From: an uncultured Chlorobiaceae bacterium | GTDB lineage: Bacteria; Bacteroidota; Chlorobiia; Chlorobiales; Chlorobiaceae | Assembly: GCA_903843305.1 (NCBI GenBank) | Contig: CAIMPI010000035.1 | Span: 1 to 64,000, forward strand | Length of the DNA stretch: 64,000 nt | Reading direction: 5' to 3' | Notes under the pieces: generated by a model | What the model was told of the DNA's origin: nothing | The model's database searches: none | What the model saw: only the letters and a program-made list of their open reading frames with translations | Translations under genes and position numbers: made by a program | Part shown: positions 1 through 64,000 of the stretch, piece after piece | Position numbering within the stretch: the stretch's first letter is position 1 | Layout: each line of letters opens with the position of its first letter

Positions 1-128
1 TGACTGAGGTGCGCCGTCAGGTTGGGGCTTGGGAGAAAGAACGCAATAACAAGGAAGCCGTTATAAACTGGCGCTTTACAACAGAAAATGCACGAATCAA
101 ATTGAAGAGACTTTATCCGTCAGTTTAG
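1..128 (+). CDS. IS630-family transposase, C-terminal fragment (5' end outside window)
   Basis: An open frame from the window edge (codons begin at base 3) runs 41 residues to a TAG at 126-128. It contains VRRQVGAWEKERN, INWRFTTENARIKLKRLYPS, which resembles the extreme C-terminus of IS630-type DDE transposases. Only the tail is present, so the catalytic residues cannot be checked. Its stop overlaps the stop of the convergent gene at 125-814, so the IS end lies at or just inside that gene's 3' end. Family assignment is by recall of the C-terminal pattern. Confidence 0.6.
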   Translation, partial: TEVRRQVGAWEKERNNKEAVINWRFTTENARIKLKRLYPSV

Positions 129-814
129 TCTTGACATGACACTAGTCTCTTTCGAGATAATAGTGTTGGTTCAACTAAGCAACGATAAGAGTATGTGTCG
201 TCAATCCCAATACCTGCTATGGTATCTTCGCCCGGACGAAAAATCTTTGGAAAAACTTCAATAGTCGGTTCCTCAACGTGCCCAGTACAGACCGTAAATG
301 TTAGGAATAAGCGCTTGCCGCGCACACCGAGCTCAATACGATATGGAATTGGAGTACCATCTGGAGATAACCAGAATGCCTCACAGTAAACAGTAGTTGA
401 TGATGGCCTAACGAAAATTAGCTCAGCTTCTTGCCATACCGAAACCCCATTTTCCTCGATACGAGAGTAATGATAAAAAGATTGTGCTGGAAGAAGATTT
501 AGATCATCAATCTGGCTCGATTCAGAATGTAATGAGGACACCTGCATTTTAGATACAGCATCAAGCAAGGTTGACAAGCGTGAATCATACTCATGAACAT
601 GAGTGTTTATTTCGAGCTTCTCAAGGACGAATGAAGCACCAAGGCTTGCAGCAGCGCCAACCAAAGCGCCTCCTAAAGCGCCAGTAATACTGGCGTTAAA
701 ATCATTAACTAAACCAAGCAAAATAATCACCACCCCTATTACAAATATTCCCAATATCAGTGCATTAAATAGCAATAAGCTAGTCCTTTTCCAACCTTCT
801 TGCGTATTTCCCAT
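125..814 (-). CDS. Hypothetical membrane-anchored protein, two N-terminal TM segments
   Basis: This is a 229-residue protein. An N-terminal basic stretch (GWKRTS) is followed by a strongly hydrophobic helix at about residues 13-36 and a glycine/alanine-rich hydrophobic segment at about 43-64. A polar linker and a roughly 130-residue soluble domain (about 100-229) follow. I recognise no family. The architecture, two helices plus a cytoplasmic domain, is seen in many sensors and effectors, but no function can be assigned. The last codons may lie inside the IS630 end, so the native C-terminus may have been replaced. It is isolated between an IS and repeat DNA and has no operon partner. Confidence 0.6.
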   Translation of the reverse strand: MGNTQEGWKRTSLLLFNALILGIFVIGVVIILLGLVNDFNASITGALGGALVGAAASLGASFVLEKLEINTHVHEYDSRLSTLLDAVSKMQVSSLHSESSQIDDLNLLPAQSFYHYSRIEENGVSVWQEAELIFVRPSSTTVYCEAFWLSPDGTPIPYRIELGVRGKRLFLTFTVCTGHVEEPTIEVFPKIFRPGEDTIAGIGIDDTYSYRCLVEPTLLSRKRLVSCQD

Positions 815-1511
815 TTATATAGTATTCCTTGAAATTATTCAGCAGATCGCCTAATCAATATGAATAGAAGAAAGAACCTAACCCAAGTAGCTCTAATGCA
901 ATGCAATTGATTTCGACCTAATAGATCTGAAGAATGGAGTTGAATATCATTGAAAGGTAGATATTAATACATTTAAAGAAAAGTTAGCAAATAATACATG
1001 CTGGGAAGCAGAATGCCAGCAAAGCCGCCCAACCGGGTACAGTCAAGCGGGATGAAGAGCGTAAACACCCTGCCAGCCTGTCACCCTCTCTCTCTATGCA
1101 CCACCAGCGCCCTGCCATCTCGCCTCTGCCTCCGTTCGTCTGATTTGTTCCAACTGTTAACGGTACGGGTACGTTGCGTTAGCGCTTCCACAGGCCCGCC
1201 TCACTGCAGCTACGGCTTGGGCAGAGCACTTCATCGGAAGGCGAGGTATTGATACGAAGCAAGCTTGCGCCTTTCCCGGCAACCGGCAACTCCACTTCGC
1301 TCCGCTACCGGTCACCTCCCTTATGCGCAAATAAAGAGACGAACTTTGGGCTCTGCACCCTCCGGAGTACCGGAAGCTGCTTTGCCTGCAGCATTGCTGC
1401 CGAGCGCCGAGTACAGCGCTCCGCTTCATGAAAAGCGTCTGCGCGCTTCGCTTGCTGACGTCGGAACAGAGCATCTGGCGTCAAGAACACGTTGCCGCGT
1501 TGCGGCAAGCA

Positions 1512-1622
1512 TTACATAATAGGAATTATAGACCCGGCGCGGGAAAGGCAGGATTGCAGGAAATGAAGTCAGGAGGCCGCGCCTACACGGGGTACCGTGT
1601 TCTATAATTCTCCATTATGTAA
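1512..1622. repeat. Nested inverted repeat, MITE-like
   Basis: The left arm at 1512-1532 (TTACATAATAGGAATTATAG) is nearly the reverse complement of the right arm at 1599-1622, differing by a couple of bases and a small offset. Inside them a second complementary pair, GGCGCGG (about 1536) and CCGCGCC (about 1577), would extend the stem. The whole unit of about 110 bp can fold into one long hairpin. No transposase is nearby, which fits a non-autonomous element. Confidence 0.5.
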
Positions 1623-2060
1623 AGTCGGGTTATGGCGGGCCACCTTACCTTTGGCGTTTTCATCTAAGCTAACGTGCCGCTTGATTACAGAAAAAACTCC
1701 ACAGCGCGAGAGTACCGCACTGTTACGTGTGATAGTATGGCACAATACAGCATTGCCTCTCCATCGATTCGGCTCCGGCAGGCTCCGCCTCACTCAGTCG
1801 GGCAAAGCTGCAATGTGCATGAAGAGCGTATCGCTTCGCGCCAAGCATCGAGGGCTCAAGCCACCATGAGAAACCAGCGCCCTGCATCTCACCTCCGCTT
1901 CCGCTTGTCTGTCTTGTTCCGCAGCCGCTCCGCAGAAGCTCCGCAAGGCGCTCCACAAGCCAGCCGCGCGTCAGCTCCGGTTCGTGCAGCGCACTTCATA
2001 GGCAGCCGACCTTCAGACCGATAGCATTGCAGCACAGCACCGAGTAGGGCGCTAAGCTGC

Positions 2061-2373
2061 ATGAAGAGATTTCTGCGCGCTTCGCTTGCCAGCAGGCAGG
2101 CGGCGGGGATGCGGCGCAGAAGAGCGGGCTTTGGCTGCTGCTGGCTGGGCATGGTGGGGCGTAGGGTCTAATCATCTGGATAGAGACTGCAACCGAAGAG
2201 CTTTCACGGAACCTCCACTATAGCGTCAGGCAGCCGCCCGCCATCTCCTTGCTGCTCCTCATGCTCATCTTGCGGCCTGCCCGGCGCCTTCAAGCTCTCC
2301 GCGCTTCGCTTGGGTCGCAATACTGCTCAGTCACGCTGCTTGCAAGAGAAAGAGCAAGCGGCCCGCCTTTGCA
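2061..2373. repeat. Tandem duplication, copy 1
   Basis: A 313-bp unit starting ATGAAGAGATTTCTGCGCGC is followed directly by a second copy with the same order of sub-motifs (GGCTGCTGCTGGCTGGGCAT, GACTGCAACCGAAGAGCTTT, AGGCAGCCGCCCGC, CGCTGCTTGCAAGAG). A third, shorter relative is at 1391-1456. The copies differ by scattered substitutions and small indels, so the duplication is not fresh. Confidence 0.75.
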
Positions 2374-2700
2374 ATGAAGAGATTTCTGCGCGCTTCGCTT
2401 GCTGGCAGAGCGGAGCGGAGAAGTGCAGTGCAGAAGAGCAGGCTTTTGGCTGCTGCTGGCTGGGCATGGCGGGGCGCAGGGTCTGATCATCCGGATAATA
2501 GAGACTGCAACCGAAGAGCTTTTACGGAACCTCCACTGAAGCGTCAGGCAGCCGCCCGCAATCTTCATGCTGCTCCTCATGCTCAGCTTGCGGCCTGCCC
2601 GGCGCACTCAAGCTCTCCGCGCTTCGCTTGGAACTCGCGATGTGCTGCTCAGTCACGCTGCTTGCAAGAGGAAGAGCAAGAGCAAGCAGCGCGCCTTCGC
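2374..2700. repeat. Tandem duplication, copy 2
   Basis: Second copy of the 313-bp unit, starting with the same 20 bases and slightly longer through small insertions, for example an extra GAGCAA in the purine loop near 2675. It ends in GCGCGCCTTCGCAATTAAGAG, where copy 1 has a corresponding junction. Confidence 0.75.
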
Positions 2701-2787
2701 AATTAAGAGCGTATCGCTTCGCCGTGCCATGCGTACCTCTTGCTGCTCAGCTACCGGACCGTCGCCCCTATGCTCCGCTGCCCTTCA

Positions 2788-2825
2788 GGCACGCCGTTTG
2801 CAGGGAAGAGAGCAAACGTCGTGCC
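2788..2825 (+). repeat. Purine-loop hairpin, best-paired member of a five-copy family
   Basis: GGCACG-C-CGTTTGC pairs with GCAAACG-T-CGTGCC around the loop AGGGAAGAGA, giving 13 base pairs with one mismatch. Sister hairpins lie at 2336-2363, 2657-2690 (9-bp stem), 3026-3054 (10-bp stem) and 3107-3125. The others use GCTTGC/GCAAGC stems. This one uses CGTTTGC/GCAAACG, a compensated change. The loops are all purine-rich (AAGAG or AGGAG type). Confidence 0.5.
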
Positions 2826-3240
2826 TTCGTTCCTCTCCGCATAAGCGCTACTCATTGGCAGGCAAGGTTCAGAGGGCAAGAATATTGCAACGCCTTACGC
2901 TTCGCTTCAGGCATTGCATCTTATGGGGCGTGTTCGCCTCCGCGTCTTTTCGTCGGGCTCCCTGTATGCCGCATCGGCTCACACTTCAGCCCGGCTGCGC
3001 CGTGCGCTTGCCAGCGGGTTTGTCACGCTGCTTGCAGGAGAAGAGCAAGCAGCGCGCCAAGCCCTTGCCACAATCAGCTCAGCGCTATGCCTCCGCTGTC
3101 ATGCAACTTGCAGGGGGAAGGCAAGCAGCACGCCAGCGTAATGAAGAGCGCAAGGTAAAAAGGCTGCGGAGTACCGCACCCCTTTTACCTGCATGAAGAT
3201 GCGTCGCGGATTACCGCCACGCAAGAGAAGAGTAATGGGA

Positions 3241-3655
3241 AGAGAAGAAAGAAAAGAGCCACCAACAACCCCGCCCCCCGCCCCATATCATATTGGTGAG
3301 GTCAACGAAATGATGAGAAGATGTTTACTTGGGTATCGCAGGGGGAGTACCCCCCGCACCCCCGTGGTTGTTTATGGTGGTGTGTGTTTGGTTGCTGGGC
3401 GTGCGTCGGTGTGCGTTCCGGTCCCTTTTGCCCCCGTGTTGGTTGCCTTTCGGCGGCAGCGTCTTTATGGGCTGGCTCCGCCCCCCATTTCCCCCTGGTG
3501 CTCGGGCTTCAGTCTCCAGCCTTCCCCAAGTGCGGCAGCCGGTCAGCGTTCGCCAAGCCACGGCCAGCCTGCTTTTTTATTACATTTTGTTTACTCTTTT
3601 TTTAGTTGCATTTGTTGTTTATTTTAGTTAACTTGTTATAATTTAATTAATTAAG
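3241..3655. other. G/C-tract region and putative promoter ahead of the SLOG-like gene
   Basis: No gene is supported. The stretch has homopolymeric G and C runs, including a GGGGG-AGTA-CCCCC hairpin at 3341-3354, and then becomes abruptly AT-rich from about 3575. A TATAAT at 3637-3642 preceded by TTGTTT at 3615-3620 could be the promoter of the gene at 3665. Confidence 0.4.
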
Positions 3656-3664
3656 TTGATCGTC

Positions 3665-4174
3665 ATGGTAGGGTTTTCAGGGTCAAGGCATCTCACCGGC
3701 GCCCATTTCGCAACAGTCAAGCAGGTTGCAGCAGCGGTGGCAGCGGCAGGTCATCCGGTTGCGGTTGGGTGTGCTGCTGGCGCAGATTTGGCGGTCAGGT
3801 CGGCTGTTCCAGGTGCGCAGGTTTTTGCTGTGGCGGCGCAGGCATCCCGCCAGGCATTTGCAGTGCGCTCCGTCCAGCTCGTGCAAGCGGTGGCAGCGTC
3901 CAGCAGCCCGGCTCTTGTTGCTTTTCCTGTGCAGCCGTGCCCTTCGGGTCTCGTGCCGTCCAAGCAGTCTGGCAAGTGCTTCAGCGGGCGCGGATCTGGC
4001 ACCTGGGCAAGTGTTGCGCTGGCGGTGGGTCTCGGTGTGCCGGTGTTTGTGTTTTGGTCCGGAATGGGTGTGCCGGTTTTGCCATCGTGGGGCGCATGGG
4101 TGCCGGTTTCATCGGGTGCATTTGCAGGCGCTTATCAGCTCCAGGCGGGGCATCAGCAGTCACTTTTTCAATAA
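3665..4174 (+). CDS. SLOG-like (DprA/LOG-related Rossmann) small protein
   Basis: A protein of 169 residues from the ATG at 3665 (a TTG three codons upstream is an alternative). The opening VGFSGSRHL followed by a helix and then VAVGCAAGADLAV matches the N-terminal nucleotide-binding pattern of SLOG/LOG/DprA folds: a strand, GxSGSR, and a later G(C)AxGAD. The second half has GSGTWASVALAVGLGVPVFVF, like the GT/GE motif region of that superfamily. Composition is extreme (Ala and Val dominate, GC-rich codons), unlike the AT-rich DNA starting at about 4180. SLOG proteins bind nucleotides or nucleotide signals. The substrate here is unknown. Confidence 0.55.
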   Translation: MVGFSGSRHLTGAHFATVKQVAAAVAAAGHPVAVGCAAGADLAVRSAVPGAQVFAVAAQASRQAFAVRSVQLVQAVAASSSPALVAFPVQPCPSGLVPSKQSGKCFSGRGSGTWASVALAVGLGVPVFVFWSGMGVPVLPSWGAWVPVSSGAFAGAYQLQAGHQQSLFQ

Positions 4175-4379
4175 GTCAATAAATCTTCTCATGGGAAATG
4201 TCAGTTAAAAAGCAGGGTGTAACAGAAGATCTGCATAATTTGTTTGGGAAAAATTAAGTCGGCCACAATTTCGTTTAACTATATATTATTAAATAATTTA
4301 ATTTTGTTTTTTCTTTATTTTCTTTATATTTAAGTGTGTTTAATAAGTGTTTTTAACGTCTTAAAAATAGGGAGCGTGA
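4175..4379. other. AT-rich spacer at the composition boundary
   Basis: No gene is visible. The sequence switches from GC-rich codons to runs of A and T (for example TATATATTATTAAATAATTT at about 4282), marking the likely left side of the phage-derived element. I could not find a direct repeat matching the right-hand junction at about 14170. Confidence 0.35.
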
Positions 4380-4586
4380 ATGTACCAGACAAAAAGAAGC
4401 AAATACTTTGTGGCTTACATGCCAGGCAGTAAAGAAATTGGGGCATTCTGTGTAGTTAATGGCTTTTGTACGCATAGCGGCAAAAGCGCCGAAGCGTATA
4501 AATCGGAGGGCTACAAAATTATAACCTATGAGCAAGCCGTAAAAGAAATAAAAGCAAGTTATGGGGAAGACGGTCAAAGGCTTTAA
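4380..4586 (+). CDS. Small hypothetical protein of the mobile element
   Basis: A 68-residue protein beginning MYQTKRSKYFVAYMPG, preceded by GGGAG at about 4370, a reasonable ribosome-binding site. It is mixed alpha/beta with a KIITYEQAVKEIKASYGE end, and no domain was recognised. It is followed by the 4639 gene on the same strand, and both end at the hairpin at 5079. It looks like a small cargo gene opposite in orientation to the element's early operon. Confidence 0.6.
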   Translation: MYQTKRSKYFVAYMPGSKEIGAFCVVNGFCTHSGKSAEAYKSEGYKIITYEQAVKEIKASYGEDGQRL

Positions 4587-4638
4587 CCGTAAACGCAGGA
4601 ACAAAAACACAAACGACCAAACCAAAACAGAAACAACC

Positions 4639-5040
4639 ATGAAAGCATTAAAAAATTTTATCGGAGCAGCGCAGTTACAGGTATTATTGCAACTCCGCAA
4701 GGGAGAGGAAGGCAAGTATTTTGAGGAAGTGCTAAACCATATTCGCGCAACAATCGAATCAATGCCGAAGACATACGAAACCGATGGGCAGGGGAAAAAC
4801 GCGATTGCTTACTTGCATTATTTCACATCAGCGGGTGACTGGTGGATAACTGAGCGCGACACGAGCGAAGAGCAGTTGCAAGCGTTTGGGTACGCATACA
4901 TAAACGGTTTCGATAATGCGGAATTTGGTTACATCAGCATCAAGGAGCTGATAGAAAATGGCGCCGAGCTGGACCTTTACAGCGGTTTCGATAAGCAAAT
5001 AACGATTAACGACGTAATCAAGAGCGAGACTTTTGCATGA
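4639..5040 (+). CDS. Hypothetical protein, DUF2958-like pattern
   Basis: Start is placed at the ATG at 4639, not the upstream ATG at 4561, because the intervening bases are the A/C-rich leader (ACACAAACGACC, then AAACAACC-ATG) found before other genes of this element. The product is 133 residues. Its centre, AIAYLHYFTSAGDWWITERD followed by FGYAYINGFDNAEFGYISIK, resembles the DUF2958 arrangement of a W-W-x-T-E core and an E(L/F)GY(F/I)S motif. Function is unknown. DUF2958 proteins are common on plasmids and phages. It is the second gene of a short + strand unit ending at a strong terminator. Confidence 0.6.
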   Translation: MKALKNFIGAAQLQVLLQLRKGEEGKYFEEVLNHIRATIESMPKTYETDGQGKNAIAYLHYFTSAGDWWITERDTSEEQLQAFGYAYINGFDNAEFGYISIKELIENGAELDLYSGFDKQITINDVIKSETFA

Positions 5041-5078
5041 AGTTTACCGCTCGATTGTGTTCATAACAAATTTCAGGC

Positions 5079-5108
5079 AATGGCGGGGGAGCAAACCCCG
5101 CCATTTTT
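5079..5108. terminator. Bidirectional Rho-independent terminator
   Basis: A perfect 10-bp stem, AATGGCGGGG (5079-5088) and CCCCGCCATT (5096-5105), with a 7-nt loop and T/A tracts outside. It lies between the convergent genes ending at 5040 (+) and 5113 (-). Confidence 0.85.
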
Positions 5109-5112
5109 GTGC

Positions 5113-5469
5113 CTACCCAATCACAATGATCTTATCGTTTGGTTCCTGCTCCGGTTTCACATTCCTTTTGCTATATCGTTCAGGATAACGCCGCTCAAGA
5201 TACCACGCCGACGCCTGCCAGGTTTTTTTTGACGCCTGAATGATGTTGTCAAGGTGCGTTTGCTCATGGAGTGCTTCAGCGTCCGGTACACCGTCGTAAA
5301 GCTGGCGCTGCAAGCTATCAACACCGTTATCAGCATCAGTCCGGCCCTGTCTTGTCCACTCAAAATAGGTTACTTTCGTAATGTTGCAGGCAACACAAGC
5401 CGCTTTTACCGTGTGACCAGCAGCAATGAGGTCAAGCAGTCTTTTTATGCGGGCGGCAGAGAGTTTCAT
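5113..5469 (-). CDS. Phage terminase small-subunit-like HTH protein
   Basis: A 118-residue protein. Residues about 5-40 form a helix-turn-helix (RIKRLLDLIAAGHTVKAACV then TYFEWTRQGR). The second half contains WQASAWYLERRYPERYSKR, a phrase common in phage small-terminase or terminase-associated proteins. Small terminase recognises the packaging site on phage DNA. No large terminase is nearby. It has its own promoter/operator region (5473-5512) and is separated from the early operon by a terminator at 5527, so it is a distinct transcription unit. It could instead be a plain DNA-binding regulator. Confidence 0.55.
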   Translation of the reverse strand: MKLSAARIKRLLDLIAAGHTVKAACVACNITKVTYFEWTRQGRTDADNGVDSLQRQLYDGVPDAEALHEQTHLDNIIQASKKTWQASAWYLERRYPERYSKRNVKPEQEPNDKIIVIG

Positions 5470-5472
5470 TGT

Positions 5473-5512
5473 GGTAATCTTACCATAAATTTTACCTCAA
5501 TTTAGTGGTAAA
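5473..5512 (-). promoter_or_regulatory. Putative promoter/operator of the TerS-like gene
   Basis: Contains a perfect palindrome GGTAATCTTACC (5473-5484) just before the start codon. A second inverted pair, TTTACC-N10-GGTAAA, lies at 5491-5512. The same GGTAAA/TTTACC words recur in the repressor/excisionase intergenic region at 11991-12106. Confidence 0.45.
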
Positions 5513-5526
5513 AATAGACAAAAGAA

Positions 5527-5546
5527 AGCCCGGTTTTTGCCGGGCT
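5527..5546 (-). terminator. Rho-independent terminator of the early operon
   Basis: AGCCCGG (5527-5533) and CCGGGCT (5540-5546) form a 7-bp stem. On the minus strand it is followed by TTTCTTTTG. It lies directly after the Gp157-like gene. Confidence 0.75.
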
Positions 5547-5552
5547 CTCATG

Positions 5553-6239
5553 TTATCTGATAGTGAACGTTTTTTCGGCGGGTATGAGATAGGGCGGCCA
5601 CTCTCGGTTTGTGCCTTGGTAGTGTGTGGCCAGCGCTGTCAAATCATATTTTGGCTCGCTTACCTTCACTTCACATCCTGTGGCAGCTTGTAGTTCCTTT
5701 GCATAGGTTATCCAGGTGCCGATCCCATCATCATCAAACGTAACAGTAACTTGGTAAGTGCTCATCCCTGTGATTCGCAGATCCTGTGCATCCTCTTCGG
5801 TAAGGAACTCAGGCAGAATTTTTACAGGAGTGCATGGTTTTGTGAAATAGTAGCTACCCTCCGGTGTTTTGATCTTCTCTTTGCCAGTCAGCAGCAGCGC
5901 AGCTTTCATCGTTCCACGCAGCCACTCAATGCCGCTTTTTATACCACTCTTCCTTGCTTTGTAGCTCTTCTCTTTTTCTTCGAGGTATGCAACCTGCCCT
6001 TTCCAATAGTCAATCAATCCTTTGCAGGCGTCGAGTTTCTTTTCTATTTCACCTTCAACGAGGGTCATCTGGTCACCATACACCGCCAACCCGCCGCTCT
6101 CAATCAAGGACTCTTCGATTTTCTGGTATCTCTGGATAAGGTTCGCAAGCGTTAGCGGCTTTGCTTCGACCGCTTCAACCATGAACTCCCGCAGGGGGTT
6201 TTCTTTCAGCTCAATTGCATCACTGGTCAAGTTCTCCAT
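5553..6239 (-). CDS. Gp157-family phage protein
   Basis: A 228-residue protein. It begins with a short acidic head, then TLANLIQRYQKIEESLIESG, a long coiled coil (GEIEKKLDACKGLIDYWKGQ then VAYLEEKEKSYKARK) and the turn IKSGIEWLRGTMKAALLLTG. This is the signature arrangement of the siphovirus Gp157 family, small phage early proteins linked to phage resistance in Streptococcus. A clear GGAGG precedes the ATG. It lies 2 bp after the stop of the upstream gene and is last before the terminator. Exact function is unknown. Confidence 0.7.
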   Translation of the reverse strand: MENLTSDAIELKENPLREFMVEAVEAKPLTLANLIQRYQKIEESLIESGGLAVYGDQMTLVEGEIEKKLDACKGLIDYWKGQVAYLEEKEKSYKARKSGIKSGIEWLRGTMKAALLLTGKEKIKTPEGSYYFTKPCTPVKILPEFLTEEDAQDLRITGMSTYQVTVTFDDDGIGTWITYAKELQAATGCEVKVSEPKYDLTALATHYQGTNREWPPYLIPAEKTFTIR

Positions 6240-6241
6240 TG

Positions 6242-7273
6242 TTAAAGTTCCTCCGCTTTTTTGGTGATAAACAGTGAGAATTTTATGATCTGACCTGCAA
6301 TGACTTCATTCAGGCCCGCCGCTTTTTTTGATCCGCACACCGGCAAATAGCTTTTCAGGATATCCACTTGTTTGGCAAAGGTTATCAGCGCCGCTTTATC
6401 CTTGCTAATGAGCGTTGCTTCGTTATCCGCGCGTAATGGCTCTGGCGTCGCCGTGACTGCATTTTTCGCCGTGCCGTTTGCCGGTGTTGGTGGTGTCGGT
6501 AACTTTGGCAGGGGGGGCAGGTTTGGCTTATCAGCCGCAATCTTGTCAAACCCTGTAACGCTCTCTATCGGTTGTCCTGCAAATCTCTGTGGCTCTTGCT
6601 CAGGCATTGGCGCCGCTTCCGGAATTGCCGGTGGTGGGCTAAGCTGTGCTTCGAGTTCAGCGATCCGCCGCTTCATGGCTTCGGCTTGTTCTTCCGCCGC
6701 CAGCTTGTCATCCAACAATTTTTTATCGGCAGCGTCTTTCGCCGTCCTGGCTTTTATGGCATCCGCCAGCATTAGCGCTATCTTGGCTTCTGGCATCCCG
6801 CGCAGCTCCTCCTGGCTGTGGTACTTGCCATACCTCGCAAACTCTATTCCGATCGCATTCAGCCGCTCATTCTCCGCTATGAGCTTCCGTGCCTCTTCCT
6901 TCCGTTTCTCATCCCTCAGCGTTTCAATCCTGTTCTCTTCGTTTATCAGCTCCTGCTCAACCTTTTGTACGCGGTCAACAACATATTTTTCCGTCTGTAA
7001 CCAGCGTCGTTGTTCGGCTATAGCGTCATTGCGGCCAACCTTGCAGACCCTTTCGGTCGTGGTGCGCACTTTCTTGCAGTACTTCCGGGCATCACTGACA
7101 AGCTTTATACCCTGCACATCTTCGAGGCCATTGATTCGCAACCCCTTGTAGTTTATCTCTATTGCTCTAAGCTCAGACTCGATTACGTTCTCTTTCCCGA
7201 GCGCAATGGCTTGAGGTGTTCCGGCTTCAAGCATAACCGTTTGATCAATAACTGCTATTTCTGTTCCTGGCAT
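6242..7273 (-). CDS. Phage coiled-coil protein, unknown function
   Basis: Start chosen at 7273 (MPGTEIAVIDQ) because the preceding minus-strand bases are AAAACACAAACGACC-ATG, the leader shared with the ERF gene. The longer frame to 7396 would translate a hairpin and overlap the previous gene. The product is 343 residues. Residues about 50-200 are charged helices (ELINEENRIETLRDEKRKEE, KLLDDKLAAEEQAEAMKRRI) predicted to form a coiled coil. A Pro-rich linker (about 205-285) and a small C-terminal helical domain follow. It resembles phage DUF1351-type proteins in layout, but I cannot confirm the family. Confidence 0.6.
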   Translation of the reverse strand: MPGTEIAVIDQTVMLEAGTPQAIALGKENVIESELRAIEINYKGLRINGLEDVQGIKLVSDARKYCKKVRTTTERVCKVGRNDAIAEQRRWLQTEKYVVDRVQKVEQELINEENRIETLRDEKRKEEARKLIAENERLNAIGIEFARYGKYHSQEELRGMPEAKIALMLADAIKARTAKDAADKKLLDDKLAAEEQAEAMKRRIAELEAQLSPPPAIPEAAPMPEQEPQRFAGQPIESVTGFDKIAADKPNLPPLPKLPTPPTPANGTAKNAVTATPEPLRADNEATLISKDKAALITFAKQVDILKSYLPVCGSKKAAGLNEVIAGQIIKFSLFITKKAEEL

Positions 7274-7351
7274 GGTCGTTTGTGTTTTGGTTCTTGTTGC
7301 TTTTTCGTTATCATCAAGTTCAGGCTTGGTCGCCTGTGTTTTGTTTGACTT

Positions 7352-7373
7352 AGCCCCGGCTTTCGTCGGGGCT
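7352..7373. terminator. Hairpin in the early operon, possible attenuator
   Basis: AGCCCCG (7352-7358) and CGGGGCT (7367-7373) form a 7-bp stem between the 7380-7715 gene and the start at 7273. The T-tract on the minus strand is weak, so it may modulate rather than stop read-through. Confidence 0.45.
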
Positions 7374-7379
7374 TTGTCG

Positions 7380-7715
7380 TTATCCCGCCTCTGCATATCG
7401 CAAAGACTTCACTCTCAAGAGTTCTTCAAGCTGCTTTACTCGTTCCAGTAACGCCTGGTACTTTTCACTTTGCTCATCACCGATATGATTGAGCGGCATA
7501 AACCTTCTTTCGTAACAAAGGATGCCGTTGTGGCACATTTGCGGGTAAGAAAACTGCTGCACCAGACCTAAATAGTAAAGCTCTTCGCACATCGCATCCT
7601 CTTCAGTGCGCAACGCATGGCCGCATAACCGAAGCATAAGTTCAACGTATTGCTCTGGTGTCTTATTCAACTCTCCACGTTTCCATGCCCTGTAAATTCT
7701 GTCTTCGTTTGTCAT
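7380..7715 (-). CDS. Hypothetical phage protein
   Basis: A 111-residue, mostly helical protein starting MTNEDRIYRAWKRGELN and ending in a leucine-heptad segment (YQALLERVKQLEELLRVKSL). No recognised domain. Its minus-strand leader AACGACCAATACC-ATG is a short version of the element's A/C-rich start signal. Paired TTTGTCTAAA motifs lie just upstream (7775-7825), so it may begin a sub-operon. Confidence 0.55.
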   Translation of the reverse strand: MTNEDRIYRAWKRGELNKTPEQYVELMLRLCGHALRTEEDAMCEELYYLGLVQQFSYPQMCHNGILCYERRFMPLNHIGDEQSEKYQALLERVKQLEELLRVKSLRYAEAG

Positions 7716-7774
7716 GGTATTGGTCGTTAAGTTTTAGATTATTTTCCTTTTTCCTTACAGTAATAAGGTAATCA

Positions 7775-7825
7775 TTTTGTCTAAATTTATCTAATTTTGT
7801 CTAAATTTTTCTATCTAATTTTATC
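7775..7825 (-). promoter_or_regulatory. Paired TTTGTCTAAA operator-like repeats
   Basis: TTTTGTCTAAATTT at 7775 and again at 7795, exactly 20 bp (two helical turns) apart, with related ATCTAA words between and after. The same motif, also 20 bp apart, occurs at 12035 and 12055 upstream of the repressor gene. Confidence 0.5.
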
Positions 7826-8402
7826 ATAATTTTTGATCAGTAAACATGTTGGTTAAAATTACTCTTGTTGCAGTGATATCGGAGAGTGCATCATGTGCAT
7901 TATGGTGGATTCCGTAGTACTTGCACACGGTAGAGAGTTTGTAATCAGGCAGCGAAACAAGGCCTTTATAATCCCATATCCGCAACACAGGCAGCGGGTC
8001 TAACGCCTTCCAGTTGTGATAGCTGCCAGAGCCATACTTGCTGCCATGGTGCCGGAACCAGGCATCGAGAAACTGGATATCAAAGGCGACGTTATAGCCT
8101 GCAGGGTAGGCTTTGTCTGCTTTGTCCATCTTATTGATATGTTTGTCCAGGAATCGCAGGAACTCGCGGTAAGCATCTGAACTTGTTGTTCTGGTTTTCA
8201 ACTCTTCCGGGTCAGTTTCGTTAACCTTCAGAGCATCAAGGTTTATTTCGGCTCCCTGGTGTGGCTGAAATTTCATACTGTAGCGGTCTACAATTTCGCC
8301 CCCTATATCCATAAGTGCGGCTAACTGGATAATCCCATGCTTCCCGGCATCAAGGCCAGTTGTTTCAACGTCGAAGTAGAGTACTTTCTTGAAAAGGTTC
8401 AT
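7824..8402 (-). CDS. DnaQ/RNase T-type 3'-5' exonuclease
   Basis: A 192-residue protein with the DEDD exonuclease motifs: Exo I FDVETTGLD (about residues 9-17), Exo II GYNVAFDIQFLD (about 102-113) and Exo III HDALSDITA (about 170-178, the DEDDh type). Such enzymes trim 3' ends or proofread during phage replication or recombination. It sits in the early operon downstream of the replication genes, with a poly-A-rich leader before its ATG. Confidence 0.8.
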   Translation of the reverse strand: MNLFKKVLYFDVETTGLDAGKHGIIQLAALMDIGGEIVDRYSMKFQPHQGAEINLDALKVNETDPEELKTRTTSSDAYREFLRFLDKHINKMDKADKAYPAGYNVAFDIQFLDAWFRHHGSKYGSGSYHNWKALDPLPVLRIWDYKGLVSLPDYKLSTVCKYYGIHHNAHDALSDITATRVILTNMFTDQKL

Positions 8403-8447
8403 GATTCTTTTTTTTTATAGGGGTAAGATTGGTAAGTTTTTCTGCAT

Positions 8448-9185
8448 TCATTTTCCATGGTGCGCATCAAAAAAAGCCTGCACAGCCTTCTCTCTTTTCT
8501 CTTCGGTCGGCTGCTCCCGGACGTGCAGTTTCTCATCTTCCGGCAAGCTGTAGTAGTACTCAAGCCGCGCCGGTTGCGGCAGCTCTTCCCATTCCAGCAG
8601 CAAGTAAGCTTCTTGCTTGTGCTGCTCACAAAAGAGCGGCCACATCCCGAGTATGATGGCAGCCCGAACCCCACCGGCAGCAAGGGGTACAGGTTCATTG
8701 ATCTGCTTGCTTTCCTGTTCAATCCTCGTCAGTTCAGTGGCCGCCTCTTTGGTGTACCGCTGTTGTGTCCTCACATCCTCAAGGAGCTGGCGTGCATCGG
8801 CCTTTTCCGGCAATGGCGAAAAGGTGGTAAACTGAAACTTTGTTTGCTCCGCCTGAGTGTACCATGCCCCAAGCTCTGCTACGGTGATCCGCATGCCGTG
8901 CAGCATTTGCGTTATGCCGAGATCCGCAGTTCCAGGCGGAACGCTTCCGGTCTCTTTCTCAATCGCTTTGGCATAGGTCTTGCCTTTGATGACTTGCAGG
9001 GTACGCACCGCCCGTTCAATGTCGGTAAGGGTTGCCTGTGTTGTGTGCTGGCGAGCCAGTGCCTTTGCGGCAGCATAGTTCCCGCCAAGTTGACGTACAG
9101 CAAGTTCAGCTATGGGTTTCAAGCCATCGGAGATTTTCAGCCCCGTAAGCGCTTTCTTTGCTGCTGTTCCTGTTTGTTGTGTCAT
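8448..9185 (-). CDS. Hypothetical phage early protein
   Basis: Start set at 9185 (MTQQTGTAAKKALTG), directly after the leader AACAACGGCGACC on the minus strand. The upstream extension to 9278 lies in the replication gene. The 245 residues are mainly helical with a charged C-terminus (EEKREKAVQAFFDAHHGK), and I do not recognise a domain. It overlaps the 3' end of the replication gene by 80 bp in another frame, which is unusual even for compact phage operons and makes the start call depend on the leader motif. Confidence 0.55.
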   Translation of the reverse strand: MTQQTGTAAKKALTGLKISDGLKPIAELAVRQLGGNYAAAKALARQHTTQATLTDIERAVRTLQVIKGKTYAKAIEKETGSVPPGTADLGITQMLHGMRITVAELGAWYTQAEQTKFQFTTFSPLPEKADARQLLEDVRTQQRYTKEAATELTRIEQESKQINEPVPLAAGGVRAAIILGMWPLFCEQHKQEAYLLLEWEELPQPARLEYYYSLPEDEKLHVREQPTEEKREKAVQAFFDAHHGK

Positions 9186-9909
9186 GGTCGCCGTTGTTTT
9201 GGTGTTTGAAATGCCAGTGGAATGACTGCCATTCGGCAGCCATCGAAACCCGCAGCGCTTCAGCCGCAAGCGTTTCATTGCCCCCGCTCATATCATGGAG
9301 GAGCTGCAGAGCTTCTTCTGCAACGTGCTGGGAGCGATAAGGAGCCTTTTTGTTCTTGCTCCAGTTGTCCCAGGTCGTCGCGCAAAACGCGGTGCTGAAG
9401 CCGGGGTTCTTAAAAACCCCACTGGTGGAAAAATCCGGTACGCTTTTTGGCGTTTTTGCTCTTTCTTCTCTTCTTCTTCCATTCTTTTCATTCTTATCAT
9501 TCTTGTTTGTGGTCGGTCGCTGGTCTCTGGCTGGTCGTTCGTTGGTCGGCCGCTGGTCGTTTCCCTGCTCGTTTTCTTGGTCGTTCTGCAAGTCGCTATC
9601 CTGATAAATATCGTAATTCAATACTGTTATAAGGCTATAAGTGTTGGTCGTTCTGATGGTGATTTCCCTGGTCGTTTTTAGCCTTATTAAACATGTGCGA
9701 CAGGAACGCTCCGATATGCCTGTTTGCTCTGATAATGAGTGCCTGCCGGTAATCAACTGGCCTCTCAATACCTCGATGCCTTTCCACCGCCCAGGCTTAT
9801 GGTTTGCAGTAATGATGAGATGTATCAGCAGGTGGACCATGTGCGAATCGTGGTACCACTCCCAGGAGGTAATGCGCCGAAATAACTTGATGTATCCTGC
9901 CTCAGTCAT
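9106..9909 (-). CDS. Phage replication protein (winged-helix, DnaD/replisome organiser type)
   Basis: A 267-residue protein. The N-terminal half (GYIKLFRRITSWEWYHDSHM then RGQLITGRHSLSEQTGISER) is the typical winged-helix of phage replisome-organiser proteins, with the TGxxxLSxxTGISxxxxRxxL pattern. A low-complexity Asn/Arg/Thr linker (about 150-180) follows, then a helical C-terminal part. Its ATG overlaps the TGA of the RusA-like gene (ATGA), so the two are translationally coupled. Likely role: origin binding or helicase loading for the element. Confidence 0.65.
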   Translation of the reverse strand: MTEAGYIKLFRRITSWEWYHDSHMVHLLIHLIITANHKPGRWKGIEVLRGQLITGRHSLSEQTGISERSCRTCLIRLKTTREITIRTTNTYSLITVLNYDIYQDSDLQNDQENEQGNDQRPTNERPARDQRPTTNKNDKNEKNGRRREERAKTPKSVPDFSTSGVFKNPGFSTAFCATTWDNWSKNKKAPYRSQHVAEEALQLLHDMSGGNETLAAEALRVSMAAEWQSFHWHFKHQNNGDHDTTNRNSSKESAYGAENLRWLETHS

Positions 9910-10322
9910 GGCAAAATCCTTAACTCAACCCGAGGGGCATTTTTATCGATTTCATAAGGCAGGTAAACGGGAAGCAGGTGATCGGCGCAATCGTCAACAA
10001 TAAGCTCGGCTTTGACCATGCAATCAAAAAGGTTCTGGCAGATATTGTTGTAATCAAACCGCCGCCCCGTCTGGCGGTAAATCTTGATCTGCAGCCTGAT
10101 CGGCAGTGGCATTCTTTGCACCTCGTGGCAAAATGAGGCAACAAAGGCAGGGTTGCAGGCGAAAAGCCGCAGCAGGCGCTTTGCCTGGGCGCTTGCTGCA
10201 TGGCTCTTGATCACCTTCCTTATCGTTTTGCCTTTCTCATCTTTGTAGATGAGCGGCAATCGGGAATTTTTGGATGAGTAAAGCTCTCCCGGAATGATAA
10301 AGGTGTTCGGCTCATCAATCAT
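9906..10322 (-). CDS. RusA-like Holliday junction resolvase
   Basis: A 138-residue protein with the RusA layout: N-terminal IIPGELYSSKNSR, a central strand pair, then RRFDYNNICQNLFDCMVKAE and LIVDDCADHLLP. RusA resolves Holliday junctions with clustered Asp residues. Here the usual DxDN reads DYNN, so the second Asp is Asn, while the downstream DD is kept. Related phage proteins with DYxN exist to my knowledge, so activity is likely but not assured. ATGA overlaps couple it to both neighbours. Confidence 0.75.
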   Translation of the reverse strand: MIDEPNTFIIPGELYSSKNSRLPLIYKDEKGKTIRKVIKSHAASAQAKRLLRLFACNPAFVASFCHEVQRMPLPIRLQIKIYRQTGRRFDYNNICQNLFDCMVKAELIVDDCADHLLPVYLPYEIDKNAPRVELRILP

Positions 10323-10732
10323 TTTCCAAGCACCGTGATTTTGCCATTGTGCCGGTCATCATAGGCGGGTGCGTTGGCATCGTCATCAAAGAGCCGCGCC
10401 TGCATTTCGTGGATCTCAAGCGGTCGCGTTTCGACGAATTCGCCGGTATCGGTACGAATAACGGTGATGGTTCTTGTCTCGTAATTTTTTTGCGTTGTGC
10501 ATTTGATGGCACGGTACTCATAGCCATCATGCAAGGCAGTGGAGAGGCCGGAGGCCTCAAGGGTATGGATATCGATTTTGGTTTTAAATGTGGCAGCACT
10601 GGCCTTCTTTTCTTCGTTCAAAACCTCAATCGCCTGCACATGTTCCGCGAGCGCCGCGCCTCTCTCCATCTTCTCATCATCAGTGAGCAAGCATTTCAAG
10701 TTCAGGGTTAAAACATCTTGCATGTCTATCAT
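10319..10732 (-). CDS. Hypothetical phage protein between ERF and RusA
   Basis: A 137-residue protein. The N-terminal helical half (LTDDEKMERGAALAEHVQAI then EVLNEEKKASAATFKTKID) is followed by a beta-rich C-terminal part (NYETRTITVIRTDTGEFVET). The location between a recombination annealing protein and a resolvase suggests a recombination accessory factor, but this is context only. Minus-strand leader: CACAAACAACCCCGACC-ATG. Its stop overlaps the next start (ATGA). Confidence 0.6.
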   Translation of the reverse strand: MIDMQDVLTLNLKCLLTDDEKMERGAALAEHVQAIEVLNEEKKASAATFKTKIDIHTLEASGLSTALHDGYEYRAIKCTTQKNYETRTITVIRTDTGEFVETRPLEIHEMQARLFDDDANAPAYDDRHNGKITVLGK

Positions 10733-10753
10733 GGTCGGGGTTGTTTGTGGTTA

Positions 10754-11614
10754 TTAAAAGGGCGCGCCATCATCATAATTCGTGTATTGGGGAGGCTCCT
10801 GATACACCGGGTATTGCTCGGTTTGCTCCTGTTGCACCGGCTGGAAAATGCTTGGCGTTTGACCCTGCAGAAAGGCATTGAGCGCATCAATCAGCGCGCT
10901 GCATTGATCGGCGGTCAGACCGTTCCTGATGTACCCATCAATCTGGTTGGATTCTGCCTGGCTTACCTTTTGGCGCCCGGCCAGATCGCGCAGATACTGC
11001 AACGATTTCGATGATGCTGGCCTGTCATTGCTCTGCTGCCCGTCCCGTCTGTACCCGTTCTGATGCGCCTGAGCAGCAGGGCGCTGCTCTTGCTGCTGTC
11101 TGGCAGGCAGGCCATTTCCGTTATGGTGCTGATATTGTGGAGGGGGCTGCTGCTGGTAGCCGCGCGATTGGGGCTCTGGCGAGGTGGCATCCGGATCATC
11201 GCTATCAAGAGTAGGTATCATAAAAATCTGAAGGATGGCTGTTTTGTGCGACATGCTCATGGCCTTGTTGCTTGCTTTGTCGCTGCTGTCCATGGCTTGC
11301 CCCATGGCCTGGGTTTCAAGGTAACTGCCATCAATTGCCGTAAAGCGGTATTTGACCTGCAAGGCATATTCAATCATCAATTTGCCCTTCTCATTCGTCC
11401 ATACTTCTCGTTTAAAATTCAGTATTTCGGATGTCGTGAAGACCTGATATTGCACAAAGAGCGGATGCAGTGTATTGTAAACCTCATCAATCCCCCTGAA
11501 TTTGTAAGGAAGATCACCGTTGGATTTTGTTTTTTTGATGGCTGGCACTTCAGCCATAATAGCGGCGATGCGCTCGTAAATGAGAGGGTGTTTTTCTTGT
11601 GTGTTGTTGTCCAT
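10754..11614 (-). CDS. erf: ERF-family single-strand annealing protein
   Basis: A 286-residue protein. Residues about 8-130 match the ERF superfamily: KTKSNGDLPYKFRGIDEVYN, then a strand-rich core and GSYLETQAMGQAMDSSDKAS, NKAMSMSHKTAILQIF. A Gln-rich linker (about 145-190) and a small C-terminal domain (RDLAGRQKVSQAESNQIDGY) follow. ERF proteins anneal complementary strands during phage recombination. The start at 11614 follows the best copy of the leader, ACAAAACACAAACGACC-ATG. It is the first biosynthetic gene after the excisionase-like gene. Confidence 0.8.
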   Translation of the reverse strand: MDNNTQEKHPLIYERIAAIMAEVPAIKKTKSNGDLPYKFRGIDEVYNTLHPLFVQYQVFTTSEILNFKREVWTNEKGKLMIEYALQVKYRFTAIDGSYLETQAMGQAMDSSDKASNKAMSMSHKTAILQIFMIPTLDSDDPDATSPEPQSRGYQQQPPPQYQHHNGNGLPARQQQEQRPAAQAHQNGYRRDGQQSNDRPASSKSLQYLRDLAGRQKVSQAESNQIDGYIRNGLTADQCSALIDALNAFLQGQTPSIFQPVQQEQTEQYPVYQEPPQYTNYDDGAPF

Positions 11615-11647
11615 GGTCGTTTGTGTTTTGTGGTTGTTTGTTGTTGG

Positions 11648-11989
11648 TTATGCCACTTGCTCAATAATCGGCGCCTTTCTTTTTGGATGCTTTAAAAACT
11701 CGGTAATGTCTTCACGAAGGAAATAGAGCGTCGAACCATTCTTGCTGTAGGGAATCCGTCCTTTGTGTACCCTGCTGTATACCGCAGTGCGGGTTACCGT
11801 TCTGCCTTCAAGCATTGTCAGGTATTCTGCACAAACATCAATCCTCATAGGCTCACTCTGCACCGCAGTCTGCACCGCATGCTTTTCGCCAAGCTGCTTG
11901 ACAAGGCGGTCAACCTTCGAAGAAAGCGACGCAACCAGAGATGGGAGCTGGTCAAACGTTGGGGTAATTCCTTTGTCTTTTTTTTCCAT
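11648..11989 (-). CDS. Excisionase/MerR-like helix-turn-helix protein
   Basis: A 113-residue protein. The first 45 residues form a helix (LPSLVASLSSKVDRLVKQLG). The C-terminal 60 residues are a winged HTH of the excisionase type, MRIDVCAEYLTMLEGRTVTR then VHKGRIPYSKNGSTLYFLRE and DITEFLK. Such proteins act as recombination directionality factors or early regulators. It is divergent from the repressor gene at 12124, sharing the 11990-12123 control region. Confidence 0.65.
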   Translation of the reverse strand: MEKKDKGITPTFDQLPSLVASLSSKVDRLVKQLGEKHAVQTAVQSEPMRIDVCAEYLTMLEGRTVTRTAVYSRVHKGRIPYSKNGSTLYFLREDITEFLKHPKRKAPIIEQVA

Positions 11990-12123
11990 TTTTTACCTAT
12001 ATTTGTTTCTAAAAGTAATTAACTCTTTCCTTTATTTGTCTAAATTAAGGTAAATTTGTCTAAAATAAAAGAAAAAAAATAGATAAATAAGGTAAAATCA
12101 GGTAAAAGAAAAGGAGAAAGCCT
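11990..12123. promoter_or_regulatory. Divergent early switch region with operator-like repeats
   Basis: AT-rich intergenic DNA between the excisionase-like gene (-) and the repressor (+). TTTGTCTAAA occurs at 12035 and 12055 (20 bp apart). GGTAAA occurs at 12049, 12091 and 12101, the last two as a 10-bp direct repeat, with TTTACC at 11992. These words also occur at 7775-7808 and at 5491-5512, consistent with one regulator acting on several promoters of the element. Confidence 0.5.
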
Positions 12124-12477
12124 ATGAAAAAGGGTAAAACAGAAGTGGGGAAACGGCTTGAAGAGGAATTGCGCAAAAAGTTTGGCACTATCTCTGCAGC
12201 AGCAAAAGCAGCAGGTGGCGCGGATGCCTCTTATTTTGGTTCGTACTTGACGGGACGCAGCGGGTTGGGTAAGTTGGTCATCACCAAGCTTGAGAAAATG
12301 GGCATTGATGTAAACTATGTTCTGAATGGCAGGGAAGAACCGAAAGCCAACGATCAGTCTGCTTTGCGTGATCTTCTTCAAAAGAAGGTTACCGATCTTG
12401 AATACCGGTTATCTCAAGCCGCCTCAGAACTGAAAGAAATGTCGGATCTTATTCAGAACTCGGGAATAGGGAAATAA
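12124..12477 (+). CDS. Phage-type repressor (HTH plus C-terminal coiled coil)
   Basis: A 117-residue protein with a good AAGGAG site before the ATG. Residues about 8-60 (KRLEEELRKKFGTISAAAKA, SYFGSYLTGRSGLGKLVITK, LEKMGIDVNYVLNG) match the phage CI/Cro-like HTH family in which GIDVNYVLNG closes the domain. The C-terminus (KVTDLEYRLSQAASELKEMS) is a coiled coil, likely for dimerisation. It has no LexA-type self-cleaving domain, so if this is the lysogeny repressor, induction must use another route, such as an antirepressor or a helper protein. Confidence 0.7.
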   Translation: MKKGKTEVGKRLEEELRKKFGTISAAAKAAGGADASYFGSYLTGRSGLGKLVITKLEKMGIDVNYVLNGREEPKANDQSALRDLLQKKVTDLEYRLSQAASELKEMSDLIQNSGIGK

Positions 12478-12622
12478 TGATATCGGCTTGATAAGTTATC
12501 ACTGTAACGCAATATTCAAGTAAAAATCGGCTCTCCTCAATCAAGGTGAACGATTTGGTAACAAGCTCTTTGCATCGCTCGTATTGTTGTTCTGTTATAG
12601 CAGGGATGGGATTGGTTATCAT
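12449..12622 (-). CDS. Small hypothetical protein
   Basis: Starting at the ATG at 12622 (MITNPIPAITEQQYERCKEL) it encodes 57 residues, mainly one helical region (VTKSFTLIEESRFLLEYCVT) and a hydrophobic end. Its minus-strand leader AACTGCACC-ATG loosely resembles the element's A/C-rich leader. It overlaps the 3' end of the repressor by 29 bp. Weak support; it could be spurious. Confidence 0.35.
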   Translation of the reverse strand: MITNPIPAITEQQYERCKELVTKSFTLIEESRFLLEYCVTVITYQADIIISLFPSSE

Positions 12623-12705
12623 GGTGCAGTTCTGATTGTAATAAAACACAATAAGGCGCGTAATTTAGTACAATAAAAAAGGAATTACAACTCTAATCGC
12701 ACATT

Positions 12706-13875
12706 TTACCCTTCGAGAGAAATTGCGTTGGCAGCTTGACGGCGACTTTCATTAATAACGTGAGCATAAATCATGGTCGTTTTGAGATCGGCGTGACCCA
12801 GCATTTCACTCACTATCTTGATGTTAATGTTCGCTTTCAGAAGTAGTGTCGCATAGGTGTGTCGCATCGTGTGGAAGGTTACCTTTTTCTCAATTCCAGC
12901 GGCACTAATCCAATTTTTGAAAAATGGAGTTGGGCGATGGTATTGCAAATCTTGAATCCGTGGGAAAATAAGTCCAGTTTCGAGCTTGTCGCTTAACTCC
13001 TCTTTATGCTGCTTTGTTCTGGAGGTCATGTTCTCTGTGATCTCCTTGGCTTCATTGAGGATCTGAAAAGCAGATTCAGAGATAGGGAGATAGTTGACTG
13101 AACGCGTTTTCTTTTGGGTAAAATGAATGCAGTGACCAGAAGACTCACTCCCAATATCTTCCCACTTCAAACTTGCAACATCACTAAAACGCAATCCCGT
13201 GAGAGCTGAAAAAAGAGCTGCAGCTTTTAGAATCGGTTTTTCACATGGAGTCTGATACAGCTTGATCAGCTCCTCTTGTGTCAGGTAAACAATTTTTGTT
13301 TGGAGCTGTCTGATAGTCTGCACCTGTTCAGTGATCCGCTTTTTTATAAAGTCATGCCGGTAGGCATAGTTCAGAGCGGTGCGAAGATGCACAAAATAAA
13401 TAGCCGCAGCATTGTTGGAAAAGCGATTTAACAAATAGGATCGGAAATCATCAACAACCTTGCTGTTCAGGTCAGAAAAATAGAAAGGTTGCCCTGGCTT
13501 TAATTGTAAAAATTCCTGAAAATATTTCAACGTGGATCTCCATGACCTGTAGTGCGTTGGTGACGACTTCCTGTCTGCAAGCAGTTTCTCATAAAACTTG
13601 ATAAAGTCAACCGGAGCACTATCAACCAGAAAGCCATAGTGCCCGGCGTGTAGCTGCAATTGAGTTTTCGAGAGCACAGCATTAGCTACTGCAAGGGTAT
13701 CCTTATTCTCTTTTCGTTCTTCGGAGGTTTTCGGATTGGCGTGAAGGTACATGCCCAGGTTGTGCCACCTTGTAAGCTTTCCAGTTTCAGGGTGAGGAGC
13801 CGGGGGGTAGATGTCGAGACGCAGGGAGTAACGAGTATCGTTATCAATAAGGCGCTTCCGCAGGGTGACTTTCAT
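12706..13875 (-). CDS. int: Tyrosine recombinase / phage integrase
   Basis: A 389-residue protein from the ATG at 13875 (MKVTLRKRLIDNDTRYSL), preceded by GCAAACGACCAAACCACAGCC. The frame extends to 14073, but that part covers palindromic repeats and is not protein-like. There is an N-terminal Arm/SAM-like domain (about 1-220) and a catalytic domain with Arg in ALTGLRFSDVASLKWEDI, the HxxR box HTMRHTYATLL, LGHADLKTT and the Tyr in MIYAHV. It is similar to Bacteroidetes/Chlorobi element integrases (Arm-DNA-bind_5 plus phage_integrase layout). It lies at the element's right end, next to the interrupted haemagglutinin gene. Confidence 0.9.
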   Translation of the reverse strand: MKVTLRKRLIDNDTRYSLRLDIYPPAPHPETGKLTRWHNLGMYLHANPKTSEERKENKDTLAVANAVLSKTQLQLHAGHYGFLVDSAPVDFIKFYEKLLADRKSSPTHYRSWRSTLKYFQEFLQLKPGQPFYFSDLNSKVVDDFRSYLLNRFSNNAAAIYFVHLRTALNYAYRHDFIKKRITEQVQTIRQLQTKIVYLTQEELIKLYQTPCEKPILKAAALFSALTGLRFSDVASLKWEDIGSESSGHCIHFTQKKTRSVNYLPISESAFQILNEAKEITENMTSRTKQHKEELSDKLETGLIFPRIQDLQYHRPTPFFKNWISAAGIEKKVTFHTMRHTYATLLLKANINIKIVSEMLGHADLKTTMIYAHVINESRRQAANAISLEG

Positions 13876-13923
13876 GGCTGTGGTTTGGTCGTTTGCGTTA
13901 TGAGAAAAAATATTGACTGCTTT

Positions 13924-14034
13924 GAACCACGGAACAAGAGGAGCAGTATTTGTACCATGGAACAAATCTTTACCATCAACATAATATTTGTTCCGTGCAA
14001 CAAATTTAATCCATGGAACAAATATGGAACAAAA
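13924..14034. repeat. Repeated GGAACAAAT palindromes upstream of int
   Basis: Imperfect palindromes TTTGTACCATGGAACAAAT (13949-13967), TTTGTTCCGTGCAACAAAT (13987-14005) and TTTAATCCATGGAACAAAT (14005-14023), plus half sites at 13931 and 14024. Between the int start and the host junction, such repeats fit arm-type integrase sites or an int operator. Confidence 0.55.
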
Positions 14035-14167
14035 AATAGCAAAGAACAAAAAGAAATAGCAAAATGAAGACAAAAGGTTTACTGTTAACTATCATAAAAT
14101 GATAGAGTTGATTGGTTAGGTTTTGTCTGCGTTTTTCCCTGTTTTGCTCTGTTTTGCTATTAGGCGA
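14035..14167. other. Right junction of the mobile element
   Basis: No gene. The segment between the int-proximal repeats and the haemagglutinin frame includes an ATCATAAAATGAT palindrome (14089-14101) and a repeated TTTTGCTCTGTTTTGCT stretch (about 14143-14159). Host-like coding sequence resumes at about 14172, so the attachment core should lie within a few bases of 14160-14175. Confidence 0.4.
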
Positions 14168-16270
14168 TTAGACCACGTAATTGCCGTTTGTCAGTCCGGC
14201 TACTTTCGATGAAGTGCCATCATTTGCCGTTGAACCTACCAGACTGTTGGTTGCGCTTATAACTCCAATCGTACCACCGGATCCATTTCCCCAAGTTACT
14301 GCACCTGCATCAGGAATAGTACCATTGTCCCAACCCGGTGAATTTATAACGTAATTCCCATTACTGAGGCTTGTCAAAGAAGAGAGAGTTCCATCATTGA
14401 GAGAAGAACCGATCAGGCTGTTGGATTTGGAGACGCTTCCACTGACACCTGAAGTTCCATCAATCCAGGTTACCGCACCGACACTTGCTACTCCTGCGTT
14501 CGACCATTTCCTTGTTATGGTGACAGCATTGTTGTTGCCTGTAAGGGCGGTTACTTTTTCACCAACCTGATCATTTGCGGTCGAGCCGCTCAGCATTGAA
14601 ATCAAGGTGCCATCCGGTTTATAGAGCCTGACAGCACCAGCATCGGTTGCAACAAGATCATCCAGAGGACTGGCGACAATAATATTGCCGTTCAGCAGTT
14701 CGACGATGTTGCCGGAACCATGTTGGTCACCTTCTGCCGGATTTGAATCAGGAAGCGAAATGAGAGAGAAGAGAGGAATCGCAGTGTTTGCGTCGATGGT
14801 GATGTTACGTGGATCAAGCAGCAGCAATCCGTTTTCTCCGTGGGGTGCGGTCATGGAGACTTGGCCGCTCATGGAAAGGTTTTCATGCCCCGAGACTTCT
14901 ACTTGTCCACCATTGCCACTATTTGTTCCTCCCTTGCTCTCAATAGTGCCAGCAAAAGTGGTTGACTGCTCTGACCAGACCACTACTGTGCCGCCATTGC
15001 CTGTGTCAAGAGCGTTGGCGTTAAGGTTGCTGCTTTTTGTTATAACGGTGCTTATTGCGTTGGCAAGAGAGGGATTTTTACCTTGCCAGCCACCACCAAT
15101 GAGGATAATTCCACCACCAGTTTTTCCGTCAGACATTATCCGGGTACCTGCGATGAGCGTTTGCGGCGCAGTAATGAAGATCTGACCACCCTCTCCCGAG
15201 GTACCGTTTGTACTGATGGTACCGGAGAGGTAAAGATTCTTTCCTGCCTGGATATGGATATCGCCTCCACTTTCTCCTTCAGCAGTCATGCGACTTTCGG
15301 CGGTTTGTTCTATGCTGCTTGTCACATCAATGCTTATCGTCCCCCCTTTGTTAATGTCGTCAGCATTCCAGATGCCCGAATCAACAAGATTATTCGCGCT
15401 TGCGTTGATGACAGAAGAGCTAAGTGTTCCGGTGTTAATGATGGCGCCACCTTCGATCACGATTTTACCATCGTGTTCTGTGATACTGCTTGCATGTATC
15501 TTGCCACTGTTATTAACCACCGAACCAAGCAGCTCATTGGCTGCTGAGGCGCTTATTATTACATTACCACCATCTGCTTCAATTACTCCGCTGTTTGTGA
15601 TCTGGGCGTTATATGCAGTCTTGTCAACCTTTATTGCTACAAGGCCGCAAGTATCCAGGTCAAGGGTAATTCCATCTCCGGCCGCTAAGCCGCTTGAACC
15701 TTTGGTGGTAATAATACTTCCGGTGTTTGTTGTACTGTTTCCGAGCAGAGCGATGAATCCACTGGATAAAGCGCTCTGGTTGATAATGGATCCTTTTTCG
15801 CCATTCTTAAAAAATGCGTATTTTTCTGCCAGGAAGTCGTTATCATTGATTGCGAGAGTAGAGGCCACAAGTCCACCGACGTTCACGCTTGCTCCGGGGG
15901 TAAACAACATGCCGTTCGGGTTCACCAGAAAGACTCTCCCGTTTGCGGTAAGTGTACCGAAAATTGATGAAGGATCATTGCCTGAAACCCTGTTGAGCAG
16001 GGTGGACTGGCTTGAAGGCTGAGTAATGTTGACTGCTTCACCCTTGCCGATACCAAAAGAATTCCAGTTAATAATAGCATGGTTGCTCTCTTGTCCGATC
16101 TGCATTGTAGTGGATGAGGGTGTACTGATGGTTACTTGCCCGGCCGCAATCTTTCCGTCGGTGGGTAACGCAAAAGCTCTGTCTCCGCCAAGCAATGATT
16201 GTGTTGCAACCGCAGCAATAATAAGCGAATTCCTGGTGTTGCTCCAGATGAGGCGATAAGCAGTTTCCAT
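14168..16270 (-). CDS. Filamentous haemagglutinin-type TPS exoprotein, truncated at the 3' end
   Basis: 700 residues remain. The N-terminus METAYRLIWSNTRNSL resembles the extended signal peptide region of two-partner secretion exoproteins, followed by a hydrophobic core ending AFA. Residues about 40-160 form the TPS haemagglutinin domain (ESNHAIINWNSFGIGKGEAV, NRVSG, FGTLTANGRVFLVNPNGML). A long repetitive beta-helix follows. The last part consists of repeats of about 50 residues (GAVTWGNGSGG, NSLVGSTANDGTSS, LTNGNYVV). The frame stops right after NGNYVV, mid-repeat, where element DNA begins, so the original C-terminus is missing. No TpsB transporter is in the window. Confidence 0.8.
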   Translation of the reverse strand: METAYRLIWSNTRNSLIIAAVATQSLLGGDRAFALPTDGKIAAGQVTISTPSSTTMQIGQESNHAIINWNSFGIGKGEAVNITQPSSQSTLLNRVSGNDPSSIFGTLTANGRVFLVNPNGMLFTPGASVNVGGLVASTLAINDNDFLAEKYAFFKNGEKGSIINQSALSSGFIALLGNSTTNTGSIITTKGSSGLAAGDGITLDLDTCGLVAIKVDKTAYNAQITNSGVIEADGGNVIISASAANELLGSVVNNSGKIHASSITEHDGKIVIEGGAIINTGTLSSSVINASANNLVDSGIWNADDINKGGTISIDVTSSIEQTAESRMTAEGESGGDIHIQAGKNLYLSGTISTNGTSGEGGQIFITAPQTLIAGTRIMSDGKTGGGIILIGGGWQGKNPSLANAISTVITKSSNLNANALDTGNGGTVVVWSEQSTTFAGTIESKGGTNSGNGGQVEVSGHENLSMSGQVSMTAPHGENGLLLLDPRNITIDANTAIPLFSLISLPDSNPAEGDQHGSGNIVELLNGNIIVASPLDDLVATDAGAVRLYKPDGTLISMLSGSTANDQVGEKVTALTGNNNAVTITRKWSNAGVASVGAVTWIDGTSGVSGSVSKSNSLIGSSLNDGTLSSLTSLSNGNYVINSPGWDNGTIPDAGAVTWGNGSGGTIGVISATNSLVGSTANDGTSSKVAGLTNGNYVV

Positions 16271-16587
16271 TGCAATAAGTGTTAAAATTTCAGGCCTGTT
16301 TATTACGATATGGCAAATAAAATGCTCTGTTATTACATTGCGCTTATTTATTATAATATGTATTTATGGCGTAAAATTAAAATGAAAAACATAAAACTGA
16401 ATTTCTTGGACAGCAAAAATTATAAAGAGGAGTTACCTTTATGAGGTATATGGCACTTGAAGAAAGAGCGATTTTAAGCAAGAAATGTTGTGAATTGGCA
16501 GTTTTTTAGTTGACACGATTAATTTCGATATATTAGCTAAGAGGCTCGATAATTGTGTAATGCTGGTTAATTTCCGATTTTAATTCA
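16271..16587. other. Intergenic region between the haemagglutinin and ndh
   Basis: AT-rich, about 320 bp, serving two divergent genes. It contains the possible micro-ORF listed at 16441 and TATAAT-like words near 16353. No hairpin terminator or riboswitch was recognised. Confidence 0.35.
16441..16509 (+). CDS. Possible 22-residue micro-ORF
   Basis: ATG at 16441 lies about 8 bases after AAAGAGGAG, an unusually good ribosome-binding site for this region. It encodes MRYMALEERAILSKKCCELA plus two residues before a TAG. No homology is claimed. It could be a leader peptide or chance. Confidence 0.25.
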   Translation: MRYMALEERAILSKKCCELAVF

Positions 16588-17934
16588 ATGAGGCATATCG
16601 TTATCGTCGGAGGTGGATTTGCAGGGCTTAAAGTTGCCAAAGAGCTTGGCAACAGAAAAGAGGTCAAGGTTACTCTCATCGACAAGAATAATTTTCATCT
16701 TTTCCAGCCACTTCTTTATCAAGTTGCGATGGCAGCGCTTAATGCGGGTGAAATTGCTTATCCGTTACGTATGATGCTTTCGAAGTATAAGAATGTGACC
16801 GTTTTCAAGGGAGTTGTAAAAACAGTTGATCCTCTGAAAAAGATAGTCTATACGGATTTTGGTGAAATAGAGTATGACAATCTTGTCATGACTTGTGGAA
16901 CAAAGCATCATTATTTTGGTCATAATGAATGGGAGGAGTTTGCCCCTGGTCTTAAAACGATTGCCCAAGCTGCTGAAATCCGCAGAAGGGTTATGGAGGC
17001 TTATGAAAATGCCGAACGATCCCAGGACCCTGAAGAAAAAAGAAAACTTCTGACGTTTGTCATTGTTGGGGGCGGTCCGACTGGTGTTGAACTTGCCGGT
17101 TCAATCGGGGAGATGAACCGTTACTATCTGTCAAAATATTTCAAGAATATCGATCCAAAAGAGATTCGGATTTTTATTGCCCAATCGTCTCCAGTTCTTC
17201 TTCATACCTTTTCGCCGGAACTTTCGGCCAAGGCAACTCTTGCTCTCGAAAAGCTTGGTGTCCAGGTCTTGACCTGTTGCAAAGTTACTAATATTGACGC
17301 CAATGGCGTGCAGATTGGCACTGAGCGAATTGAGGCAGGAACCGTACTTTGGGCTGCGGGTGTCAGAGCGACAAGCATAGGGAAAACCATTGGTTTCGAT
17401 ACTGACCATTCAGGCAGAATCATTGTAGCCGAAGATCTCAGTGTACCCGGTTATCCCGATGTATTTGTCGGAGGGGATCAAGCATGTTTTGCTTTAAATG
17501 ACGGGGGGACACTTCCAGGGCTTGCCTCTGTTGCTCTTCAGGAAGGGCAGGCTATTGGCAGGAATATTCTGCTGGATATTCAGGGAAAACGCAGAAAGCC
17601 ATTTACCTACAACGACAAAGGTCAGATGGCGACTATTGGTAAAAACTCTGCAATTGCAGAAAGAGGTAATGTTAAACTTTCCGGGCTGCCAGCATGGATT
17701 ATCTGGCTTGGTGTTCATATTTACTATCTGAGCAGCGTAAAACACCGTTTGTTTGTACTAATGCAGTGGGGATGGTCATATTTTACGTTTGGTCATGGTG
17801 CTCGCATTGTCAACAAAGAGTGGAGGTTTTATCCCAACCTTCCCGAACCAGCAGAGCCTGCCGAGAAAGAGGAACTGGTAGCCGATAGTGCCTGTGTTTA
17901 TGTTTCAGGTGAATCAGTGAGAGGTCAACGGTAA
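16588..17934 (+). CDS. ndh: Type II NADH:quinone dehydrogenase (NDH-2-like flavoprotein)
   Basis: A 448-residue protein with two Rossmann motifs: VGGGFAGLKVAKEL (FAD, residues 5-18) and VIVGGGPTGVELAGSIGEMN (NAD, about 154-173). Other FAD-contact motifs are LFQPLLYQVAMAAL, TVLWAAGV and VFVGGDQACF. The C-terminal hydrophobic/amphipathic part (LPAWIIWLGVHIYYLSSVKH) fits membrane attachment. The enzyme oxidises NAD(P)H and reduces quinone without pumping protons. It is monocistronic, with an AT-rich upstream region. Sulfide:quinone reductase is a related alternative, but the NDH-2 C-terminal layout argues against it. Confidence 0.85.
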   Translation: MRHIVIVGGGFAGLKVAKELGNRKEVKVTLIDKNNFHLFQPLLYQVAMAALNAGEIAYPLRMMLSKYKNVTVFKGVVKTVDPLKKIVYTDFGEIEYDNLVMTCGTKHHYFGHNEWEEFAPGLKTIAQAAEIRRRVMEAYENAERSQDPEEKRKLLTFVIVGGGPTGVELAGSIGEMNRYYLSKYFKNIDPKEIRIFIAQSSPVLLHTFSPELSAKATLALEKLGVQVLTCCKVTNIDANGVQIGTERIEAGTVLWAAGVRATSIGKTIGFDTDHSGRIIVAEDLSVPGYPDVFVGGDQACFALNDGGTLPGLASVALQEGQAIGRNILLDIQGKRRKPFTYNDKGQMATIGKNSAIAERGNVKLSGLPAWIIWLGVHIYYLSSVKHRLFVLMQWGWSYFTFGHGARIVNKEWRFYPNLPEPAEPAEKEELVADSACVYVSGESVRGQR

Positions 17935-18019
17935 AACCATTCTGAGGCTCATGTTGAGGAGCACTCCTGATCTTGTATGAGGGTGCGGTTATTGCCAAAT
18001 AAGAAGCAGTTTTGAAGGG

Positions 18020-19213
18020 TCAGGCACGAAATGTGTTTGTGATGTTTTTCCGGTAACGAACGAATCTGTCAAGGATTTCATCCAGATGGTCGCCGCCAAG
18101 CTTTTCGAGGAGTGCATTGGCAATGACAGGAGCAACAACGGCTTCGGCAACGACTCCAGCAGCAGGTACCGCACAGGTGTCGCTGCGTTCAAAGCGTGAG
18201 GGGGTCGGTTGCAGGGTTTCAACGTCAAATGATTGCAGAGGAGTAACTAATGAGGATATTGGTTTCATGGCTGCTCGCAGGTGAATAGGTTGTCCGCTCG
18301 ACATGCTTCCTTCTATTCCGCCCGCGCGGTTTGTTTTTCGGACTACCCCCTCTTTTGCGAAGAAATAGAGTTCATCATGAACCTCTGAGCCAGGTTTTCT
18401 GGCATTTTCAAAGGCGGCTCCTATTTCAACACCTTTGATCGCCTGGATGGAAAGAATTGCCGATGCGAGTGCAGCATCAAGCCGACGGTCGTGTTGAACA
18501 TAGCTTCCAATCCCAACGGGAACACCTGTGATAAATATTTCGATAATCCCTCCGAGGGTATCACCATTTTTTTTTGCCGCATCAATCGCTGCGATAGCTT
18601 CGGCTTCTGTTGTTTTGCTGAACATACGCACGGGGGAGAGGTCGGCTTGTGATGAGACTATTTCGGCCCCTTGATTGAGAAGTTCAGTAAGCTGTTTATC
18701 GGGAACAGCTTCGGCTACAGCGCCGATTGAGGAAATATAGCTGCCGATTTCAATGCCGAGAGCCTTCAGAAAGATTTTTGCAAGAGTTCCAGCGGCAACC
18801 CGCGCGGCGGTCTCCCGTGCAGATGAGCGTTCAATAACAGGACGGATATCGTCAAAACCATACTTGATACGACCAGCAAGATCAGCGTGGCCTGGTCTTG
18901 GAATGGTGATTTTTGAAATGTCTTCAACAGGTTGCCCAAATTGGGCCATAGTGGCAGTCCAGTTTTCCCAGTCGCGGTTTTTAATAATGAGCGAGATGGG
19001 TGATCCAATGGTTTTACCAAACCGGATGCCTGATAAAATTTCTGCCTTGTCGGCTTCAATGTTCATACGTCCACCTCGGCCATATCCCTGCTGCCGACGG
19101 ATTAGCTGGGTGTTTATCTCATCAGGATTGATGGTAACGCCAGCCGGTATTCCCTCTACTATTGCAGAGAGAGCAGGGCCATGGGATTCACCGGCGGTAA
19201 AGTATCGTATCAT
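18020..19213 (-). CDS. aroC: Chorismate synthase
   Basis: Start at 19213 (MIRYFTAGESHGPALSAIVE). The longer frame to 19342 covers the intergenic space and the end of hemB. The 397 residues have the AroC signatures GESHGP, RRQQGYGRGGRMNIE, SARETAARVAAG and GGIEGSMSSGQPI. It converts EPSP to chorismate using reduced FMN, the last shared step of aromatic amino acid synthesis. It lies 56 bp downstream of hemB on the same strand and may be cotranscribed. aroB and aroK are elsewhere in the window (58.4-60.1 kb). Confidence 0.95.
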   Translation of the reverse strand: MIRYFTAGESHGPALSAIVEGIPAGVTINPDEINTQLIRRQQGYGRGGRMNIEADKAEILSGIRFGKTIGSPISLIIKNRDWENWTATMAQFGQPVEDISKITIPRPGHADLAGRIKYGFDDIRPVIERSSARETAARVAAGTLAKIFLKALGIEIGSYISSIGAVAEAVPDKQLTELLNQGAEIVSSQADLSPVRMFSKTTEAEAIAAIDAAKKNGDTLGGIIEIFITGVPVGIGSYVQHDRRLDAALASAILSIQAIKGVEIGAAFENARKPGSEVHDELYFFAKEGVVRKTNRAGGIEGSMSSGQPIHLRAAMKPISSLVTPLQSFDVETLQPTPSRFERSDTCAVPAAGVVAEAVVAPVIANALLEKLGGDHLDEILDRFVRYRKNITNTFRA

Positions 19214-19269
19214 GATTATTAAGTTACAATGCCCGGTTGCGTGAGGATGCTTCCGGGCATTTTCAATGC

Positions 19270-20277
<1,008 letters not shown>

Positions 20278-20366
20278 TTAAAAAGCCAAAAATACGAAAA
20301 TCCGCGAATATCGCGAAGACTTTCCCTGCGCAAATATGTCGCTTTTGTAGTACCGAAAAGAAAAGG

Positions 20367-21518
20367 TTACAGCAGAAAGCTCATCATAATGCCTGCCGCA
20401 ACGGCTGAACCGATTATACCGGCAACATTCGGGGCCATGGCATGCATGAGCAGATGATTGTCGGGATCAGCTTTCAGTCCCTCAAGTTGCACCACGCGGG
20501 CGCTTTCAGGCACAGCAGCAACTCCTGCGGCTCCGATCAGCGGGTTGATTTTGTTCTCCCCGGAAAGAAAAAGGTTCATAAACTTGGCAAAAAGGATTCC
20601 TCCAGCCGTTGAGAACATAAACGCCGTTGCGCCAAGAACAAAAATAAGCGCAGAACTATGCGTCAGAAATGTTGTCGCTTGTGTTGACGCTCCAATGGTA
20701 ACGCCAAGAATGATGGTGACGATGTCGATCATGGCATTTTTGGCCGTATCGGCAAGACGTTTTGTGACCATTGATTCCTTGAGCAGATTGCCCAGAAAAA
20801 GCATGCCGAGAAGCGGCAGTGATCCGGGAGCGATAAAACCGGTCAGGAGCAGGCCGAAGACGGGAAATATGACTTTTTCTATTTTGCTAACCGAACGAGG
20901 CGGTTTCATTTTGATTCTGCGCTCTTTTTGGGTTGTCAACAGACGCATGATCGGCGGCTGAATAAGCGGGACAAGAGCCATATAGGTGTATGCGGCTATG
21001 GCTATAGAGCCGACAAGATGCGGAGCGAGTCGGGAGGAGAGGAAGATTGCCGTCGGGCCGTCAGCGCCACCGATGATGCCGATCGAAGCGGATTCGGGAT
21101 TGGTAAAGCCGAGGGAGATAGCTCCGAGATAGGTCATAAAAATGCCGAGCTGCGCGGCTCCACCAAGCAGGATAAGCTTGGGATTGGAAATCAGCGGCGA
21201 AAAATCGGTCATGGCTCCGATTCCGAGAAAAATCAGGGGAGGGAATATTCCCTTCAGCACACCCTGGTAGAGGTAGTTCAACACACTGCCATCCTGATAG
21301 ATGCCGAGTGCCATTCCGCCGTGCTCGATAAACGGGGTATTGCCGATCAGGATGCCGAAACCGATCGGAACCAGAAGAATCGGTTGATATTCATAGCGTA
21401 TGGCCAGATAGATGAACACCATGCCGACAAGAATCATCAACAGGTGCCCCGGTGTTGCATTGGCAAAACCGGAATACCCAAAAAACTGTACAAGTCCGTC
21501 CATAATGGTGTTATTCAA
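20367..21518 (-). CDS. mmdB: Na+-translocating decarboxylase, beta subunit
   Basis: A 383-residue membrane protein with about 10-11 hydrophobic segments. It has the family core NTPFIEHGGMALGIYQDGSV, GIIGGADGPTAIFLSSRLAP, IAAYTYMALVPLIQPP and PLIGAAGVAAVPESARV. It corresponds to OadB/MmdB/GcdB, which couples decarboxylation of carboxybiotin to sodium export. It is the last gene of the operon 23863 to 20367 and overlaps the biotin-carrier gene by 8 bp. The cluster lacks an OadA-type carboxyltransferase and has an acyl-CoA type instead, so methylmalonyl-CoA is the likely substrate. Confidence 0.9.
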   Translation of the reverse strand: MNNTIMDGLVQFFGYSGFANATPGHLLMILVGMVFIYLAIRYEYQPILLVPIGFGILIGNTPFIEHGGMALGIYQDGSVLNYLYQGVLKGIFPPLIFLGIGAMTDFSPLISNPKLILLGGAAQLGIFMTYLGAISLGFTNPESASIGIIGGADGPTAIFLSSRLAPHLVGSIAIAAYTYMALVPLIQPPIMRLLTTQKERRIKMKPPRSVSKIEKVIFPVFGLLLTGFIAPGSLPLLGMLFLGNLLKESMVTKRLADTAKNAMIDIVTIILGVTIGASTQATTFLTHSSALIFVLGATAFMFSTAGGILFAKFMNLFLSGENKINPLIGAAGVAAVPESARVVQLEGLKADPDNHLLMHAMAPNVAGIIGSAVAAGIMMSFLL

Positions 21519-21930
21519 TTTCTATCAGGATATCACCCTGCATGACTGTGTCCCCTACTCCTACCTTGACCGTTTTGACAGTTCCGGATTTTTCTGCAAA
21601 TATATTGTTTTCCATTTTCATGGCTTCCAGAACAAGAATGGGCTCTTCGCGTCTTACCTTTGAGCCGGGCTGGACCATGAGGGCAATAATAGTACCCGGC
21701 AGCGGTGCCTTGACGATGCTCAGGCCCGGGGTGTTGAGTGGCTGTGGGGGTTTCAATGGAGTCGGCGGAGTATAGCGAACCAGTTTCGGGGTCTGCGGTC
21801 TTTTGATCTCCTGGCCAAGCTCAACCTGATATGAGGTGCCGTTAACTTCGATCTCGGCACTGTTCTCCTCAAAGGATTTTATCTCGACATTGTAGCGGTT
21901 TCCGCCGATCCTGAATTTATATTTTCTCAT
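21511..21930 (-). CDS. mmdC: Biotin carboxyl carrier subunit of the decarboxylase
   Basis: A 139-residue protein: an N-terminal beta domain (about 1-50), a Pro-rich flexible linker (about 48-66, TPPTPLKPPQPLNTPG) and a C-terminal biotinyl domain with the lysine in VLEAMKMENNIFAEKSG. The prosthetic biotin shuttles CO2 between carboxyltransferase and beta subunit. It starts in an ATGA overlap with the upstream OadG-like gene. Confidence 0.92.
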   Translation of the reverse strand: MRKYKFRIGGNRYNVEIKSFEENSAEIEVNGTSYQVELGQEIKRPQTPKLVRYTPPTPLKPPQPLNTPGLSIVKAPLPGTIIALMVQPGSKVRREEPILVLEAMKMENNIFAEKSGTVKTVKVGVGDTVMQGDILIEIE

Positions 21931-22307
21931 CCTTGAAACCCTTTGAAATTAATGACATTGTAGATTTTTGAATTCCAGGGTGAGTAGCTTTTGCCTACCT
22001 TCCTGATTGTCAGAATTGCCGTCTCCTGATCGTGAAGCTCATCAAGATAGAGCGAAATCGCCATACCGATGGCAGCGCTGACCTCTCCGGGAATCGTGTT
22101 TCCAGCCAGGGCTTTTTTTGTCTCGTCACCTTCATTGTCAAATGTTCTTCTGACATTCCAAAAAAGGATCTTCGGTATCACGCTGAAGAGCAGTGCAAGC
22201 AGGAAGAACGAAAGAAAGACGACACTGTACCCTGTGACAGCCAATGCCAGATGCTGACTTTGGATCGCCGAGAGATTGACCGGAAAATATTGAATGATCG
22301 ATGGCAT
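21927..22307 (-). CDS. mmdD: OadG/MmdD-type small membrane subunit
   Basis: A 126-residue protein with one N-terminal transmembrane helix (ALAVTGYSVVFLSFFLLALL, about 22-42), then a soluble tail (about 50-126) with EVSAAIGMAISLYLDELHD and TILTIRKVGKSYSPWNSKIY. OadG-type subunits assemble the peripheral and membrane parts of sodium pumps. The tail is longer than in classical OadG and resembles the fused delta/gamma forms seen in Bacteroidetes and Chlorobi. It lies 14 bp after the carboxyltransferase gene. Confidence 0.8.
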   Translation of the reverse strand: MPSIIQYFPVNLSAIQSQHLALAVTGYSVVFLSFFLLALLFSVIPKILFWNVRRTFDNEGDETKKALAGNTIPGEVSAAIGMAISLYLDELHDQETAILTIRKVGKSYSPWNSKIYNVINFKGFQG

Positions 22308-22321
22308 GGATTTTTTTCCGT

Positions 22322-23863
22322 TTACAATGGTATGGTCGAGTGTTTTTTGGGAGGATTATTATCTTTTTTGGTCAGGAGCGTCTGCAAGGCGCGGATTATC
22401 CTGAAGCGGGTATTGCGGGGCTCAATGATATCGTCGATATAGCCGAATTTTGCCGCCTCATAAGGATTGGAGAATTTTTCACGATACTCCGCCGCATTTT
22501 CAGCAACAAACTTTGCACGCTCTTCCAGATCTTCGATGGCATTCAGATCCCTGTTGAAGAGTACCTCTATGGCGCCTATCGGGCCCATGACAGCAATTTC
22601 AGCCGTCGGCCATGCATAATTGACATCACCGCGAAGCTGTTTGGAGCTCATGACGATGTATGCTCCACCATAAGCTTTGCGAAGGATGATGGTGATTTTT
22701 GGTACCGTTGCCTCTGCATAAGCGAAAATCAGTTTTGCACCATTAGTGATAATGCCGTCAAACTCCTGTGCACTGCCCGGAAGGAAGCCAGGAACGTCGA
22801 CAAGGGTGACAAGGGGAATGTTGAAGGCGTCGCAGAATCGGACAAACCTTGCTGCTTTGCACGATGCGTTGATATCAAGACACCCTGCCAGGTAATTGGG
22901 CTGGTTGGCGACGATACCGGTTGAGATGCCGTTGAAGGTGACAAAGCCGACAACTATGTTTCTTGCATATTGCCGCTGTACTTCGAGGAACTCTCCGTTA
23001 TCGGCAATCGAATAGATGATATCCTTGACGTCATAAGGGATAGATGGCTTTTCGGGTATGATGGAGTTCAGCTTGTCGTCAAGGCGGTCGGCTGGATCGT
23101 CACAAACGGCAAGGGGCGGTTCCTCAAGATTGTTCTGCGGCAGGTAACTGAGCAGTTTTTTGATCAGCAGGATTGCTTCGGTTTCATCCGCGCCCACAAA
23201 ATGGGTGACTCCTGATTTTGTTGCATGAACCGAAGCGCCTCCAAGATCCTCGTCCGTGATGCTCTCTCCGGTAACGGTCTTTACAACTTTCGGGCCAGTG
23301 ACAAACATGTGACTGGTTTTTTCAACCATGACCACAAAATCAGTAAGCGCAGGGGAGTAGACCGCACCGCCCGCACATGGTCCAAAAATTGCAGATATCT
23401 GGGGAATGACCCCCGATGCCATGACGTTTCTCTGGAAAATACTTGCATAGCCGGAAAGACTACGAACGCCTTCCTGGATTCTTGCTCCGCCACTGTCGTT
23501 GATTCCTATAAAGGGCGCGCCGACTTTCATTGCCTGGTCCATCACCTTGCAGATTTTCAGTGCGTTTGTTTCTGAAAGTGAACCTCCAAGAACGGTAAAA
23601 TCCTGAGAAAAAATATAGACCAGACGTCCATCAATGGTACCGTGGCCGGTAATTACTCCGTCTGAAAGAAAGTTTTCCCTGTCCAGCCCAAAATCAGTTG
23701 TCCGATGCGTGACAAACATGTCATACTCTTCAAAACTGCCTTCGTCAAGCAACAGATTGAGGCGTTCGCGAGCCGTAAATTTCCCTTTTTTATGCTGTGA
23801 ATCTATGCGCTTTTGTCCACCTCCGAGGCGGGCTTTTTCGCGTTCCGCAATCAAGCGTTTCAT
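22322..23863 (-). CDS. mmdA: Acyl-CoA carboxyltransferase (methylmalonyl-CoA decarboxylase alpha)
   Basis: A 513-residue protein of the propionyl-CoA carboxylase beta / MmdA family: [73 protein letters not shown] (oxyanion region) and [11 protein letters not shown]. It transfers CO2 between an acyl-CoA and biotin. As first gene of mmdA-D-C-B it most likely acts in the decarboxylating, sodium-pumping direction. No biotin carboxylase (AccC-like) gene is adjacent, which supports that reading. Confidence 0.88.
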
Positions 23864-24135
23864 TGATTTTTGCGATAGTGATTAACTAACTTGCCGGGCG
23901 ACAGTTTCCTGTCTGAACAGCCTTCTCTTTCTGGTGAGCCATTGTGCTGTCCCGGTTATGCAGGAATGCTGAATATGCAGCTTTTGCCTTATCTCTGCGG
24001 CTTTTTTCCCTGTTTTGCTTTTGGTTCTGCTGAATATTGGAAAAAAAAAGGGAATAACCGCAGTTGTCGGTATTCTGTTCTGAATAATGTTATATTTTCA
24101 TTCTTTATCTACGTCAAAAGAAAGTAAAATTTCCA
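23864..24135. other. Divergent intergenic region between mmdA and hisN
   Basis: About 270 bp. No gene is supported, and the only open frame (23891-24127) is a weak shadow. The sequence near 24090 (TTATATTTTCATTCTTTAT) is AT-rich and could hold the hisN promoter. Confidence 0.3.
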
Positions 24136-24897
24136 ATGAATCCTGATCTTCAGCTTGCCGTTGAAATGGCCGAACGTGCTGGCCAGTTAACTCTCGACTA
24201 TTTTTCACATAAATCATTACAAGTATTCACCAAGCGAGATGCAACTCCGGTCACTGAAGCTGACAGGAAAGCCGAAGCGCTCATTCGAAGTGCTATCACA
24301 TCACACTATCCGGCAGATGGAGTGCTTGGGGAAGAATTTGAAGAGAGCCCTTCTATCAATGGTCGTCGATGGATTATTGATCCTATTGATGGCACAAAGG
24401 CTTTTATTCATGGAGTGCCGCTTTATGGTGTTATGATTGCGCTTGAGATTAACGGACTCGTGCAGCTTGGTGTTGTTAATTTTCCGGCGCTTGGTCAGCT
24501 TTATTATGCTGAACGTGGTGGTGGAGCCTTTCTTAACGAATCGCCAATAACGGTTTCTCCTGTTGCCGATATAAGGGAGGCAACGGTTCTCTATACCGAA
24601 AAGGAGTACCTGCTTGATCCGCCCTCCCTTCATCCTGTGGATACGCTACGTCATAAAGCGGGGCTTGTCCGCGGTTGGGGCGATTGTTACGGCCACATGC
24701 TTGTTGCGTCAGGACGTGCAGAAGTGTCAATCGATAAAATCATGAGTCCGTGGGATTGTGCGGCTCTCATTCCCATTGTGACTGAAGCAGGAGGTTGTTG
24801 TTTCGATTATGCTGGGAGGACTACAATATCAGGGCAGGGACTAGTCAGCGCCAACAAGGCTATAGGCACTGCGCTGCTGGCCTCAATTAATGAATAA
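24136..24897 (+). CDS. hisN: Inositol-monophosphatase-family enzyme, probable histidinol-phosphatase
   Basis: A 253-residue protein with the Li-sensitive phosphatase motifs GEEFEES, WIIDPIDGTKAFIHGVPLYG (metal-binding DPIDGT) and the second motif SPWDCAALIPIVTEAGG. The KRDATPVTEADRKAE opening and FIHG are typical of the HisN branch (histidinol-phosphate to histidinol). Other substrates of the family, inositol-1-phosphate or PAP, cannot be excluded. It is convergent with hemD, only 3 bp apart. Confidence 0.8.
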   Translation: MNPDLQLAVEMAERAGQLTLDYFSHKSLQVFTKRDATPVTEADRKAEALIRSAITSHYPADGVLGEEFEESPSINGRRWIIDPIDGTKAFIHGVPLYGVMIALEINGLVQLGVVNFPALGQLYYAERGGGAFLNESPITVSPVADIREATVLYTEKEYLLDPPSLHPVDTLRHKAGLVRGWGDCYGHMLVASGRAEVSIDKIMSPWDCAALIPIVTEAGGCCFDYAGRTTISGQGLVSANKAIGTALLASINE

Positions 24898-24900
24898 TTG

Positions 24901-25644
24901 TCAACAGTTTATTGCTTCCGCTATTGCTTTTGCGAACCCTGGAGCGTCAAACGATTCGGGAATGATGTCTACCTGAAGGCCGAGTTTTTTTAGAGCGGTA
25001 GCGGTTGTTGTTCCGATGGCGGCAACTTTCACTTCATCAGGGATCGCTGTTGTACCCATGGCTTCAAAAAAATTGACAGCCGTCGATGGGCTGGTGAATG
25101 AGAGGCATGAGAGTCCGCCACTTTCAAGCAGCGATTTTATTTTTGCACTCTCTTCAAGAGATGGCGGCAGGTTTTCGTAAACAGTTAACTCGACACATTT
25201 CCCTCCCCGTTTGTTGATTACCTCAGGAATAGTACCCAATGAAAGGCTGCCCCTGATGAAAAGAAAGGAATGAGCACTGATGGTTTCGGTGTTGATCTCC
25301 TCCATTAGCGTGACCGCATCAGCAATTTTCGGTATTGGTTCGGTTGCTACGCCGTGTGCCGCAAGATCAGAAGAGGTTGTTTTCCCGACGGCCCAAACCT
25401 TGAGCTTTTGAAGGTTTTTCAGCTCATCAGGGCTCTCTTTCAGCAGCCTCTCCATGAAAAAGCTGACACTGTTGGGGCTTGTAAAAAAAACGCCATCAAA
25501 AAGGGTGAGGTCAGGAACTGACCAGCCGGAAACCGGCCTGATCTCGATTGTCGGAAAGACAACCGAGTTCAGACCATATTCTTCCAGTTTCTTTACAAAT
25601 GATGCTGCCTGATCTTTAGGGCGGGTAACAAGAACGGTTTTCAT
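24901..25644 (-). CDS. hemD: Uroporphyrinogen-III synthase
   Basis: A 247-residue protein. The family is divergent, but [65 protein letters not shown] and the C-terminal [16 protein letters not shown] are diagnostic. It closes hydroxymethylbilane to uroporphyrinogen III. Its ATG shares a base with the hemC stop (TGATG), indicating translational coupling. It is the last gene of the hemA-hemC-hemD unit. Confidence 0.9.
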
Positions 25645-26585
25645 CAGCGAGTCTTGCGGATTTCCGACAGAATTTTTTCTGCACCCTGCTTCAAAAGCTC
25701 CTCGGCCAGTTCGATACCAGCTTGTTCAGCCTGTTCCGGTGAGGTAAGACCTGTTTTCGTAATTTCGTTATGTAATCCAACTTTGCCGTCAACTGATCCG
25801 ACATAGGCAAGCAGTTTTAGTGTGCTATTTTTAAACGAGCCGTAGGCGCCGATAGGGATCTGGCAACCACCCTGCAGATGACGAAGAAGAGCACGTTCAG
25901 CCCTGCAACAATATTCCGTTGTAGAATGGTTAAGGATTCTGACAATCTCTCGTGTCTGCTCATCGTCCACACGAGTTTCAATGCCGAGAGCACCCTGTCC
26001 TACAGCAGGAAGCATGACTTCGTGCGGAAGGATTTCGGAGATACGGTCGCTGAAATTCAGACGGTAGACACCTGCGTACGCAAGCATCATGGCATCAAAT
26101 TCACCGTTGTCAAACTTCTGGAAACGAGTATTGAGGTTGCCTCTGATATCGCGGATATCAAGGTCAGGACGCAGACTCAGTAACTGTGACATACGGCGCA
26201 GACTGCTTGTTGCCATTTTCGCGTTCTGCGGCAGATCTTTCAGCTTGACCCCATTTTTGGAAATGATGACATCCCTTGTGTCTTCGCGCTCTGTAAAAGA
26301 GGTGATGATAAGTCCTTCGGGAGTAGCTGTAGGCACATCTTTCAAGCTGTGAACCGCCAGGTCAATCTCTTTGGTAATCAGATGTTTTTCAATGTCCTTG
26401 GTGAAAAGTCCCATATCCCCGATTTTGGACAGAGGAGAGTCAAGAAGGACGTCACCGGTCGTTTTAACCAGTTTCAGGGTGATATCCAGTTCAGGGAAAT
26501 GCCTGGAAAGTTCCGCCTTAATGAATTCTGCCTGCCACAATGCAAGTGGGCTGGATCTGGTACCGATGATAAGCTGTTTTTTCAA
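25644..26585 (-). CDS. hemC: Porphobilinogen deaminase (hydroxymethylbilane synthase)
   Basis: A 313-residue protein: [54 protein letters not shown] and the dipyrromethane-binding Cys in [15 protein letters not shown]. It polymerises four porphobilinogens. It lies 19 bp downstream of hemA. Confidence 0.96.
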
Positions 26586-26604
26586 AGCGATTACGGATTT
26601 TTAT

Positions 26605-27882
26605 TTAGTGTGACTGATTTGGTTCTTCAAGATCGAAAACGTTTCGCACAAGATTGACCCTGCTTGGTATGGAGTCAGTAGTGTCGATAGGAGCCTTGAG
26701 CATTTTGATGGGATGATGGAGGATTTTTTTCAGGATTCTGTCAGTCAAATGCTCCATTCTCTGAAGTTCTTCTTCGCTGACCTTGTAACGGTACCGTTCA
26801 AGCTCCTTCTCTTTGATTTCAATAAACTTTGACTGAAGATCCACAATAGTTGGCCGGACTTTCAAAGTATTGATCCATTGTCCGAAACCGATAAGCTCTT
26901 CTTCAATGATGGCATTGACCTTCGGCAGTTCGCGACTTCGTTTTTCAAGGTTTTTATCGATGATATGCTTCAGTGCATCAATATCCTTGAGGAACATGTT
27001 CTGCAGCTTTCCAATATCAGGATCAACATTTCGCGGTAATCCAAGATCAAGAATAATGACCGGCTTCAGCTTGCGCTTCAGCATGCTCTGGTGCATTTCG
27101 GCTTCAGTGAGAATGTATTCCTTTGTACTGACGGCTGTTATAAAAATATCGAACTCATGAAGATGATTTTTGAACGATTCAAACGGCAGCACCTGATTTG
27201 TGCCGAGTTCTTCGGCAAGAGCTTCGGCTTTGGAGAGAGTCCGGTTCGTTATGACAATATTGCGGGCATTTTTCTGAAAGATATGTTTCGCCGCCAGTTC
27301 GCCGGTTTCGCCTGCGCCTATAAGCAGAACCTTCTTGAGCGAAAGATTGGAGAATATCTTCTGGGCAAGCTCTACGGCAGCATAGCTGACCGAAACAGCG
27401 CCCTCCATGATTTTGGTTTTTGTCTTGACCTTCTTGGCAACACTGAAGGCGGTGTGGCAGAGACGGGTGAGCAGGATGCCTGCGGTCTGTGACTCAGCAG
27501 CAATGCGGTAGGCATTTTTTACCTGACCAAGAATCTGGCCTTCACCAAGAACAAGCGAATCAATTGCGCTTGCCACCTCAAAAATATGACGTGCTGTGCC
27601 ACAGTAAAAACGGTTGAAAAAGTGCTCCGGGCGAACCTCCTTGCGAGCATCCTTAAAGGAGATAAGATATTCCTTGAGAAACTCTCCAGTGACCTCTTGC
27701 ATTGCAGGAACAACATAGAGTTCCGTACGGTTGCAGGTGGAAATCACCATGGCTTCATGAGCAAGGCCGCTGGAAATAAGGCCGGTAATGAACTCCTTGT
27801 TCTGAACTTCTGAAAGGGAGATTCTTTCACGGATTTCAATAGGTGCGGTCTTGTGGTTGACACCAACTGAAATGATGTTCAT
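26605..27882 (-). CDS. hemA: Glutamyl-tRNA reductase
   Basis: Start at 27882 ([20 protein letters not shown]), because the extension to 27918 is not conserved-looking. The 425 residues contain the catalytic Cys in [25 protein letters not shown], the NADPH site [17 protein letters not shown] and [11 protein letters not shown]. It makes glutamate-1-semialdehyde, so ALA is formed by the C5 pathway. Clustered with hemC and hemD, and probably with the upstream HemX/CcsA-like membrane protein. Confidence 0.95.
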
Positions 27883-27983
27883 AGCAGAGTTGTTTAAGTG
27901 ATCTGATACCAAGTTCAATGCACAAGAAATACCAAGAGTAAGAATATATCCTAAAAGGCCATATTTTCAAATACAAGTCACTC

Positions 27984-28829
27984 TTAAAAGGTCGCCCCAT
28001 GGAATGTCGGTGAAAAGAAAGTCATCAAAACGATCAATATGGTAATGAAGAGGAACAGAAAAATGAAGAGATAGGCCATGTGTTTGATATCCCATCCAAT
28101 GATCGGCTTAATGATAATGCCAGTACCGTAAAGCAGCCAGATAATGACAAGAGTGACAAGTTTTGGTTCAAAAAGAGTTATCGCTTCACCTGAAGCCCTT
28201 TGCTCCAGGATACCGGCAAAAATGGTAATCGTGAGAAAAAGAAATCCCAGAGAGACAGCGTGCATGGTAAGTTTTTCAAGAATCTCAAGATTCGGCAGGC
28301 GCTGGAAGAACAGTTCAAATCGATTTTGCTGAATCTGGCGGAAGAGAAGCAGATAGAGAATACTGTAGATGCCGGCAATTGCAATTGCGCTGAAACCAAA
28401 GATAGCGGCAATAAGGTGCACACCAATTCCAACTCCACTGAAGGTGATACCCGTGGTCTGAATTTGTGTTGTCAGAATTGATGAGATAAGCTGTGCCCCT
28501 GCAGCAAAAGAGATGATAAAAAAGCCCGTTTTGTCACTTTTTGTGGTAAACTCGGTAAAAAGATAGGTGGTGGTCAGCGTAAGACCTACCATGGTCATCA
28601 GATTTACCGTTGAATAGCTGATTTTATAGCCTTCAAGGGAGGTCAGAAGTCCGAGATAGACAATATGAGTCAGAACAGTCACAACAAGAAGTGGTTGTTT
28701 GAACCTTTTGGCGAGCGGCATATCCCCGAAAAAATGTGCGCCATACAAAAAAGTTGTTACCAGGTAAAGTATTGAAACAAGCTGGTTAAGAACCAGCAAC
28801 GGAAGATTGTTGAGCAGGATATTATGCAT
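27984..28829 (-). CDS. CcsA/HemX-like cytochrome c assembly membrane protein
   Basis: A 281-residue protein of about eight hydrophobic helices with no large soluble domain. The central GVGIGVHLIAAIFGFSAIAI and the C-terminal LLYGTGIIIKPIIGWDIKHM fit the CytC_asm family, in which HemX sits just upstream of hemA in many bacteria. It may handle haem delivery or influence HemA level. The tryptophan-rich WWD loop of true CcsA is not apparent, favouring the HemX side. 101 bp separate it from hemA. Confidence 0.75.
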   Translation of the reverse strand: MHNILLNNLPLLVLNQLVSILYLVTTFLYGAHFFGDMPLAKRFKQPLLVVTVLTHIVYLGLLTSLEGYKISYSTVNLMTMVGLTLTTTYLFTEFTTKSDKTGFFIISFAAGAQLISSILTTQIQTTGITFSGVGIGVHLIAAIFGFSAIAIAGIYSILYLLLFRQIQQNRFELFFQRLPNLEILEKLTMHAVSLGFLFLTITIFAGILEQRASGEAITLFEPKLVTLVIIWLLYGTGIIIKPIIGWDIKHMAYLFIFLFLFITILIVLMTFFSPTFHGATF

Positions 28830-29000
28830 TCGATTAGTTCAGGCAAAAAATATGGAATACTAAAATTGGTTGTTTCGAACTCAGCATCAGACCAGCAAGA
28901 AATAAGCCATGTCCAAGGATTCTGGCCATAGTTACTAATAAATAATGTATATTCCGGCGATCACGAGGTACCAAATATACTTATTATTACAAGGAAAAAG

Positions 29001-30827
29001 ATGAGATCCACAAAGAATATCAGAAATATAGCCATTATTGCTCACGTTGACCATGGAAAAACAACTCTCGTTGATTCTATTTTTCAAAAGACAGGGGCAT
29101 TCAGGGATAACCAGCAGGTAAATGTGAGGGTGCTTGACTCCAACCCTCAAGAGAGAGAGCGAGGCATTACCATATTTTCAAAAAATGCAGCAGCAGTCTA
29201 TAAAGATCACAAAATCAATATTGTTGATACACCGGGACATGCCGACTTTGGTGGAGAGGTTGAGCGGATTCTGCAGATGGTCGATGGAGTCCTTCTTCTG
29301 GTCGATGCATTTGAAGGCCCGATGCCCCAGACCAAGTTTGTACTACGCAAAGCCCTTGAGCTGCATCTGAAGCCAATCGTGGTCATCAACAAAATTGATC
29401 GTCCCCAGTCTGATCCAGTCAAGGTTCACGATCAGGTGCTTGATCTTTTTATTGCCCTTGGCGCCGAAGAGCATCAGCTTGATTTCCCCTATATCTTTAC
29501 ATCGGCTAAAAATGGTGTTGCCAAATACAGCATGGAGGACGAGGATGGCGATATGAGCCTGCTTCTCGACATGATCGTCAAGGAGATACCGCCACCAATC
29601 GCACATGATGACGGAGGCTTCCAGATGCTGGTGACCACGCTTGACTATAGCGATTATATCGGCAAGATAGCCATTGGCCGTATCCAGCGCGGCAAGGTCA
29701 GTCCCGGCAGTCAGCTCGCCGTAGTTGGGCCTGATGGTGTTGTGGGGAAGGGGACAGTAACAAAAGTTTTCCTTTTTGACAAGCTTCAGAAAATTGAGTC
29801 CAAAGAGGCGACATCTGGTGATATTATAGCTATTGCCGGTATACCGGATGCCACTGTAGGAATGACCCTTGCCTCTGTTGACGATCCTGTATCACTTGCC
29901 TCTTTTGACATCAGCAAGCCGACACTCTCCATGCTCTTTTCGGTAAATGATTCGCCTTTTGCAGGGCTGGAGGGCAAAGAGGTTACCAGCCGCAAAATTC
30001 GCGAGCGACTGATGAAAGAGAAGATGACCAATGTTGCGCTCAACGTCGAAGAGACTGACAGTGCCGATACCTTCCGCGTTTCAGGAAGGGGAGAGCTTCA
30101 CCTCTCTGTGCTTATTGAGACCATGAGGCGTGAAGGTTATGAGCTTGCCATCTCAAGGCCGGAGGTTATCATGCACGACGATGAGGATGGCAACCTTCTT
30201 GAGCCGATTGAGCATGTCACCATAGATATTCCGGAAGAGTACACCGGTGTGATTATCGAAAAGATGGGTCGCAGAAAGGCCGAAATGACCCACATGGGCA
30301 CGCTCCGTGGAGGAATGGTCAGGATTGAATTTGAAATTCCTACAAGAGGCCTTATCGGCTACAACCTTGAGTTTACCACCGATACCAAAGGCGAGGGCAT
30401 GTTGTCACATGTCTTTTATAACTACCAACCCTTCAAGGGCAAGCTTCCTTCGCGTGAGACTGGCGCGCTTGTTGTCTCCGAGGCGGGTATCTGCGTTGCT
30501 TATGCTCTGAGCGCTCTTGAAGATCGCGGCACCTTCTTTGTGTCACCGAATACCAAGGTGTATGGTGGAATGATTGTTGGTGAGTCAACAAGAGGTCTTG
30601 ATATTACCCTCAATGTCTGCAAAACGAAAAAGCTGAGCAACATGCGCTCTTCGGGTACCGATGAGTCGCTTCGTCTCACTCCACCAAAAATCCTTTCGCT
30701 CGAACAGGCGCTTGAGTTTATCAACGATGATGAATTGCTGGAGGTAACACCCCAGAGCATCAGGCTCAGAAAGAAGATTCTTGATGCAAACCTAAGGGCA
30801 AAAGCCACCAAAAAGGCGAATGCCTAA
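29001..30827 (+). CDS. typA: Ribosome-associated translational GTPase TypA/BipA
   Basis: A 608-residue protein with all five G motifs: [39 protein letters not shown] and SAKNG. EF-G-like domains III and V follow, and then the BipA-specific C-terminal domain ([20 protein letters not shown] then [20 protein letters not shown]). It acts on 50S assembly and stress adaptation. Monocistronic, with AAGGAAAAAG before the ATG. Confidence 0.96.
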
Positions 30828-30828
30828 T

Positions 30829-30965
30829 TCTGGAAGAAGAGTCTTTTCAGTTGTGTCCGGGCGCTTTCAAAAAGTTTCCGGACGGCTGATTCCTCTTGAT
30901 AGATTATTTTAGCAATAACACTTACAGCTCTTTTCTCCTGCTCCACCACCCGATTATGGAACGAT
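30829..30965 (-). pseudogene. bchX C-terminal remnant
   Basis: The minus strand reads VVEQEKRAVSVIAKIIYQEE then SAVRKLFESARTQLKRLFF. The intact BchX at 32169-33272 ends MAEQEKRAVSEIAELTNREE, SAVRELLASARRELRRLFF. About 40 residues align without gaps, including the very end of the protein. No upstream BchX sequence is recognisable beyond about 30965. It is either a decayed second copy or a segment left by a rearrangement between typA and the bch operon. It has no start codon and no function. Confidence 0.8.
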
Positions 30966-31585
30966 TCCGGTGGAACTCACCGAAAAGCAGTGCTTCAAAC
31001 AATACAGGGCAATCAGCTCGGAAAATATCCCTTCCGCCATCGGTGAGCGGCAGATGTTTTCATAGCAGATGAAGAGGATTGAATTCATGATGCCATTTGC
31101 CGTTCACCTCGATGATATGCAAAAACAACAATCAGTCACAAAATATTGGCAGATATAAAGCGGTCTCCCATCGTTTTTTCTTAAATGCCGTAGGCATGGT
31201 ATATTGGTAGAAACCAGCATAACTCTGTCCCCTCTTTTCTTCCTTTCAAGCTTGGAGAATCGATAAAGGAATATTTGCAGCTCCCTCCAGCTCATTGATA
31301 AATACTCCAGAGTTTCTATTTTACAGAAAAGAAGGCACTTCCTGAATTGTTATAAAGAAACAAACTGTCTTCTTTTTGCGGAAGTAGGCGGATCAGTCTA
31401 AACAATGTTAGACCAATAAATACTGTTTCAAGGAAAAAAGAACGCTGCGTTATTATCCTTGAAACAATGCCCGCAATTGATTGATAATTTACATGACTTG
31501 CCGATTCTTGGTTCTCGTCGGGATGAAACCACAGTAACGCTTGAGAAGATGACGCCGAGGTTACGTGGGTCAAAGGAGATCCGAT
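30966..31585. other. Degenerate intergenic region
   Basis: About 600 bp with no supported gene. It holds the variable-stem hairpin repeat at 31185 and its conserved downstream sequence to about 31330 (ending CCAGAGTTTCTATTTTACAG), which is shared with the last 90 bases of the window. The rest shows short broken frames only. Confidence 0.4.
31185..31220 (+). repeat. Dispersed variable-stem hairpin repeat, copy 1
   Basis: ATGCC-GTA-GGCAT (31185-31197) followed by GGTATATTGGTAGAAACCAG. Same architecture as the copies at 36671, 63866 and 63918: a 5-bp stem, 3-nt loop, then a fixed tail. The match to copy 4 continues beyond the tail (AGCATAACTC and later CCAGAGTT...TTACAGAAA). Confidence 0.65.
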
Positions 31586-31837
31586 TTACCTTTTTACAAT
31601 GGCATGTTCAATTGCCTGACGGATAAAACGTTGATACGGTATCCCTTCTATGCTTGCTCTTTGTTGTACTGCAGAGAGGAGTTCTTCAGAAAGCCGAATA
31701 TTGATGGATTTACTTTTTGGTTTGAATTCGAACTGAACAAGCTTGCCACCAGATAAGTCATAGTTGCTTAAATCTTCATTGGCGACAAATGCCTCAGCCT
31801 CATCATCACTGTGAAATGTCGGGACTCTCTTTTTCAT
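31586..31837 (-). CDS. brnA: BrnA/CopG-type antitoxin
   Basis: An 83-residue protein. An acidic N-terminal half (about 10-45) is followed by a ribbon-helix-helix DNA-binding domain, INIRLSEELLSAVQQRASIE then GIPYQRFIRQAIEHAI. BrnA antitoxins bind BrnT and repress their own operon. It overlaps the end of the brnT frame by 32 bp. The toxin is broken (see 31806-32120), so this antitoxin is probably an orphan by function. Confidence 0.85.
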   Translation of the reverse strand: MKKRVPTFHSDDEAEAFVANEDLSNYDLSGGKLVQFEFKPKSKSINIRLSEELLSAVQQRASIEGIPYQRFIRQAIEHAIVKR

Positions 31838-32120
31838 AAGCAGTTATCTCTTTTTTGTGCATATATCTTGCGCTGATTGGTCTTATCAATATTTTCTTAT
31901 CGTTGTTCCGTAACGTGAAAACGATGAACACGTATCAATCTTCCTGAGTTCTACCGATTGCCTTGAATCTTCGCTCTTCATGAGAATGGCTTTCATCGGG
32001 TAAAATCTTGACGGGACGAGTAAATAAATCCTCAATGGTTTGTGTTGTAACACCGTGCGTCAGGCATTTTTCTCGATTTCCCTCATCCCACTGAAATCCA
32101 GAGACCTCGCGGTGTTTCAT
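31806..32120 (-). pseudogene. brnT: brnT toxin with internal stop codon
   Basis: The frame starts MKHREVSGFQWDEGNREKCL and shows the BrnT pattern DEGNREKCLTHGV, DLFTRP, DESHSHEERRFKAIGRT. A TGA at 31935-31937 stops it after 61 residues. Beyond the TGA the same frame continues YVFIVFTLRNNDKKILIRPI, SARYMHKKEITAYE to a natural TGA at 31806-31808, overlapping brnA. This is exactly the missing BrnT C-terminus (FxxxFTxR, RxISARxAxKKE). One nonsense change therefore inactivates the toxin, unless the TGA is read through or is a sequencing error. Confidence 0.8.
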
Positions 32121-32127
32121 TAATGTA

Positions 32128-32156
32128 TTATATGCGTTTGTATATACGTTTCCAAG
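32128..32156 (-). promoter_or_regulatory. brnTA promoter with GTATATAC palindrome
   Basis: On the minus strand TTGGAA (-35) and TATAAT (-10) are separated by 17 bp, with the -10 close to the brnT ATG. The palindrome GTATATAC (32141-32148) lies between them, placed for autorepression by the ribbon-helix-helix antitoxin. Confidence 0.6.
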
Positions 32157-32168
32157 AAGAGTATGACA

Positions 32169-33272
32169 TTATCCCTCAAAAAACAACCGCCGTAGCTCTC
32201 TCCTGGCGCTCGCAAGCAGCTCCCGTACCGCTGATTCCTCCCTGTTGGTCAGTTCAGCAATCTCGCTCACGGCTCTCTTTTCCTGTTCAGCCATCTGGTA
32301 TACCTCTTTTTCTTCAGCTCCAAGCTTTTCAATGCATTGCTGCATCTTCAGGTTATCACTGACAAGAGCACTACTGTTTTTCGGATTGAAAAGACTTCCT
32401 TTTTGTCCAAAAAGTTCGTCAGCCGTTGCCGCAAGCGGGGCGTCATTACTGACCTCACCAAAAATCCGGACAAACCCCATAAAGTCAAGCCCTACAGCGT
32501 CACAGGGGGTGATGCGGTTGTCGAGAATATCGCTGGCAAGTCTCTGAAACTTCTCTTGCAACTCAGGCAGTCTGACGGCAAAGTCGAAACCGTCATCCTT
32601 GTCGCGAGCTTCGGCACTGTAGGGGACTTTCATCAACACGGTGATACCGGCAGCTTCGGCGTATTTTTCCGCAATGCCACTACCGTCGTCACGATTGATG
32701 ATCAGCCCAAGCAGCCGCGATTGTCCTCCAATGGTTTTGAAATAGTTATTCGCCTGGCAGATATTGTTTGCTGTAAAAATGGATTGCCGATCATTGTTTG
32801 TGACCAGAATAACCTCCTCGCTGAGCGAACGGGCCAAGGGTGTCGCAAATCCTCCGCAGACAACATCTCCAAGAAAGTCCATGAGAATGATGTCAATATC
32901 CCACTTGAAGATTCCTAGTTTTTCAAGCACATCAAATCCAGAAATAATACCCCTTCCTCCGCACCCACGGCCAACCTGTGGACCGCCAAGTTCAATGCCA
33001 TAAATGGGCTGTGGAAAGTCAGGTATATTTCGGCGAAAGACAATATCACTGATTGAGACCTGCTGGTTCAATGCGTTTTTGGTCGCAAAAACATCAGTTA
33101 CCGTTGGGAGCGGAATGCCTCCGAAGAGGGAAGTTGTAGAGTCGTGCTTCGGGTCACAGCCAAGTTGCAGTACCCGTTTGTTCATCATGGCAAACGTCGC
33201 GCTTAGGTTCGTTGTCGTGAAACTTTTGCCAATGCCGCCCTTGCCGTAAATCGCTATGGTTTTTGCTGTCAT
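32169..33272 (-). CDS. bchX: Chlorophyllide a reductase iron protein BchX
   Basis: A 367-residue NifH-like ATPase: Walker A YGKGGIGKSFTTTNL, LGCDPKHDST, and the two [4Fe-4S] cysteines in GRGCGGRG and GDVVCGGFATPL. BchX donates electrons to BchYZ to make bacteriochlorin rings. BchL is the close alternative, but the C-terminal extension (about 290-367, ending EESAVRELLASARRELRRLF) and the bchF-bchC neighbours indicate BchX. It is third in the operon bchF-bchC-bchX, starting 10 bp after bchC. A decayed copy of its 3' end lies at 30829. Confidence 0.9.
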   Translation of the reverse strand: MTAKTIAIYGKGGIGKSFTTTNLSATFAMMNKRVLQLGCDPKHDSTTSLFGGIPLPTVTDVFATKNALNQQVSISDIVFRRNIPDFPQPIYGIELGGPQVGRGCGGRGIISGFDVLEKLGIFKWDIDIILMDFLGDVVCGGFATPLARSLSEEVILVTNNDRQSIFTANNICQANNYFKTIGGQSRLLGLIINRDDGSGIAEKYAEAAGITVLMKVPYSAEARDKDDGFDFAVRLPELQEKFQRLASDILDNRITPCDAVGLDFMGFVRIFGEVSNDAPLAATADELFGQKGSLFNPKNSSALVSDNLKMQQCIEKLGAEEKEVYQMAEQEKRAVSEIAELTNREESAVRELLASARRELRRLFFEG

Positions 33273-33282
33273 CAGGCAGGGC

Positions 33283-34254
33283 TTATGATTTGTTATCTGT
33301 TTTCCATAGCAGGATCATTTTCAGGCAGTCCGGATCGGTGAAGGCCTGCACATACGCCTCCGTGATATCCTTCTCAACGGTATGTTGGTGAGTGAAAATT
33401 CTTTCGGCATTGAGTTGGTGCTGGGCGATAAGCTCCTTGACCCGATCCAGATCACCTTTAGCCCACTGTCTGGCGGCAATGAAGGAGAGCTCTTTCTGAA
33501 AAGCCTGGGAGTAGTCGATGTTGATTCTCTGATAATATCCCCCAAAAATCACCATTCCGTGAAATTTCAGAAACCGGAGACCAGTATCAATCGCACTCAT
33601 GATGCCGGTACTGTCTATAAGCACGTCAAACTCATGTCCAGCCAGTGCTGCAGAAACGTCTTCCGTTTCAGGGTCAACTTTCAGGTCGGCAGATGAGAGG
33701 TTCAGTCTGTTTCTGTTGGGTTCAGTTGCTGCGACCAGTTTTGCGCCCATAAGTTTTGCCAGTTCTGCGGCGAGAATCCCGACGGCTCCCTGGCCGAGCA
33801 CCAGTACTTTCTTGTTTTGAACCTGTGCGAGATCAACTATGTGGAGGGCTGTAGCGCCAAGCGGCAGGGCAATGCCAGACTCGGGATGATCGATATTGTC
33901 CAGCACAGTAATACTGTCGACAGGGCAGACAATATACTCCGATGCTCCACCAAAAGCAGCATTGACTCCTTCATAACCGAATGATCCTGCCACATAGGCA
34001 AACTTGCCGATCAGGCTCTCGTTGACATGCTCACCAACCTGAATGATCTTTCCCACTGTTTCATAGCCGGGAATAAAGGGGAAGATAAAGGGAGGGGAAG
34101 GAATAAGGCCGTTATAGGCCATTTTTTCCGTGCCGGTACTGATTGACGACCACCAGGTTTCAACCAGTACATCTGTTGATGAGAGTGGCTTCAGGCTGAC
34201 TTCACAGAGTTCAATCTGTCGGATGCCGCTGAAGACAATGGCTTTTGCTTTCAT
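33283..34254 (-). CDS. bchC: Bacteriochlorophyllide dehydrogenase BchC
   Basis: The start ATG at 34254 (MKAKAIVFSGIRQIELCEVS) is preferred over a TTG at 34272. The 323 residues form a medium-chain dehydrogenase with WWSSISTGTEKMAYNG and the nucleotide site KVLVLGQGAVGILAAELAKL. It oxidises the 3-hydroxyethyl group to 3-acetyl in bacteriochlorophyll a synthesis. It is the middle gene of bchF-bchC-bchX, with the upstream bchF stop 24 bp away. Confidence 0.9.
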   Translation of the reverse strand: MKAKAIVFSGIRQIELCEVSLKPLSSTDVLVETWWSSISTGTEKMAYNGLIPSPPFIFPFIPGYETVGKIIQVGEHVNESLIGKFAYVAGSFGYEGVNAAFGGASEYIVCPVDSITVLDNIDHPESGIALPLGATALHIVDLAQVQNKKVLVLGQGAVGILAAELAKLMGAKLVAATEPNRNRLNLSSADLKVDPETEDVSAALAGHEFDVLIDSTGIMSAIDTGLRFLKFHGMVIFGGYYQRINIDYSQAFQKELSFIAARQWAKGDLDRVKELIAQHQLNAERIFTHQHTVEKDITEAYVQAFTDPDCLKMILLWKTDNKS

Positions 34255-34278
34255 AACTTTGTGCTCTGTCAACAGTGA

Positions 34279-34752
34279 TTAGATCGCCTGACGCTGTTTG
34301 AGTTTTTTTTCATTATGCTTTTCCAGAAGCAGACGGATGACGAATTGCGCAGCATTGACAAGATAACTGAGATAGGCGAGCAGCGCAGTCCAGATAAGGG
34401 TGCTTTCATCGAGCCCCATAAAGAACAGGATAAAGTACGACAAGTGTACGATCATTGCTATGGCGCTTCCGAAATCTTCCCAGAAGAATTCATGAGCAAA
34501 GGCAAACTGACCGAAAACCTCAAGTTCAAAAAAGCCGCCTGTTACAAAAATCAGTACCAGCATGAGGGTTTTCAGGGTGACAAAAAAGGTGATCCAGGCG
34601 AAGTTGTCGATCCCGTTGTGGGATTGGTAGAGCCAGGTGACCGTCAGGCCTGCAAGAAACATGACGAACTGGATAGGTGCAAGGATTCCCTGCACTTTTG
34701 TCCAGACCGATGCGTTTCTTCGTTCAAGCTGCTCGGGAGTGTAACGGGGCAT
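34279..34752 (-). CDS. bchF: 3-vinyl bacteriochlorophyllide hydratase BchF
   Basis: A 157-residue membrane protein with four hydrophobic segments. It begins MPRYTPEQLERRNASVWTKV then QGILAPIQFVMFLAGL, the standard BchF opening, with FAHEFFWEDFGSAIAMIVHL in the middle. It hydrates the 3-vinyl group. In green sulfur bacteria this feeds both bacteriochlorophyll a and the chlorosome pigments, with BchV as paralogue. First gene of the operon. Confidence 0.9.
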   Translation of the reverse strand: MPRYTPEQLERRNASVWTKVQGILAPIQFVMFLAGLTVTWLYQSHNGIDNFAWITFFVTLKTLMLVLIFVTGGFFELEVFGQFAFAHEFFWEDFGSAIAMIVHLSYFILFFMGLDESTLIWTALLAYLSYLVNAAQFVIRLLLEKHNEKKLKQRQAI

Positions 34753-34855
34753 AAAACAATAAGTTCAGTGAAGATGGTTGAAATTCTTTAACTGCTTTGT
34801 AAAAAAGTGGTTGAATATAGTAAAAATAGATGCAGGCGACAAGCGGGACTCTTTT

Positions 34856-36550
34856 TCACTTCATATTCCAGTCATAAACATTATAAAGCGTGGAAATCAG
34901 ATTGACATCAACGTTTTGGACGCGGCGGCTGAATCCTTCAAGCTCATCATAATAATAGAGGAAAGTTCTTGGCTGTTCATCGTGCAGGATCTTCTGGTAT
35001 TGTTTCCAGAGCGCCACAGATCGCTTATTCGAAAGAGGGGTGCTCAGTGCGGCAATAATGGTGTCAAGCTCCTGATGCTGAAAGGCCGATGAGTTAAAGG
35101 GGCGATTGGTAAAGTCAGAGCCCCATATAATAAGCTGGAAAGGCAACGTTTCAGCAGCCATTCCTGACAGAGCAGCATCATAGCGAAACTCATTCTGGTT
35201 TTTATTAAAAATCAGTCCCTCATCAAACTTCAGACGGCAGTCAATACCGATTTCCCGAAGATTCTGCTGGATAATCGTTGCGGCATAGTTGCGCCGCGGA
35301 TTACCCACCGGTGCAGCAAGCTCGAAGGAGAATTTCTTTCCGTTTTTTTGCAGAATCCCGTTTGGGCCAGCCTCCCACCCGGCCTCGCGCAGCAATGCTG
35401 AAGCTTTTTGTGGGTTATAGCTGAATGGATCAAGCGATGTGTCGGCGAGTTCCCTGTAAGCTGGCGAAAGAGAGGTGTTGACGATTGTTGCGTGTTCCTG
35501 CCCCATGAATCCGTCAATAATCGACTGTCGGTCAATGGCTATGGTAAGCGCCCTGCGTACCAGTTTGTCGCCAAACAGGGGGTTTGGTTTTATCTGATGG
35601 TTGCTTCTGTACGCCTCCCCGTCGATGTTCAGCCAGACAATACTGTCAAAGTAGCGATTCTGTACCGGTCTGATGATAATCGATGGTGAGCTTTTGGCAA
35701 GCTGTTTAACATCTTTAGGATTAATTCCTCCAGCCGAGAGCATAGCATCAATCTGGCCGGATTTCAGCATGGCAAGCCGGGTAGTGTATTCGGGCACCAC
35801 CATAAAAACCATATTTTTTGAGTTAGCAGGCCGGGGCAGGGTTGATAAAGGATTCGTGATAAGCTCAAGTTTTTCCTGATGTGTCCACTTTTTCACCTTG
35901 AAGGGGCCTGCGCTTACTACTGGTATCTCGGTAGCCCTGGTGCGGATCTCATCAGCAGAAAAGGCCTTGAAAATATGCTCAGCAACAGGCATCAGATCGT
36001 TGAAATGATCAAGCACAATCTCCTGCGCCATGGGTTTACTGAAATGCAGTACCAGTGTTGAGTCATCCGGTGTTTCGACAGCGTTTGAAATATCAGCGGT
36101 TCCATCGGGAAGCTGCAAAAGATCATTGAGGTAGTGCTGTCGTGAACTGGCAATTTTTGGGTTCTTATATAAGTTATAGGAGAACTTGAAATCATGCGAT
36201 GTTACCTTTTTGCCATCTTCCCAAAGTGCATTGTTCCGCAAATGAAATGTTACCTTTTTGCCATCCCCGGAAAACTCCCAGTTTTTGGCAGTATTAGGCA
36301 AAAAAGTAATGCATCCCTTCTTGTTATCATAGGTGGGTTTTACCAGAGAAGGATAGAGTAACTTGCACACATCCCGAGACATAGAAAACTGGATAAGCAG
36401 GGGATTGAGATAGTCGAAATCAGCCGAAATTGCCGTAACAATCCGGTCACGCCGCAACTCATTATTGTTCTGGCGGCATGCAGAAATTCCGGTAAGCATC
36501 AGGAGTATTGCTATTGCGTAAAGTAATTTCTGCGGGAGTGTTCGTTTCAT
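34856..36550 (-). CDS. ABC transporter peptide/solute-binding lipoprotein (SBP family 5)
   Basis: Start at 36550 (MKRTLPQKLLYAIAILLMLT) with lipobox LTGISAC, so an exported lipoprotein of 564 residues. Family-5 features are SADFDYLNPLL, SHDFKFSYNLYKNP, KWTHQEKLELITNP, RRALTIAIDRQSIIDGFMGQ and ALLREAGWEAGPNGIL. It binds oligopeptides or similar solutes. No permease or ATPase gene is adjacent, so it works with components elsewhere. Not obviously part of the phosphate cluster. Confidence 0.85.
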   Translation of the reverse strand: MKRTLPQKLLYAIAILLMLTGISACRQNNNELRRDRIVTAISADFDYLNPLLIQFSMSRDVCKLLYPSLVKPTYDNKKGCITFLPNTAKNWEFSGDGKKVTFHLRNNALWEDGKKVTSHDFKFSYNLYKNPKIASSRQHYLNDLLQLPDGTADISNAVETPDDSTLVLHFSKPMAQEIVLDHFNDLMPVAEHIFKAFSADEIRTRATEIPVVSAGPFKVKKWTHQEKLELITNPLSTLPRPANSKNMVFMVVPEYTTRLAMLKSGQIDAMLSAGGINPKDVKQLAKSSPSIIIRPVQNRYFDSIVWLNIDGEAYRSNHQIKPNPLFGDKLVRRALTIAIDRQSIIDGFMGQEHATIVNTSLSPAYRELADTSLDPFSYNPQKASALLREAGWEAGPNGILQKNGKKFSFELAAPVGNPRRNYAATIIQQNLREIGIDCRLKFDEGLIFNKNQNEFRYDAALSGMAAETLPFQLIIWGSDFTNRPFNSSAFQHQELDTIIAALSTPLSNKRSVALWKQYQKILHDEQPRTFLYYYDELEGFSRRVQNVDVNLISTLYNVYDWNMK

Positions 36551-36670
36551 TTTCTGGCGTTTGTGGTTGAATATTTCATTACCAGAAGGTAGGAAAAACA
36601 ATGGACAATTTCCCTCAACTTAGCAGGAGCATCGATGATGCCCATTGTTTTTGAAAATAGTTGTTCTTGA

Positions 36671-36697
36671 GCTCCGTAGGAGCGGCATGTTGGTAGA
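36671..36697 (+). repeat. Dispersed variable-stem hairpin repeat, copy 2
   Basis: GCTCC-GTA-GGAGC (36671-36683) followed by GGCATGTTGGTAGA. The stem differs from copies 1, 3 and 4 but remains fully paired, and the tail is the conserved one. It lies between the binding-protein gene and the pstS terminator. Confidence 0.6.
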
Positions 36698-36701
36698 CGC
36701 G

Positions 36702-36733
36702 AAAAAGCCGTCCCACATTCAAGACGGCTTTTT
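36702..36733. terminator. Rho-independent terminator downstream of pstS
   Basis: AAAAAGCCGTC (36702-36712) and GACGGCTTTTT (36723-36733) form an 11-bp perfect stem with a 10-nt loop. The A and T ends make it effective on both strands. pstS (-) ends 40 bp away. Confidence 0.9.
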
Positions 36734-36772
36734 GCAGTTCGATGTTGTCAAGAGAGCTGTTTTGTTCAGAAA

Positions 36773-37591
36773 TCAATAATAGTTGACAAACCCGGTTTCG
36801 CTGATAATATGTTTGCCTTCAGGCGTTTTTGGCAGGTCAATGAATTGCTTGACAGCGCCAGTCGGATTACCATTCGTGTACATAAAGAGCGGTCTGGTAA
36901 TAGGGTAGGTACCGTTTTTGACCGTCTTGACGTCAGCCTCTACACCGTCAACCAGAACAGCCTTGACTGAACTGTCAACAAAACCGAGGCCGATATAGCT
37001 TATTGCCGCAGGCGTCGAAGCAACACGACTCTTGATTGCGCCATTACTTGACTGAGTTTCAGCTCTCTTGGAAATTGGGTTCTCCTTACCCATAACCAGC
37101 TCTTTAAAAGAATCAGCCGTTCCACTGTTCGATTCGCGCTGGATGACCACGATAGCCGAGTTTGCGCCGCCAAGTTGGTTCCAGTTGGTATACTTGCCCA
37201 TGTAAATACCCCGAATCTGTGCCTTTGAGAGTGCATTGATACGATTGCTCGGATGAACAACAATTGAAAGGCCATCAAGCGCAACGATGTGTTCAACTGG
37301 GTTGACGCCTTTGCTTCTCGCTGCAGCCTCTTCCTTTTCCTTCATGGCACGTGACATAGTAGCAATGTCACAAGTTTTGTTGATAAGGCTTTTTGCGCCA
37401 TTACCCGAACCGGACTCACTCACAGTGACCTGTACGCCTGTGGTTTTGGTATAGTAGCTGGCAAAAGCTTTGGCAATAGGGCCGACCGTCGTAGAGCCGT
37501 CAATAACGATTTTACCAGTAGCACCAGCCGTGCCGGAAGCCATAACTCCGAACACAGTGGCACTTAAAAGTATTTTTCTGAAGAGTTTCAT
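36773..37591 (-). CDS. pstS: Phosphate-binding protein PstS
   Basis: Start at 37591 (MKLFRKILLSATVFGVMASG) gives a normal signal peptide ending near AGA; an ATG four codons upstream is possible. 272 residues with the phosphate loop VIDGSTTVGPIAKAF, SGSGNGAKSLINKTCDIATM, SRAMKEKE, IYMGKYTNWNQLGG and RESNSGTADSFKELVMG. It captures phosphate for the PstCAB importer, which is not in the window. It is 150 bp downstream of the porin gene and may share its phosphate-controlled promoter. Confidence 0.92.
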   Translation of the reverse strand: MKLFRKILLSATVFGVMASGTAGATGKIVIDGSTTVGPIAKAFASYYTKTTGVQVTVSESGSGNGAKSLINKTCDIATMSRAMKEKEEAAARSKGVNPVEHIVALDGLSIVVHPSNRINALSKAQIRGIYMGKYTNWNQLGGANSAIVVIQRESNSGTADSFKELVMGKENPISKRAETQSSNGAIKSRVASTPAAISYIGLGFVDSSVKAVLVDGVEADVKTVKNGTYPITRPLFMYTNGNPTGAVKQFIDLPKTPEGKHIISETGFVNYY

Positions 37592-37740
37592 GTTGATTGT
37601 CATAATTGAGTTAATAGATGATAAACTTAAAAGATTTTACTGATAATAAACCGGTTCTGCAAGACTGCACTTCAGCAGCAGGAACAGCCTTGCAAACCAG
37701 CCACACACAACCAGCAGAAAGAACAACACACACAATTTTA

Positions 37741-38901
37741 TTAGAACTTCACAAGAGCATCGAGCTGCAATTGATGAAGCGTAGGATTATACTTCGTAGC
37801 AGATGCATCAATATTGTTATACTGATAGTATCTTGCCCCGATAGTCATGTTTTGGACAAGTTGATAGGTTCCTGCCACCTCAAAACCTTTGATATTAACC
37901 AGATCAACTGGTTTTCTGTCGGAATCGGTGAACAACGGGAAAACAGCATCTCTTTGAATCCTGACGTATTTTGCATCAAGAGCCCAATCCCCGACCTGTT
38001 TTGCATCACCTATGGTCACACCTCCAAGCCATGCTTTTCGTTTGCTGTCATTAATACTAGAATAATCGGCATGACTGGCAGTGTTGAAAGCATACTGACC
38101 GTAAATTTTCCAGGGCAGTGTTTCGGTGAGCTGACCGCCAACTTTTCCGAATAGTTCGGCAATGTGATAGCCTGAATTTGTCCAGTTTGCCGGAACGCTT
38201 GTAGTCAAGGGAGTGGCAGGGACGTTCGTGTCCACAATTGAAAGATTCTGCAGGTTTTTGTACAAACTATACCCTGCGCCAAACAGATAGCTTATATCGT
38301 TGACTTCACCTTTGTATGCGCCCTGAGCCAGGTAAAGGTATGGACTGGATACCGTTGAGCTATTATATTCGTTAAGAAAATAGTAGCCGGCAATACCAAT
38401 AAGTCCATCTTTTTCTTTGCCGTTGGCATCCTTGCCGTATTGCACTGTCACACCTTCAAAGGTCAGGTCAGAATCATAAACAAGGTTGTCAACCCGGATA
38501 ATCGTATTGGAGACATCTCTTTTACCGATAAGCAGGTTTACCTTACTGTCAAGAGCTGTCGGATGGTAGTCAATGAACGCCTCATTGAGATAGAAGTTTT
38601 TTGGCTGGAAAGTCCCCGTAAAGGTTTGATTTCGCGATATAGTCTCCTTTGCCGCATCGTCACCTGTCGCAAGCTGCAAGCCGGAAGAAAGCTCTTCGTT
38701 GATCCAGGTTGAGACACCAAGACGGACGCGGGTGCGGACGCGGCTACTGCCGTTTGTGTCGGCGTTACTCGTTGCGGTTGGTGAGGTATGCTGTGACTCA
38801 AAACGTTCGCGGACATCTCCATTCCAGTTCCAGTCAGCCGCTTCTGCGTTGTTAAACCCGAGGGCAGCGGCCAGACCGACTATCATTGCAACTTTTTTCA
38901 T
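37741..38901 (-). CDS. Outer-membrane porin, probably phosphate-regulated
   Basis: A 386-residue protein with a signal peptide (MKKVAMIVGLAAALGFNNAE). Alternating beta-strand sequence follows (WNWNGDVRERFES, RVRTRVRLGVSTWINEELSS, FYLNEAFIDYHP, VNLLIGKRDV) and the C-terminal strand ends LQLDALVKF with a terminal Phe, the hallmark for BAM insertion. It matches putative-porin families of Chlorobi. A pair of 11-bp spaced TGTTrag-type repeats upstream (38996) and the pstS neighbour suggest a role in phosphate uptake across the outer membrane. This is an inference from context. Confidence 0.8.
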   Translation of the reverse strand: MKKVAMIVGLAAALGFNNAEAADWNWNGDVRERFESQHTSPTATSNADTNGSSRVRTRVRLGVSTWINEELSSGLQLATGDDAAKETISRNQTFTGTFQPKNFYLNEAFIDYHPTALDSKVNLLIGKRDVSNTIIRVDNLVYDSDLTFEGVTVQYGKDANGKEKDGLIGIAGYYFLNEYNSSTVSSPYLYLAQGAYKGEVNDISYLFGAGYSLYKNLQNLSIVDTNVPATPLTTSVPANWTNSGYHIAELFGKVGGQLTETLPWKIYGQYAFNTASHADYSSINDSKRKAWLGGVTIGDAKQVGDWALDAKYVRIQRDAVFPLFTDSDRKPVDLVNIKGFEVAGTYQLVQNMTIGARYYQYNNIDASATKYNPTLHQLQLDALVKF

Positions 38902-38995
38902 AACAAATATTGGGTTGGTTTGTGTGACTTGATCATTAAAATTTCTGCATTCGTTGTCGAATATCTTCAGGTGCCACAGAAAGTACTATTTGTTC

Positions 38996-39013
38996 TGTTG
39001 AGGAATTGTTACA
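38996..39013 (-). promoter_or_regulatory. PHO-box-like direct repeat upstream of the porin
   Basis: TGTTGAG (38996) and TGTTACA (39007) are spaced 11 bp; on the minus strand this reads TGTAACA-N4-CTCAACA. The 11-bp direct-repeat spacing is that of PhoB/PhoP sites, and the words match the three-repeat array upstream of phoB at 47920. Confidence 0.45.
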
Positions 39014-39138
39014 AGTGTGCAACAAGATTGTGAACTAAAAAGGAGGCTGAAACTGAAACACTCAAGGCCCGGAATATGCTGAATTAAGCAACTGTTTTTA
39101 TTCTGGTGAGACCTTTAACGTAGCGGAATTTACACTCT

Positions 39139-39399
39139 CTATAGCTTCAGATCTGTAACAACAACAGCGCCATGAAACCGTCTGTCAGGGAAGAGCACCC
39201 GTCCTTTTGAATTGATGACAATATGAGGATTCCCTGATTTTTGCAGCAAGTGCAGAAGTTTCACCAAGTCTTTTTTACCTGAAGGTTTTATAATCATATC
39301 TGCCAGAGCATCGACTTTTCTGACGTCATGATTTTTGAGTTCCTCATGCAAATAAAACTCCGCGTTTATTTCCTTTTTCAATTCCTCAAGTCGCAACAT
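39139..39399 (-). CDS. Short MurB-like FAD-domain fragment, function unknown
   Basis: The start at 39399 (MLRLEELKKEINAEFYLHEE) has GGAG six bases upstream; 39411 is the alternative. The 86 residues end KLLHLLQKSGNPHIVINSKG then RVLFPDRRFHGAVVVTDLKL. This resembles the first FAD-binding subdomain of MurB (a leucine-rich helix, then P-x-x-V-x-GxGSN, L-x-x-D-x-GF-x-G-V-V). The glycine-rich GGSN motif is replaced by NSKG, and the rest of MurB is absent. It could be a degenerate fragment or a small protein using the fold without FAD. Confidence 0.5.
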   Translation of the reverse strand: MLRLEELKKEINAEFYLHEELKNHDVRKVDALADMIIKPSGKKDLVKLLHLLQKSGNPHIVINSKGRVLFPDRRFHGAVVVTDLKL

Positions 39400-39512
39400 G
39401 AAGTTCTCCATTTAGTTATGATGCTACCTATAGTTTCCTTTTTGGCCCGAAAACAGATAAAACTTTTTATGAAAATTGCTGAAGCTCCAATACAATTTCA
39501 AAAGCTTCGGCT

Positions 39513-40628
39513 TCAGGCCAGTAGATGCAGGCGGGAAAAAACATAATCGAGAGAGTCTTCATTCAGAACTATTCTGGAAAAACCAGTCGAACCAAGCTCC
39601 GTTGGTAGATTGTCATGATCACCGGAGAACTTGGGACTCTGTTTCCCATTGTACCAGCAGACAAGCCTGATTGAATTCCCCTCTATTTCAAGGGCAGTTA
39701 TGCCCCTTTTTCCAATAGTGCAACCTGAGTTGAAGAGACTTGGTATTGTGAGATTGTGGTACAGACCGCTGCGAAGACCGATTTTCTTTCCCTGTTTGTG
39801 ACAAGCTTCAAGTTCGATTTTCAGGGCTTCCATTTCCTCCTCAATTGCTGTAAGCTTGTCACCCTCGGCGGAAGGATAAATTCTGCAAAGCTCTTCGATC
39901 TTGTAGTTCAGAAAATCTACTTTAGAAAGAGATTCAAACAGGGGACGATGGGTATGCCCTATGATTGAGACGATTTTTTCTCGGTTTGAAAACTCATAAA
40001 TCGATTTTTCAACAGCGAACCTTCTACGGCTGTTGTAAGCAACGGAAAAGTTTTTTATACCGATAGGCTTGGCGATATACCGGAGAAACAAGATTACCGC
40101 GCGGCTGATAACAGGAAAAGTTTCCCACATGAACACCGATGCCTGATGGCCGTGAAAAAGGAGGAGAGTCTTATCACCGTAATGAAATTTCAGCGATTCG
40201 ACCAGCGATGAAGAAAATCGGTAATTTTTCTCTTCAAGTAACGGCGCGTCATGGTTCCCATAGGTTTTCCAGAAAAAACCGTTCTGCTCAAAACTTTGAA
40301 AAAGGTCATAAAAATCATGCCACTGATTCTCGATACTTGCAATCGGGAACTTCAACAGCTCTTCAATATCGCCATTGAGCACAAGGCTGTATTTTTGGGG
40401 GCGATAATATCGTTCAAGTATGCTTTTGATCAGTTTCGCATTTCTCCGAAATTCATCAAGTCGGCCGCCATTGCCCATGTGCAGATCACTAAGAATAACG
40501 ATCTTTGAAGAACGATCGAGATCAACAGACTTTGCTGTATCAAGCAGTCGTTCCAAATGGGGGTGCTTTCGTTTATGCAGCCACATCAGGTTATTTCCAA
40601 AACAGAAAGCACTGCTTGTCAGTCCCAT
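39513..40628 (-). CDS. Calcineurin-like metallophosphoesterase
   Basis: A 371-residue protein with the metallophosphatase signature in order: IVILSDLHMGNGGR (D-x-H), LVLNGDIEELLKF (GD), YGNHDAPL (GNHD), LLFHGHQ and SIIGHTHRPLFES (GHxH). The layout resembles LpxH-type or Bacteroidetes phosphoesterases. The substrate is unknown. The start is uncertain (MWLHKRKHPHLERLL at 40586 is possible). It lies downstream of ppk1 and phoU on the same strand, 24 bp from ppk1, so it is probably part of a phosphate operon. Confidence 0.85.
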   Translation of the reverse strand: MGLTSSAFCFGNNLMWLHKRKHPHLERLLDTAKSVDLDRSSKIVILSDLHMGNGGRLDEFRRNAKLIKSILERYYRPQKYSLVLNGDIEELLKFPIASIENQWHDFYDLFQSFEQNGFFWKTYGNHDAPLLEEKNYRFSSSLVESLKFHYGDKTLLLFHGHQASVFMWETFPVISRAVILFLRYIAKPIGIKNFSVAYNSRRRFAVEKSIYEFSNREKIVSIIGHTHRPLFESLSKVDFLNYKIEELCRIYPSAEGDKLTAIEEEMEALKIELEACHKQGKKIGLRSGLYHNLTIPSLFNSGCTIGKRGITALEIEGNSIRLVCWYNGKQSPKFSGDHDNLPTELGSTGFSRIVLNEDSLDYVFSRLHLLA

Positions 40629-40652
40629 TACTATTTATTTATAGTGGGCAAT

Positions 40653-42773
40653 TCAAGGACATGAGTTTGTTTTTAGAGCAGATCGGGCGAGCAAGAGAGC
40701 CTGACTGTTTACCTTGGGGGAGTCGTTGTCAATCAATGAGTATATGCCGTCGGCATTCATCTGCCATGCCTTGACATTATCACTGAGGATCAACTCAAAA
40801 TCTGATGCAACAATTTTTACAAGCGCTTTGTCAAACACAGGAAAAATTGCTTCAACTCGATTGTCAAGGTTTCTTGGCATCATATCAGCGCTTCCAAGAT
40901 AAAGCTCTTCCTTTCCTCCATTATGAAAGTAGTATGCCCTGCTGTGTTCAAGAAAACGTCCGATAACACTGATGACTCGTATATGTTCACTGACTCCGGG
41001 AATACCTGGTTTCAGACAACAAATCCCACGAACAATAAGGTCGATTTTCACCCCTTCGCAGGATGCCTTGTAGAGTGCCTGGATGGTTTTGGCGTCAACC
41101 AGGGAGTTCATTTTCATGATTATTCTTCCGCACTTTTCCTTCTGGTTCCATTCAATCTCCCGCTCAATCATCTCAATGATCCTTTTTCGGGTGTTGATTG
41201 GTGAGACAAGCAGCTTTCTGTATGCAGTATGTTTTGAATACCCGGTCAAAGCGTTGAAGAGTTCAGCTACATCATTGGCTAACTGTTCGTTGGTAGTGAA
41301 AAGGCTGTAATCAGTGTAAAGCTTTCCTGTTGACGGGTTGTAGTTACCTGTCCCAAGATGGAGATACCGTTTAAGTTTCTGTTGCTCACGACGCACAATC
41401 AAGGTGAGCTTTGCATGGGTTTTCAGTCCCGGTAGACCATAAGCAACATGAGCGCCGACATTTTCAAGCGCCCGTGCCCAGACAATGTTATTGCCTTCAT
41501 CAAATCTTGCTTTGAGTTCCACAAGGACAGCAACCTGTTTCCCTGCTTCAGCAGCCTTTATCAAAGCCTTTACAATCGGAGAATTGCTTCCCACCCTGTA
41601 CAGCGTCTGCTTTATTGAAAGTACTGTGGGATCAAGCGCAGCATTCTTGATTAAATCAACGACAGGCTGAAACGACTCGAAAGGATGGTAAAGCAGCCTG
41701 TCTTTAGCTTTTATTGCACTGAAAATATCCGTTCCGAACTCTTCATCAATCCGGTTACAAGGCACAAATAGCTCATCTTTCAAGTCTGGTCGTTCTATTT
41801 TCAGAAGATCAATCAGGCAGTTAAATCCAGGTGCTCCGTCGATATCATACACATTTCGTGGGGCGACATTGAGATTTTTCATGAGCAGATTTCTCATCGC
41901 AGCAGGCATTGCCGGTGTGATGTCAAGGCGGACAACCTTTCCGTAGCGACGTGACCGGATTCCTTGCTCGATAGTCTTCAGCAGATCGCCTGCTTCATCT
42001 TCCTCAATTTCAATATCAGCATCGCGAATCAATCTGAAAAGATGTGACTGTATAATCTTCATTTTCGGAAACAGGTGAGCCAGATTATTTTCAATCAGAT
42101 CTTCTATCCAGATGAACCGTATGATTCCGTCATCATTATGAAAGCCCTTGATATTGTTGAGCTGGAGAAGTCGCGGAAGGATGTCAGGAACCTTTACGCG
42201 GGCAAACTTCAACGCTCTGCTTTCATCATCTTCCAGTTCGACGGCAAGATTCAGCGAAAAATTTGACATGAACGGAAACGGATGACCTGTATCGAAAGCC
42301 AGCGGTGTCAGTACAGGATAGATCTCCCTTCGAAAATAGTGACTCAAGGTACGCTGCTGGATTGACGATAATTCCGAAACTTTAAGAAATTCTATTCCTT
42401 CCCGTTGGAGCGCAGGTATCAGATCGTCATAAAAGCACTTGTTTCTTTCGCTAAGCTGCTGCAGGACAATCTCGCGAATCTTTTCAAGCTGCTCAGAAGG
42501 AGTATAGCCGTCGATCGTTCGCTCCCGAAAACCAGTCTCATATTGATCTTCAATACCGGCAACACGGATCATGAAATATTCATCAAGATTTGAGCTGAAA
42601 ATCGAAATGAATTTTACTCGTTCCAGAAGCGGGTGAGCATCAGGATTGAGGGCCTCTTCAAGTACCCTCTGATTGAAATAGAGCCAGCTCAGCTCCCTGT
42701 TTACATAGAAGGAGGTATCAATAAAATTTGGAAGAGCGTTGCCATTTCCGTTAGCTTCAGTCCCTGTCTGCAT
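40653..42773 (-). CDS. ppk1: Polyphosphate kinase 1
   Basis: Start at ATG 42773 ([20 protein letters not shown]); an upstream TTG at 42815 looks less likely. 706 residues: [37 protein letters not shown], the autophosphorylated His in [18 protein letters not shown], and LGTGNYNP. It makes inorganic polyphosphate from ATP. It is the middle gene of the phoU-ppk1-phosphoesterase unit. Confidence 0.95.
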
Positions 42774-42853
42774 GAAACGAATCAAGAAATTCTGTTGTAT
42801 AAAAAATGTAGCCAATCACCGGCTTTTGTGGTCAATGTTTAACTTTAATAAAT

Positions 42854-43531
42854 TTAAGTGGTTATAAGTTGTTCATAAGACCATTCGGTGTGTCGCACAA
42901 TTTCTCCGGTTACCAGAAAAACAACCTCACCGGCTATTCGTGTTGCATGATCAGCCATCCGCTCGATATACCTTGAGATGCTTAAGGCGGCTATGAGCTG
43001 GTCAACATCCGAATCCGGGCTTTTCATAAGCGCGGTAACCCTCTTGAATACCTTCCGGTGTATGGAATCAATCGCTTCATCCATAGCATTGACACGTCTG
43101 GCAAGAATGCTGTCATTGGAGATAAATGCCTCAATCGATTTTTTAACCATTTCGCCAGCATGCATCCCAATATTCTCAAATTCAAACGATTCAAGCATCT
43201 CAGAACTGATTTCCGGCAGACGGTCAATAATCTGAAAGGCCAAGGCTCCGATATGTTTCAAATCGTCGTTGATCTTTATGACGGTGACAATTGCGCGCAG
43301 ATCTTTCGCAACCGGCTGCTTTGTGGCGAGAAATGCCAGACAGCGCTCCTCAAGGTTGATCTCCTCTGTGTCAATTTCATTTTCAATAATTCTGATCTGG
43401 CGCGTGCCATGTTCACCCTGATGTTTAACGGCATGAAGAGCGTCAAGAAAATTATCCACTACTTTGTCGGAAAGTTGGACAAGAACCTGAGAGAGTTCTT
43501 TTATAAGTACATGAACCTGGCGTTCTGACAT
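42854..43531 (-). CDS. phoU: Phosphate-signalling protein PhoU
   Basis: A 225-residue all-helical protein with two PhoU repeats (about 10-110 and 115-215): IDTEEINLEERCLAFLATKQ, PVAKDLRAIVTVIKINDDLK, HIGALAF, then IERMADHATRIAGEVVFLVTG. PhoU links Pst transport state to the PhoR/PhoB system and limits phosphate uptake. First gene of the unit with ppk1. The pst transporter genes are not adjacent, but pstS and a phoB-like regulator are within 6 kb. Confidence 0.93.
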   Translation of the reverse strand: MSERQVHVLIKELSQVLVQLSDKVVDNFLDALHAVKHQGEHGTRQIRIIENEIDTEEINLEERCLAFLATKQPVAKDLRAIVTVIKINDDLKHIGALAFQIIDRLPEISSEMLESFEFENIGMHAGEMVKKSIEAFISNDSILARRVNAMDEAIDSIHRKVFKRVTALMKSPDSDVDQLIAALSISRYIERMADHATRIAGEVVFLVTGEIVRHTEWSYEQLITT

Positions 43532-43892
43532 AAAGTGATAATGGTTTCGTTAGCTGAATTTTCAGGAGATATAAAATTTTTTGTCATAGGTTCTGAATAA
43601 TCCAGAGTGTTGTTCACAATGTTTAGTAACTGAAAGTAAATGTTCCTAATCTATAAGCTTCAAGCGTAACAATCAATGGTTCTTCTGTTACAACTCTGAA
43701 ACATTTATAGCACCCCTTTGTCAGTTTCTTTTTATAAGGTGGGAGATGACGGTGCCGGCGGATTTTAGGCTTTTTATCGATCTCTTTGCAAAGATTTAAC
43801 ATATTCGTAACAATTCTTCGGTATAGGTTTTCTATTTTTTATCCTTAAAATCCGTATTTTCTGCAAATGCTTATTAATCTGGAGTTACACCA
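43532..43892. other. Intergenic region with possible PHO-box-like site
   Basis: No gene. TTAACA at 43796 and GTAACA at 43807 are spaced 11 bp, in the orientation of the + strand gene remnant at 43893. The region probably carries the phoU promoter on the minus strand and the old promoter of the arginine decarboxylase remnant. Confidence 0.35.
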
Positions 43893-44045
43893 TTGTCATT
43901 TGTTCCATCAAAAGTGTTTTTTACCAAAGGTGTGGGGATGCACAAGGAATATTTCTCTTCGTTTGAGCTTGTACTGAGAGATGCTAAAATTGAGAAATGT
44001 AATCTGGTTACCTGGAAATATTCAGAAAATTATACTATGCAATAA
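43893..44045 (+). pseudogene. Pyruvoyl-dependent arginine decarboxylase, 5' fragment
   Basis: A TTG start with GGAG 8 bases upstream encodes [20 protein letters not shown] then [19 protein letters not shown], which I recognise as the N-terminus of PvlArgDC (PdaD). After VT the sequence switches to [10 protein letters not shown] and a stop at 44043. The pyruvoyl-forming serine region and the rest of the about 180-residue enzyme are missing. An intact copy may exist elsewhere. The break lies 27 bp before the repeat-protein gene, which suggests that gene's arrival cut it. Confidence 0.75.
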
Positions 44046-44072
44046 CTATTATTAACAGGAGATAGAATCATC

Positions 44073-45125
44073 ATGAAAACAAACACGGCACAAGTAACCT
44101 TTGCAGACGTTATGGGTATTTGTGATGGAAAAGAGGATATTGATTGTTCAAACAAGGGATTAACGTCACTATCTGGTTGTCCGGAAAAAGTCGGAGATTT
44201 CAATTGTTCAGGAAATAAACTGACAACACTTGAGGGTGCACCTAAAATAATTAAGGGAGATTTCAATTGTTCAGGGAACTTGTTGACCTCGCTGGAGGGA
44301 GCCCCTGAGGAGGTTAAAGGAAATTTTGATTGTTCCAATAATCGTTTGAAATCTCTTGCTGGCATTCCAGTTTTTATTATGGGAGATTTTTCTTGTGCAG
44401 GAAACCAGTTGACATCGCTCAAAGGCGAAACAGATGGTACATTTCTTACAGGGTGCCCGGAGGTTGTTGAAGGAGATTTTAATTGTTCCGGTAACAAGCT
44501 TACTGCACTTGAAGGTGCGCCTCTTCTTGTTGGGGGTGATTTTGATTGTTCAGATAATCAACTTACTTCACTCAAGGGTGCAACAAAAAAAATTCAAGGT
44601 GATTTTGATTGTTCAAATAATCAATTGACCTCTCTTTCTGGTAGTCCCGATTGTATTATGGGGGATTATTCTTGCACAGGAAACCAGTTGACATCGCTCA
44701 AGGGTGGACCTCGAAAAGTGTTCGGTGACTTCGATTGTTCAGCCAATCAATTGACCTCTCTCAAGGGAGCACATAAAAAAGTTTATGGTATTTTTAATTG
44801 TTCAGTCAACCAGTTGACCTCCCTCAAGGGCGCTCCTGAAGAAGTTAATGCTTTTGTCTGTTCCTGCAACCAATTGCCTTCACTCAAGTGGGCCCCTGAA
44901 AAAGTCAAGGGTGATTTTGATTGCTCAGGTAACCAATTGATTTCACTCGAAGGCGCCCCCAAAAAAGTTAAAGGAAATTTTAATTGCTCTGAGAACAAGT
45001 TGTCAGTGCTTGATGGTACTCTCAAGAAAGTTGGCGGAGATTTTATTTGCGGAGATAATGTTCAGCCCTTTGACGAAGAACAAGTTCGAGTAGTTTGCAA
45101 TGTCAAAGGTAACTGCATCTCATAA
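44073..45125 (+). CDS. Leucine-rich-repeat-like protein with about 14 CS-N-LTSL repeats
   Basis: A 350-residue protein of tandem units of about 20-23 residues, consensus GDFDCSxNQLTSLxGAPxxV, counted 14 times from residue 22 (DIDCSNKGLTSL) to about 318 (NFNCSENKLSVL) plus a degenerate end. One unit near residue 120 has an insert (ETDGTFLTGCPEV). No signal peptide or membrane helix. The repeats resemble solenoid LRR-type domains used for protein binding. Near-identical codon blocks point to expansion by internal duplication. The gene sits directly after the truncated decarboxylase and is probably acquired. Confidence 0.7.
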   Translation: MKTNTAQVTFADVMGICDGKEDIDCSNKGLTSLSGCPEKVGDFNCSGNKLTTLEGAPKIIKGDFNCSGNLLTSLEGAPEEVKGNFDCSNNRLKSLAGIPVFIMGDFSCAGNQLTSLKGETDGTFLTGCPEVVEGDFNCSGNKLTALEGAPLLVGGDFDCSDNQLTSLKGATKKIQGDFDCSNNQLTSLSGSPDCIMGDYSCTGNQLTSLKGGPRKVFGDFDCSANQLTSLKGAHKKVYGIFNCSVNQLTSLKGAPEEVNAFVCSCNQLPSLKWAPEKVKGDFDCSGNQLISLEGAPKKVKGNFNCSENKLSVLDGTLKKVGGDFICGDNVQPFDEEQVRVVCNVKGNCIS

Positions 45126-45177
45126 CTTCAGCCCTTGCCATACTGACTTTACCTGTGGACTTTTATTCAAAGTTAAT

Positions 45178-45207
45178 CCGGCAACAACCCCTTGGAGCTG
45201 TTGCCGG
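45178..45207. terminator. Hairpin between convergent genes
   Basis: CCGGCAACA (45178-45186) and TGTTGCCGG (45199-45207) form a 9-bp perfect stem between the convergent ends at 45125 (+) and 45217 (-). No strong T-tract, so termination is likely but not typical. Confidence 0.6.
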
Positions 45208-45216
45208 GAAGAAAGG

Positions 45217-46746
45217 CTAATGAAAGGCGTTGGTCAAATCACCTGCCTGAAGCCGAACTCCAGGTAAAGGCTCAAGCTCAAACCGTTTCGTTATAAATTT
45301 CAGGATAGATGTTGTATCGTAATAGGTATGATCGACAAAATGAGTTTTGGCAAATGGTGATATGATAATAGCCGGAATACGTATGCCAGGTCCCCATCGA
45401 TCACCTTTCGGCGGAGCAACATGGTCCCAGAACCCGCCATTTTCATCATAAGTTACAATGATTGCCATTTTTTTCCATTGCGGACTTTTCTGTAAGTCAT
45501 GGATAACTTTGGCAATATGTTTGTCTCCTGACATCACATCCGCATATCCGGGATGCTGGTTGAGATTGCCTTGGGGTTTATAAAAGACAACTGATGGTAA
45601 CGTGCCTGTAGTAATATCTTTTTGCAAGTCGGTATAGTCTTTCAGGTGAATTTTTCGTTCATGTGAACCCGCATCCGTTGTCGGATCAAATCTTTTAAAG
45701 TAATTGAATGGCTGGTGGTGAGGCTGAAAATTTGAGGTTTTATTGTTATTGATAACTCCGCGATTAGTTAATGCCTCATTCCATGCCCCTGCATACCATA
45801 CCCAGCTCACACTTTTTGCACTCAAGGCGTCACCGATGGTTCTGAAATCTTGGGGAGGAAGAGGATTTTTTGTCACATCAGCAAGTTGATTATTTCCGCC
45901 AGAACTTGGCGGGATGCCACTGGGTTGAAAGGAAGGTTGCAGGGTATTTACCGCATAGCCATCAGGAGTCAGCGCTTGATCGGCAACATAAATGGCCTTA
46001 CCTGTTATGGCGCTGACAGGTGATTTTTCAGCAAGAGTAAGTTTGATGCCAGTTGTGTCAACACTACTTCTGAGATTGGCTGGTGCATCAGGGTACGTGG
46101 GAGTTGAGGCGGAAATCAGCCAGAAATGGTTCAGAAAAGATCCGCCAAAAGCACCCATGAAAAAATTATCTGCAAGGGTGTACTTTTTAGCTAACTTCCA
46201 CAGTTGCATTACGGAGCCATCGTAATAACCCATCGTCAAACCACCAGCATCAGACCAGGCAGCAAACATGTTGTTTTTGCCATTATTAATCTGCATCTGA
46301 TTGTTGTAAAACCGATGCACTAAATCAGGTGTGGCTTTGTCTGGCATTAATCCTCCTGATAAAGCCCTGTGTTGAGAATCAATACGGAATGGTGCATCAG
46401 GTAATTCCTTGATAAAGCTCAAAGTATTGCCTGAGTCATTCCAGACTGAAGGAAGATGAAGGAGAGGAGTTACGCCATCTCTGTCAACTTGTTTGAAATC
46501 ATTAAAATCATTGAGTTTACCCTCAGCATTTTTTAATATGCCGTTTGCACCCGGAAACAGTCCATATAAATTATCAAAACTTCGATTTTCAGCATAAATC
46601 ACCACTATTGTCTCAATTTTCGAAAGCGAAACATTATCTTTTCTTGGAGCGGCAACTAAATAATTCCATGCAGAAAGCAAGGAGATGACAATCATTACAG
46701 GCAATTGCCACATTACTCTGGCTGATTTTTTTTTCATCATACACAT
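45217..46746 (-). CDS. AcpA/phospholipase C-family secreted acid phosphatase
   Basis: A 509-residue protein with an N-terminal signal or anchor segment (QLPVMIVISLLSAWNYLVAA). Phosphoesterase-family motifs are IVVIYAENRSFDNLYGLFPG (catalytic/metal ENRSFDN), NNMFAAWSDAGGLTMGYYDG, FFMGAFGGSFLNHFWLISA, HPGYADVMSGDKHIAKVIHD and IIVTYDENGGFWDHVAPPKG. Such enzymes release phosphate from phosphomonoesters or phospholipids in the periplasm. Its place near phoU/ppk1/phoB fits phosphate scavenging. Confidence 0.87.
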   Translation of the reverse strand: MCMMKKKSARVMWQLPVMIVISLLSAWNYLVAAPRKDNVSLSKIETIVVIYAENRSFDNLYGLFPGANGILKNAEGKLNDFNDFKQVDRDGVTPLLHLPSVWNDSGNTLSFIKELPDAPFRIDSQHRALSGGLMPDKATPDLVHRFYNNQMQINNGKNNMFAAWSDAGGLTMGYYDGSVMQLWKLAKKYTLADNFFMGAFGGSFLNHFWLISASTPTYPDAPANLRSSVDTTGIKLTLAEKSPVSAITGKAIYVADQALTPDGYAVNTLQPSFQPSGIPPSSGGNNQLADVTKNPLPPQDFRTIGDALSAKSVSWVWYAGAWNEALTNRGVINNNKTSNFQPHHQPFNYFKRFDPTTDAGSHERKIHLKDYTDLQKDITTGTLPSVVFYKPQGNLNQHPGYADVMSGDKHIAKVIHDLQKSPQWKKMAIIVTYDENGGFWDHVAPPKGDRWGPGIRIPAIIISPFAKTHFVDHTYYDTTSILKFITKRFELEPLPGVRLQAGDLTNAFH

Positions 46747-46877
46747 ATATTATTTATAAGATTGTATATACAATATCTTGTCTATTGTATGATACTTTTG
46801 ACCAAAGAAGTGTTCTCTCAATTAACAGTCGCAAGAGCATCACGCATATTTTGAACATCTATGGTTCATTTTGGTTA
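46747..46877 (-). promoter_or_regulatory. Phosphatase upstream region with ATTGTATATACAAT palindrome
   Basis: A perfect 14-bp palindrome at 46761-46774 lies 15 bp before the start of the phosphatase gene. Its core TTGTATATAC also occurs in the brnTA promoter (32139-32148). No PHO-box-like repeat was found here. Confidence 0.4.
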
Positions 46878-47606
46878 CTAAGTATTACGCAGCGGATAGA
46901 CCTTAAACCATTCAACATGATCTCCGAACCGCATAGACTTCAACTCAGCTTCTATAGTTTCTTTACTTCTCATTGATTTCATCGGGAGCTGGAATATTTC
47001 GAAGTCCCACTCTCCATGGAATGATCCTGATTCATTCACTATTGCAGTTTTCACTCGAGACTGTGAGGTATAGGTTATGGCATATACAGCGTGTTCATCA
47101 TATATAATTCCATTAAAGTTGTTTGTAACGTTTTTCAGTATACGATACTTGCTAAGTCTCTTGCTGATTGGTTTTTGATAATTTAACGTATTGCATTTAA
47201 CGGTACTATGTGCCAATTCAAGATATATTGTTGTTTTTTCTATCATTGATTTGTTAAGCTCAAACTTTTCACCATCTAAAAGCAAGAAAGAATAGGGAGG
47301 AATTTGAGCGATAGTTGATTGATATCCTTTTAGAATTAATGGCGGATTACACTTTTTTAATTCTAATAAAAACTCATCATCATTTATCGAAGCAAATATT
47401 GAGTATATAACAATGGTGCGATCTTTCATGTTTCTGAGATCGACATACCTTATGCAAAGTGGTGAAATTGGATTATTAGCAAATGATATCCCTGCATTTA
47501 CTTTAGTTCCAATTTTCTGTAATCCGAGATATAAAGAAATGGGAAAAATGAGCAGACCTGGTACTATTTTAAGAAATTCCTGAAAGTTAAAGAAATATCC
47601 ATGCAT
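46878..47606 (-). CDS. Hypothetical protein with N-terminal membrane segment
   Basis: A 242-residue protein with one hydrophobic segment (FLKIVPGLLIFPISLYLGLQ, about residues 11-30). A soluble domain rich in beta-like stretches follows (RTIVIYSIFASINDDEFLLE, IAQIPPYSFLLLDGEKFELN, DEHAVYAITYTSQSRVKTAI). No family recognised. AT-rich compared with neighbours and flanked by long non-coding gaps, so probably acquired. The topology recalls the orphan at 125-814, but no sequence similarity is visible. Confidence 0.6.
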   Translation of the reverse strand: MHGYFFNFQEFLKIVPGLLIFPISLYLGLQKIGTKVNAGISFANNPISPLCIRYVDLRNMKDRTIVIYSIFASINDDEFLLELKKCNPPLILKGYQSTIAQIPPYSFLLLDGEKFELNKSMIEKTTIYLELAHSTVKCNTLNYQKPISKRLSKYRILKNVTNNFNGIIYDEHAVYAITYTSQSRVKTAIVNESGSFHGEWDFEIFQLPMKSMRSKETIEAELKSMRFGDHVEWFKVYPLRNT

Positions 47607-48081
47607 AAGAAAATAATTGTCTAATAGCCATTAGTTTGAATAACTGTGCCATTTTTGTGCAAGGTTACTCAATCTATAAGCGTTATATTACCTACTATCT
47701 AACTTTCCGTTATTTTCAAGGCTAAGTATCGATGCAATAATTTCACCTGCTGGCCGATATTTTCTTGCTAATGTTGCGTCGCTAAAGATGGCCTCAAACG
47801 AAGCAATGAGACATTATAGTACGTTGTAATTTTTTTCATGTTCAGGAACTACCTGTGAGGGTTAAAAAAATCGTAGATGAGCAATCTTCTTATTAATTTA
47901 AAGAAAAATGTCCCAAAAATTGTTGAGATATTGTTAAGGATTTGTTAAGAATCAGTAATAACTTGTGGAACAGAGAGTTGATGAGAGTTCTTTAAAAAAA
48001 GGGTTATAAATTTTACTGTACATTCATATGATGCTATGAGTTAATAAGATGCAGAGTGGCTCAACGTTTAAATTTCATGTT
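47607..48081. other. Long intergenic region upstream of phoB
   Basis: About 475 bp, AT-rich, no gene or hairpin recognised. It contains the PHO-box-like array at 47920-47952 about 130 bp before the phoB start. Confidence 0.4.
47920..47952 (+). promoter_or_regulatory. PHO-box-like array of three 11-bp direct repeats
   Basis: TTGTTGAGATA, TTGTTAAGGAT and TTGTTAAGAAT follow each other with an exact 11-bp period. The complement reads CTTAACAA-N3-CTTAACAA-N3-CTCAACAA, close to cyanobacterial PHO boxes and to Bacillus TTAACA repeats. The place, upstream of a PhoB-like gene, suggests autoregulation. Confidence 0.55.
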
Positions 48082-48771
48082 ATGTCGGATCCAATGCTCC
48101 TTGTTGTCGAGGATGACCAGAATCTCGCTAATCTGCTTGAGTATAATCTCAATCGGGCAGGCTATAAATGTTTTATTTCAGGAAGTGCCGAAGATGCTCT
48201 CACAGAACTTTCACGAAAAAGTTTTGATCTTGTTCTGCTTGATATCATGCTGCCGGGGATGGATGGCTTTGAGTTATGCCGTAAAATCAGGCAACATCAA
48301 CTCTACAAGGATATCCCCATTATTATGGTGACGGCCAAAGGGGAAGAGATCGACAGGATTCTCGGTTTTGAACTCGGCATTGATGACTATGTTGTCAAAC
48401 CATTCAGTCCCCGGGAGCTGAGCCTTCGGATACGGGCAATCCTCAAGCGGGAGCGCCGTCAAGGAGGCAAAGTAAACGAGGTGCTTAAGACGGGAGGGCT
48501 TGAAGTTGATCTAACTCGTCATATCGTTACGCTTGATGGTAAAGAACTTGTGCTGACCCTTATGGAGTTCAAACTGCTTGTTGCGCTCCTCAAAAGAAAG
48601 GGAGAAGCCCAGTCACGGGAGGCGCTGCTCAGCGATGTCTGGGATATAGATAAAAGCATCAGTACAAGAACCATTGATACGCACATTACAAGGATCCGCG
48701 AAAAGCTTGGAGAAACAGGTAGCATTATCAAAACGGTACGGGGGCTTGGCTACAAGCTTGACGAGAAATAG
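48082..48771 (+). CDS. phoB: PhoB/OmpR-family response regulator
   Basis: Start at 48082 (MSDPMLLVVEDDQNLANLLE). 229 residues: a receiver domain (about 1-120) with acidic pocket VVEDD, phospho-acceptor Asp in LVLLDIMLPGMDGFELCR, Thr in IIMVTAKGEE and Lys in DDYVVKPFSPREL. A winged-helix DNA-binding domain follows (about 130-229; LTLMEFKLLVALLKRKGEAQ, TIDTHITRIREKLGE, IKTVRGLGYKL). No histidine kinase is adjacent. PhoB is inferred from the phosphate genes nearby and the PHO-box-like array upstream. Confidence 0.8.
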   Translation: MSDPMLLVVEDDQNLANLLEYNLNRAGYKCFISGSAEDALTELSRKSFDLVLLDIMLPGMDGFELCRKIRQHQLYKDIPIIMVTAKGEEIDRILGFELGIDDYVVKPFSPRELSLRIRAILKRERRQGGKVNEVLKTGGLEVDLTRHIVTLDGKELVLTLMEFKLLVALLKRKGEAQSREALLSDVWDIDKSISTRTIDTHITRIREKLGETGSIIKTVRGLGYKLDEK

Positions 48772-48818
48772 TGAACTTGCAACATTTGTTCGGACTTTAC
48801 GTCCCCTTGTCCCATATT

Positions 48819-49553
48819 CTAAAACGTCTCGGTAAACGACTTAATTCCAAGAATATTGGAAAGCGTGAAGCCCTCGCCATAGAGGGCTCCGATTTGTTCG
48901 CCGAAGTAGCGGGCTCGGGCTTCGAGGCCGGTGAGGAACTCGGGGCGGTTGATCATTGTTCTTGGGTTTTCTGTTGTCCCTTTTTTGTAAAACTGTGTGC
49001 TGAAGGCGAGAACTCCTTGTCTTGAGGCTTCAAAGGTCTTTGAGACGTCGACAATGATGTCGGGTTCGATATGTTTGAACTGGATGTAGTAGAGGAGGTG
49101 TTTAGGTCGATGGGGATCCTGCACTTTCCCGTTCATGGTCGTGGTGAGTTGCTGTAACCCGGCATAGTAGCAGGCGTCGGTCACGAGTCTGGAGGCTTTA
49201 AGGTGATCGGGGTGTCGTTCGTCAGGGGAGTTTGCAAAGACAACGTGTGGCCTGAATTGCCTGATGACCTTGATGATTTCGGCCAGGTTTTCTTCGGTAT
49301 TAAAAAGTTTAGAGTCGCCGAGATCGAGGGTAGTGCGGCACAGGTAGCCCATCAGTTGTGCTGCGGTTTCGGCTTCTCTCTTTCTTGTTTCAGGGGTGCC
49401 GAGGGTTCCCATTTCGCCTCTTGTGAGATCGCATACCGCGACGCTTTCTCCTTCGTTTATGATTTTGAGAAGCGTTGCTCCGCATGCGAGTTCAACGTCA
49501 TCCGGATGGGCGCCGAAAGCAAGGGCATAGATGGTTTCTGGTGATCGTTCCAA
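48819..49553 (-). CDS. bshB1: Bacillithiol-type biosynthesis deacetylase BshB1
   Basis: A 244-residue LmbE/PIG-L-family zinc deacetylase: AFGAHPDDVELACGATLLKI (zinc AHPDD), LTRGEMGTLGTPETRKREAE and SPDERHPDHLKASRLVTDAC (zinc HPDH). The ETRKREA and DLGDSK features are typical of BshB1, which removes acetyl from GlcNAc-malate. Green sulfur bacteria make N-methyl-bacillithiol. The gene is divergent from dut, with 69 bp between starts. Confidence 0.88.
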   Translation of the reverse strand: MERSPETIYALAFGAHPDDVELACGATLLKIINEGESVAVCDLTRGEMGTLGTPETRKREAETAAQLMGYLCRTTLDLGDSKLFNTEENLAEIIKVIRQFRPHVVFANSPDERHPDHLKASRLVTDACYYAGLQQLTTTMNGKVQDPHRPKHLLYYIQFKHIEPDIIVDVSKTFEASRQGVLAFSTQFYKKGTTENPRTMINRPEFLTGLEARARYFGEQIGALYGEGFTLSNILGIKSFTETF

Positions 49554-49622
49554 TTGTCCTGTGTTTTATCTGTTATATTGCAATTTTTTGACAACTTCTT
49601 GATAACAAGCCAGTTCTGACCA

Positions 49623-50069
49623 ATGCTCAAAGTAAAGATAGTTCGCCTTGATAAGCAAGCAACATTACCGGTTTATGCCACCGCTCATGCTGCTGGCATG
49701 GATATTTCTGCATGCCTCGAAGCGTCGGTGACCCTTGAACCCTTTTCAACAGCCCTTATCCCTTCCGGTTTTGCCATAGAGCTTCCTGAAGGCTATGAGG
49801 CGCAGCTTCGTCCGAGGAGTGGGCTTGCATTACGTTCGATGATTTCACTGCCAAATTCTCCGGCAACGATTGATGCTGATTACCGTGGTGAGGTCAAGGT
49901 GATTCTCGTCAATTATGGGAAGGAGCCGTTTACTGTTTCTCACGGCGATCGCATTGCGCAGATGGTGGTGGCTCGGGTTGAGCAGGTGCATTTTGAGGAG
50001 GTGGCAGAGCTTGCCTCAACAGTTCGAGGCGAAGGGGGATTTGGCCATACGGGGACGGGGAGACGGTAA
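49623..50069 (+). CDS. dut: dUTP diphosphatase
   Basis: A 148-residue protein of normal trimeric dUTPase length with the five motifs: [47 protein letters not shown] and [14 protein letters not shown]. It hydrolyses dUTP to dUMP and pyrophosphate. Motif 5 is intact at the C-terminus. Confidence 0.96.
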
Positions 50070-50173
50070 TAAAGCGGCTTTAGAAAACGCCACAGTTGTC
50101 ATGGTGAGCGAAGCATTCATCTTTTTTTAAGGATTCTTAACTTCGCTCAAAATGATGTATAGGGGTGTGTGCC

Positions 50174-50950
50174 TCAGATTTTTTTCTCTTGAACAGGCGC
50201 TGTAACAACAATTTCTTTTGGAGCGATCACTTCAGTCGGAGCGGCAACAATCTCTTTAGGTGTAAAGTGTATCTGGGTGACATCTTTTTTTGGTCGATTT
50301 TCACGGCTTCCAAGCATACCAGGCATACCAGGCATTCCCGGCATGAATGAGCTGTTCATAAGCTGCCCCAGTCCGGCGCTGACATTATTGAAAAGGTTCT
50401 GTACCTGGTTGGTGCTCCCGGCTGCGTTCAGGTTTTCAAGAAGGCCAGTCCATAATTTGCCGAGCTCCTGAAAAGAGTTCTGTACTTGCCCTGATGTAAT
50501 AGTGGAGGTGACTCCCTCAATAAGTTGTCCTGGAACGGAGGTGACGTTGTTGAACATCTCCCTGACGGGTTCTGAATTGATGGTGGAGGTAACTCCGTCA
50601 ATAAGTTGCCCGGTTGCGGAACTCACCGAATTGAGCACTCCCTGTACCGATTCGACAGTGATGGTAGAGGTAACGCCTTCAATAAGCTGCCCGGTTGCGG
50701 AGCTCACTGAACTGATCATTCCTTGAACCGGTTCGGAATTCATGGTCGTGGTAACGCCCTCAATAAGCTGCCCGGTAACCGAACTTACGGTGGTGATGAT
50801 TCCCTGTACTGAAATAATCGTCGAGTCAATCAAGGCGCCCATGCTCCCGATTAAATGGGCCATGTCTCCATTGCCGACACCACTATCTGTATTGTTCGAT
50901 GAGACAGGTACAACTGCCCCTGCCGGTTTTTTGAGTTCTTCTGCTGCCAT
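50174..50950 (-). CDS. csmH: Chlorosome envelope protein, CsmH-like, with internal repeats
   Basis: Start at 50950 (MAAEELKKPAGAVVPVSSNN); upstream codons are not protein-like. 258 residues, Ser/Thr/Val-rich. About 4-5 repeats of roughly 31 residues span about 30-175, consensus VQGMISSVSSATGQLIEGVT then STI(N/T)SEP. An amphipathic helical stretch, a PGMPGMPGMLG run (about 207-217) and a charged Pro/Val C-terminal tail follow. Weakly hydrophobic repeats and the neighbours (crtQ and two glycosyltransferases downstream, as I recall for csmH in Chlorobaculum tepidum) point to the chlorosome surface. Family assignment is from pattern and context. Confidence 0.55.
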   Translation of the reverse strand: MAAEELKKPAGAVVPVSSNNTDSGVGNGDMAHLIGSMGALIDSTIISVQGIITTVSSVTGQLIEGVTTTMNSEPVQGMISSVSSATGQLIEGVTSTITVESVQGVLNSVSSATGQLIDGVTSTINSEPVREMFNNVTSVPGQLIEGVTSTITSGQVQNSFQELGKLWTGLLENLNAAGSTNQVQNLFNNVSAGLGQLMNSSFMPGMPGMPGMLGSRENRPKKDVTQIHFTPKEIVAAPTEVIAPKEIVVTAPVQEKKI

Positions 50951-51071
50951 AATTATGGTTGGGTTAAAGATAGGTAAGTGAAAATATTTTTTTGAATATA
51001 ACAACTTATTTACTAACGCCATTAACCTCTTGAAGCTATTTTGGGCGGAGTGCTCTCCACATTCTCTTTTG

Positions 51072-51764
51072 TTAGATAATATTTTCCCTGTAGTACCGAA
51101 TAATGGACTCCTGGGTAACTCCAAGTGCATACATGAGATGAATGGTTCCGAAGCTGAGCTGGAGAGGAATAATACCGTTGCGGTGATACTTGCGGGCTGA
51201 CGTAGTAACCTCTGTTTCGAGAATGTGAAACGGTGTAATCCGTTCTAACCGTGCGATAATATCGTAATCTTCCATAATGAGCAAGGTCTCGTCGAATCCT
51301 CCAATCCTGGCAAAAAGTTCTTTCTTGATAAAGAGTGATTGATCTCCGCCCCGACAGATCATCAGGGGAAACTGTGTGAACCATCCGAACAGGCTCATGA
51401 GAGGGTGGTCATCATCAAAGTGCATTCTGAAGCATCCAGCCATTTTGCCTGTAGCAACTGCTGAACGGATATCCTCGATAAAGGTTGCTGGAGGGAGTGT
51501 ATCGGCGTGCAGAAAATAGAGAATCTCACCTTTGGCATGACGAGTTCCGTTGTTCATCTGTATAGCACGTCCTCTTGAGCTGTTGCAGACGGTTACCGGA
51601 AAGCTTGAAAGGATATCAAATGTTTTGTCTGTACTTGCGTCACTGATAATGATCTCAACTCCCTCTGAGCGCTCTGTCAGGGCAAGGAGTTTCTGCATTG
51701 TAAGAGCGATAATGCTCTCTTCGTTACAGGTCGGGATAATGATACTTATGGTTTGCTCGTCCAT
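51072..51764 (-). CDS. Family 2 glycosyltransferase
   Basis: A 230-residue protein with a GT-A fold: TISIIIPTCNEESIIALTMQ, IIISDASTDKTFDIL, ARGxA-type RGRAIQMNNGTRHAKGEILY and FLHADTLPP (metal-binding DxD analogue HAD). It belongs to the small GT2 group commonly found next to a DUF2064 protein, as here (18-bp overlap with the next gene upstream). Acceptor unknown. The genomic link with crtQ may hint at pigment or lipid glycosylation, but this is only proximity. Confidence 0.82.
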   Translation of the reverse strand: MDEQTISIIIPTCNEESIIALTMQKLLALTERSEGVEIIISDASTDKTFDILSSFPVTVCNSSRGRAIQMNNGTRHAKGEILYFLHADTLPPATFIEDIRSAVATGKMAGCFRMHFDDDHPLMSLFGWFTQFPLMICRGGDQSLFIKKELFARIGGFDETLLIMEDYDIIARLERITPFHILETEVTTSARKYHRNGIIPLQLSFGTIHLMYALGVTQESIIRYYRENII

Positions 51765-52375
51765 AAAGTGCTTTTTTTAAAGTCGTCAAAGGTATCGATA
51801 TCCGACAACTCCACAAGCAGTTTATACGTTGTGTCAAGCTGTTGGAGTATTGCTATAGTATCCTTCAGTACTTCAGAGGTACTCCACTGTCGGTGAAGGA
51901 ACAGTTCCGGGATGACTCTCTTCATGCCGATGAGGTAAAATCCTCCATCTGTAGCAGGTCCGATAACGGCATCAGATTGCTCAAGGGCTGAAAACGCATC
52001 CTCAAGGACTGCTGAGCTCAGTTCGTAACAGTCTGTTCCAATGAGTACAACATGGTGAAATCCGCTTTCAAATCCGTTTTTGAAGGCATGCAGCATCCGT
52101 TCGCCCAGATCATTACCTTCCTGCAGCCAGACGCTGAAATTTTCGGTGAGAAAGAGATCGGAAGTGGGAATAAAGCGAGAGTAAAAAACCATCCGTTCTG
52201 CATGAACCTTACCTGAAACCAGGGCGGTATGGTGGCGGAGTAGTTCATAGATTTCAAGGGCTTTTTCGTCGCCGATAGTATTCGCCAGGCGGGTTTTGAC
52301 CATTCCCGCCTCAGGATTTTTACTTAAAATGATGAGCAGTCGGTCACTTTTATTCATACCAGAGATCCCTGACAT
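51746..52375 (-). CDS. DUF2064 / CofC-like nucleotidyl- or glycosyltransferase
   Basis: A 209-residue protein (start could be MNKSDRLLIILSKNP at 52357). The NTP-transferase-like motifs are ILSKNPEAGMVKTRLANTIG, GNDLGERMLHAF, HVVLIGTDCYELSSAVLEDA and DAVIGPATDGGFYLIGMKRV. This family (TIGR04282-type) usually pairs with the GT2 protein encoded immediately downstream, with overlapping reading frames as seen here. Substrate unknown. Confidence 0.8.
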   Translation of the reverse strand: MSGISGMNKSDRLLIILSKNPEAGMVKTRLANTIGDEKALEIYELLRHHTALVSGKVHAERMVFYSRFIPTSDLFLTENFSVWLQEGNDLGERMLHAFKNGFESGFHHVVLIGTDCYELSSAVLEDAFSALEQSDAVIGPATDGGFYLIGMKRVIPELFLHRQWSTSEVLKDTIAILQQLDTTYKLLVELSDIDTFDDFKKSTLWTSKP

Positions 52376-52398
52376 CTTGAACAGGCCCCTGCTGACTA

Positions 52399-53760
52399 TT
52401 AATTTCCGAACCTGCTTAGAAGCTTTTCAGCAACCAGCCTTCCGCTCAGTGCCGCCCCCTCCATAGAGGCCAGATAGTGCTGATCGGTGTAATCTCCCGC
52501 AAGAAAAAAGTTTTTGATCGGGCTGATCTGGTCAGGGCGGAATTTGTCGACATCCGGGACGGCTTTGTAAACAGACTGGGGAATTTTGACAATAGTTGAT
52601 TTAAGCAGTTGGGCGTTGCGGGATTTAGGAAAACGATCATGAATATCTTTCAGGACAAGTTCGGTGATAACCTCGTTGGGCATATCCATCAGTTGATGTG
52701 CTGGTGCCAGCACCAGGCTCATGACACTCCCACCATTTCCCGTACCCATACCCTTCTGAAAATCATCTGGACAGGTGATGGAGACATCGGCAAAGGTAGC
52801 AAAAATAGTGTTTTGCGAAAACATCAGATTATCGGTATTGGTAATTTTCCGGTCAAACCAGAGTTGGCAGTTGACTACTGGACTGCCCACAAATTCATGG
52901 AGATTACGAAAGTACTTGTGTGTAAGCCACTTGAGAGGCAGGATCTTTTTGACATTGTGAACCGGCATTGCTGAGATATAGGCATCAGCTACAACTTTAT
53001 GGCCATCCCGTAGTACAGCCTCTTTTATGGTATCATCACTATTCAGTTCAAACCTGCTAAGTTTTGCATCCACAAAAATGCGCCCGCCCTTGCTCTGGAT
53101 ATACTGGCGCATTGGCTCAATCATTGATTCTCCAGGGTTTTTGCGGAAAAAAGCAAATTTTGTAGCTGTGTAATTTGTGCCGAAATAGTTGAAAATAGTG
53201 ATCATCGGGCGGGCGCTGATGACGTTGGGTTCGATGAAATTCATGGCAAGTGCAATGGCTTTCCAAAGCGTCTGCAATGAATGCTCAGAAGCTCCTTTCA
53301 GGCGATGCCATTCCGAATAAGTCATAGAGTCCTGGCTTCGGAAATAAGCTTCATTGCCGGTAATGGCGGGATAGAGCCCTTTGAGAAGCGAAATTTTGTC
53401 CCAGAAAGTGAGCAAATCAGTTTGCATACCTCCAACCACTTCGGCCCAGGGACTGGGAAGATTGGCTTTTTTGAAAAAAGATTGTTTACCGTCCGGTTCA
53501 GCATAGATCAGTGAATGCTCTTTCCACTGATAATTATTTTCGGCACCCACCCGTTTAAGGTATTTCTGGAGCTGTTCATATCCTCCGAAAACGATATGCA
53601 GTCCCGATTCTATGGAGTCGCCATCACTGTCTTTCCAGACCGAAACTTTCCCTCCAAGGATCTTTCGTTTTTCATAGATCTCTACGGTGTGTCCTCTATC
53701 GACAAGTTCCACTGCTGCGCCAAGGCCTGCTATTCCAGCGCCGAAAATTGCTATTTTCAT
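52399..53760 (-). CDS. crtQ: Carotene desaturase CrtQ-type (zeta-carotene desaturase)
   Basis: A 453-residue flavoprotein. FAD motif IFGAGIAGLGAAVELVDRGH then EIYEKRKILGGKVSVW (residues 3-43), ESGLHIVFGGYEQLQKYLKR typical of the plant/cyanobacterial CrtP/CrtQ branch, and C-terminal FLAGDYTDQHYLASMEGAAL then SGRLVAEKLL. Green sulfur bacteria use this poly-cis pathway with CrtP, CrtQ and CrtH. CrtP is the alternative; the choice of CrtQ rests on the recalled neighbours. It is upstream of the two glycosyltransferases and the CsmH-like gene. Confidence 0.8.
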   Translation of the reverse strand: MKIAIFGAGIAGLGAAVELVDRGHTVEIYEKRKILGGKVSVWKDSDGDSIESGLHIVFGGYEQLQKYLKRVGAENNYQWKEHSLIYAEPDGKQSFFKKANLPSPWAEVVGGMQTDLLTFWDKISLLKGLYPAITGNEAYFRSQDSMTYSEWHRLKGASEHSLQTLWKAIALAMNFIEPNVISARPMITIFNYFGTNYTATKFAFFRKNPGESMIEPMRQYIQSKGGRIFVDAKLSRFELNSDDTIKEAVLRDGHKVVADAYISAMPVHNVKKILPLKWLTHKYFRNLHEFVGSPVVNCQLWFDRKITNTDNLMFSQNTIFATFADVSITCPDDFQKGMGTGNGGSVMSLVLAPAHQLMDMPNEVITELVLKDIHDRFPKSRNAQLLKSTIVKIPQSVYKAVPDVDKFRPDQISPIKNFFLAGDYTDQHYLASMEGAALSGRLVAEKLLSRFGN

Positions 53761-54164
53761 GGTTTTAAAAAAGTTCGGTCGCTTTAAGTAGTTTATTGAG
53801 TATCGTATTTTCCACTAATGCATACAAAAACTGCGACGCAGAGAACATCTTATTCCTGCATTACTCTGTTCTTATAGTCAAATATGAGCACAAGATATTG
53901 AAATATTTTTTATTTGTAAGACATTCATTACCTGCGGATTGCTCTCTCTGTAAAATCAAAAGAAACACTCTGCAAATGCTTTCAGTATAACCAATAACAT
54001 CAGTAATACAGCTAAATTGACAGGGCCCCTAAATTATTTAAGGTATTTATTGAAAAGGTTATGAATTTTAAAGAAATCGATTGTTTTTTTCTTACTATTG
54101 TGTAATTTCTGTCAATTCTTGAAATAAATCGCTGTCAATTCTTGAAATAAATCAAAATTATGTT
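53761..54164. other. AT-rich divergent region between crtQ and lrp
   Basis: About 400 bp. No gene is supported (a 64-residue frame at 53796-53990 has no features). The region ends in the tandem repeat at 54109-54153. Confidence 0.4.
54109..54153 (+). repeat. Tandem 23-bp repeat just upstream of lrp
   Basis: CTGTCAATTCTTGAAATAAA and the next bases occur at 54109-54130 and again, identical over 22 bp, at 54132-54153, ending 11 bp before the lrp ATG. TTGAAA and TAAAT words inside could serve as promoter parts, or the repeats may be a binding site for the Lrp-type product. Confidence 0.6.
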
Positions 54165-54689
54165 ATGTCAGGCCATCTTGATCTGATCGACCTTAAAATC
54201 ATTGAGTCACTTGGTGAAAATGGCAGAGTTCGGTTGAGCGAGCTTGCTGAAGTGGTCGGTCTTTCGATTCCGTCTGTGAGTGAGCGGCTTGACAAGTTAC
54301 AGAAAAACGGTATCATCAAAGGGTTTACCATGGAGGTTGATGAACGCCAGCTTGGTTTTGATATTCATGCTTTTGTCAGGGTCAGGATAGATTCATCCAG
54401 GCACTATAACTCATTTATGGAGCATGTGTTGAAAGAAGACGAAATTATGGAGTGTTTTTCTGTGACTGGCGAAGGGTCTCATATTTTAAAGGTCATGACC
54501 CACAATACAGCATCTCTTGAGCAGTTTCTTTCAAGAATACAGAGTTGGCCAGGTGTTCTTGGAACCAATACCAGTTTCGTGCTTTCCCAGTTGAAGAAGA
54601 ACAAAAAAATCTGTGCAGAAATTGTTCGTAAAAACCTTCAGGACCGGCAGGTGCTGACAACGTTTGATGAAAAAAGATCAAAAAAATAA
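54165..54689 (+). CDS. Lrp/AsnC-family regulator
   Basis: A 174-residue protein. An N-terminal HTH (LDLIDLKIIESLGENGRVRL, SELAEVVGLSIPSVSERLDK) is followed by a RAM/effector domain (about 70-150; VRVRIDSSRHYNSFMEHVLK, VMTHNTASLEQFLSRIQSWP). It is immediately upstream of the type III glutamine synthetase, 46 bp from its start, so it most likely responds to an amino acid and controls nitrogen assimilation. Confidence 0.9.
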   Translation: MSGHLDLIDLKIIESLGENGRVRLSELAEVVGLSIPSVSERLDKLQKNGIIKGFTMEVDERQLGFDIHAFVRVRIDSSRHYNSFMEHVLKEDEIMECFSVTGEGSHILKVMTHNTASLEQFLSRIQSWPGVLGTNTSFVLSQLKKNKKICAEIVRKNLQDRQVLTTFDEKRSKK

Positions 54690-54735
54690 TGTTAGACATG
54701 TTTTCATTTTTTTTAGAGGGGGAGAGGCTAATATC

Positions 54736-56904
54736 ATGCAAATCAACAAGGAGGTTCTTTTGAACAGCGATAGTAAAATTCCGGTTTCCACCTACTTTGG
54801 GTCGATGACTTTTGATCATAAGGCCATGCGTGCGAAGCTGCCCAAAGAGGAGTTTACTGCATTGCAGGATACGATCAAGGCAGGCAAAAAAATAACTGCT
54901 GCGATAGCAGGCGTTGTCGCGCATGGCATGAAAGAGTGGGCTATGGAGAACGGCGCAACCCATTATACCCACTGGTTTCAACCGATGACTGGTTCCACGG
55001 CGGAGAAACATGATGCATTTTTATCAATTGACCGCGATGGTACCCCGATTGAGCGCTTTTCCGGCGAACAGCTCATTCAGGGGGAGCCTGACGCGTCAAG
55101 CTTTCCGTCAGGCGGTATGCGTACCACGTTCGAAGCCCGTGGCTACACCGCATGGGACCCTTCCAGTCCCGCTTTTCTGATGAAGGGTGGAAAAGATCTT
55201 ACCCTTTGTATTCCAACAGTTTTCATCTCCTATCATGGCGAGGCGCTTGATGCTAAAACCCCGCTGTTACGCTCCATGGAAGCTGTCAGCAAGTCTGCCA
55301 TCAGGCTGCTTGAGCTGCTTGGTGTTACGGGTGTCTCCCGTGTAAAAACTTTTGCAGGCTGCGAACAGGAGTATTTCCTGATCGACAAGAAATTCTATTC
55401 CGAACGTCCTGACCTTGTCATGTGCGGACGCACACTTCTTGGTGCTCTTCCACCGAAAGGGCAGCAGCTTGAGGACCATTATTTCGGTTCGATTCCCGAC
55501 CGTGTGCTCGAATTCATGCAGGATGTCGAACATGAGCTCTATTTGCTTGGCATACCTGCCAAGACCCGTCATAACGAGGTCGCTCCGCACCAATTTGAAA
55601 TTGCTCCGATTTTTGAGGAAGCAAATATTGCCGTTGACCACAACTTGCTGGTCATGGAAGTGATGAGAAAGATTGCAGATAAAAAAGGTTTTGCTTTGTT
55701 GCTGGCTGAAAAGCCGTTTGCTGGTATTAACGGTTCAGGCAAGCACAATAACTGGTCAATTGGTACCAATACTGGTCTCAATCTTCTCGATCCGGGTGAT
55801 ACTCCTGAGAAGAATGTTCACTTCCTGGTTTTTCTTGTTGCTGTCCTGAAAGGAGTTTACAAGAGGGCTGATGTACTCAGAATGTCCATAGCGAGCATGG
55901 GCAACGACCACCGTTTGGGTGCCAATGAAGCTCCACCTGCAGTGGTAACTGTCTTCCTTGGCGAGCTGCTCGAAAAAGTGCTTGATGCCATTGAGACTGG
56001 TAAAGTTGATTTGAAAACAGAAAAACAGGTGCTTAATCTCGGTCTTTCACAGGTTCCTGTGGTCAATAAGGACTATACTGACCGTAACCGTACCTCCCCA
56101 TTTGCCTTCACTGGCAACAAGTTTGAGTTCAGGGCGGTTGGTTCATCTCAGGCGGCTTCTGTGCCAAATATGGTGCTGAACACACTTATGGCTGAGGCTG
56201 TTGATGAAATTGCGGATGCTATCATCGCAAAAATCAATGCAGGAAAAGAGAGGGATTTAGCAATTCTTGAAACTCTTCGTGAGCAGATTACCGCAACCAA
56301 ACCGATCCGCTATCAGGGAGATAACTACGCCGAAGCTCTTCAGCAGGCAGCGCGTGAAAGAGGGTTGCCGAACCTGAAGAACACTCCCCAGTCACTCAGA
56401 GTTCTGCTTAAGAAAGATGTCCAGGATATGTTTGTCAAATATGGTGTTCTGAGTGTCCAGGAGATTGATGCTCGTCTGCATATCCGTCTCGAACGCTATG
56501 TCAAGGGTATTGATATCGAAGCCCGTACTCTGCAGCTTATGTTGAAGACGTTCGTGATTCCTGATGTCTCTGAATATCAGGGTGATCTCGGCAACTCTTT
56601 CAATACTCTTTTGTCTGCTGCTGATGCTATTGGTTTGTCTGACAAGGCGCTTCAAAGTCAGGCTGGTAATCTGAAATTGCTCGCTGAAAATTTCTCGACA
56701 TTAATTGACATGACAGCCGAGCTTGATGAAGCTGTTGAAAAAACCGAGACGCTTGCAACCGAGTTCGACAAGGCCGATTACTGTGCTAATGAACTGCTTC
56801 CGTTGATGACAACGGTGCGTGTTGTCGCTGACAAGCTCGAACAGGTTGTTGACCGCAGTCGCTGGCAGCTTCCGACCTATTCGGAAATGCTGTTTGAGCA
56901 CTAA
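54736..56904 (+). CDS. glnN: Type III glutamine synthetase
   Basis: Start at 54736 (MQINKEVLLNSDSKIPVSTY), preceded by GAGGGGGAGAGG; the frame to 54664 overlaps lrp. 722 residues, the GSIII length. Motifs include THYTHWFQPMTGSTAEKHD, AGCEQEYFLIDKKFY, HNEVAPHQFEIAPIFEEANI, NGSGKHNNWSIGTNTGLNLL and NDHRLGANEAPPAVVTVFLG. It condenses glutamate and ammonia. Paired with the Lrp-type regulator. Confidence 0.95.
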   Translation: MQINKEVLLNSDSKIPVSTYFGSMTFDHKAMRAKLPKEEFTALQDTIKAGKKITAAIAGVVAHGMKEWAMENGATHYTHWFQPMTGSTAEKHDAFLSIDRDGTPIERFSGEQLIQGEPDASSFPSGGMRTTFEARGYTAWDPSSPAFLMKGGKDLTLCIPTVFISYHGEALDAKTPLLRSMEAVSKSAIRLLELLGVTGVSRVKTFAGCEQEYFLIDKKFYSERPDLVMCGRTLLGALPPKGQQLEDHYFGSIPDRVLEFMQDVEHELYLLGIPAKTRHNEVAPHQFEIAPIFEEANIAVDHNLLVMEVMRKIADKKGFALLLAEKPFAGINGSGKHNNWSIGTNTGLNLLDPGDTPEKNVHFLVFLVAVLKGVYKRADVLRMSIASMGNDHRLGANEAPPAVVTVFLGELLEKVLDAIETGKVDLKTEKQVLNLGLSQVPVVNKDYTDRNRTSPFAFTGNKFEFRAVGSSQAASVPNMVLNTLMAEAVDEIADAIIAKINAGKERDLAILETLREQITATKPIRYQGDNYAEALQQAARERGLPNLKNTPQSLRVLLKKDVQDMFVKYGVLSVQEIDARLHIRLERYVKGIDIEARTLQLMLKTFVIPDVSEYQGDLGNSFNTLLSAADAIGLSDKALQSQAGNLKLLAENFSTLIDMTAELDEAVEKTETLATEFDKADYCANELLPLMTTVRVVADKLEQVVDRSRWQLPTYSEMLFEH

Positions 56905-56928
56905 AGAGTTATACTGATATGAAACAAA

Positions 56929-56956
56929 GAAGGCTCGCTTTTGCGGGCCTTTTTTA
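56929..56956 (+). terminator. Rho-independent terminator after glnN
   Basis: AAGGCTCGC and GCGGGCCTT pair around TTTT (one mismatch) and are followed by TTTTTATTT. Confidence 0.75.
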
Positions 56957-57045
56957 TTTGGAAAATTTATTTTATTGCAAACATTAAGTTCTGCCTTATT
57001 TTCAAGGTACAACTGCCTTTTTTTCGAAAAAAAATCCTTACCGAT

Positions 57046-57552
57046 ATGCCAGAGGTTTTTCAGTATCCCATGACCTATCCCTCCTTATGGCTTGATTACT
57101 ATTACCTTGTAACATGGTTTCTGAGTATGCTCTTTCTTGCCTTGGTATGGGCGATTTTTTTTCGGTACGGGAAATTTACTTATGGTGTGGATCTTGGCTG
57201 CTTTTGGAAAACAACCGTACTTGTTTTGTTTACTACCGTATCGCTTGGCGGACCTATGTATTACAACACGAAGTTTGCCGGAGAGCATGGTCAGGATGGT
57301 GATTCCATCAAGATTTCCAGCGACAAGCTGCTTTCTATGGATCGCAAAGGCAATCAAAAAAGAGTTGCTCTTTCCGATATTATCTCAATTTATCAGGAGA
57401 GTATAACCTTTAACCCCCCTCCAAAAATATTTATTGTTGCGTCAAAATTTTCTGTAAAAGACTCTGTGTTTGTAACAACAAACCTGCCTGGTTACAAACG
57501 TTTTGTTGCTGAGCTGTCAAAGAGAACCGGTGTTGAAGCAAAGCTTCGCTGA
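57046..57552 (+). CDS. Hypothetical membrane protein
   Basis: Start set at 57046 (MPEVFQYPMTYPSLWLDYYY), because the frame upstream covers the glnN terminator. 168 residues: two hydrophobic helices (YLVTWFLSMLFLALVWAIFF about 20-40 and TTVLVLFTTVSLGGPMYY about 56-74), then a soluble domain of about 90 residues with a PH-like beta pattern (ISSDKLLSMDRKGNQKRVAL, SDIISIYQE). No family recognised. It is followed by coaX, 24 bp away, and is probably cotranscribed. Confidence 0.7.
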   Translation: MPEVFQYPMTYPSLWLDYYYLVTWFLSMLFLALVWAIFFRYGKFTYGVDLGCFWKTTVLVLFTTVSLGGPMYYNTKFAGEHGQDGDSIKISSDKLLSMDRKGNQKRVALSDIISIYQESITFNPPPKIFIVASKFSVKDSVFVTTNLPGYKRFVAELSKRTGVEAKLR

Positions 57553-57576
57553 GCATTTTTTCAAAGACAGGTAATC

Positions 57577-58383
57577 ATGCGTTTTTACGGCAAGCCATCA
57601 TTTCCCGACACGCTGCTTCTGGTTGTTGAAACAGGGAATACAACCACTTCAATGGTGATGTTCAGAGGTGAAACGTGTGTTGAAATGTACAAGGTTTCTT
57701 CAGTGAGTATCTCCAGTCAGGATGGTATTGCAGGGTTGTTTGATCCTCTCATCATGAAGTATCCTGATCTTCGTGATGCGGTGCTCTGCAGTGTTGTGCC
57801 GTCGCTGGAGCAGGCAGCGGGTGATTATCTTCGTCGTAATTTGAGTGGTAAGGTGTTGATGGTCAACTCCACCATACGCCTTCCTTTCATGTTGCACTAC
57901 GATTTGCCTGAATCCTTTGGAGCCGACCGTATAGCACTTTGTGCCCTCACTCAATGGCTCTATCCTGAAAAGGCGGTTATCGCTCTTGATATTGGTACAG
58001 CTATCACCGTTGATGTGCTTGATTCTTCCAGTCACTACCTTGGTGGTCTCATTATGCCGGGTCTTGACCTCATGGCAAAGGTTTTGCATGAACATACGGC
58101 ACGCCTGCCTCTGGTTACTCTTGGGCCTCCTGAAACTCTTCTCGGAAGTTCTACAGTCGATTGTATCAGAAACGGAATTATTCTTGGTTGTGTTTCCAGC
58201 ATGGAGGGAATCATCAGAAAGATTACTTGCTGGCTTCAAGAGGTCTGCCATGAATCGAACATCAGCGTCATTGCGACAGGCGGTAGTGCCCCGCTTATAG
58301 CCAGTATTCTTGATTGCTCTCCAGTGGTTGAAGAGCTGGCGGTAGTAAAGGGGGCACGTTACCTGTTTGAGTTTAATGCCTGA
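57577..58383 (+). CDS. coaX: Type III pantothenate kinase
   Basis: A 268-residue protein of the ASKHA fold: LVVETGNTTTSMVMFRGE (P-loop-like first motif; D replaced by E), the substrate region PESFGADRIALCALTQWLYP and VIALDIGTAITVDVLDSSSH, LGGLIMPGLDLMAKVLHEHT. It catalyses the first step of coenzyme A synthesis. The first motif of CoaX is normally DxGNT; here it is ETGNT, a conservative change at a phosphate-loop residue worth checking. It overlaps the convergent aroB end by 11 bp. Confidence 0.88.
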   Translation: MRFYGKPSFPDTLLLVVETGNTTTSMVMFRGETCVEMYKVSSVSISSQDGIAGLFDPLIMKYPDLRDAVLCSVVPSLEQAAGDYLRRNLSGKVLMVNSTIRLPFMLHYDLPESFGADRIALCALTQWLYPEKAVIALDIGTAITVDVLDSSSHYLGGLIMPGLDLMAKVLHEHTARLPLVTLGPPETLLGSSTVDCIRNGIILGCVSSMEGIIRKITCWLQEVCHESNISVIATGGSAPLIASILDCSPVVEELAVVKGARYLFEFNA

Positions 58384-59473
58384 TTCTTGAATTGATAAAG
58401 AAGGCTTGGCCATCACCAATGGCTTTCATTACCTGCTGATCTTCAACATTTTCTTCAAGCAGAAAAGCCTCGCCAAGTTTTTTCAAAAGCACAAAACGAA
58501 GCTTTTTGTCAAGCTTTTTCTTGTCAGAAAACATGCTTTCAAGGAGCAACCCGCTGTCGATATCGAGAAATCTGCGTTTCACCAGCCCCTTGGGGAACCG
58601 GAACTTCAGCAGAAGGGAAAGGCCACGCTGAAGAGAATTCTGGTCGAGATAGCCAAGGTCGTGTGACAAAAAGAGGGCGCAGACCATACCGATGGTAACC
58701 GCTTCACCGTGTCGCAGGTGACGGTACTCAGCCAGCTTTTCCAGTCCGTGTGCAAAGGTGTGGCCGAAATTGAGGGTTGCCCGAAGTCCATCGGTTTCTC
58801 TAAAATCCTTTTTTACAACAACATCCTTTATAAAAGCGCTTTTTTTGACGGCCTCGGTGATGTAAGGTTCCTTCAGGCTTGTAATATCAGCAAAGTGCAG
58901 GTCAAGAAAGTTGAAGAATGGTTCGTCAGCAATAAAACCATATTTCACTACTTCAGCCATTCCAGCAAAGATTTCCCTTTTTGGCAGGGTTGCAAGATAA
59001 GAAGGATCAATCAGCACCAGTTTCGGAGAGTGGAAGAAGCCGATCAAATTTTTGCCGAGAGGGTGGTTGATGGCCACTTTTCCCCCAATGGAGCTGTCCG
59101 TCATGGCAAGCAGTGTTGTGGGAAGCTGGATTACCGGGATGCCCCTGAAATAGCTTGCAGCAATAAATCCACCCAGATCGCCCACAACACCGCCACCCAC
59201 CGCAAGCAGGTTCCAGCTTCGGTCAACATCGGCCTCAATCATGCTGCCGTAAAGGCGGTAGGCAACGCTGAAGCTTTTTGAAGCTTCCCGTGCCGGTATA
59301 ACCAGCTCTTTAAACTGAAATCCCTCATTGCGAAGCATTTCGAGAAGCTTGTCTCCGTAGAGCCTTCGAGTGTGTTCATCGAACAGTACTACGGTTTTTT
59401 TAGAAAGTCCATGGATTTTGAACAACTTATCAAGTCCGGCAATAACCGGTGTTCCGACAATTATTGTGCTCAC
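58373..59473 (-). CDS. aroB: 3-dehydroquinate synthase
   Basis: A 366-residue protein with NAD-binding LLAVGGGVVGDLGGFIAASY, QLPTTLLAMTDSSIGGKVAI, NHPLGKNLIGFFHSPKLVLI, metal-binding HTFAHGLEK and LRHGEAVTIGMVCALFLSHD. It is the second shikimate-pathway enzyme. It lies 17 bp downstream of aroK, probably as an aroK-aroB operon. Confidence 0.95.
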   Translation of the reverse strand: MSTIIVGTPVIAGLDKLFKIHGLSKKTVVLFDEHTRRLYGDKLLEMLRNEGFQFKELVIPAREASKSFSVAYRLYGSMIEADVDRSWNLLAVGGGVVGDLGGFIAASYFRGIPVIQLPTTLLAMTDSSIGGKVAINHPLGKNLIGFFHSPKLVLIDPSYLATLPKREIFAGMAEVVKYGFIADEPFFNFLDLHFADITSLKEPYITEAVKKSAFIKDVVVKKDFRETDGLRATLNFGHTFAHGLEKLAEYRHLRHGEAVTIGMVCALFLSHDLGYLDQNSLQRGLSLLLKFRFPKGLVKRRFLDIDSGLLLESMFSDKKKLDKKLRFVLLKKLGEAFLLEENVEDQQVMKAIGDGQAFFINSRIRH

Positions 59474-59490
59474 GTTTTTTCTTGAATGAT

Positions 59491-60078
59491 TTAATCTTCG
59501 GCAGCGGCGGAAGCATTCCGTACATACCGTTCTATTTTGCGGGTAAGTTCCTCGACCGTTGAGCCGATGCGTTTAACATCGGTCTCAACAGTTATGTTAG
59601 CGCTTTCATAGCGAGGTTCCCGTTTGGAAAGGATGGTTGAGATTTTTTCCTCAATCTCCTCATACGAAAGCTTCCGTCCTTTTTCCCCCTTTAATAACGG
59701 TCTGTCTGTCTTGTTGTAAAGTCTTCTGGAAAGTGTTTTTATGGAGGATTTAAGATAGACAAGTGTGCCTGATTCGTGGATGAGTGCATAAGATCGTTCA
59801 TTTTCCAATACTCCGCCTCCGAGAGAGATTACCAGATTGCTTTTTGCTGCAAGCGTCTTCAGAGTTTCTTCTTCCAGATTTCTGAAACACTGTTCTCCAT
59901 CCTCTGCAAAAATCAGGGTAATTGTTTTTCCCGTATTTTGTTCAATAGTTTGATCAAGGTCAACAAATTCATAGCCAAGCGAGTTCGCCAGGAGCGGTCC
60001 TATAGTCGATTTACCAGATCCACTGAAGCCAGTCAAAAAAATCAGTGAGTGTTCTCTTTTCACGATTACCTGTTCCAA
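59491..60078 (-). CDS. aroK: Shikimate kinase
   Basis: A 195-residue P-loop kinase: Walker A IFLTGFSGSGKSTIGPLLAN, FVDLDQTIEQNTGKTITLIF (D for shikimate and Mg), GGGVLENERS, LKSSIKTLSRRLYNKTDRPL (lid). It phosphorylates shikimate at O3. First gene of aroK-aroB. Confidence 0.94.
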   Translation of the reverse strand: MEQVIVKREHSLIFLTGFSGSGKSTIGPLLANSLGYEFVDLDQTIEQNTGKTITLIFAEDGEQCFRNLEEETLKTLAAKSNLVISLGGGVLENERSYALIHESGTLVYLKSSIKTLSRRLYNKTDRPLLKGEKGRKLSYEEIEEKISTILSKREPRYESANITVETDVKRIGSTVEELTRKIERYVRNASAAAED

Positions 60079-60429
60079 AAAAATGTTTTAACTTGTTTGT
60101 TCCTTCTCTGGTTCAGCTTTGAACCATTGCCATTTTAGCAATATATCCTTTTTCGTCATACACGGTACAGTCTCAGCACATTTTTGACTCCAGCTCAAAA
60201 TATGCTGTATTTTCCCATTGCTTCTGCGGCTGGCAGATGATAAACTCCATGGAAAAAGCCCTGTTTCTTATACTTAATAATACCTTTTTTTGCGTTATTT
60301 ATAATAACATTGAGTTATGAACTGCTCTGGAATGGAAAAGCAAAGTCCCAGGTTAATCCAAAACGTGTCAAAATACTGCCAAACATAACCTATCCCCCGT
60401 TCAACCCATAAGGCTAAACGGATTGTTGA
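60079..60429. other. Intergenic region between aroK and the aminotransferase
   Basis: About 350 bp, divergent promoter space. TATACTTAATAATACC and TTATTTATAATAACAT (60271-60311) are AT-rich and promoter-like. No RNA gene or hairpin recognised. Confidence 0.35.
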
Positions 60430-61641
60430 TTGACGAAACAGATAACCTTCAAGGATTTATTCGTGCCAGAAACAAGCAGGCGAACAAGCCATTTTACAGA
60501 ATCAATTATTCGGAGAATGACCCGCGTGGCTAACGACTGTGCCGCAATCAATCTGTCGCAGGGTTTTCCCGATTTCGATCCGCCCGAAGCGCTGCTTCTT
60601 GCGGCTGAACGCGCAGGCCGACAGGGTCCGCACCAGTATGCGGTGACATGGGGAGCAGCAAATTTCCGTCAGGCTTTTGCCCGCAAACAGTCACGATTCA
60701 TGGGGATTCCCGTTGATCCGGAAACAAACGTGGTGGTGACCTGCGGCAGTACGGAAGCGATGATGGCGGCCATGATGACCGCCTGCAACCCGGGAGACAA
60801 GGTTGTCATCTTTTCGCCGTTCTATGAAAACTATACTGCCGACACCATTCTCACCGGGTCAATTCCTGTTTATGTTCCATTGCGCCCCCCGGAATTTTCC
60901 TTTGATCCTGATGAACTCCGGAAAGCTTTCGAGCAACACCGACCCAAAGCATTGATTCTCTGTAATCCGGGTAATCCAACAGGAAAAGTCTTCTCGCAGA
61001 GTGAACTGGAAATCATCGCAAACCTTGCTATTGAATTCGATGCCTTTGTCATCACTGATGAGGTCTATGAGCACATTGTTTACGCACCGCACACTCACCG
61101 AAGCATCGCAGCTTTGCCGGATATGTTTGAGCGCACCATCACGTGCAGTTCGCTCTCTAAAACCTATTCAATTACCGGATGGAGGCTTGGAACAGTGGTA
61201 GCTGCACCCGCGGTTATCGATGCAATCCGAAAGGTTCATGACTTTCTGACCGTCGGAGCAGCAGCGCCTCTGCAGGAAGCCGCCGTAACAGCGCTTGAAT
61301 TTCCCGATTCCTATTATGATGCGCTTTTGGCGAGTTACACCGAAAAACGGGATATTTTCCTTGGTTGGCTCGACAATGCAGGGCTCTCCTATACGAGGCC
61401 ACAGGGAGCGTATTATGTTATGGTCGATGTTGGTGAATTCGGTGTCACTGATGACGTCTTATTTTGTGAATGGCTGGCACGCACTGTTGGAGTTGCCGCA
61501 GTTCCCGGATCAAGTTTTTTCCGAGAACCGGTTCACAACCTGATCCGCTTTCATTTTGCAAAACAGGCCGAGACTCTCAATGCCGCTGGAGGACGCCTGT
61601 TGACATTACATGCGCAGGCAAAAAATTTCAGCAATCGTTGA
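60430..61641 (+). CDS. Class I/II PLP aminotransferase (AspC/kynurenine type)
   Basis: A 403-residue protein from a TTG at 60430. The first ATG (60517) would remove RRTSHFTESIIRRMTRVAND, which homologues usually keep, so TTG is preferred. Fold-type I motifs: INLSQGFPDFDPPEALLLAA, CGSTEAMMAAMMTACNPGDK, LILCNPGNPTGKVFS, ITDEVYEHIVY, SSLSKTYSITGWRLG with the Schiff-base Lys, and LIRFHFAK with the carboxylate-binding Arg. GQGFPDF-type enzymes include kynurenine/glutamine transaminase K and aspartate aminotransferases; the exact substrate is unclear. Confidence 0.85.
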   Translation: MTKQITFKDLFVPETSRRTSHFTESIIRRMTRVANDCAAINLSQGFPDFDPPEALLLAAERAGRQGPHQYAVTWGAANFRQAFARKQSRFMGIPVDPETNVVVTCGSTEAMMAAMMTACNPGDKVVIFSPFYENYTADTILTGSIPVYVPLRPPEFSFDPDELRKAFEQHRPKALILCNPGNPTGKVFSQSELEIIANLAIEFDAFVITDEVYEHIVYAPHTHRSIAALPDMFERTITCSSLSKTYSITGWRLGTVVAAPAVIDAIRKVHDFLTVGAAAPLQEAAVTALEFPDSYYDALLASYTEKRDIFLGWLDNAGLSYTRPQGAYYVMVDVGEFGVTDDVLFCEWLARTVGVAAVPGSSFFREPVHNLIRFHFAKQAETLNAAGGRLLTLHAQAKNFSNR

Positions 61642-61883
61642 GATTCGCTGGCACGGGAGAGTGATTGCTTTGTGACGCCGTTTTTTGCGAATTCTTCAGA
61701 CATGGGATTAACAATCAAACTGCTTTTCCTTTTGTTCGTTGCGTTATCACCCAAGTGATTTTATATTACGTATTATTTTATCCATCAACACTACAGTTAG
61801 CTTCATGAGTGACCGGAACCCGATTCTCAACAGTCCTTACGAAGCCCCCCAGTTTCATTATGCCACCTAATTTCCCGAGCAAA

Positions 61884-63452
61884 TTATGACGAGGCCATGT
61901 CCGGCCCCTCAATCTTGAGCTCCTTGAGAATCTCTTTTTGTGCTTTTGTAAGCTCAGTGAGTATTTGCCCATACTTGCCGGTATAGGTCACTTTGGTGAG
62001 TGTCTCCATTTCCCGAAGAAGTTCACGCACCGTGTATTTTTCAATCAGTCCAGATGTTCTCATCCTCTGGCGTAGTTCGCTGATGAGAATCAGAGCGATG
62101 AACTGAATGAAAAGTCTACCGTCGGCAGTCGCTGACTTGTGCATCCGAAGCCGCTTCATGTCCAGCGAGTTTTTCAAATCATCGAAGCACTTCTCCACGG
62201 CGTCCTTGTCACGGTAAAGCCTCATGGCCTCTAAAGGGTCTTTGATTCCAATGGAAAGTAGTGCCTGGAATCCCGCATACCGATTGATGTGTTGGCTTAT
62301 TGCTTCAGTGTTATACGTGACGACCAGACCGCGCTTGGGTGTTCTCCTCTGGATAAGAAAATCATCATAAGCCTTTTGGTGCTCTGCTACAGGCTTGCTC
62401 GATTCGAGTTCCTGTTTGTACTGAACCAATTCTTCGTTAAAGGAGTCAACGTCCTTGGCATGGCTGCTCGCATTATAGTACAGGTGAAGATAGCAGCGAC
62501 GATTCTCCTTTCCCCAAGGATAGAGTCGCGAGTGGACATACAGTATTTCGTCATCAAGCTTGCGATACCCGGCAGGCCCATGGATAGTTTCACGGATATC
62601 GTCAATGGCGTTCTGCAACCACTTGTTGTTCAATGGGATACCAATGGTGAAGCGATCGTGGTGCCGCACCAGTTCGTCAATATTCTTTTTGCTGTAGAAC
62701 CCTTTATCCATAACAAAATGCACTCGCTTTACCTCAAACGCTTTGAAGGTCAGCACAAGATTGTGCAGCGTTGAAACATCGTTTATACTACCCGGAACGC
62801 GATGGTAATAGAGGGGCAAGGCTGTTTTCTGCCCGAATAGCATGGCGAGATTGAGTTGGGGAAGCTTCTCGTTATCACGGTTATAGCCATATTTGATGAA
62901 TTCATTCAACTCCGAGTACGAGGAAACAGAGGTTATGTCATAACACAGGTAATCATCTTCCAAAGCTTTTTTCATCCATTTAGCTAAAAACGTCTGCTTC
63001 TCATCGAGCCCGATGGAAGAGATTATTTCGCTGATTCGCTGACTGCTGAGAGAGGTCGCAAGGCTGGGCTCATGGCTTTTCGCCCATGATGAGCAGTGGC
63101 TGAGCGCCTCGCCCTGGATAGCGAGATAGGATGCCATCGCCAATATTTCGCGGTAAGTATTAGGAAAGCATGACTTCAGCAAGCTTGCCAAACCGGTACT
63201 TTTGGACAGTTCATTGAGCACAACGGCAGGCCCGACGATTTGAGCTGTTGCAGTAATCGACGGGTCCCGAAGCGCAGCCTGTTGAGGACTCAGTCGTTTC
63301 GAGGGAATGATTTTGCCGGTGGCAAGATCAATCTTGCCGATACAAACCTGCTTGTTACGTGACTGCTTGAGTTCCTTGTTCCAGACGGCGACAGCCTCGT
63401 AAACATAGGTGACTCCCGTTTTTTTATTGACCTGACGCACTTGGTATGCCAT
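61884..63452 (-). CDS. IS1634-family (IS4-like DDE) transposase
   Basis: Start at 63452 (MAYQVRQVNKKTGVTYVYEA); the frame to 63533 crosses a palindrome. 522 residues: N-terminal IGKIDLATGKIIPSKR (typical of this family), first catalytic Asp in YLCYDITSVSSYSE, second Asp in VKRVHFVMDKGFYSKKNIDE and the YREK-like Glu region YRDKDAVEKCFDDLKNSLDM then KRLRMH. No internal stop or frameshift. Translation may be restrained by the hairpin just upstream of the ATG. Confidence 0.9.
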   Translation of the reverse strand: MAYQVRQVNKKTGVTYVYEAVAVWNKELKQSRNKQVCIGKIDLATGKIIPSKRLSPQQAALRDPSITATAQIVGPAVVLNELSKSTGLASLLKSCFPNTYREILAMASYLAIQGEALSHCSSWAKSHEPSLATSLSSQRISEIISSIGLDEKQTFLAKWMKKALEDDYLCYDITSVSSYSELNEFIKYGYNRDNEKLPQLNLAMLFGQKTALPLYYHRVPGSINDVSTLHNLVLTFKAFEVKRVHFVMDKGFYSKKNIDELVRHHDRFTIGIPLNNKWLQNAIDDIRETIHGPAGYRKLDDEILYVHSRLYPWGKENRRCYLHLYYNASSHAKDVDSFNEELVQYKQELESSKPVAEHQKAYDDFLIQRRTPKRGLVVTYNTEAISQHINRYAGFQALLSIGIKDPLEAMRLYRDKDAVEKCFDDLKNSLDMKRLRMHKSATADGRLFIQFIALILISELRQRMRTSGLIEKYTVRELLREMETLTKVTYTGKYGQILTELTKAQKEILKELKIEGPDMASS

Positions 63453-63454
63453 AA

Positions 63455-63506
63455 TTTTCTCTTTTACTTTATAGTTGTAATTATAACTATAAAGTAAAAG
63501 AGAAAA
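63455..63506. promoter_or_regulatory. Long perfect palindrome at the transposase start
   Basis: Two perfectly complementary 22-base arms (63455-63476 and 63485-63506) surround an 8-base centre. In the minus-strand mRNA the hairpin would end 2 bases before the ATG. It would bury any ribosome-binding site when transcription enters from outside the IS. Confidence 0.75.
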
Positions 63507-63585
63507 CGAAGGATTATTTTGTGATAACCCCAACTATTTTATCATAATATACTTCTCATCGTTATATATTGCTCGGGAAATAAGG

Positions 63586-63865
63586 ATTGAACCACATCTG
63601 GCAGGGTATATAGTATAGTGGACCCCGATTTTTAGACTTTCCAGGTTTCGCTCTGTTTTCATAGAGCCGACAAATCTGGAAAGCAAAAAAAGCAATACAA
63701 AAAATACAAAAAGGGAAAAACCTTAAAGTATCAACCAGCTCATTGAATCCCAATTCATAGCCAAAAAATCGTTTGTTTAACAAAACCGGTTCATGGGAAA
63801 CTCTTTTTAACATGCCCTTCTACCTCCTTTACCACAAGAAAAAGAGAGGGGAGAGGTATTTTTTT
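63586..63865. other. Region right of the IS, no supported gene
   Basis: A 63-75-residue frame on the minus strand (start 63813) has a hydrophobic centre (FFPFCIFCIAFFAFQICRLY) but runs into the IS inverted repeat and has no recognisable relative. It may be a truncated membrane protein, but support is insufficient. Confidence 0.3.
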
Positions 63866-63892
63866 GCTACCTATATGCCGCCCCGCAGGGGC
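63866..63892 (-). repeat. Dispersed variable-stem hairpin repeat, copy 3
   Basis: On the minus strand GCCCC-TGC-GGGGC (63892-63880) is followed by GGCATATAGGTAGC. The stem differs from the other copies but is again fully paired. It is in opposite orientation to copy 4, 25 bp away. Confidence 0.55.
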
Positions 63893-63917
63893 TGGAAAAC
63901 AAAGAGCATTTTCTTAA

Positions 63918-64000
63918 ATCTCGTAGAGATGACATGTTGGTAGAAACCAGCATAACCCCCCAATCTTTTTTTCTTCTTCCAGAGTTCTATGTTACAGAAA
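63918..64000 (+). repeat. Dispersed variable-stem hairpin repeat, copy 4 (runs off the window)
   Basis: ATCTC-GTA-GAGAT (63918-63930) followed by GACATGTTGGTAGAAACCAG and then CATAACCCCCC. It ends with CCAGAGTTCTATGTTACAGA at the window edge. The same order of blocks is present at 31181-31330, so the element is larger than the hairpin. Confidence 0.6.

Follow-up and report, generated by a model that had tools for sequence, protein, structure and literature searches.

H is an uncatalogued hairpin family of green sulfur bacterial phages. It has no counterpart in Rfam and is conserved as a polar hairpin, the arms of which are kept complementary by a strict process, most likely selection. It can be said with moderate confidence that this constraint acts at the level of DNA. 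Five copies form an array in the window, by which is meant the whole stretch of 64,000 nucleotides analysed here (C35:1-64000, in a genome of 2.59 Mb). In the open-licence literature searched, on Chlorobium and green sulfur bacterial prophages, palindromic repeats and attC, no such hairpin array is described in a title or in the beginning of an abstract, and the words 'hairpin' and 'non-coding' are absent from the main text of a paper on green sulfur bacterial phages (PMC8163819).

The window copies were recovered by a covariance model (R3) built from 31 hairpins, all of them from other genomes and none from the window, with which the 64-kb stretch was scanned. All five lie on the forward strand between 2323 and 3141 (E 1.5e-20 to 1e-8): copy 1 at 2323-2374 (49.7 bits, E 3.7e-14), copy 2 at 2645-2702 (57 bits, E 1.3e-16), copy 3 at 2781-2832 (33.7 bits, E 1e-8), and a tandem pair, aligned with its relatives, formed by copy 4 at 3015-3065 (68.6 bits, E 1.5e-20) and copy 5 at 3091-3141 (39.9 bits, E 7.8e-11). 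The spacer of this pair (3066-3090, forward strand) is conserved in the alignments. The model's three further matches in the window come from three of these five hairpins read in reverse. Copies 1 and 2 cannot be counted as independent because they are near-identical (97% identity over 36 nt) and belong to a duplicated block, about 320 bp apart. A second model (R1), made from 36 hairpins and used at a threshold of E <= 0.01, finds exactly five matches in the whole genome, all of them within the window array.

A sequence-only reading of this DNA had placed five hairpins here, and all are present at those places on the forward strand. The alternation of their stems between GCTTGC/GCAAGC and CGTTTGC/GCAAACG, the latter being the variant of copy 3, is likewise seen in the window sequence. 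The 13-bp stem described for copy 3 holds in part: both of its stem parts are present, but they are runs of 6 and 7 bp split by a C.T mismatch. Five hairpins with all-purine loops of 7-17 nt and stems of 5 bp or more lie between 2300 and 3160; in 500 dinucleotide shuffles of the same segment, such hairpins averaged 0.02 and never exceeded 1. The loops of the five copies are AAGAGAAAGA, AAGAGGAAGAGCAAGA, AGGGAAGAGA, AGGAGAAGA, and AGGGGGAAG.

The array is part of a hairpin-rich non-coding region (1000-3300, forward strand) with a G+C content of about 55-61%, in which the longest open reading frame (ORF) has no Pfam match. A coding reading of the array, by way of a 209-aa ORF at 2567-3196 that is without a Pfam match, was considered and rejected. 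By eye, 1000-3300 also holds many short hairpins whose tips resemble GGNGTACC, as well as ATGAAGAGCG boxes that are repeated, and both recur in relatives. Rfam gave no match at gathering score in the window and none at E <= 5 in 900-4300, and blastn of 1000-3800 against phages and plasmids returned no match.

What does an H unit look like? It is an imperfect inverted repeat of roughly 50 nt, composed in order of a covarying outer stem, a foot box, a covarying inner stem with freely changing pairs, a TTGC/GCAA clamp, and a free loop that varies in length. In the foot box, GTCAY stands opposite NCGCC, and T.C and A.C mismatches flank a single C-G pair. Among 117 distinct hairpins, the left side of the box has T in 106, C in 117, and A in 116, and the right side has C in 104 (T in 13), G in 113, and C in 114. 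The two strands are therefore distinguishable, since the T, C, and A of the foot box are near-fixed. The invariant letters (GNCA, TTGC/GCAA, and GCC) belong to the foot and the clamp and none to the loop, where 82% of the letters are purines and 8 of 36 aligned loops are all-purine. The common loop AGG(A/G)AAGAG proposed from the window copies fits one of the 36 aligned hairpins. Two parts of the unit had been missed in that proposal: the mismatched foot box, TGTCAY opposite NCGCCA at each hairpin base, and the outer stem, which covaries as well. H copies are often paired in tandem with a short spacer, and 16 such pairs were aligned.

The conservation of the structure was measured in two collections. 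Alignment A2 contains 36 of 41 collected hairpins; of the five left out by choice, four have irregular arms and the fifth a loop of very great length. The larger set was reduced from 142 rows to 126 by removal of 16 opposite-strand second readings and, by merging identical rows, to the 117 distinct hairpins mentioned above; some of its loci overlap (L052 with L093). Of the cells in A2, 87.0% are paired compared with 73.4% in shuffles, and there are 93 two-sided changes compared with 33.9 in shuffles, none of the 500 shuffles being as high. Twelve pairs carry a two-sided change, and the covariation is also far above that of slid controls. Selection for structure, as suggested from the five window copies, is supported by these counts and by 385 two-sided changes in the 117 distinct hairpins. 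One-sided changes are rare, with 8 in A2 and 31 in the larger set.

Is it RNA or DNA that folds? In RNA, one-sided changes pass through G.U, and an RNA made from either strand should leave one mismatch type in excess. The signal recognition particle (SRP) RNA, present in 81 of 86 Chlorobiaceae genomes and sampled as 30 loci with 22 distinct rows, served as the RNA control and has 82 G.T and 1 A.C mismatches, with 20 one-sided and 17 two-sided changes. The excess of G.U over A.C expected of a structured RNA was found neither in H (G.T to A.C 10:10 in A2) nor in M4, a second element described below (5:5). In the 117 distinct hairpins the ratio is 50:36, in an alignment that was fitted to a G.U-tolerant model and so leans to G.U. 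The constraint is placed at the level of DNA because the wobble signature that the SRP control displays is absent. Predicted RNA folding of the whole window region is unremarkable, with a mean z of 0.18 on the forward and -0.43 on the reverse strand. When five array loci were folded, the strand opposite H had the lower summed energy in all five and the lower mean z in four.

Upstream of the array, on the same strand, lies M4, a T-shaped inverted repeat with two inner hairpins (1512-1626), which is also found in relatives. An alignment of the window M4 with 10 relatives (A1, 11 loci) has covariation and compensatory changes of its own. M4 has a short form of about 80 nt and a long form of about 118 nt, the difference being an insert within one of the inner hairpins. 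It stands upstream of H on the same strand at 9 of the 11 loci; one contig (L046) ends shortly after M4, and another (L048) carries M4 without a reported H. The idea that M4 is a miniature inverted-repeat transposable element (MITE) was rejected because its flanks are conserved too, and a search of IMG/VR for the exact M4 core found none.

With the second model, H was found in 31 of the 86 Chlorobiaceae genomes. In a sample of the Bacteroidota phylum, 32 of 394 genomes were positive (E <= 1e-4), three of them outside Chlorobiaceae, so that three other Bacteroidota families have hits. The H of these other Bacteroidota has the same foot boxes, and the clamp is also conserved between families. 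In one locus from another family (L232), three H copies lie in tandem repeats of about 0.5 kb (5083-6174), crowded with other small hairpins, and two of the three have a long AT-rich loop insert; an AT-rich H pattern was not found in IMG/VR, where an exact-pattern search located H on two contigs. In a distant member of the phylum (L231:1673-4108), a single H was seen by eye near ORFs resembling a JAB protease, a ThiF-like enzyme, and a single-strand binding protein. In the window's own genome, the end of another contig (G000:C9:1-2153, L035) carries blocks that are related to the non-coding region at 75-87% identity, and no H.

The array faces a phage module. The gene for the small terminase subunit (TerS; phrog_4102, E 1e-23) occupies 5113-5469 on the reverse strand, convergent with the array, and is followed by an early module that reaches to a tyrosine integrase (5553-14073, reverse strand; a repressor-like ORF at 12124-12477 is on the forward strand). 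Besides TerS, the module encodes Gp157-like, exonuclease, DnaD-like loader, and Erf-like proteins; the integrase itself lies at 12706-14073 on the reverse strand. The contig begins at window base 1, so the far side of the element is off-contig, and no structural genes are visible in the window. Between the array and terS, on the forward strand, is an ORF (3656-4174) with a weak DprA/SLOG-type match (PF02481, E 3e-4, which is below the cut-off of that model). Homologues occur in G012 and, as a partial copy, in G069, and the wider genome contig collection yielded no relative of the protein. The array is upstream of this ORF on the same strand at all three loci with a full copy (the window, G012, and the phage contig L234; L092:16599-17066 and L234:10798-11292).

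In the window (12706-16270) and in G080 and G081 (L091, L094), the integrase adjoins a TPS-domain gene; G080 has two integrase homologues in tandem. There is no tRNA in the window, and no direct repeats that would mark element ends (att) were found for the window, L042, or element 1 of G038. Candidates for end repeats are one 15-bp match in G012 and at most one 12-bp match in G080, and a single 16-bp direct-repeat match at the G028 prophage was not accepted as an element end. In G038:C28:25407-36000 (L105, L189), a stretch of 10.5 kb is bounded by a direct repeat of 61 bp, into which part of tRNA-Ser(cga) falls. This element, with both ends visible, has two H near a RadC gene and a 427-aa ORF at its other end.

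The link between H and TerS extends across genomes. Of the best 15 TerS hits in the 86 genomes (at least 171 bits), 11 have H within 0.8-3.0 kb, always convergent. For three of the remaining four, the contig stops 1.1-1.3 kb away on the side in question; at the TerS of G052:C78, about 3 kb are without H. On contigs with weaker TerS hits, H is often absent. Both features occur in 24 genomes, H alone in 7, TerS alone in 9, and neither in 46 (Fisher p 2.9e-8). This association may mark a type of phage instead of a joint function. Among 173 viral relatives of TerS, 80 were kept and two of these have H (L236 and L250); L236 looks like the G028:C4 locus because the scores are identical. A tblastn search of phages with TerS found one distant archaeal virus.

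H occurs on phages with structural genes. The G028:C4 prophage has an integrase by tmRNA, DUF3987, a primase, TerS, four H, an MmeI-type enzyme, TerL, and a portal protein. The IMG/VR phage contig L234 encodes a major head protein (phrog_283, E 2.9e-87), scaffold, tail fibre, endolysin, and TerS, and has six H at 9617-10335 on the forward strand. A phage satellite as the general carrier was therefore rejected, and none is claimed for the window. On L234 (6608-13561) the array is flanked by ApeA on one side and by a NotI-type endonuclease and a D12 methyltransferase on the other. A defence scan of selected ORFs at 15 array loci found defence-type domains near six arrays: AbiGi (L042), NACHT (L051), MmeI (L104 and L165), Schlafen AlbA_2 (L169), and ApeA/NotI (L234). 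None was found at the other nine, partly scanned loci (L040, L041, L043, L045, L053, L090, L093, L105, and L170). Some arrays are in fragments without phage context, for example L232.

What could such an array do? The reading favoured here, and held tentatively, is that it is a polar, cis-acting folded-DNA site that is used in phage replication or recombination beside a cargo region. Its carriers would be temperate phages of green sulfur bacteria, together with related elements that have partly decayed. H would fold as DNA, either as a single-stranded hairpin or as a cruciform, and the folded form might be read with one polarity by a DNA-processing protein, a candidate partner. The task, which is the least certain step, may be strand-specific recombination or processing beside terS, where cargo such as defence genes varies. 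A folded-DNA site is suggested because the covariation is strong, wobble intermediates are nearly absent, and the mismatches are fixed and polar; a cis-element of phages is suggested because orientation towards terS is fixed and because of the phage context in L234. Against folded DNA stands the slight surplus of G.T over A.C in the larger set, and the purine-rich loops on one strand could suit RNA as well. Also against the favoured reading are the nine partly scanned loci without a defence domain, the seven of 31 H genomes without a TerS hit, and the presence of H at only 2 of the 80 viral TerS loci, by which it is no general companion of this TerS family. It is an unlikely, more specific version of the folded-DNA reading that H sites, with Watson-Crick-only changes in their arms, form a new class in phages, in which an enzyme acting on one strand rebuilds the cargo and defence-gene region next to terS, in the manner of attC sites without the integron integrase.

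The main rival, rather doubtful, is a structured non-coding RNA of phages in the manner of GOLLD and ROOL, with M4 and then H on one transcript. It would account for the strong covariation of both elements, the position of M4 ahead of H, the models' preference for one strand together with the purine-rich loops, and the array upstream of the full SLOG-type ORF. It is opposed by the lack of a wobble signature on either strand, which the SRP control has, by predicted folding of the whole region, which is nothing unusual in the window and does not favour the H strand at other loci, and by the lack of an Rfam match. Closeness to terS, the fixed orientation at 11 of the best 15 TerS hits, and the association across the 86 genomes would also suit a packaging or end-processing site to which the small terminase subunit, the product of the neighbouring gene, would bind. 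This is quite unlikely: a reader of duplex DNA would have no reason to keep arbitrary arms complementary, other genes lie between H and TerS in L234, and only 2 of the 80 viral TerS loci carry H.

Inverted repeats can also be perfected without selected function, by template-switch (quasi-palindrome) correction in decaying prophage DNA. Such correction yields two-sided Watson-Crick changes without intermediates, which is the pattern in H, and the arrays in fragments such as L232 would fit as well. It is nonetheless improbable here. Simple correction would erase the foot-box mismatches, yet more than 100 of the 117 hairpins retain them, and the letters of clamp and foot are conserved between bacterial families. 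The least probable function, bordering on the negligible, is the one first proposed for the purine loops, a mimic of ribosome-binding sites or a sponge for CsrA/RsmA. The window copies do have AGGAG-like loops, but across the 36 aligned hairpins the loop motif is unconserved, with AGGAG in 3 and GGA in 19. CsrA (PF02599) has no match in the window's own genome, which is 99.94% complete, and the same search detected it in the positive controls E. coli, B. subtilis, and T. maritima. To the extent that the assembly is complete, this refutes the CsrA reading.

H provides a searchable marker, with strong covariation, for the phages that infect green sulfur bacteria, and it is a case in which the pattern of paired changes can show whether selection acts on DNA in folded form or on RNA. 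If the DNA reading is true, a strand-reading enzyme works beside a phage cargo region; if the RNA reading is true, these phages encode an undescribed multi-domain RNA.

Is there a known system that H resembles? Integron attC sites carry a core, and none was seen by eye in H. The integron integrase (TIGR02249) is absent from the window's own genome and present in 6 of the 31 H genomes, without association across the 86 genomes (p 0.77), and the window spacers are without cassette genes. In these respects H differs from attC; the likeness is one of imperfect-hairpin arrays in which structure is kept over sequence and fixed irregularities mark the strands (PMC2727003, PMC6393395). The REP/RAYT (TnpA-REP) system also has imperfect palindromes that, in passages of one account, are thought to be read as single-stranded DNA and require GT[AG]G at the hairpin foot (PMC6006769). 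By eye, this foot is absent from H in alignment A2, and H, unlike REP, is clustered in phage-type loci with few copies per genome. A Y1 transposase is absent from 9 of the 31 H genomes and shows no association with H (p 0.60); in the window's own genome there are two Y1 matches, neither of them on C35 among the matches listed. Unlike GOLLD and ROOL, the array region has neither an Rfam match nor a wobble signature, and the window is without tRNA; what they share, going by part of one paper, is that phages and prophages carry a long non-coding segment with much structure (PMC12286853). The antiviral hotspots of phages and their satellites differ in that the array locus has a conserved, covarying hairpin array, a feature unmentioned at the start of the hotspot abstract (PMC9122126). 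As that same opening describes hotspots, the array locus resembles them in having variable anti-phage genes at a fixed place in related phages (PMC9122126).
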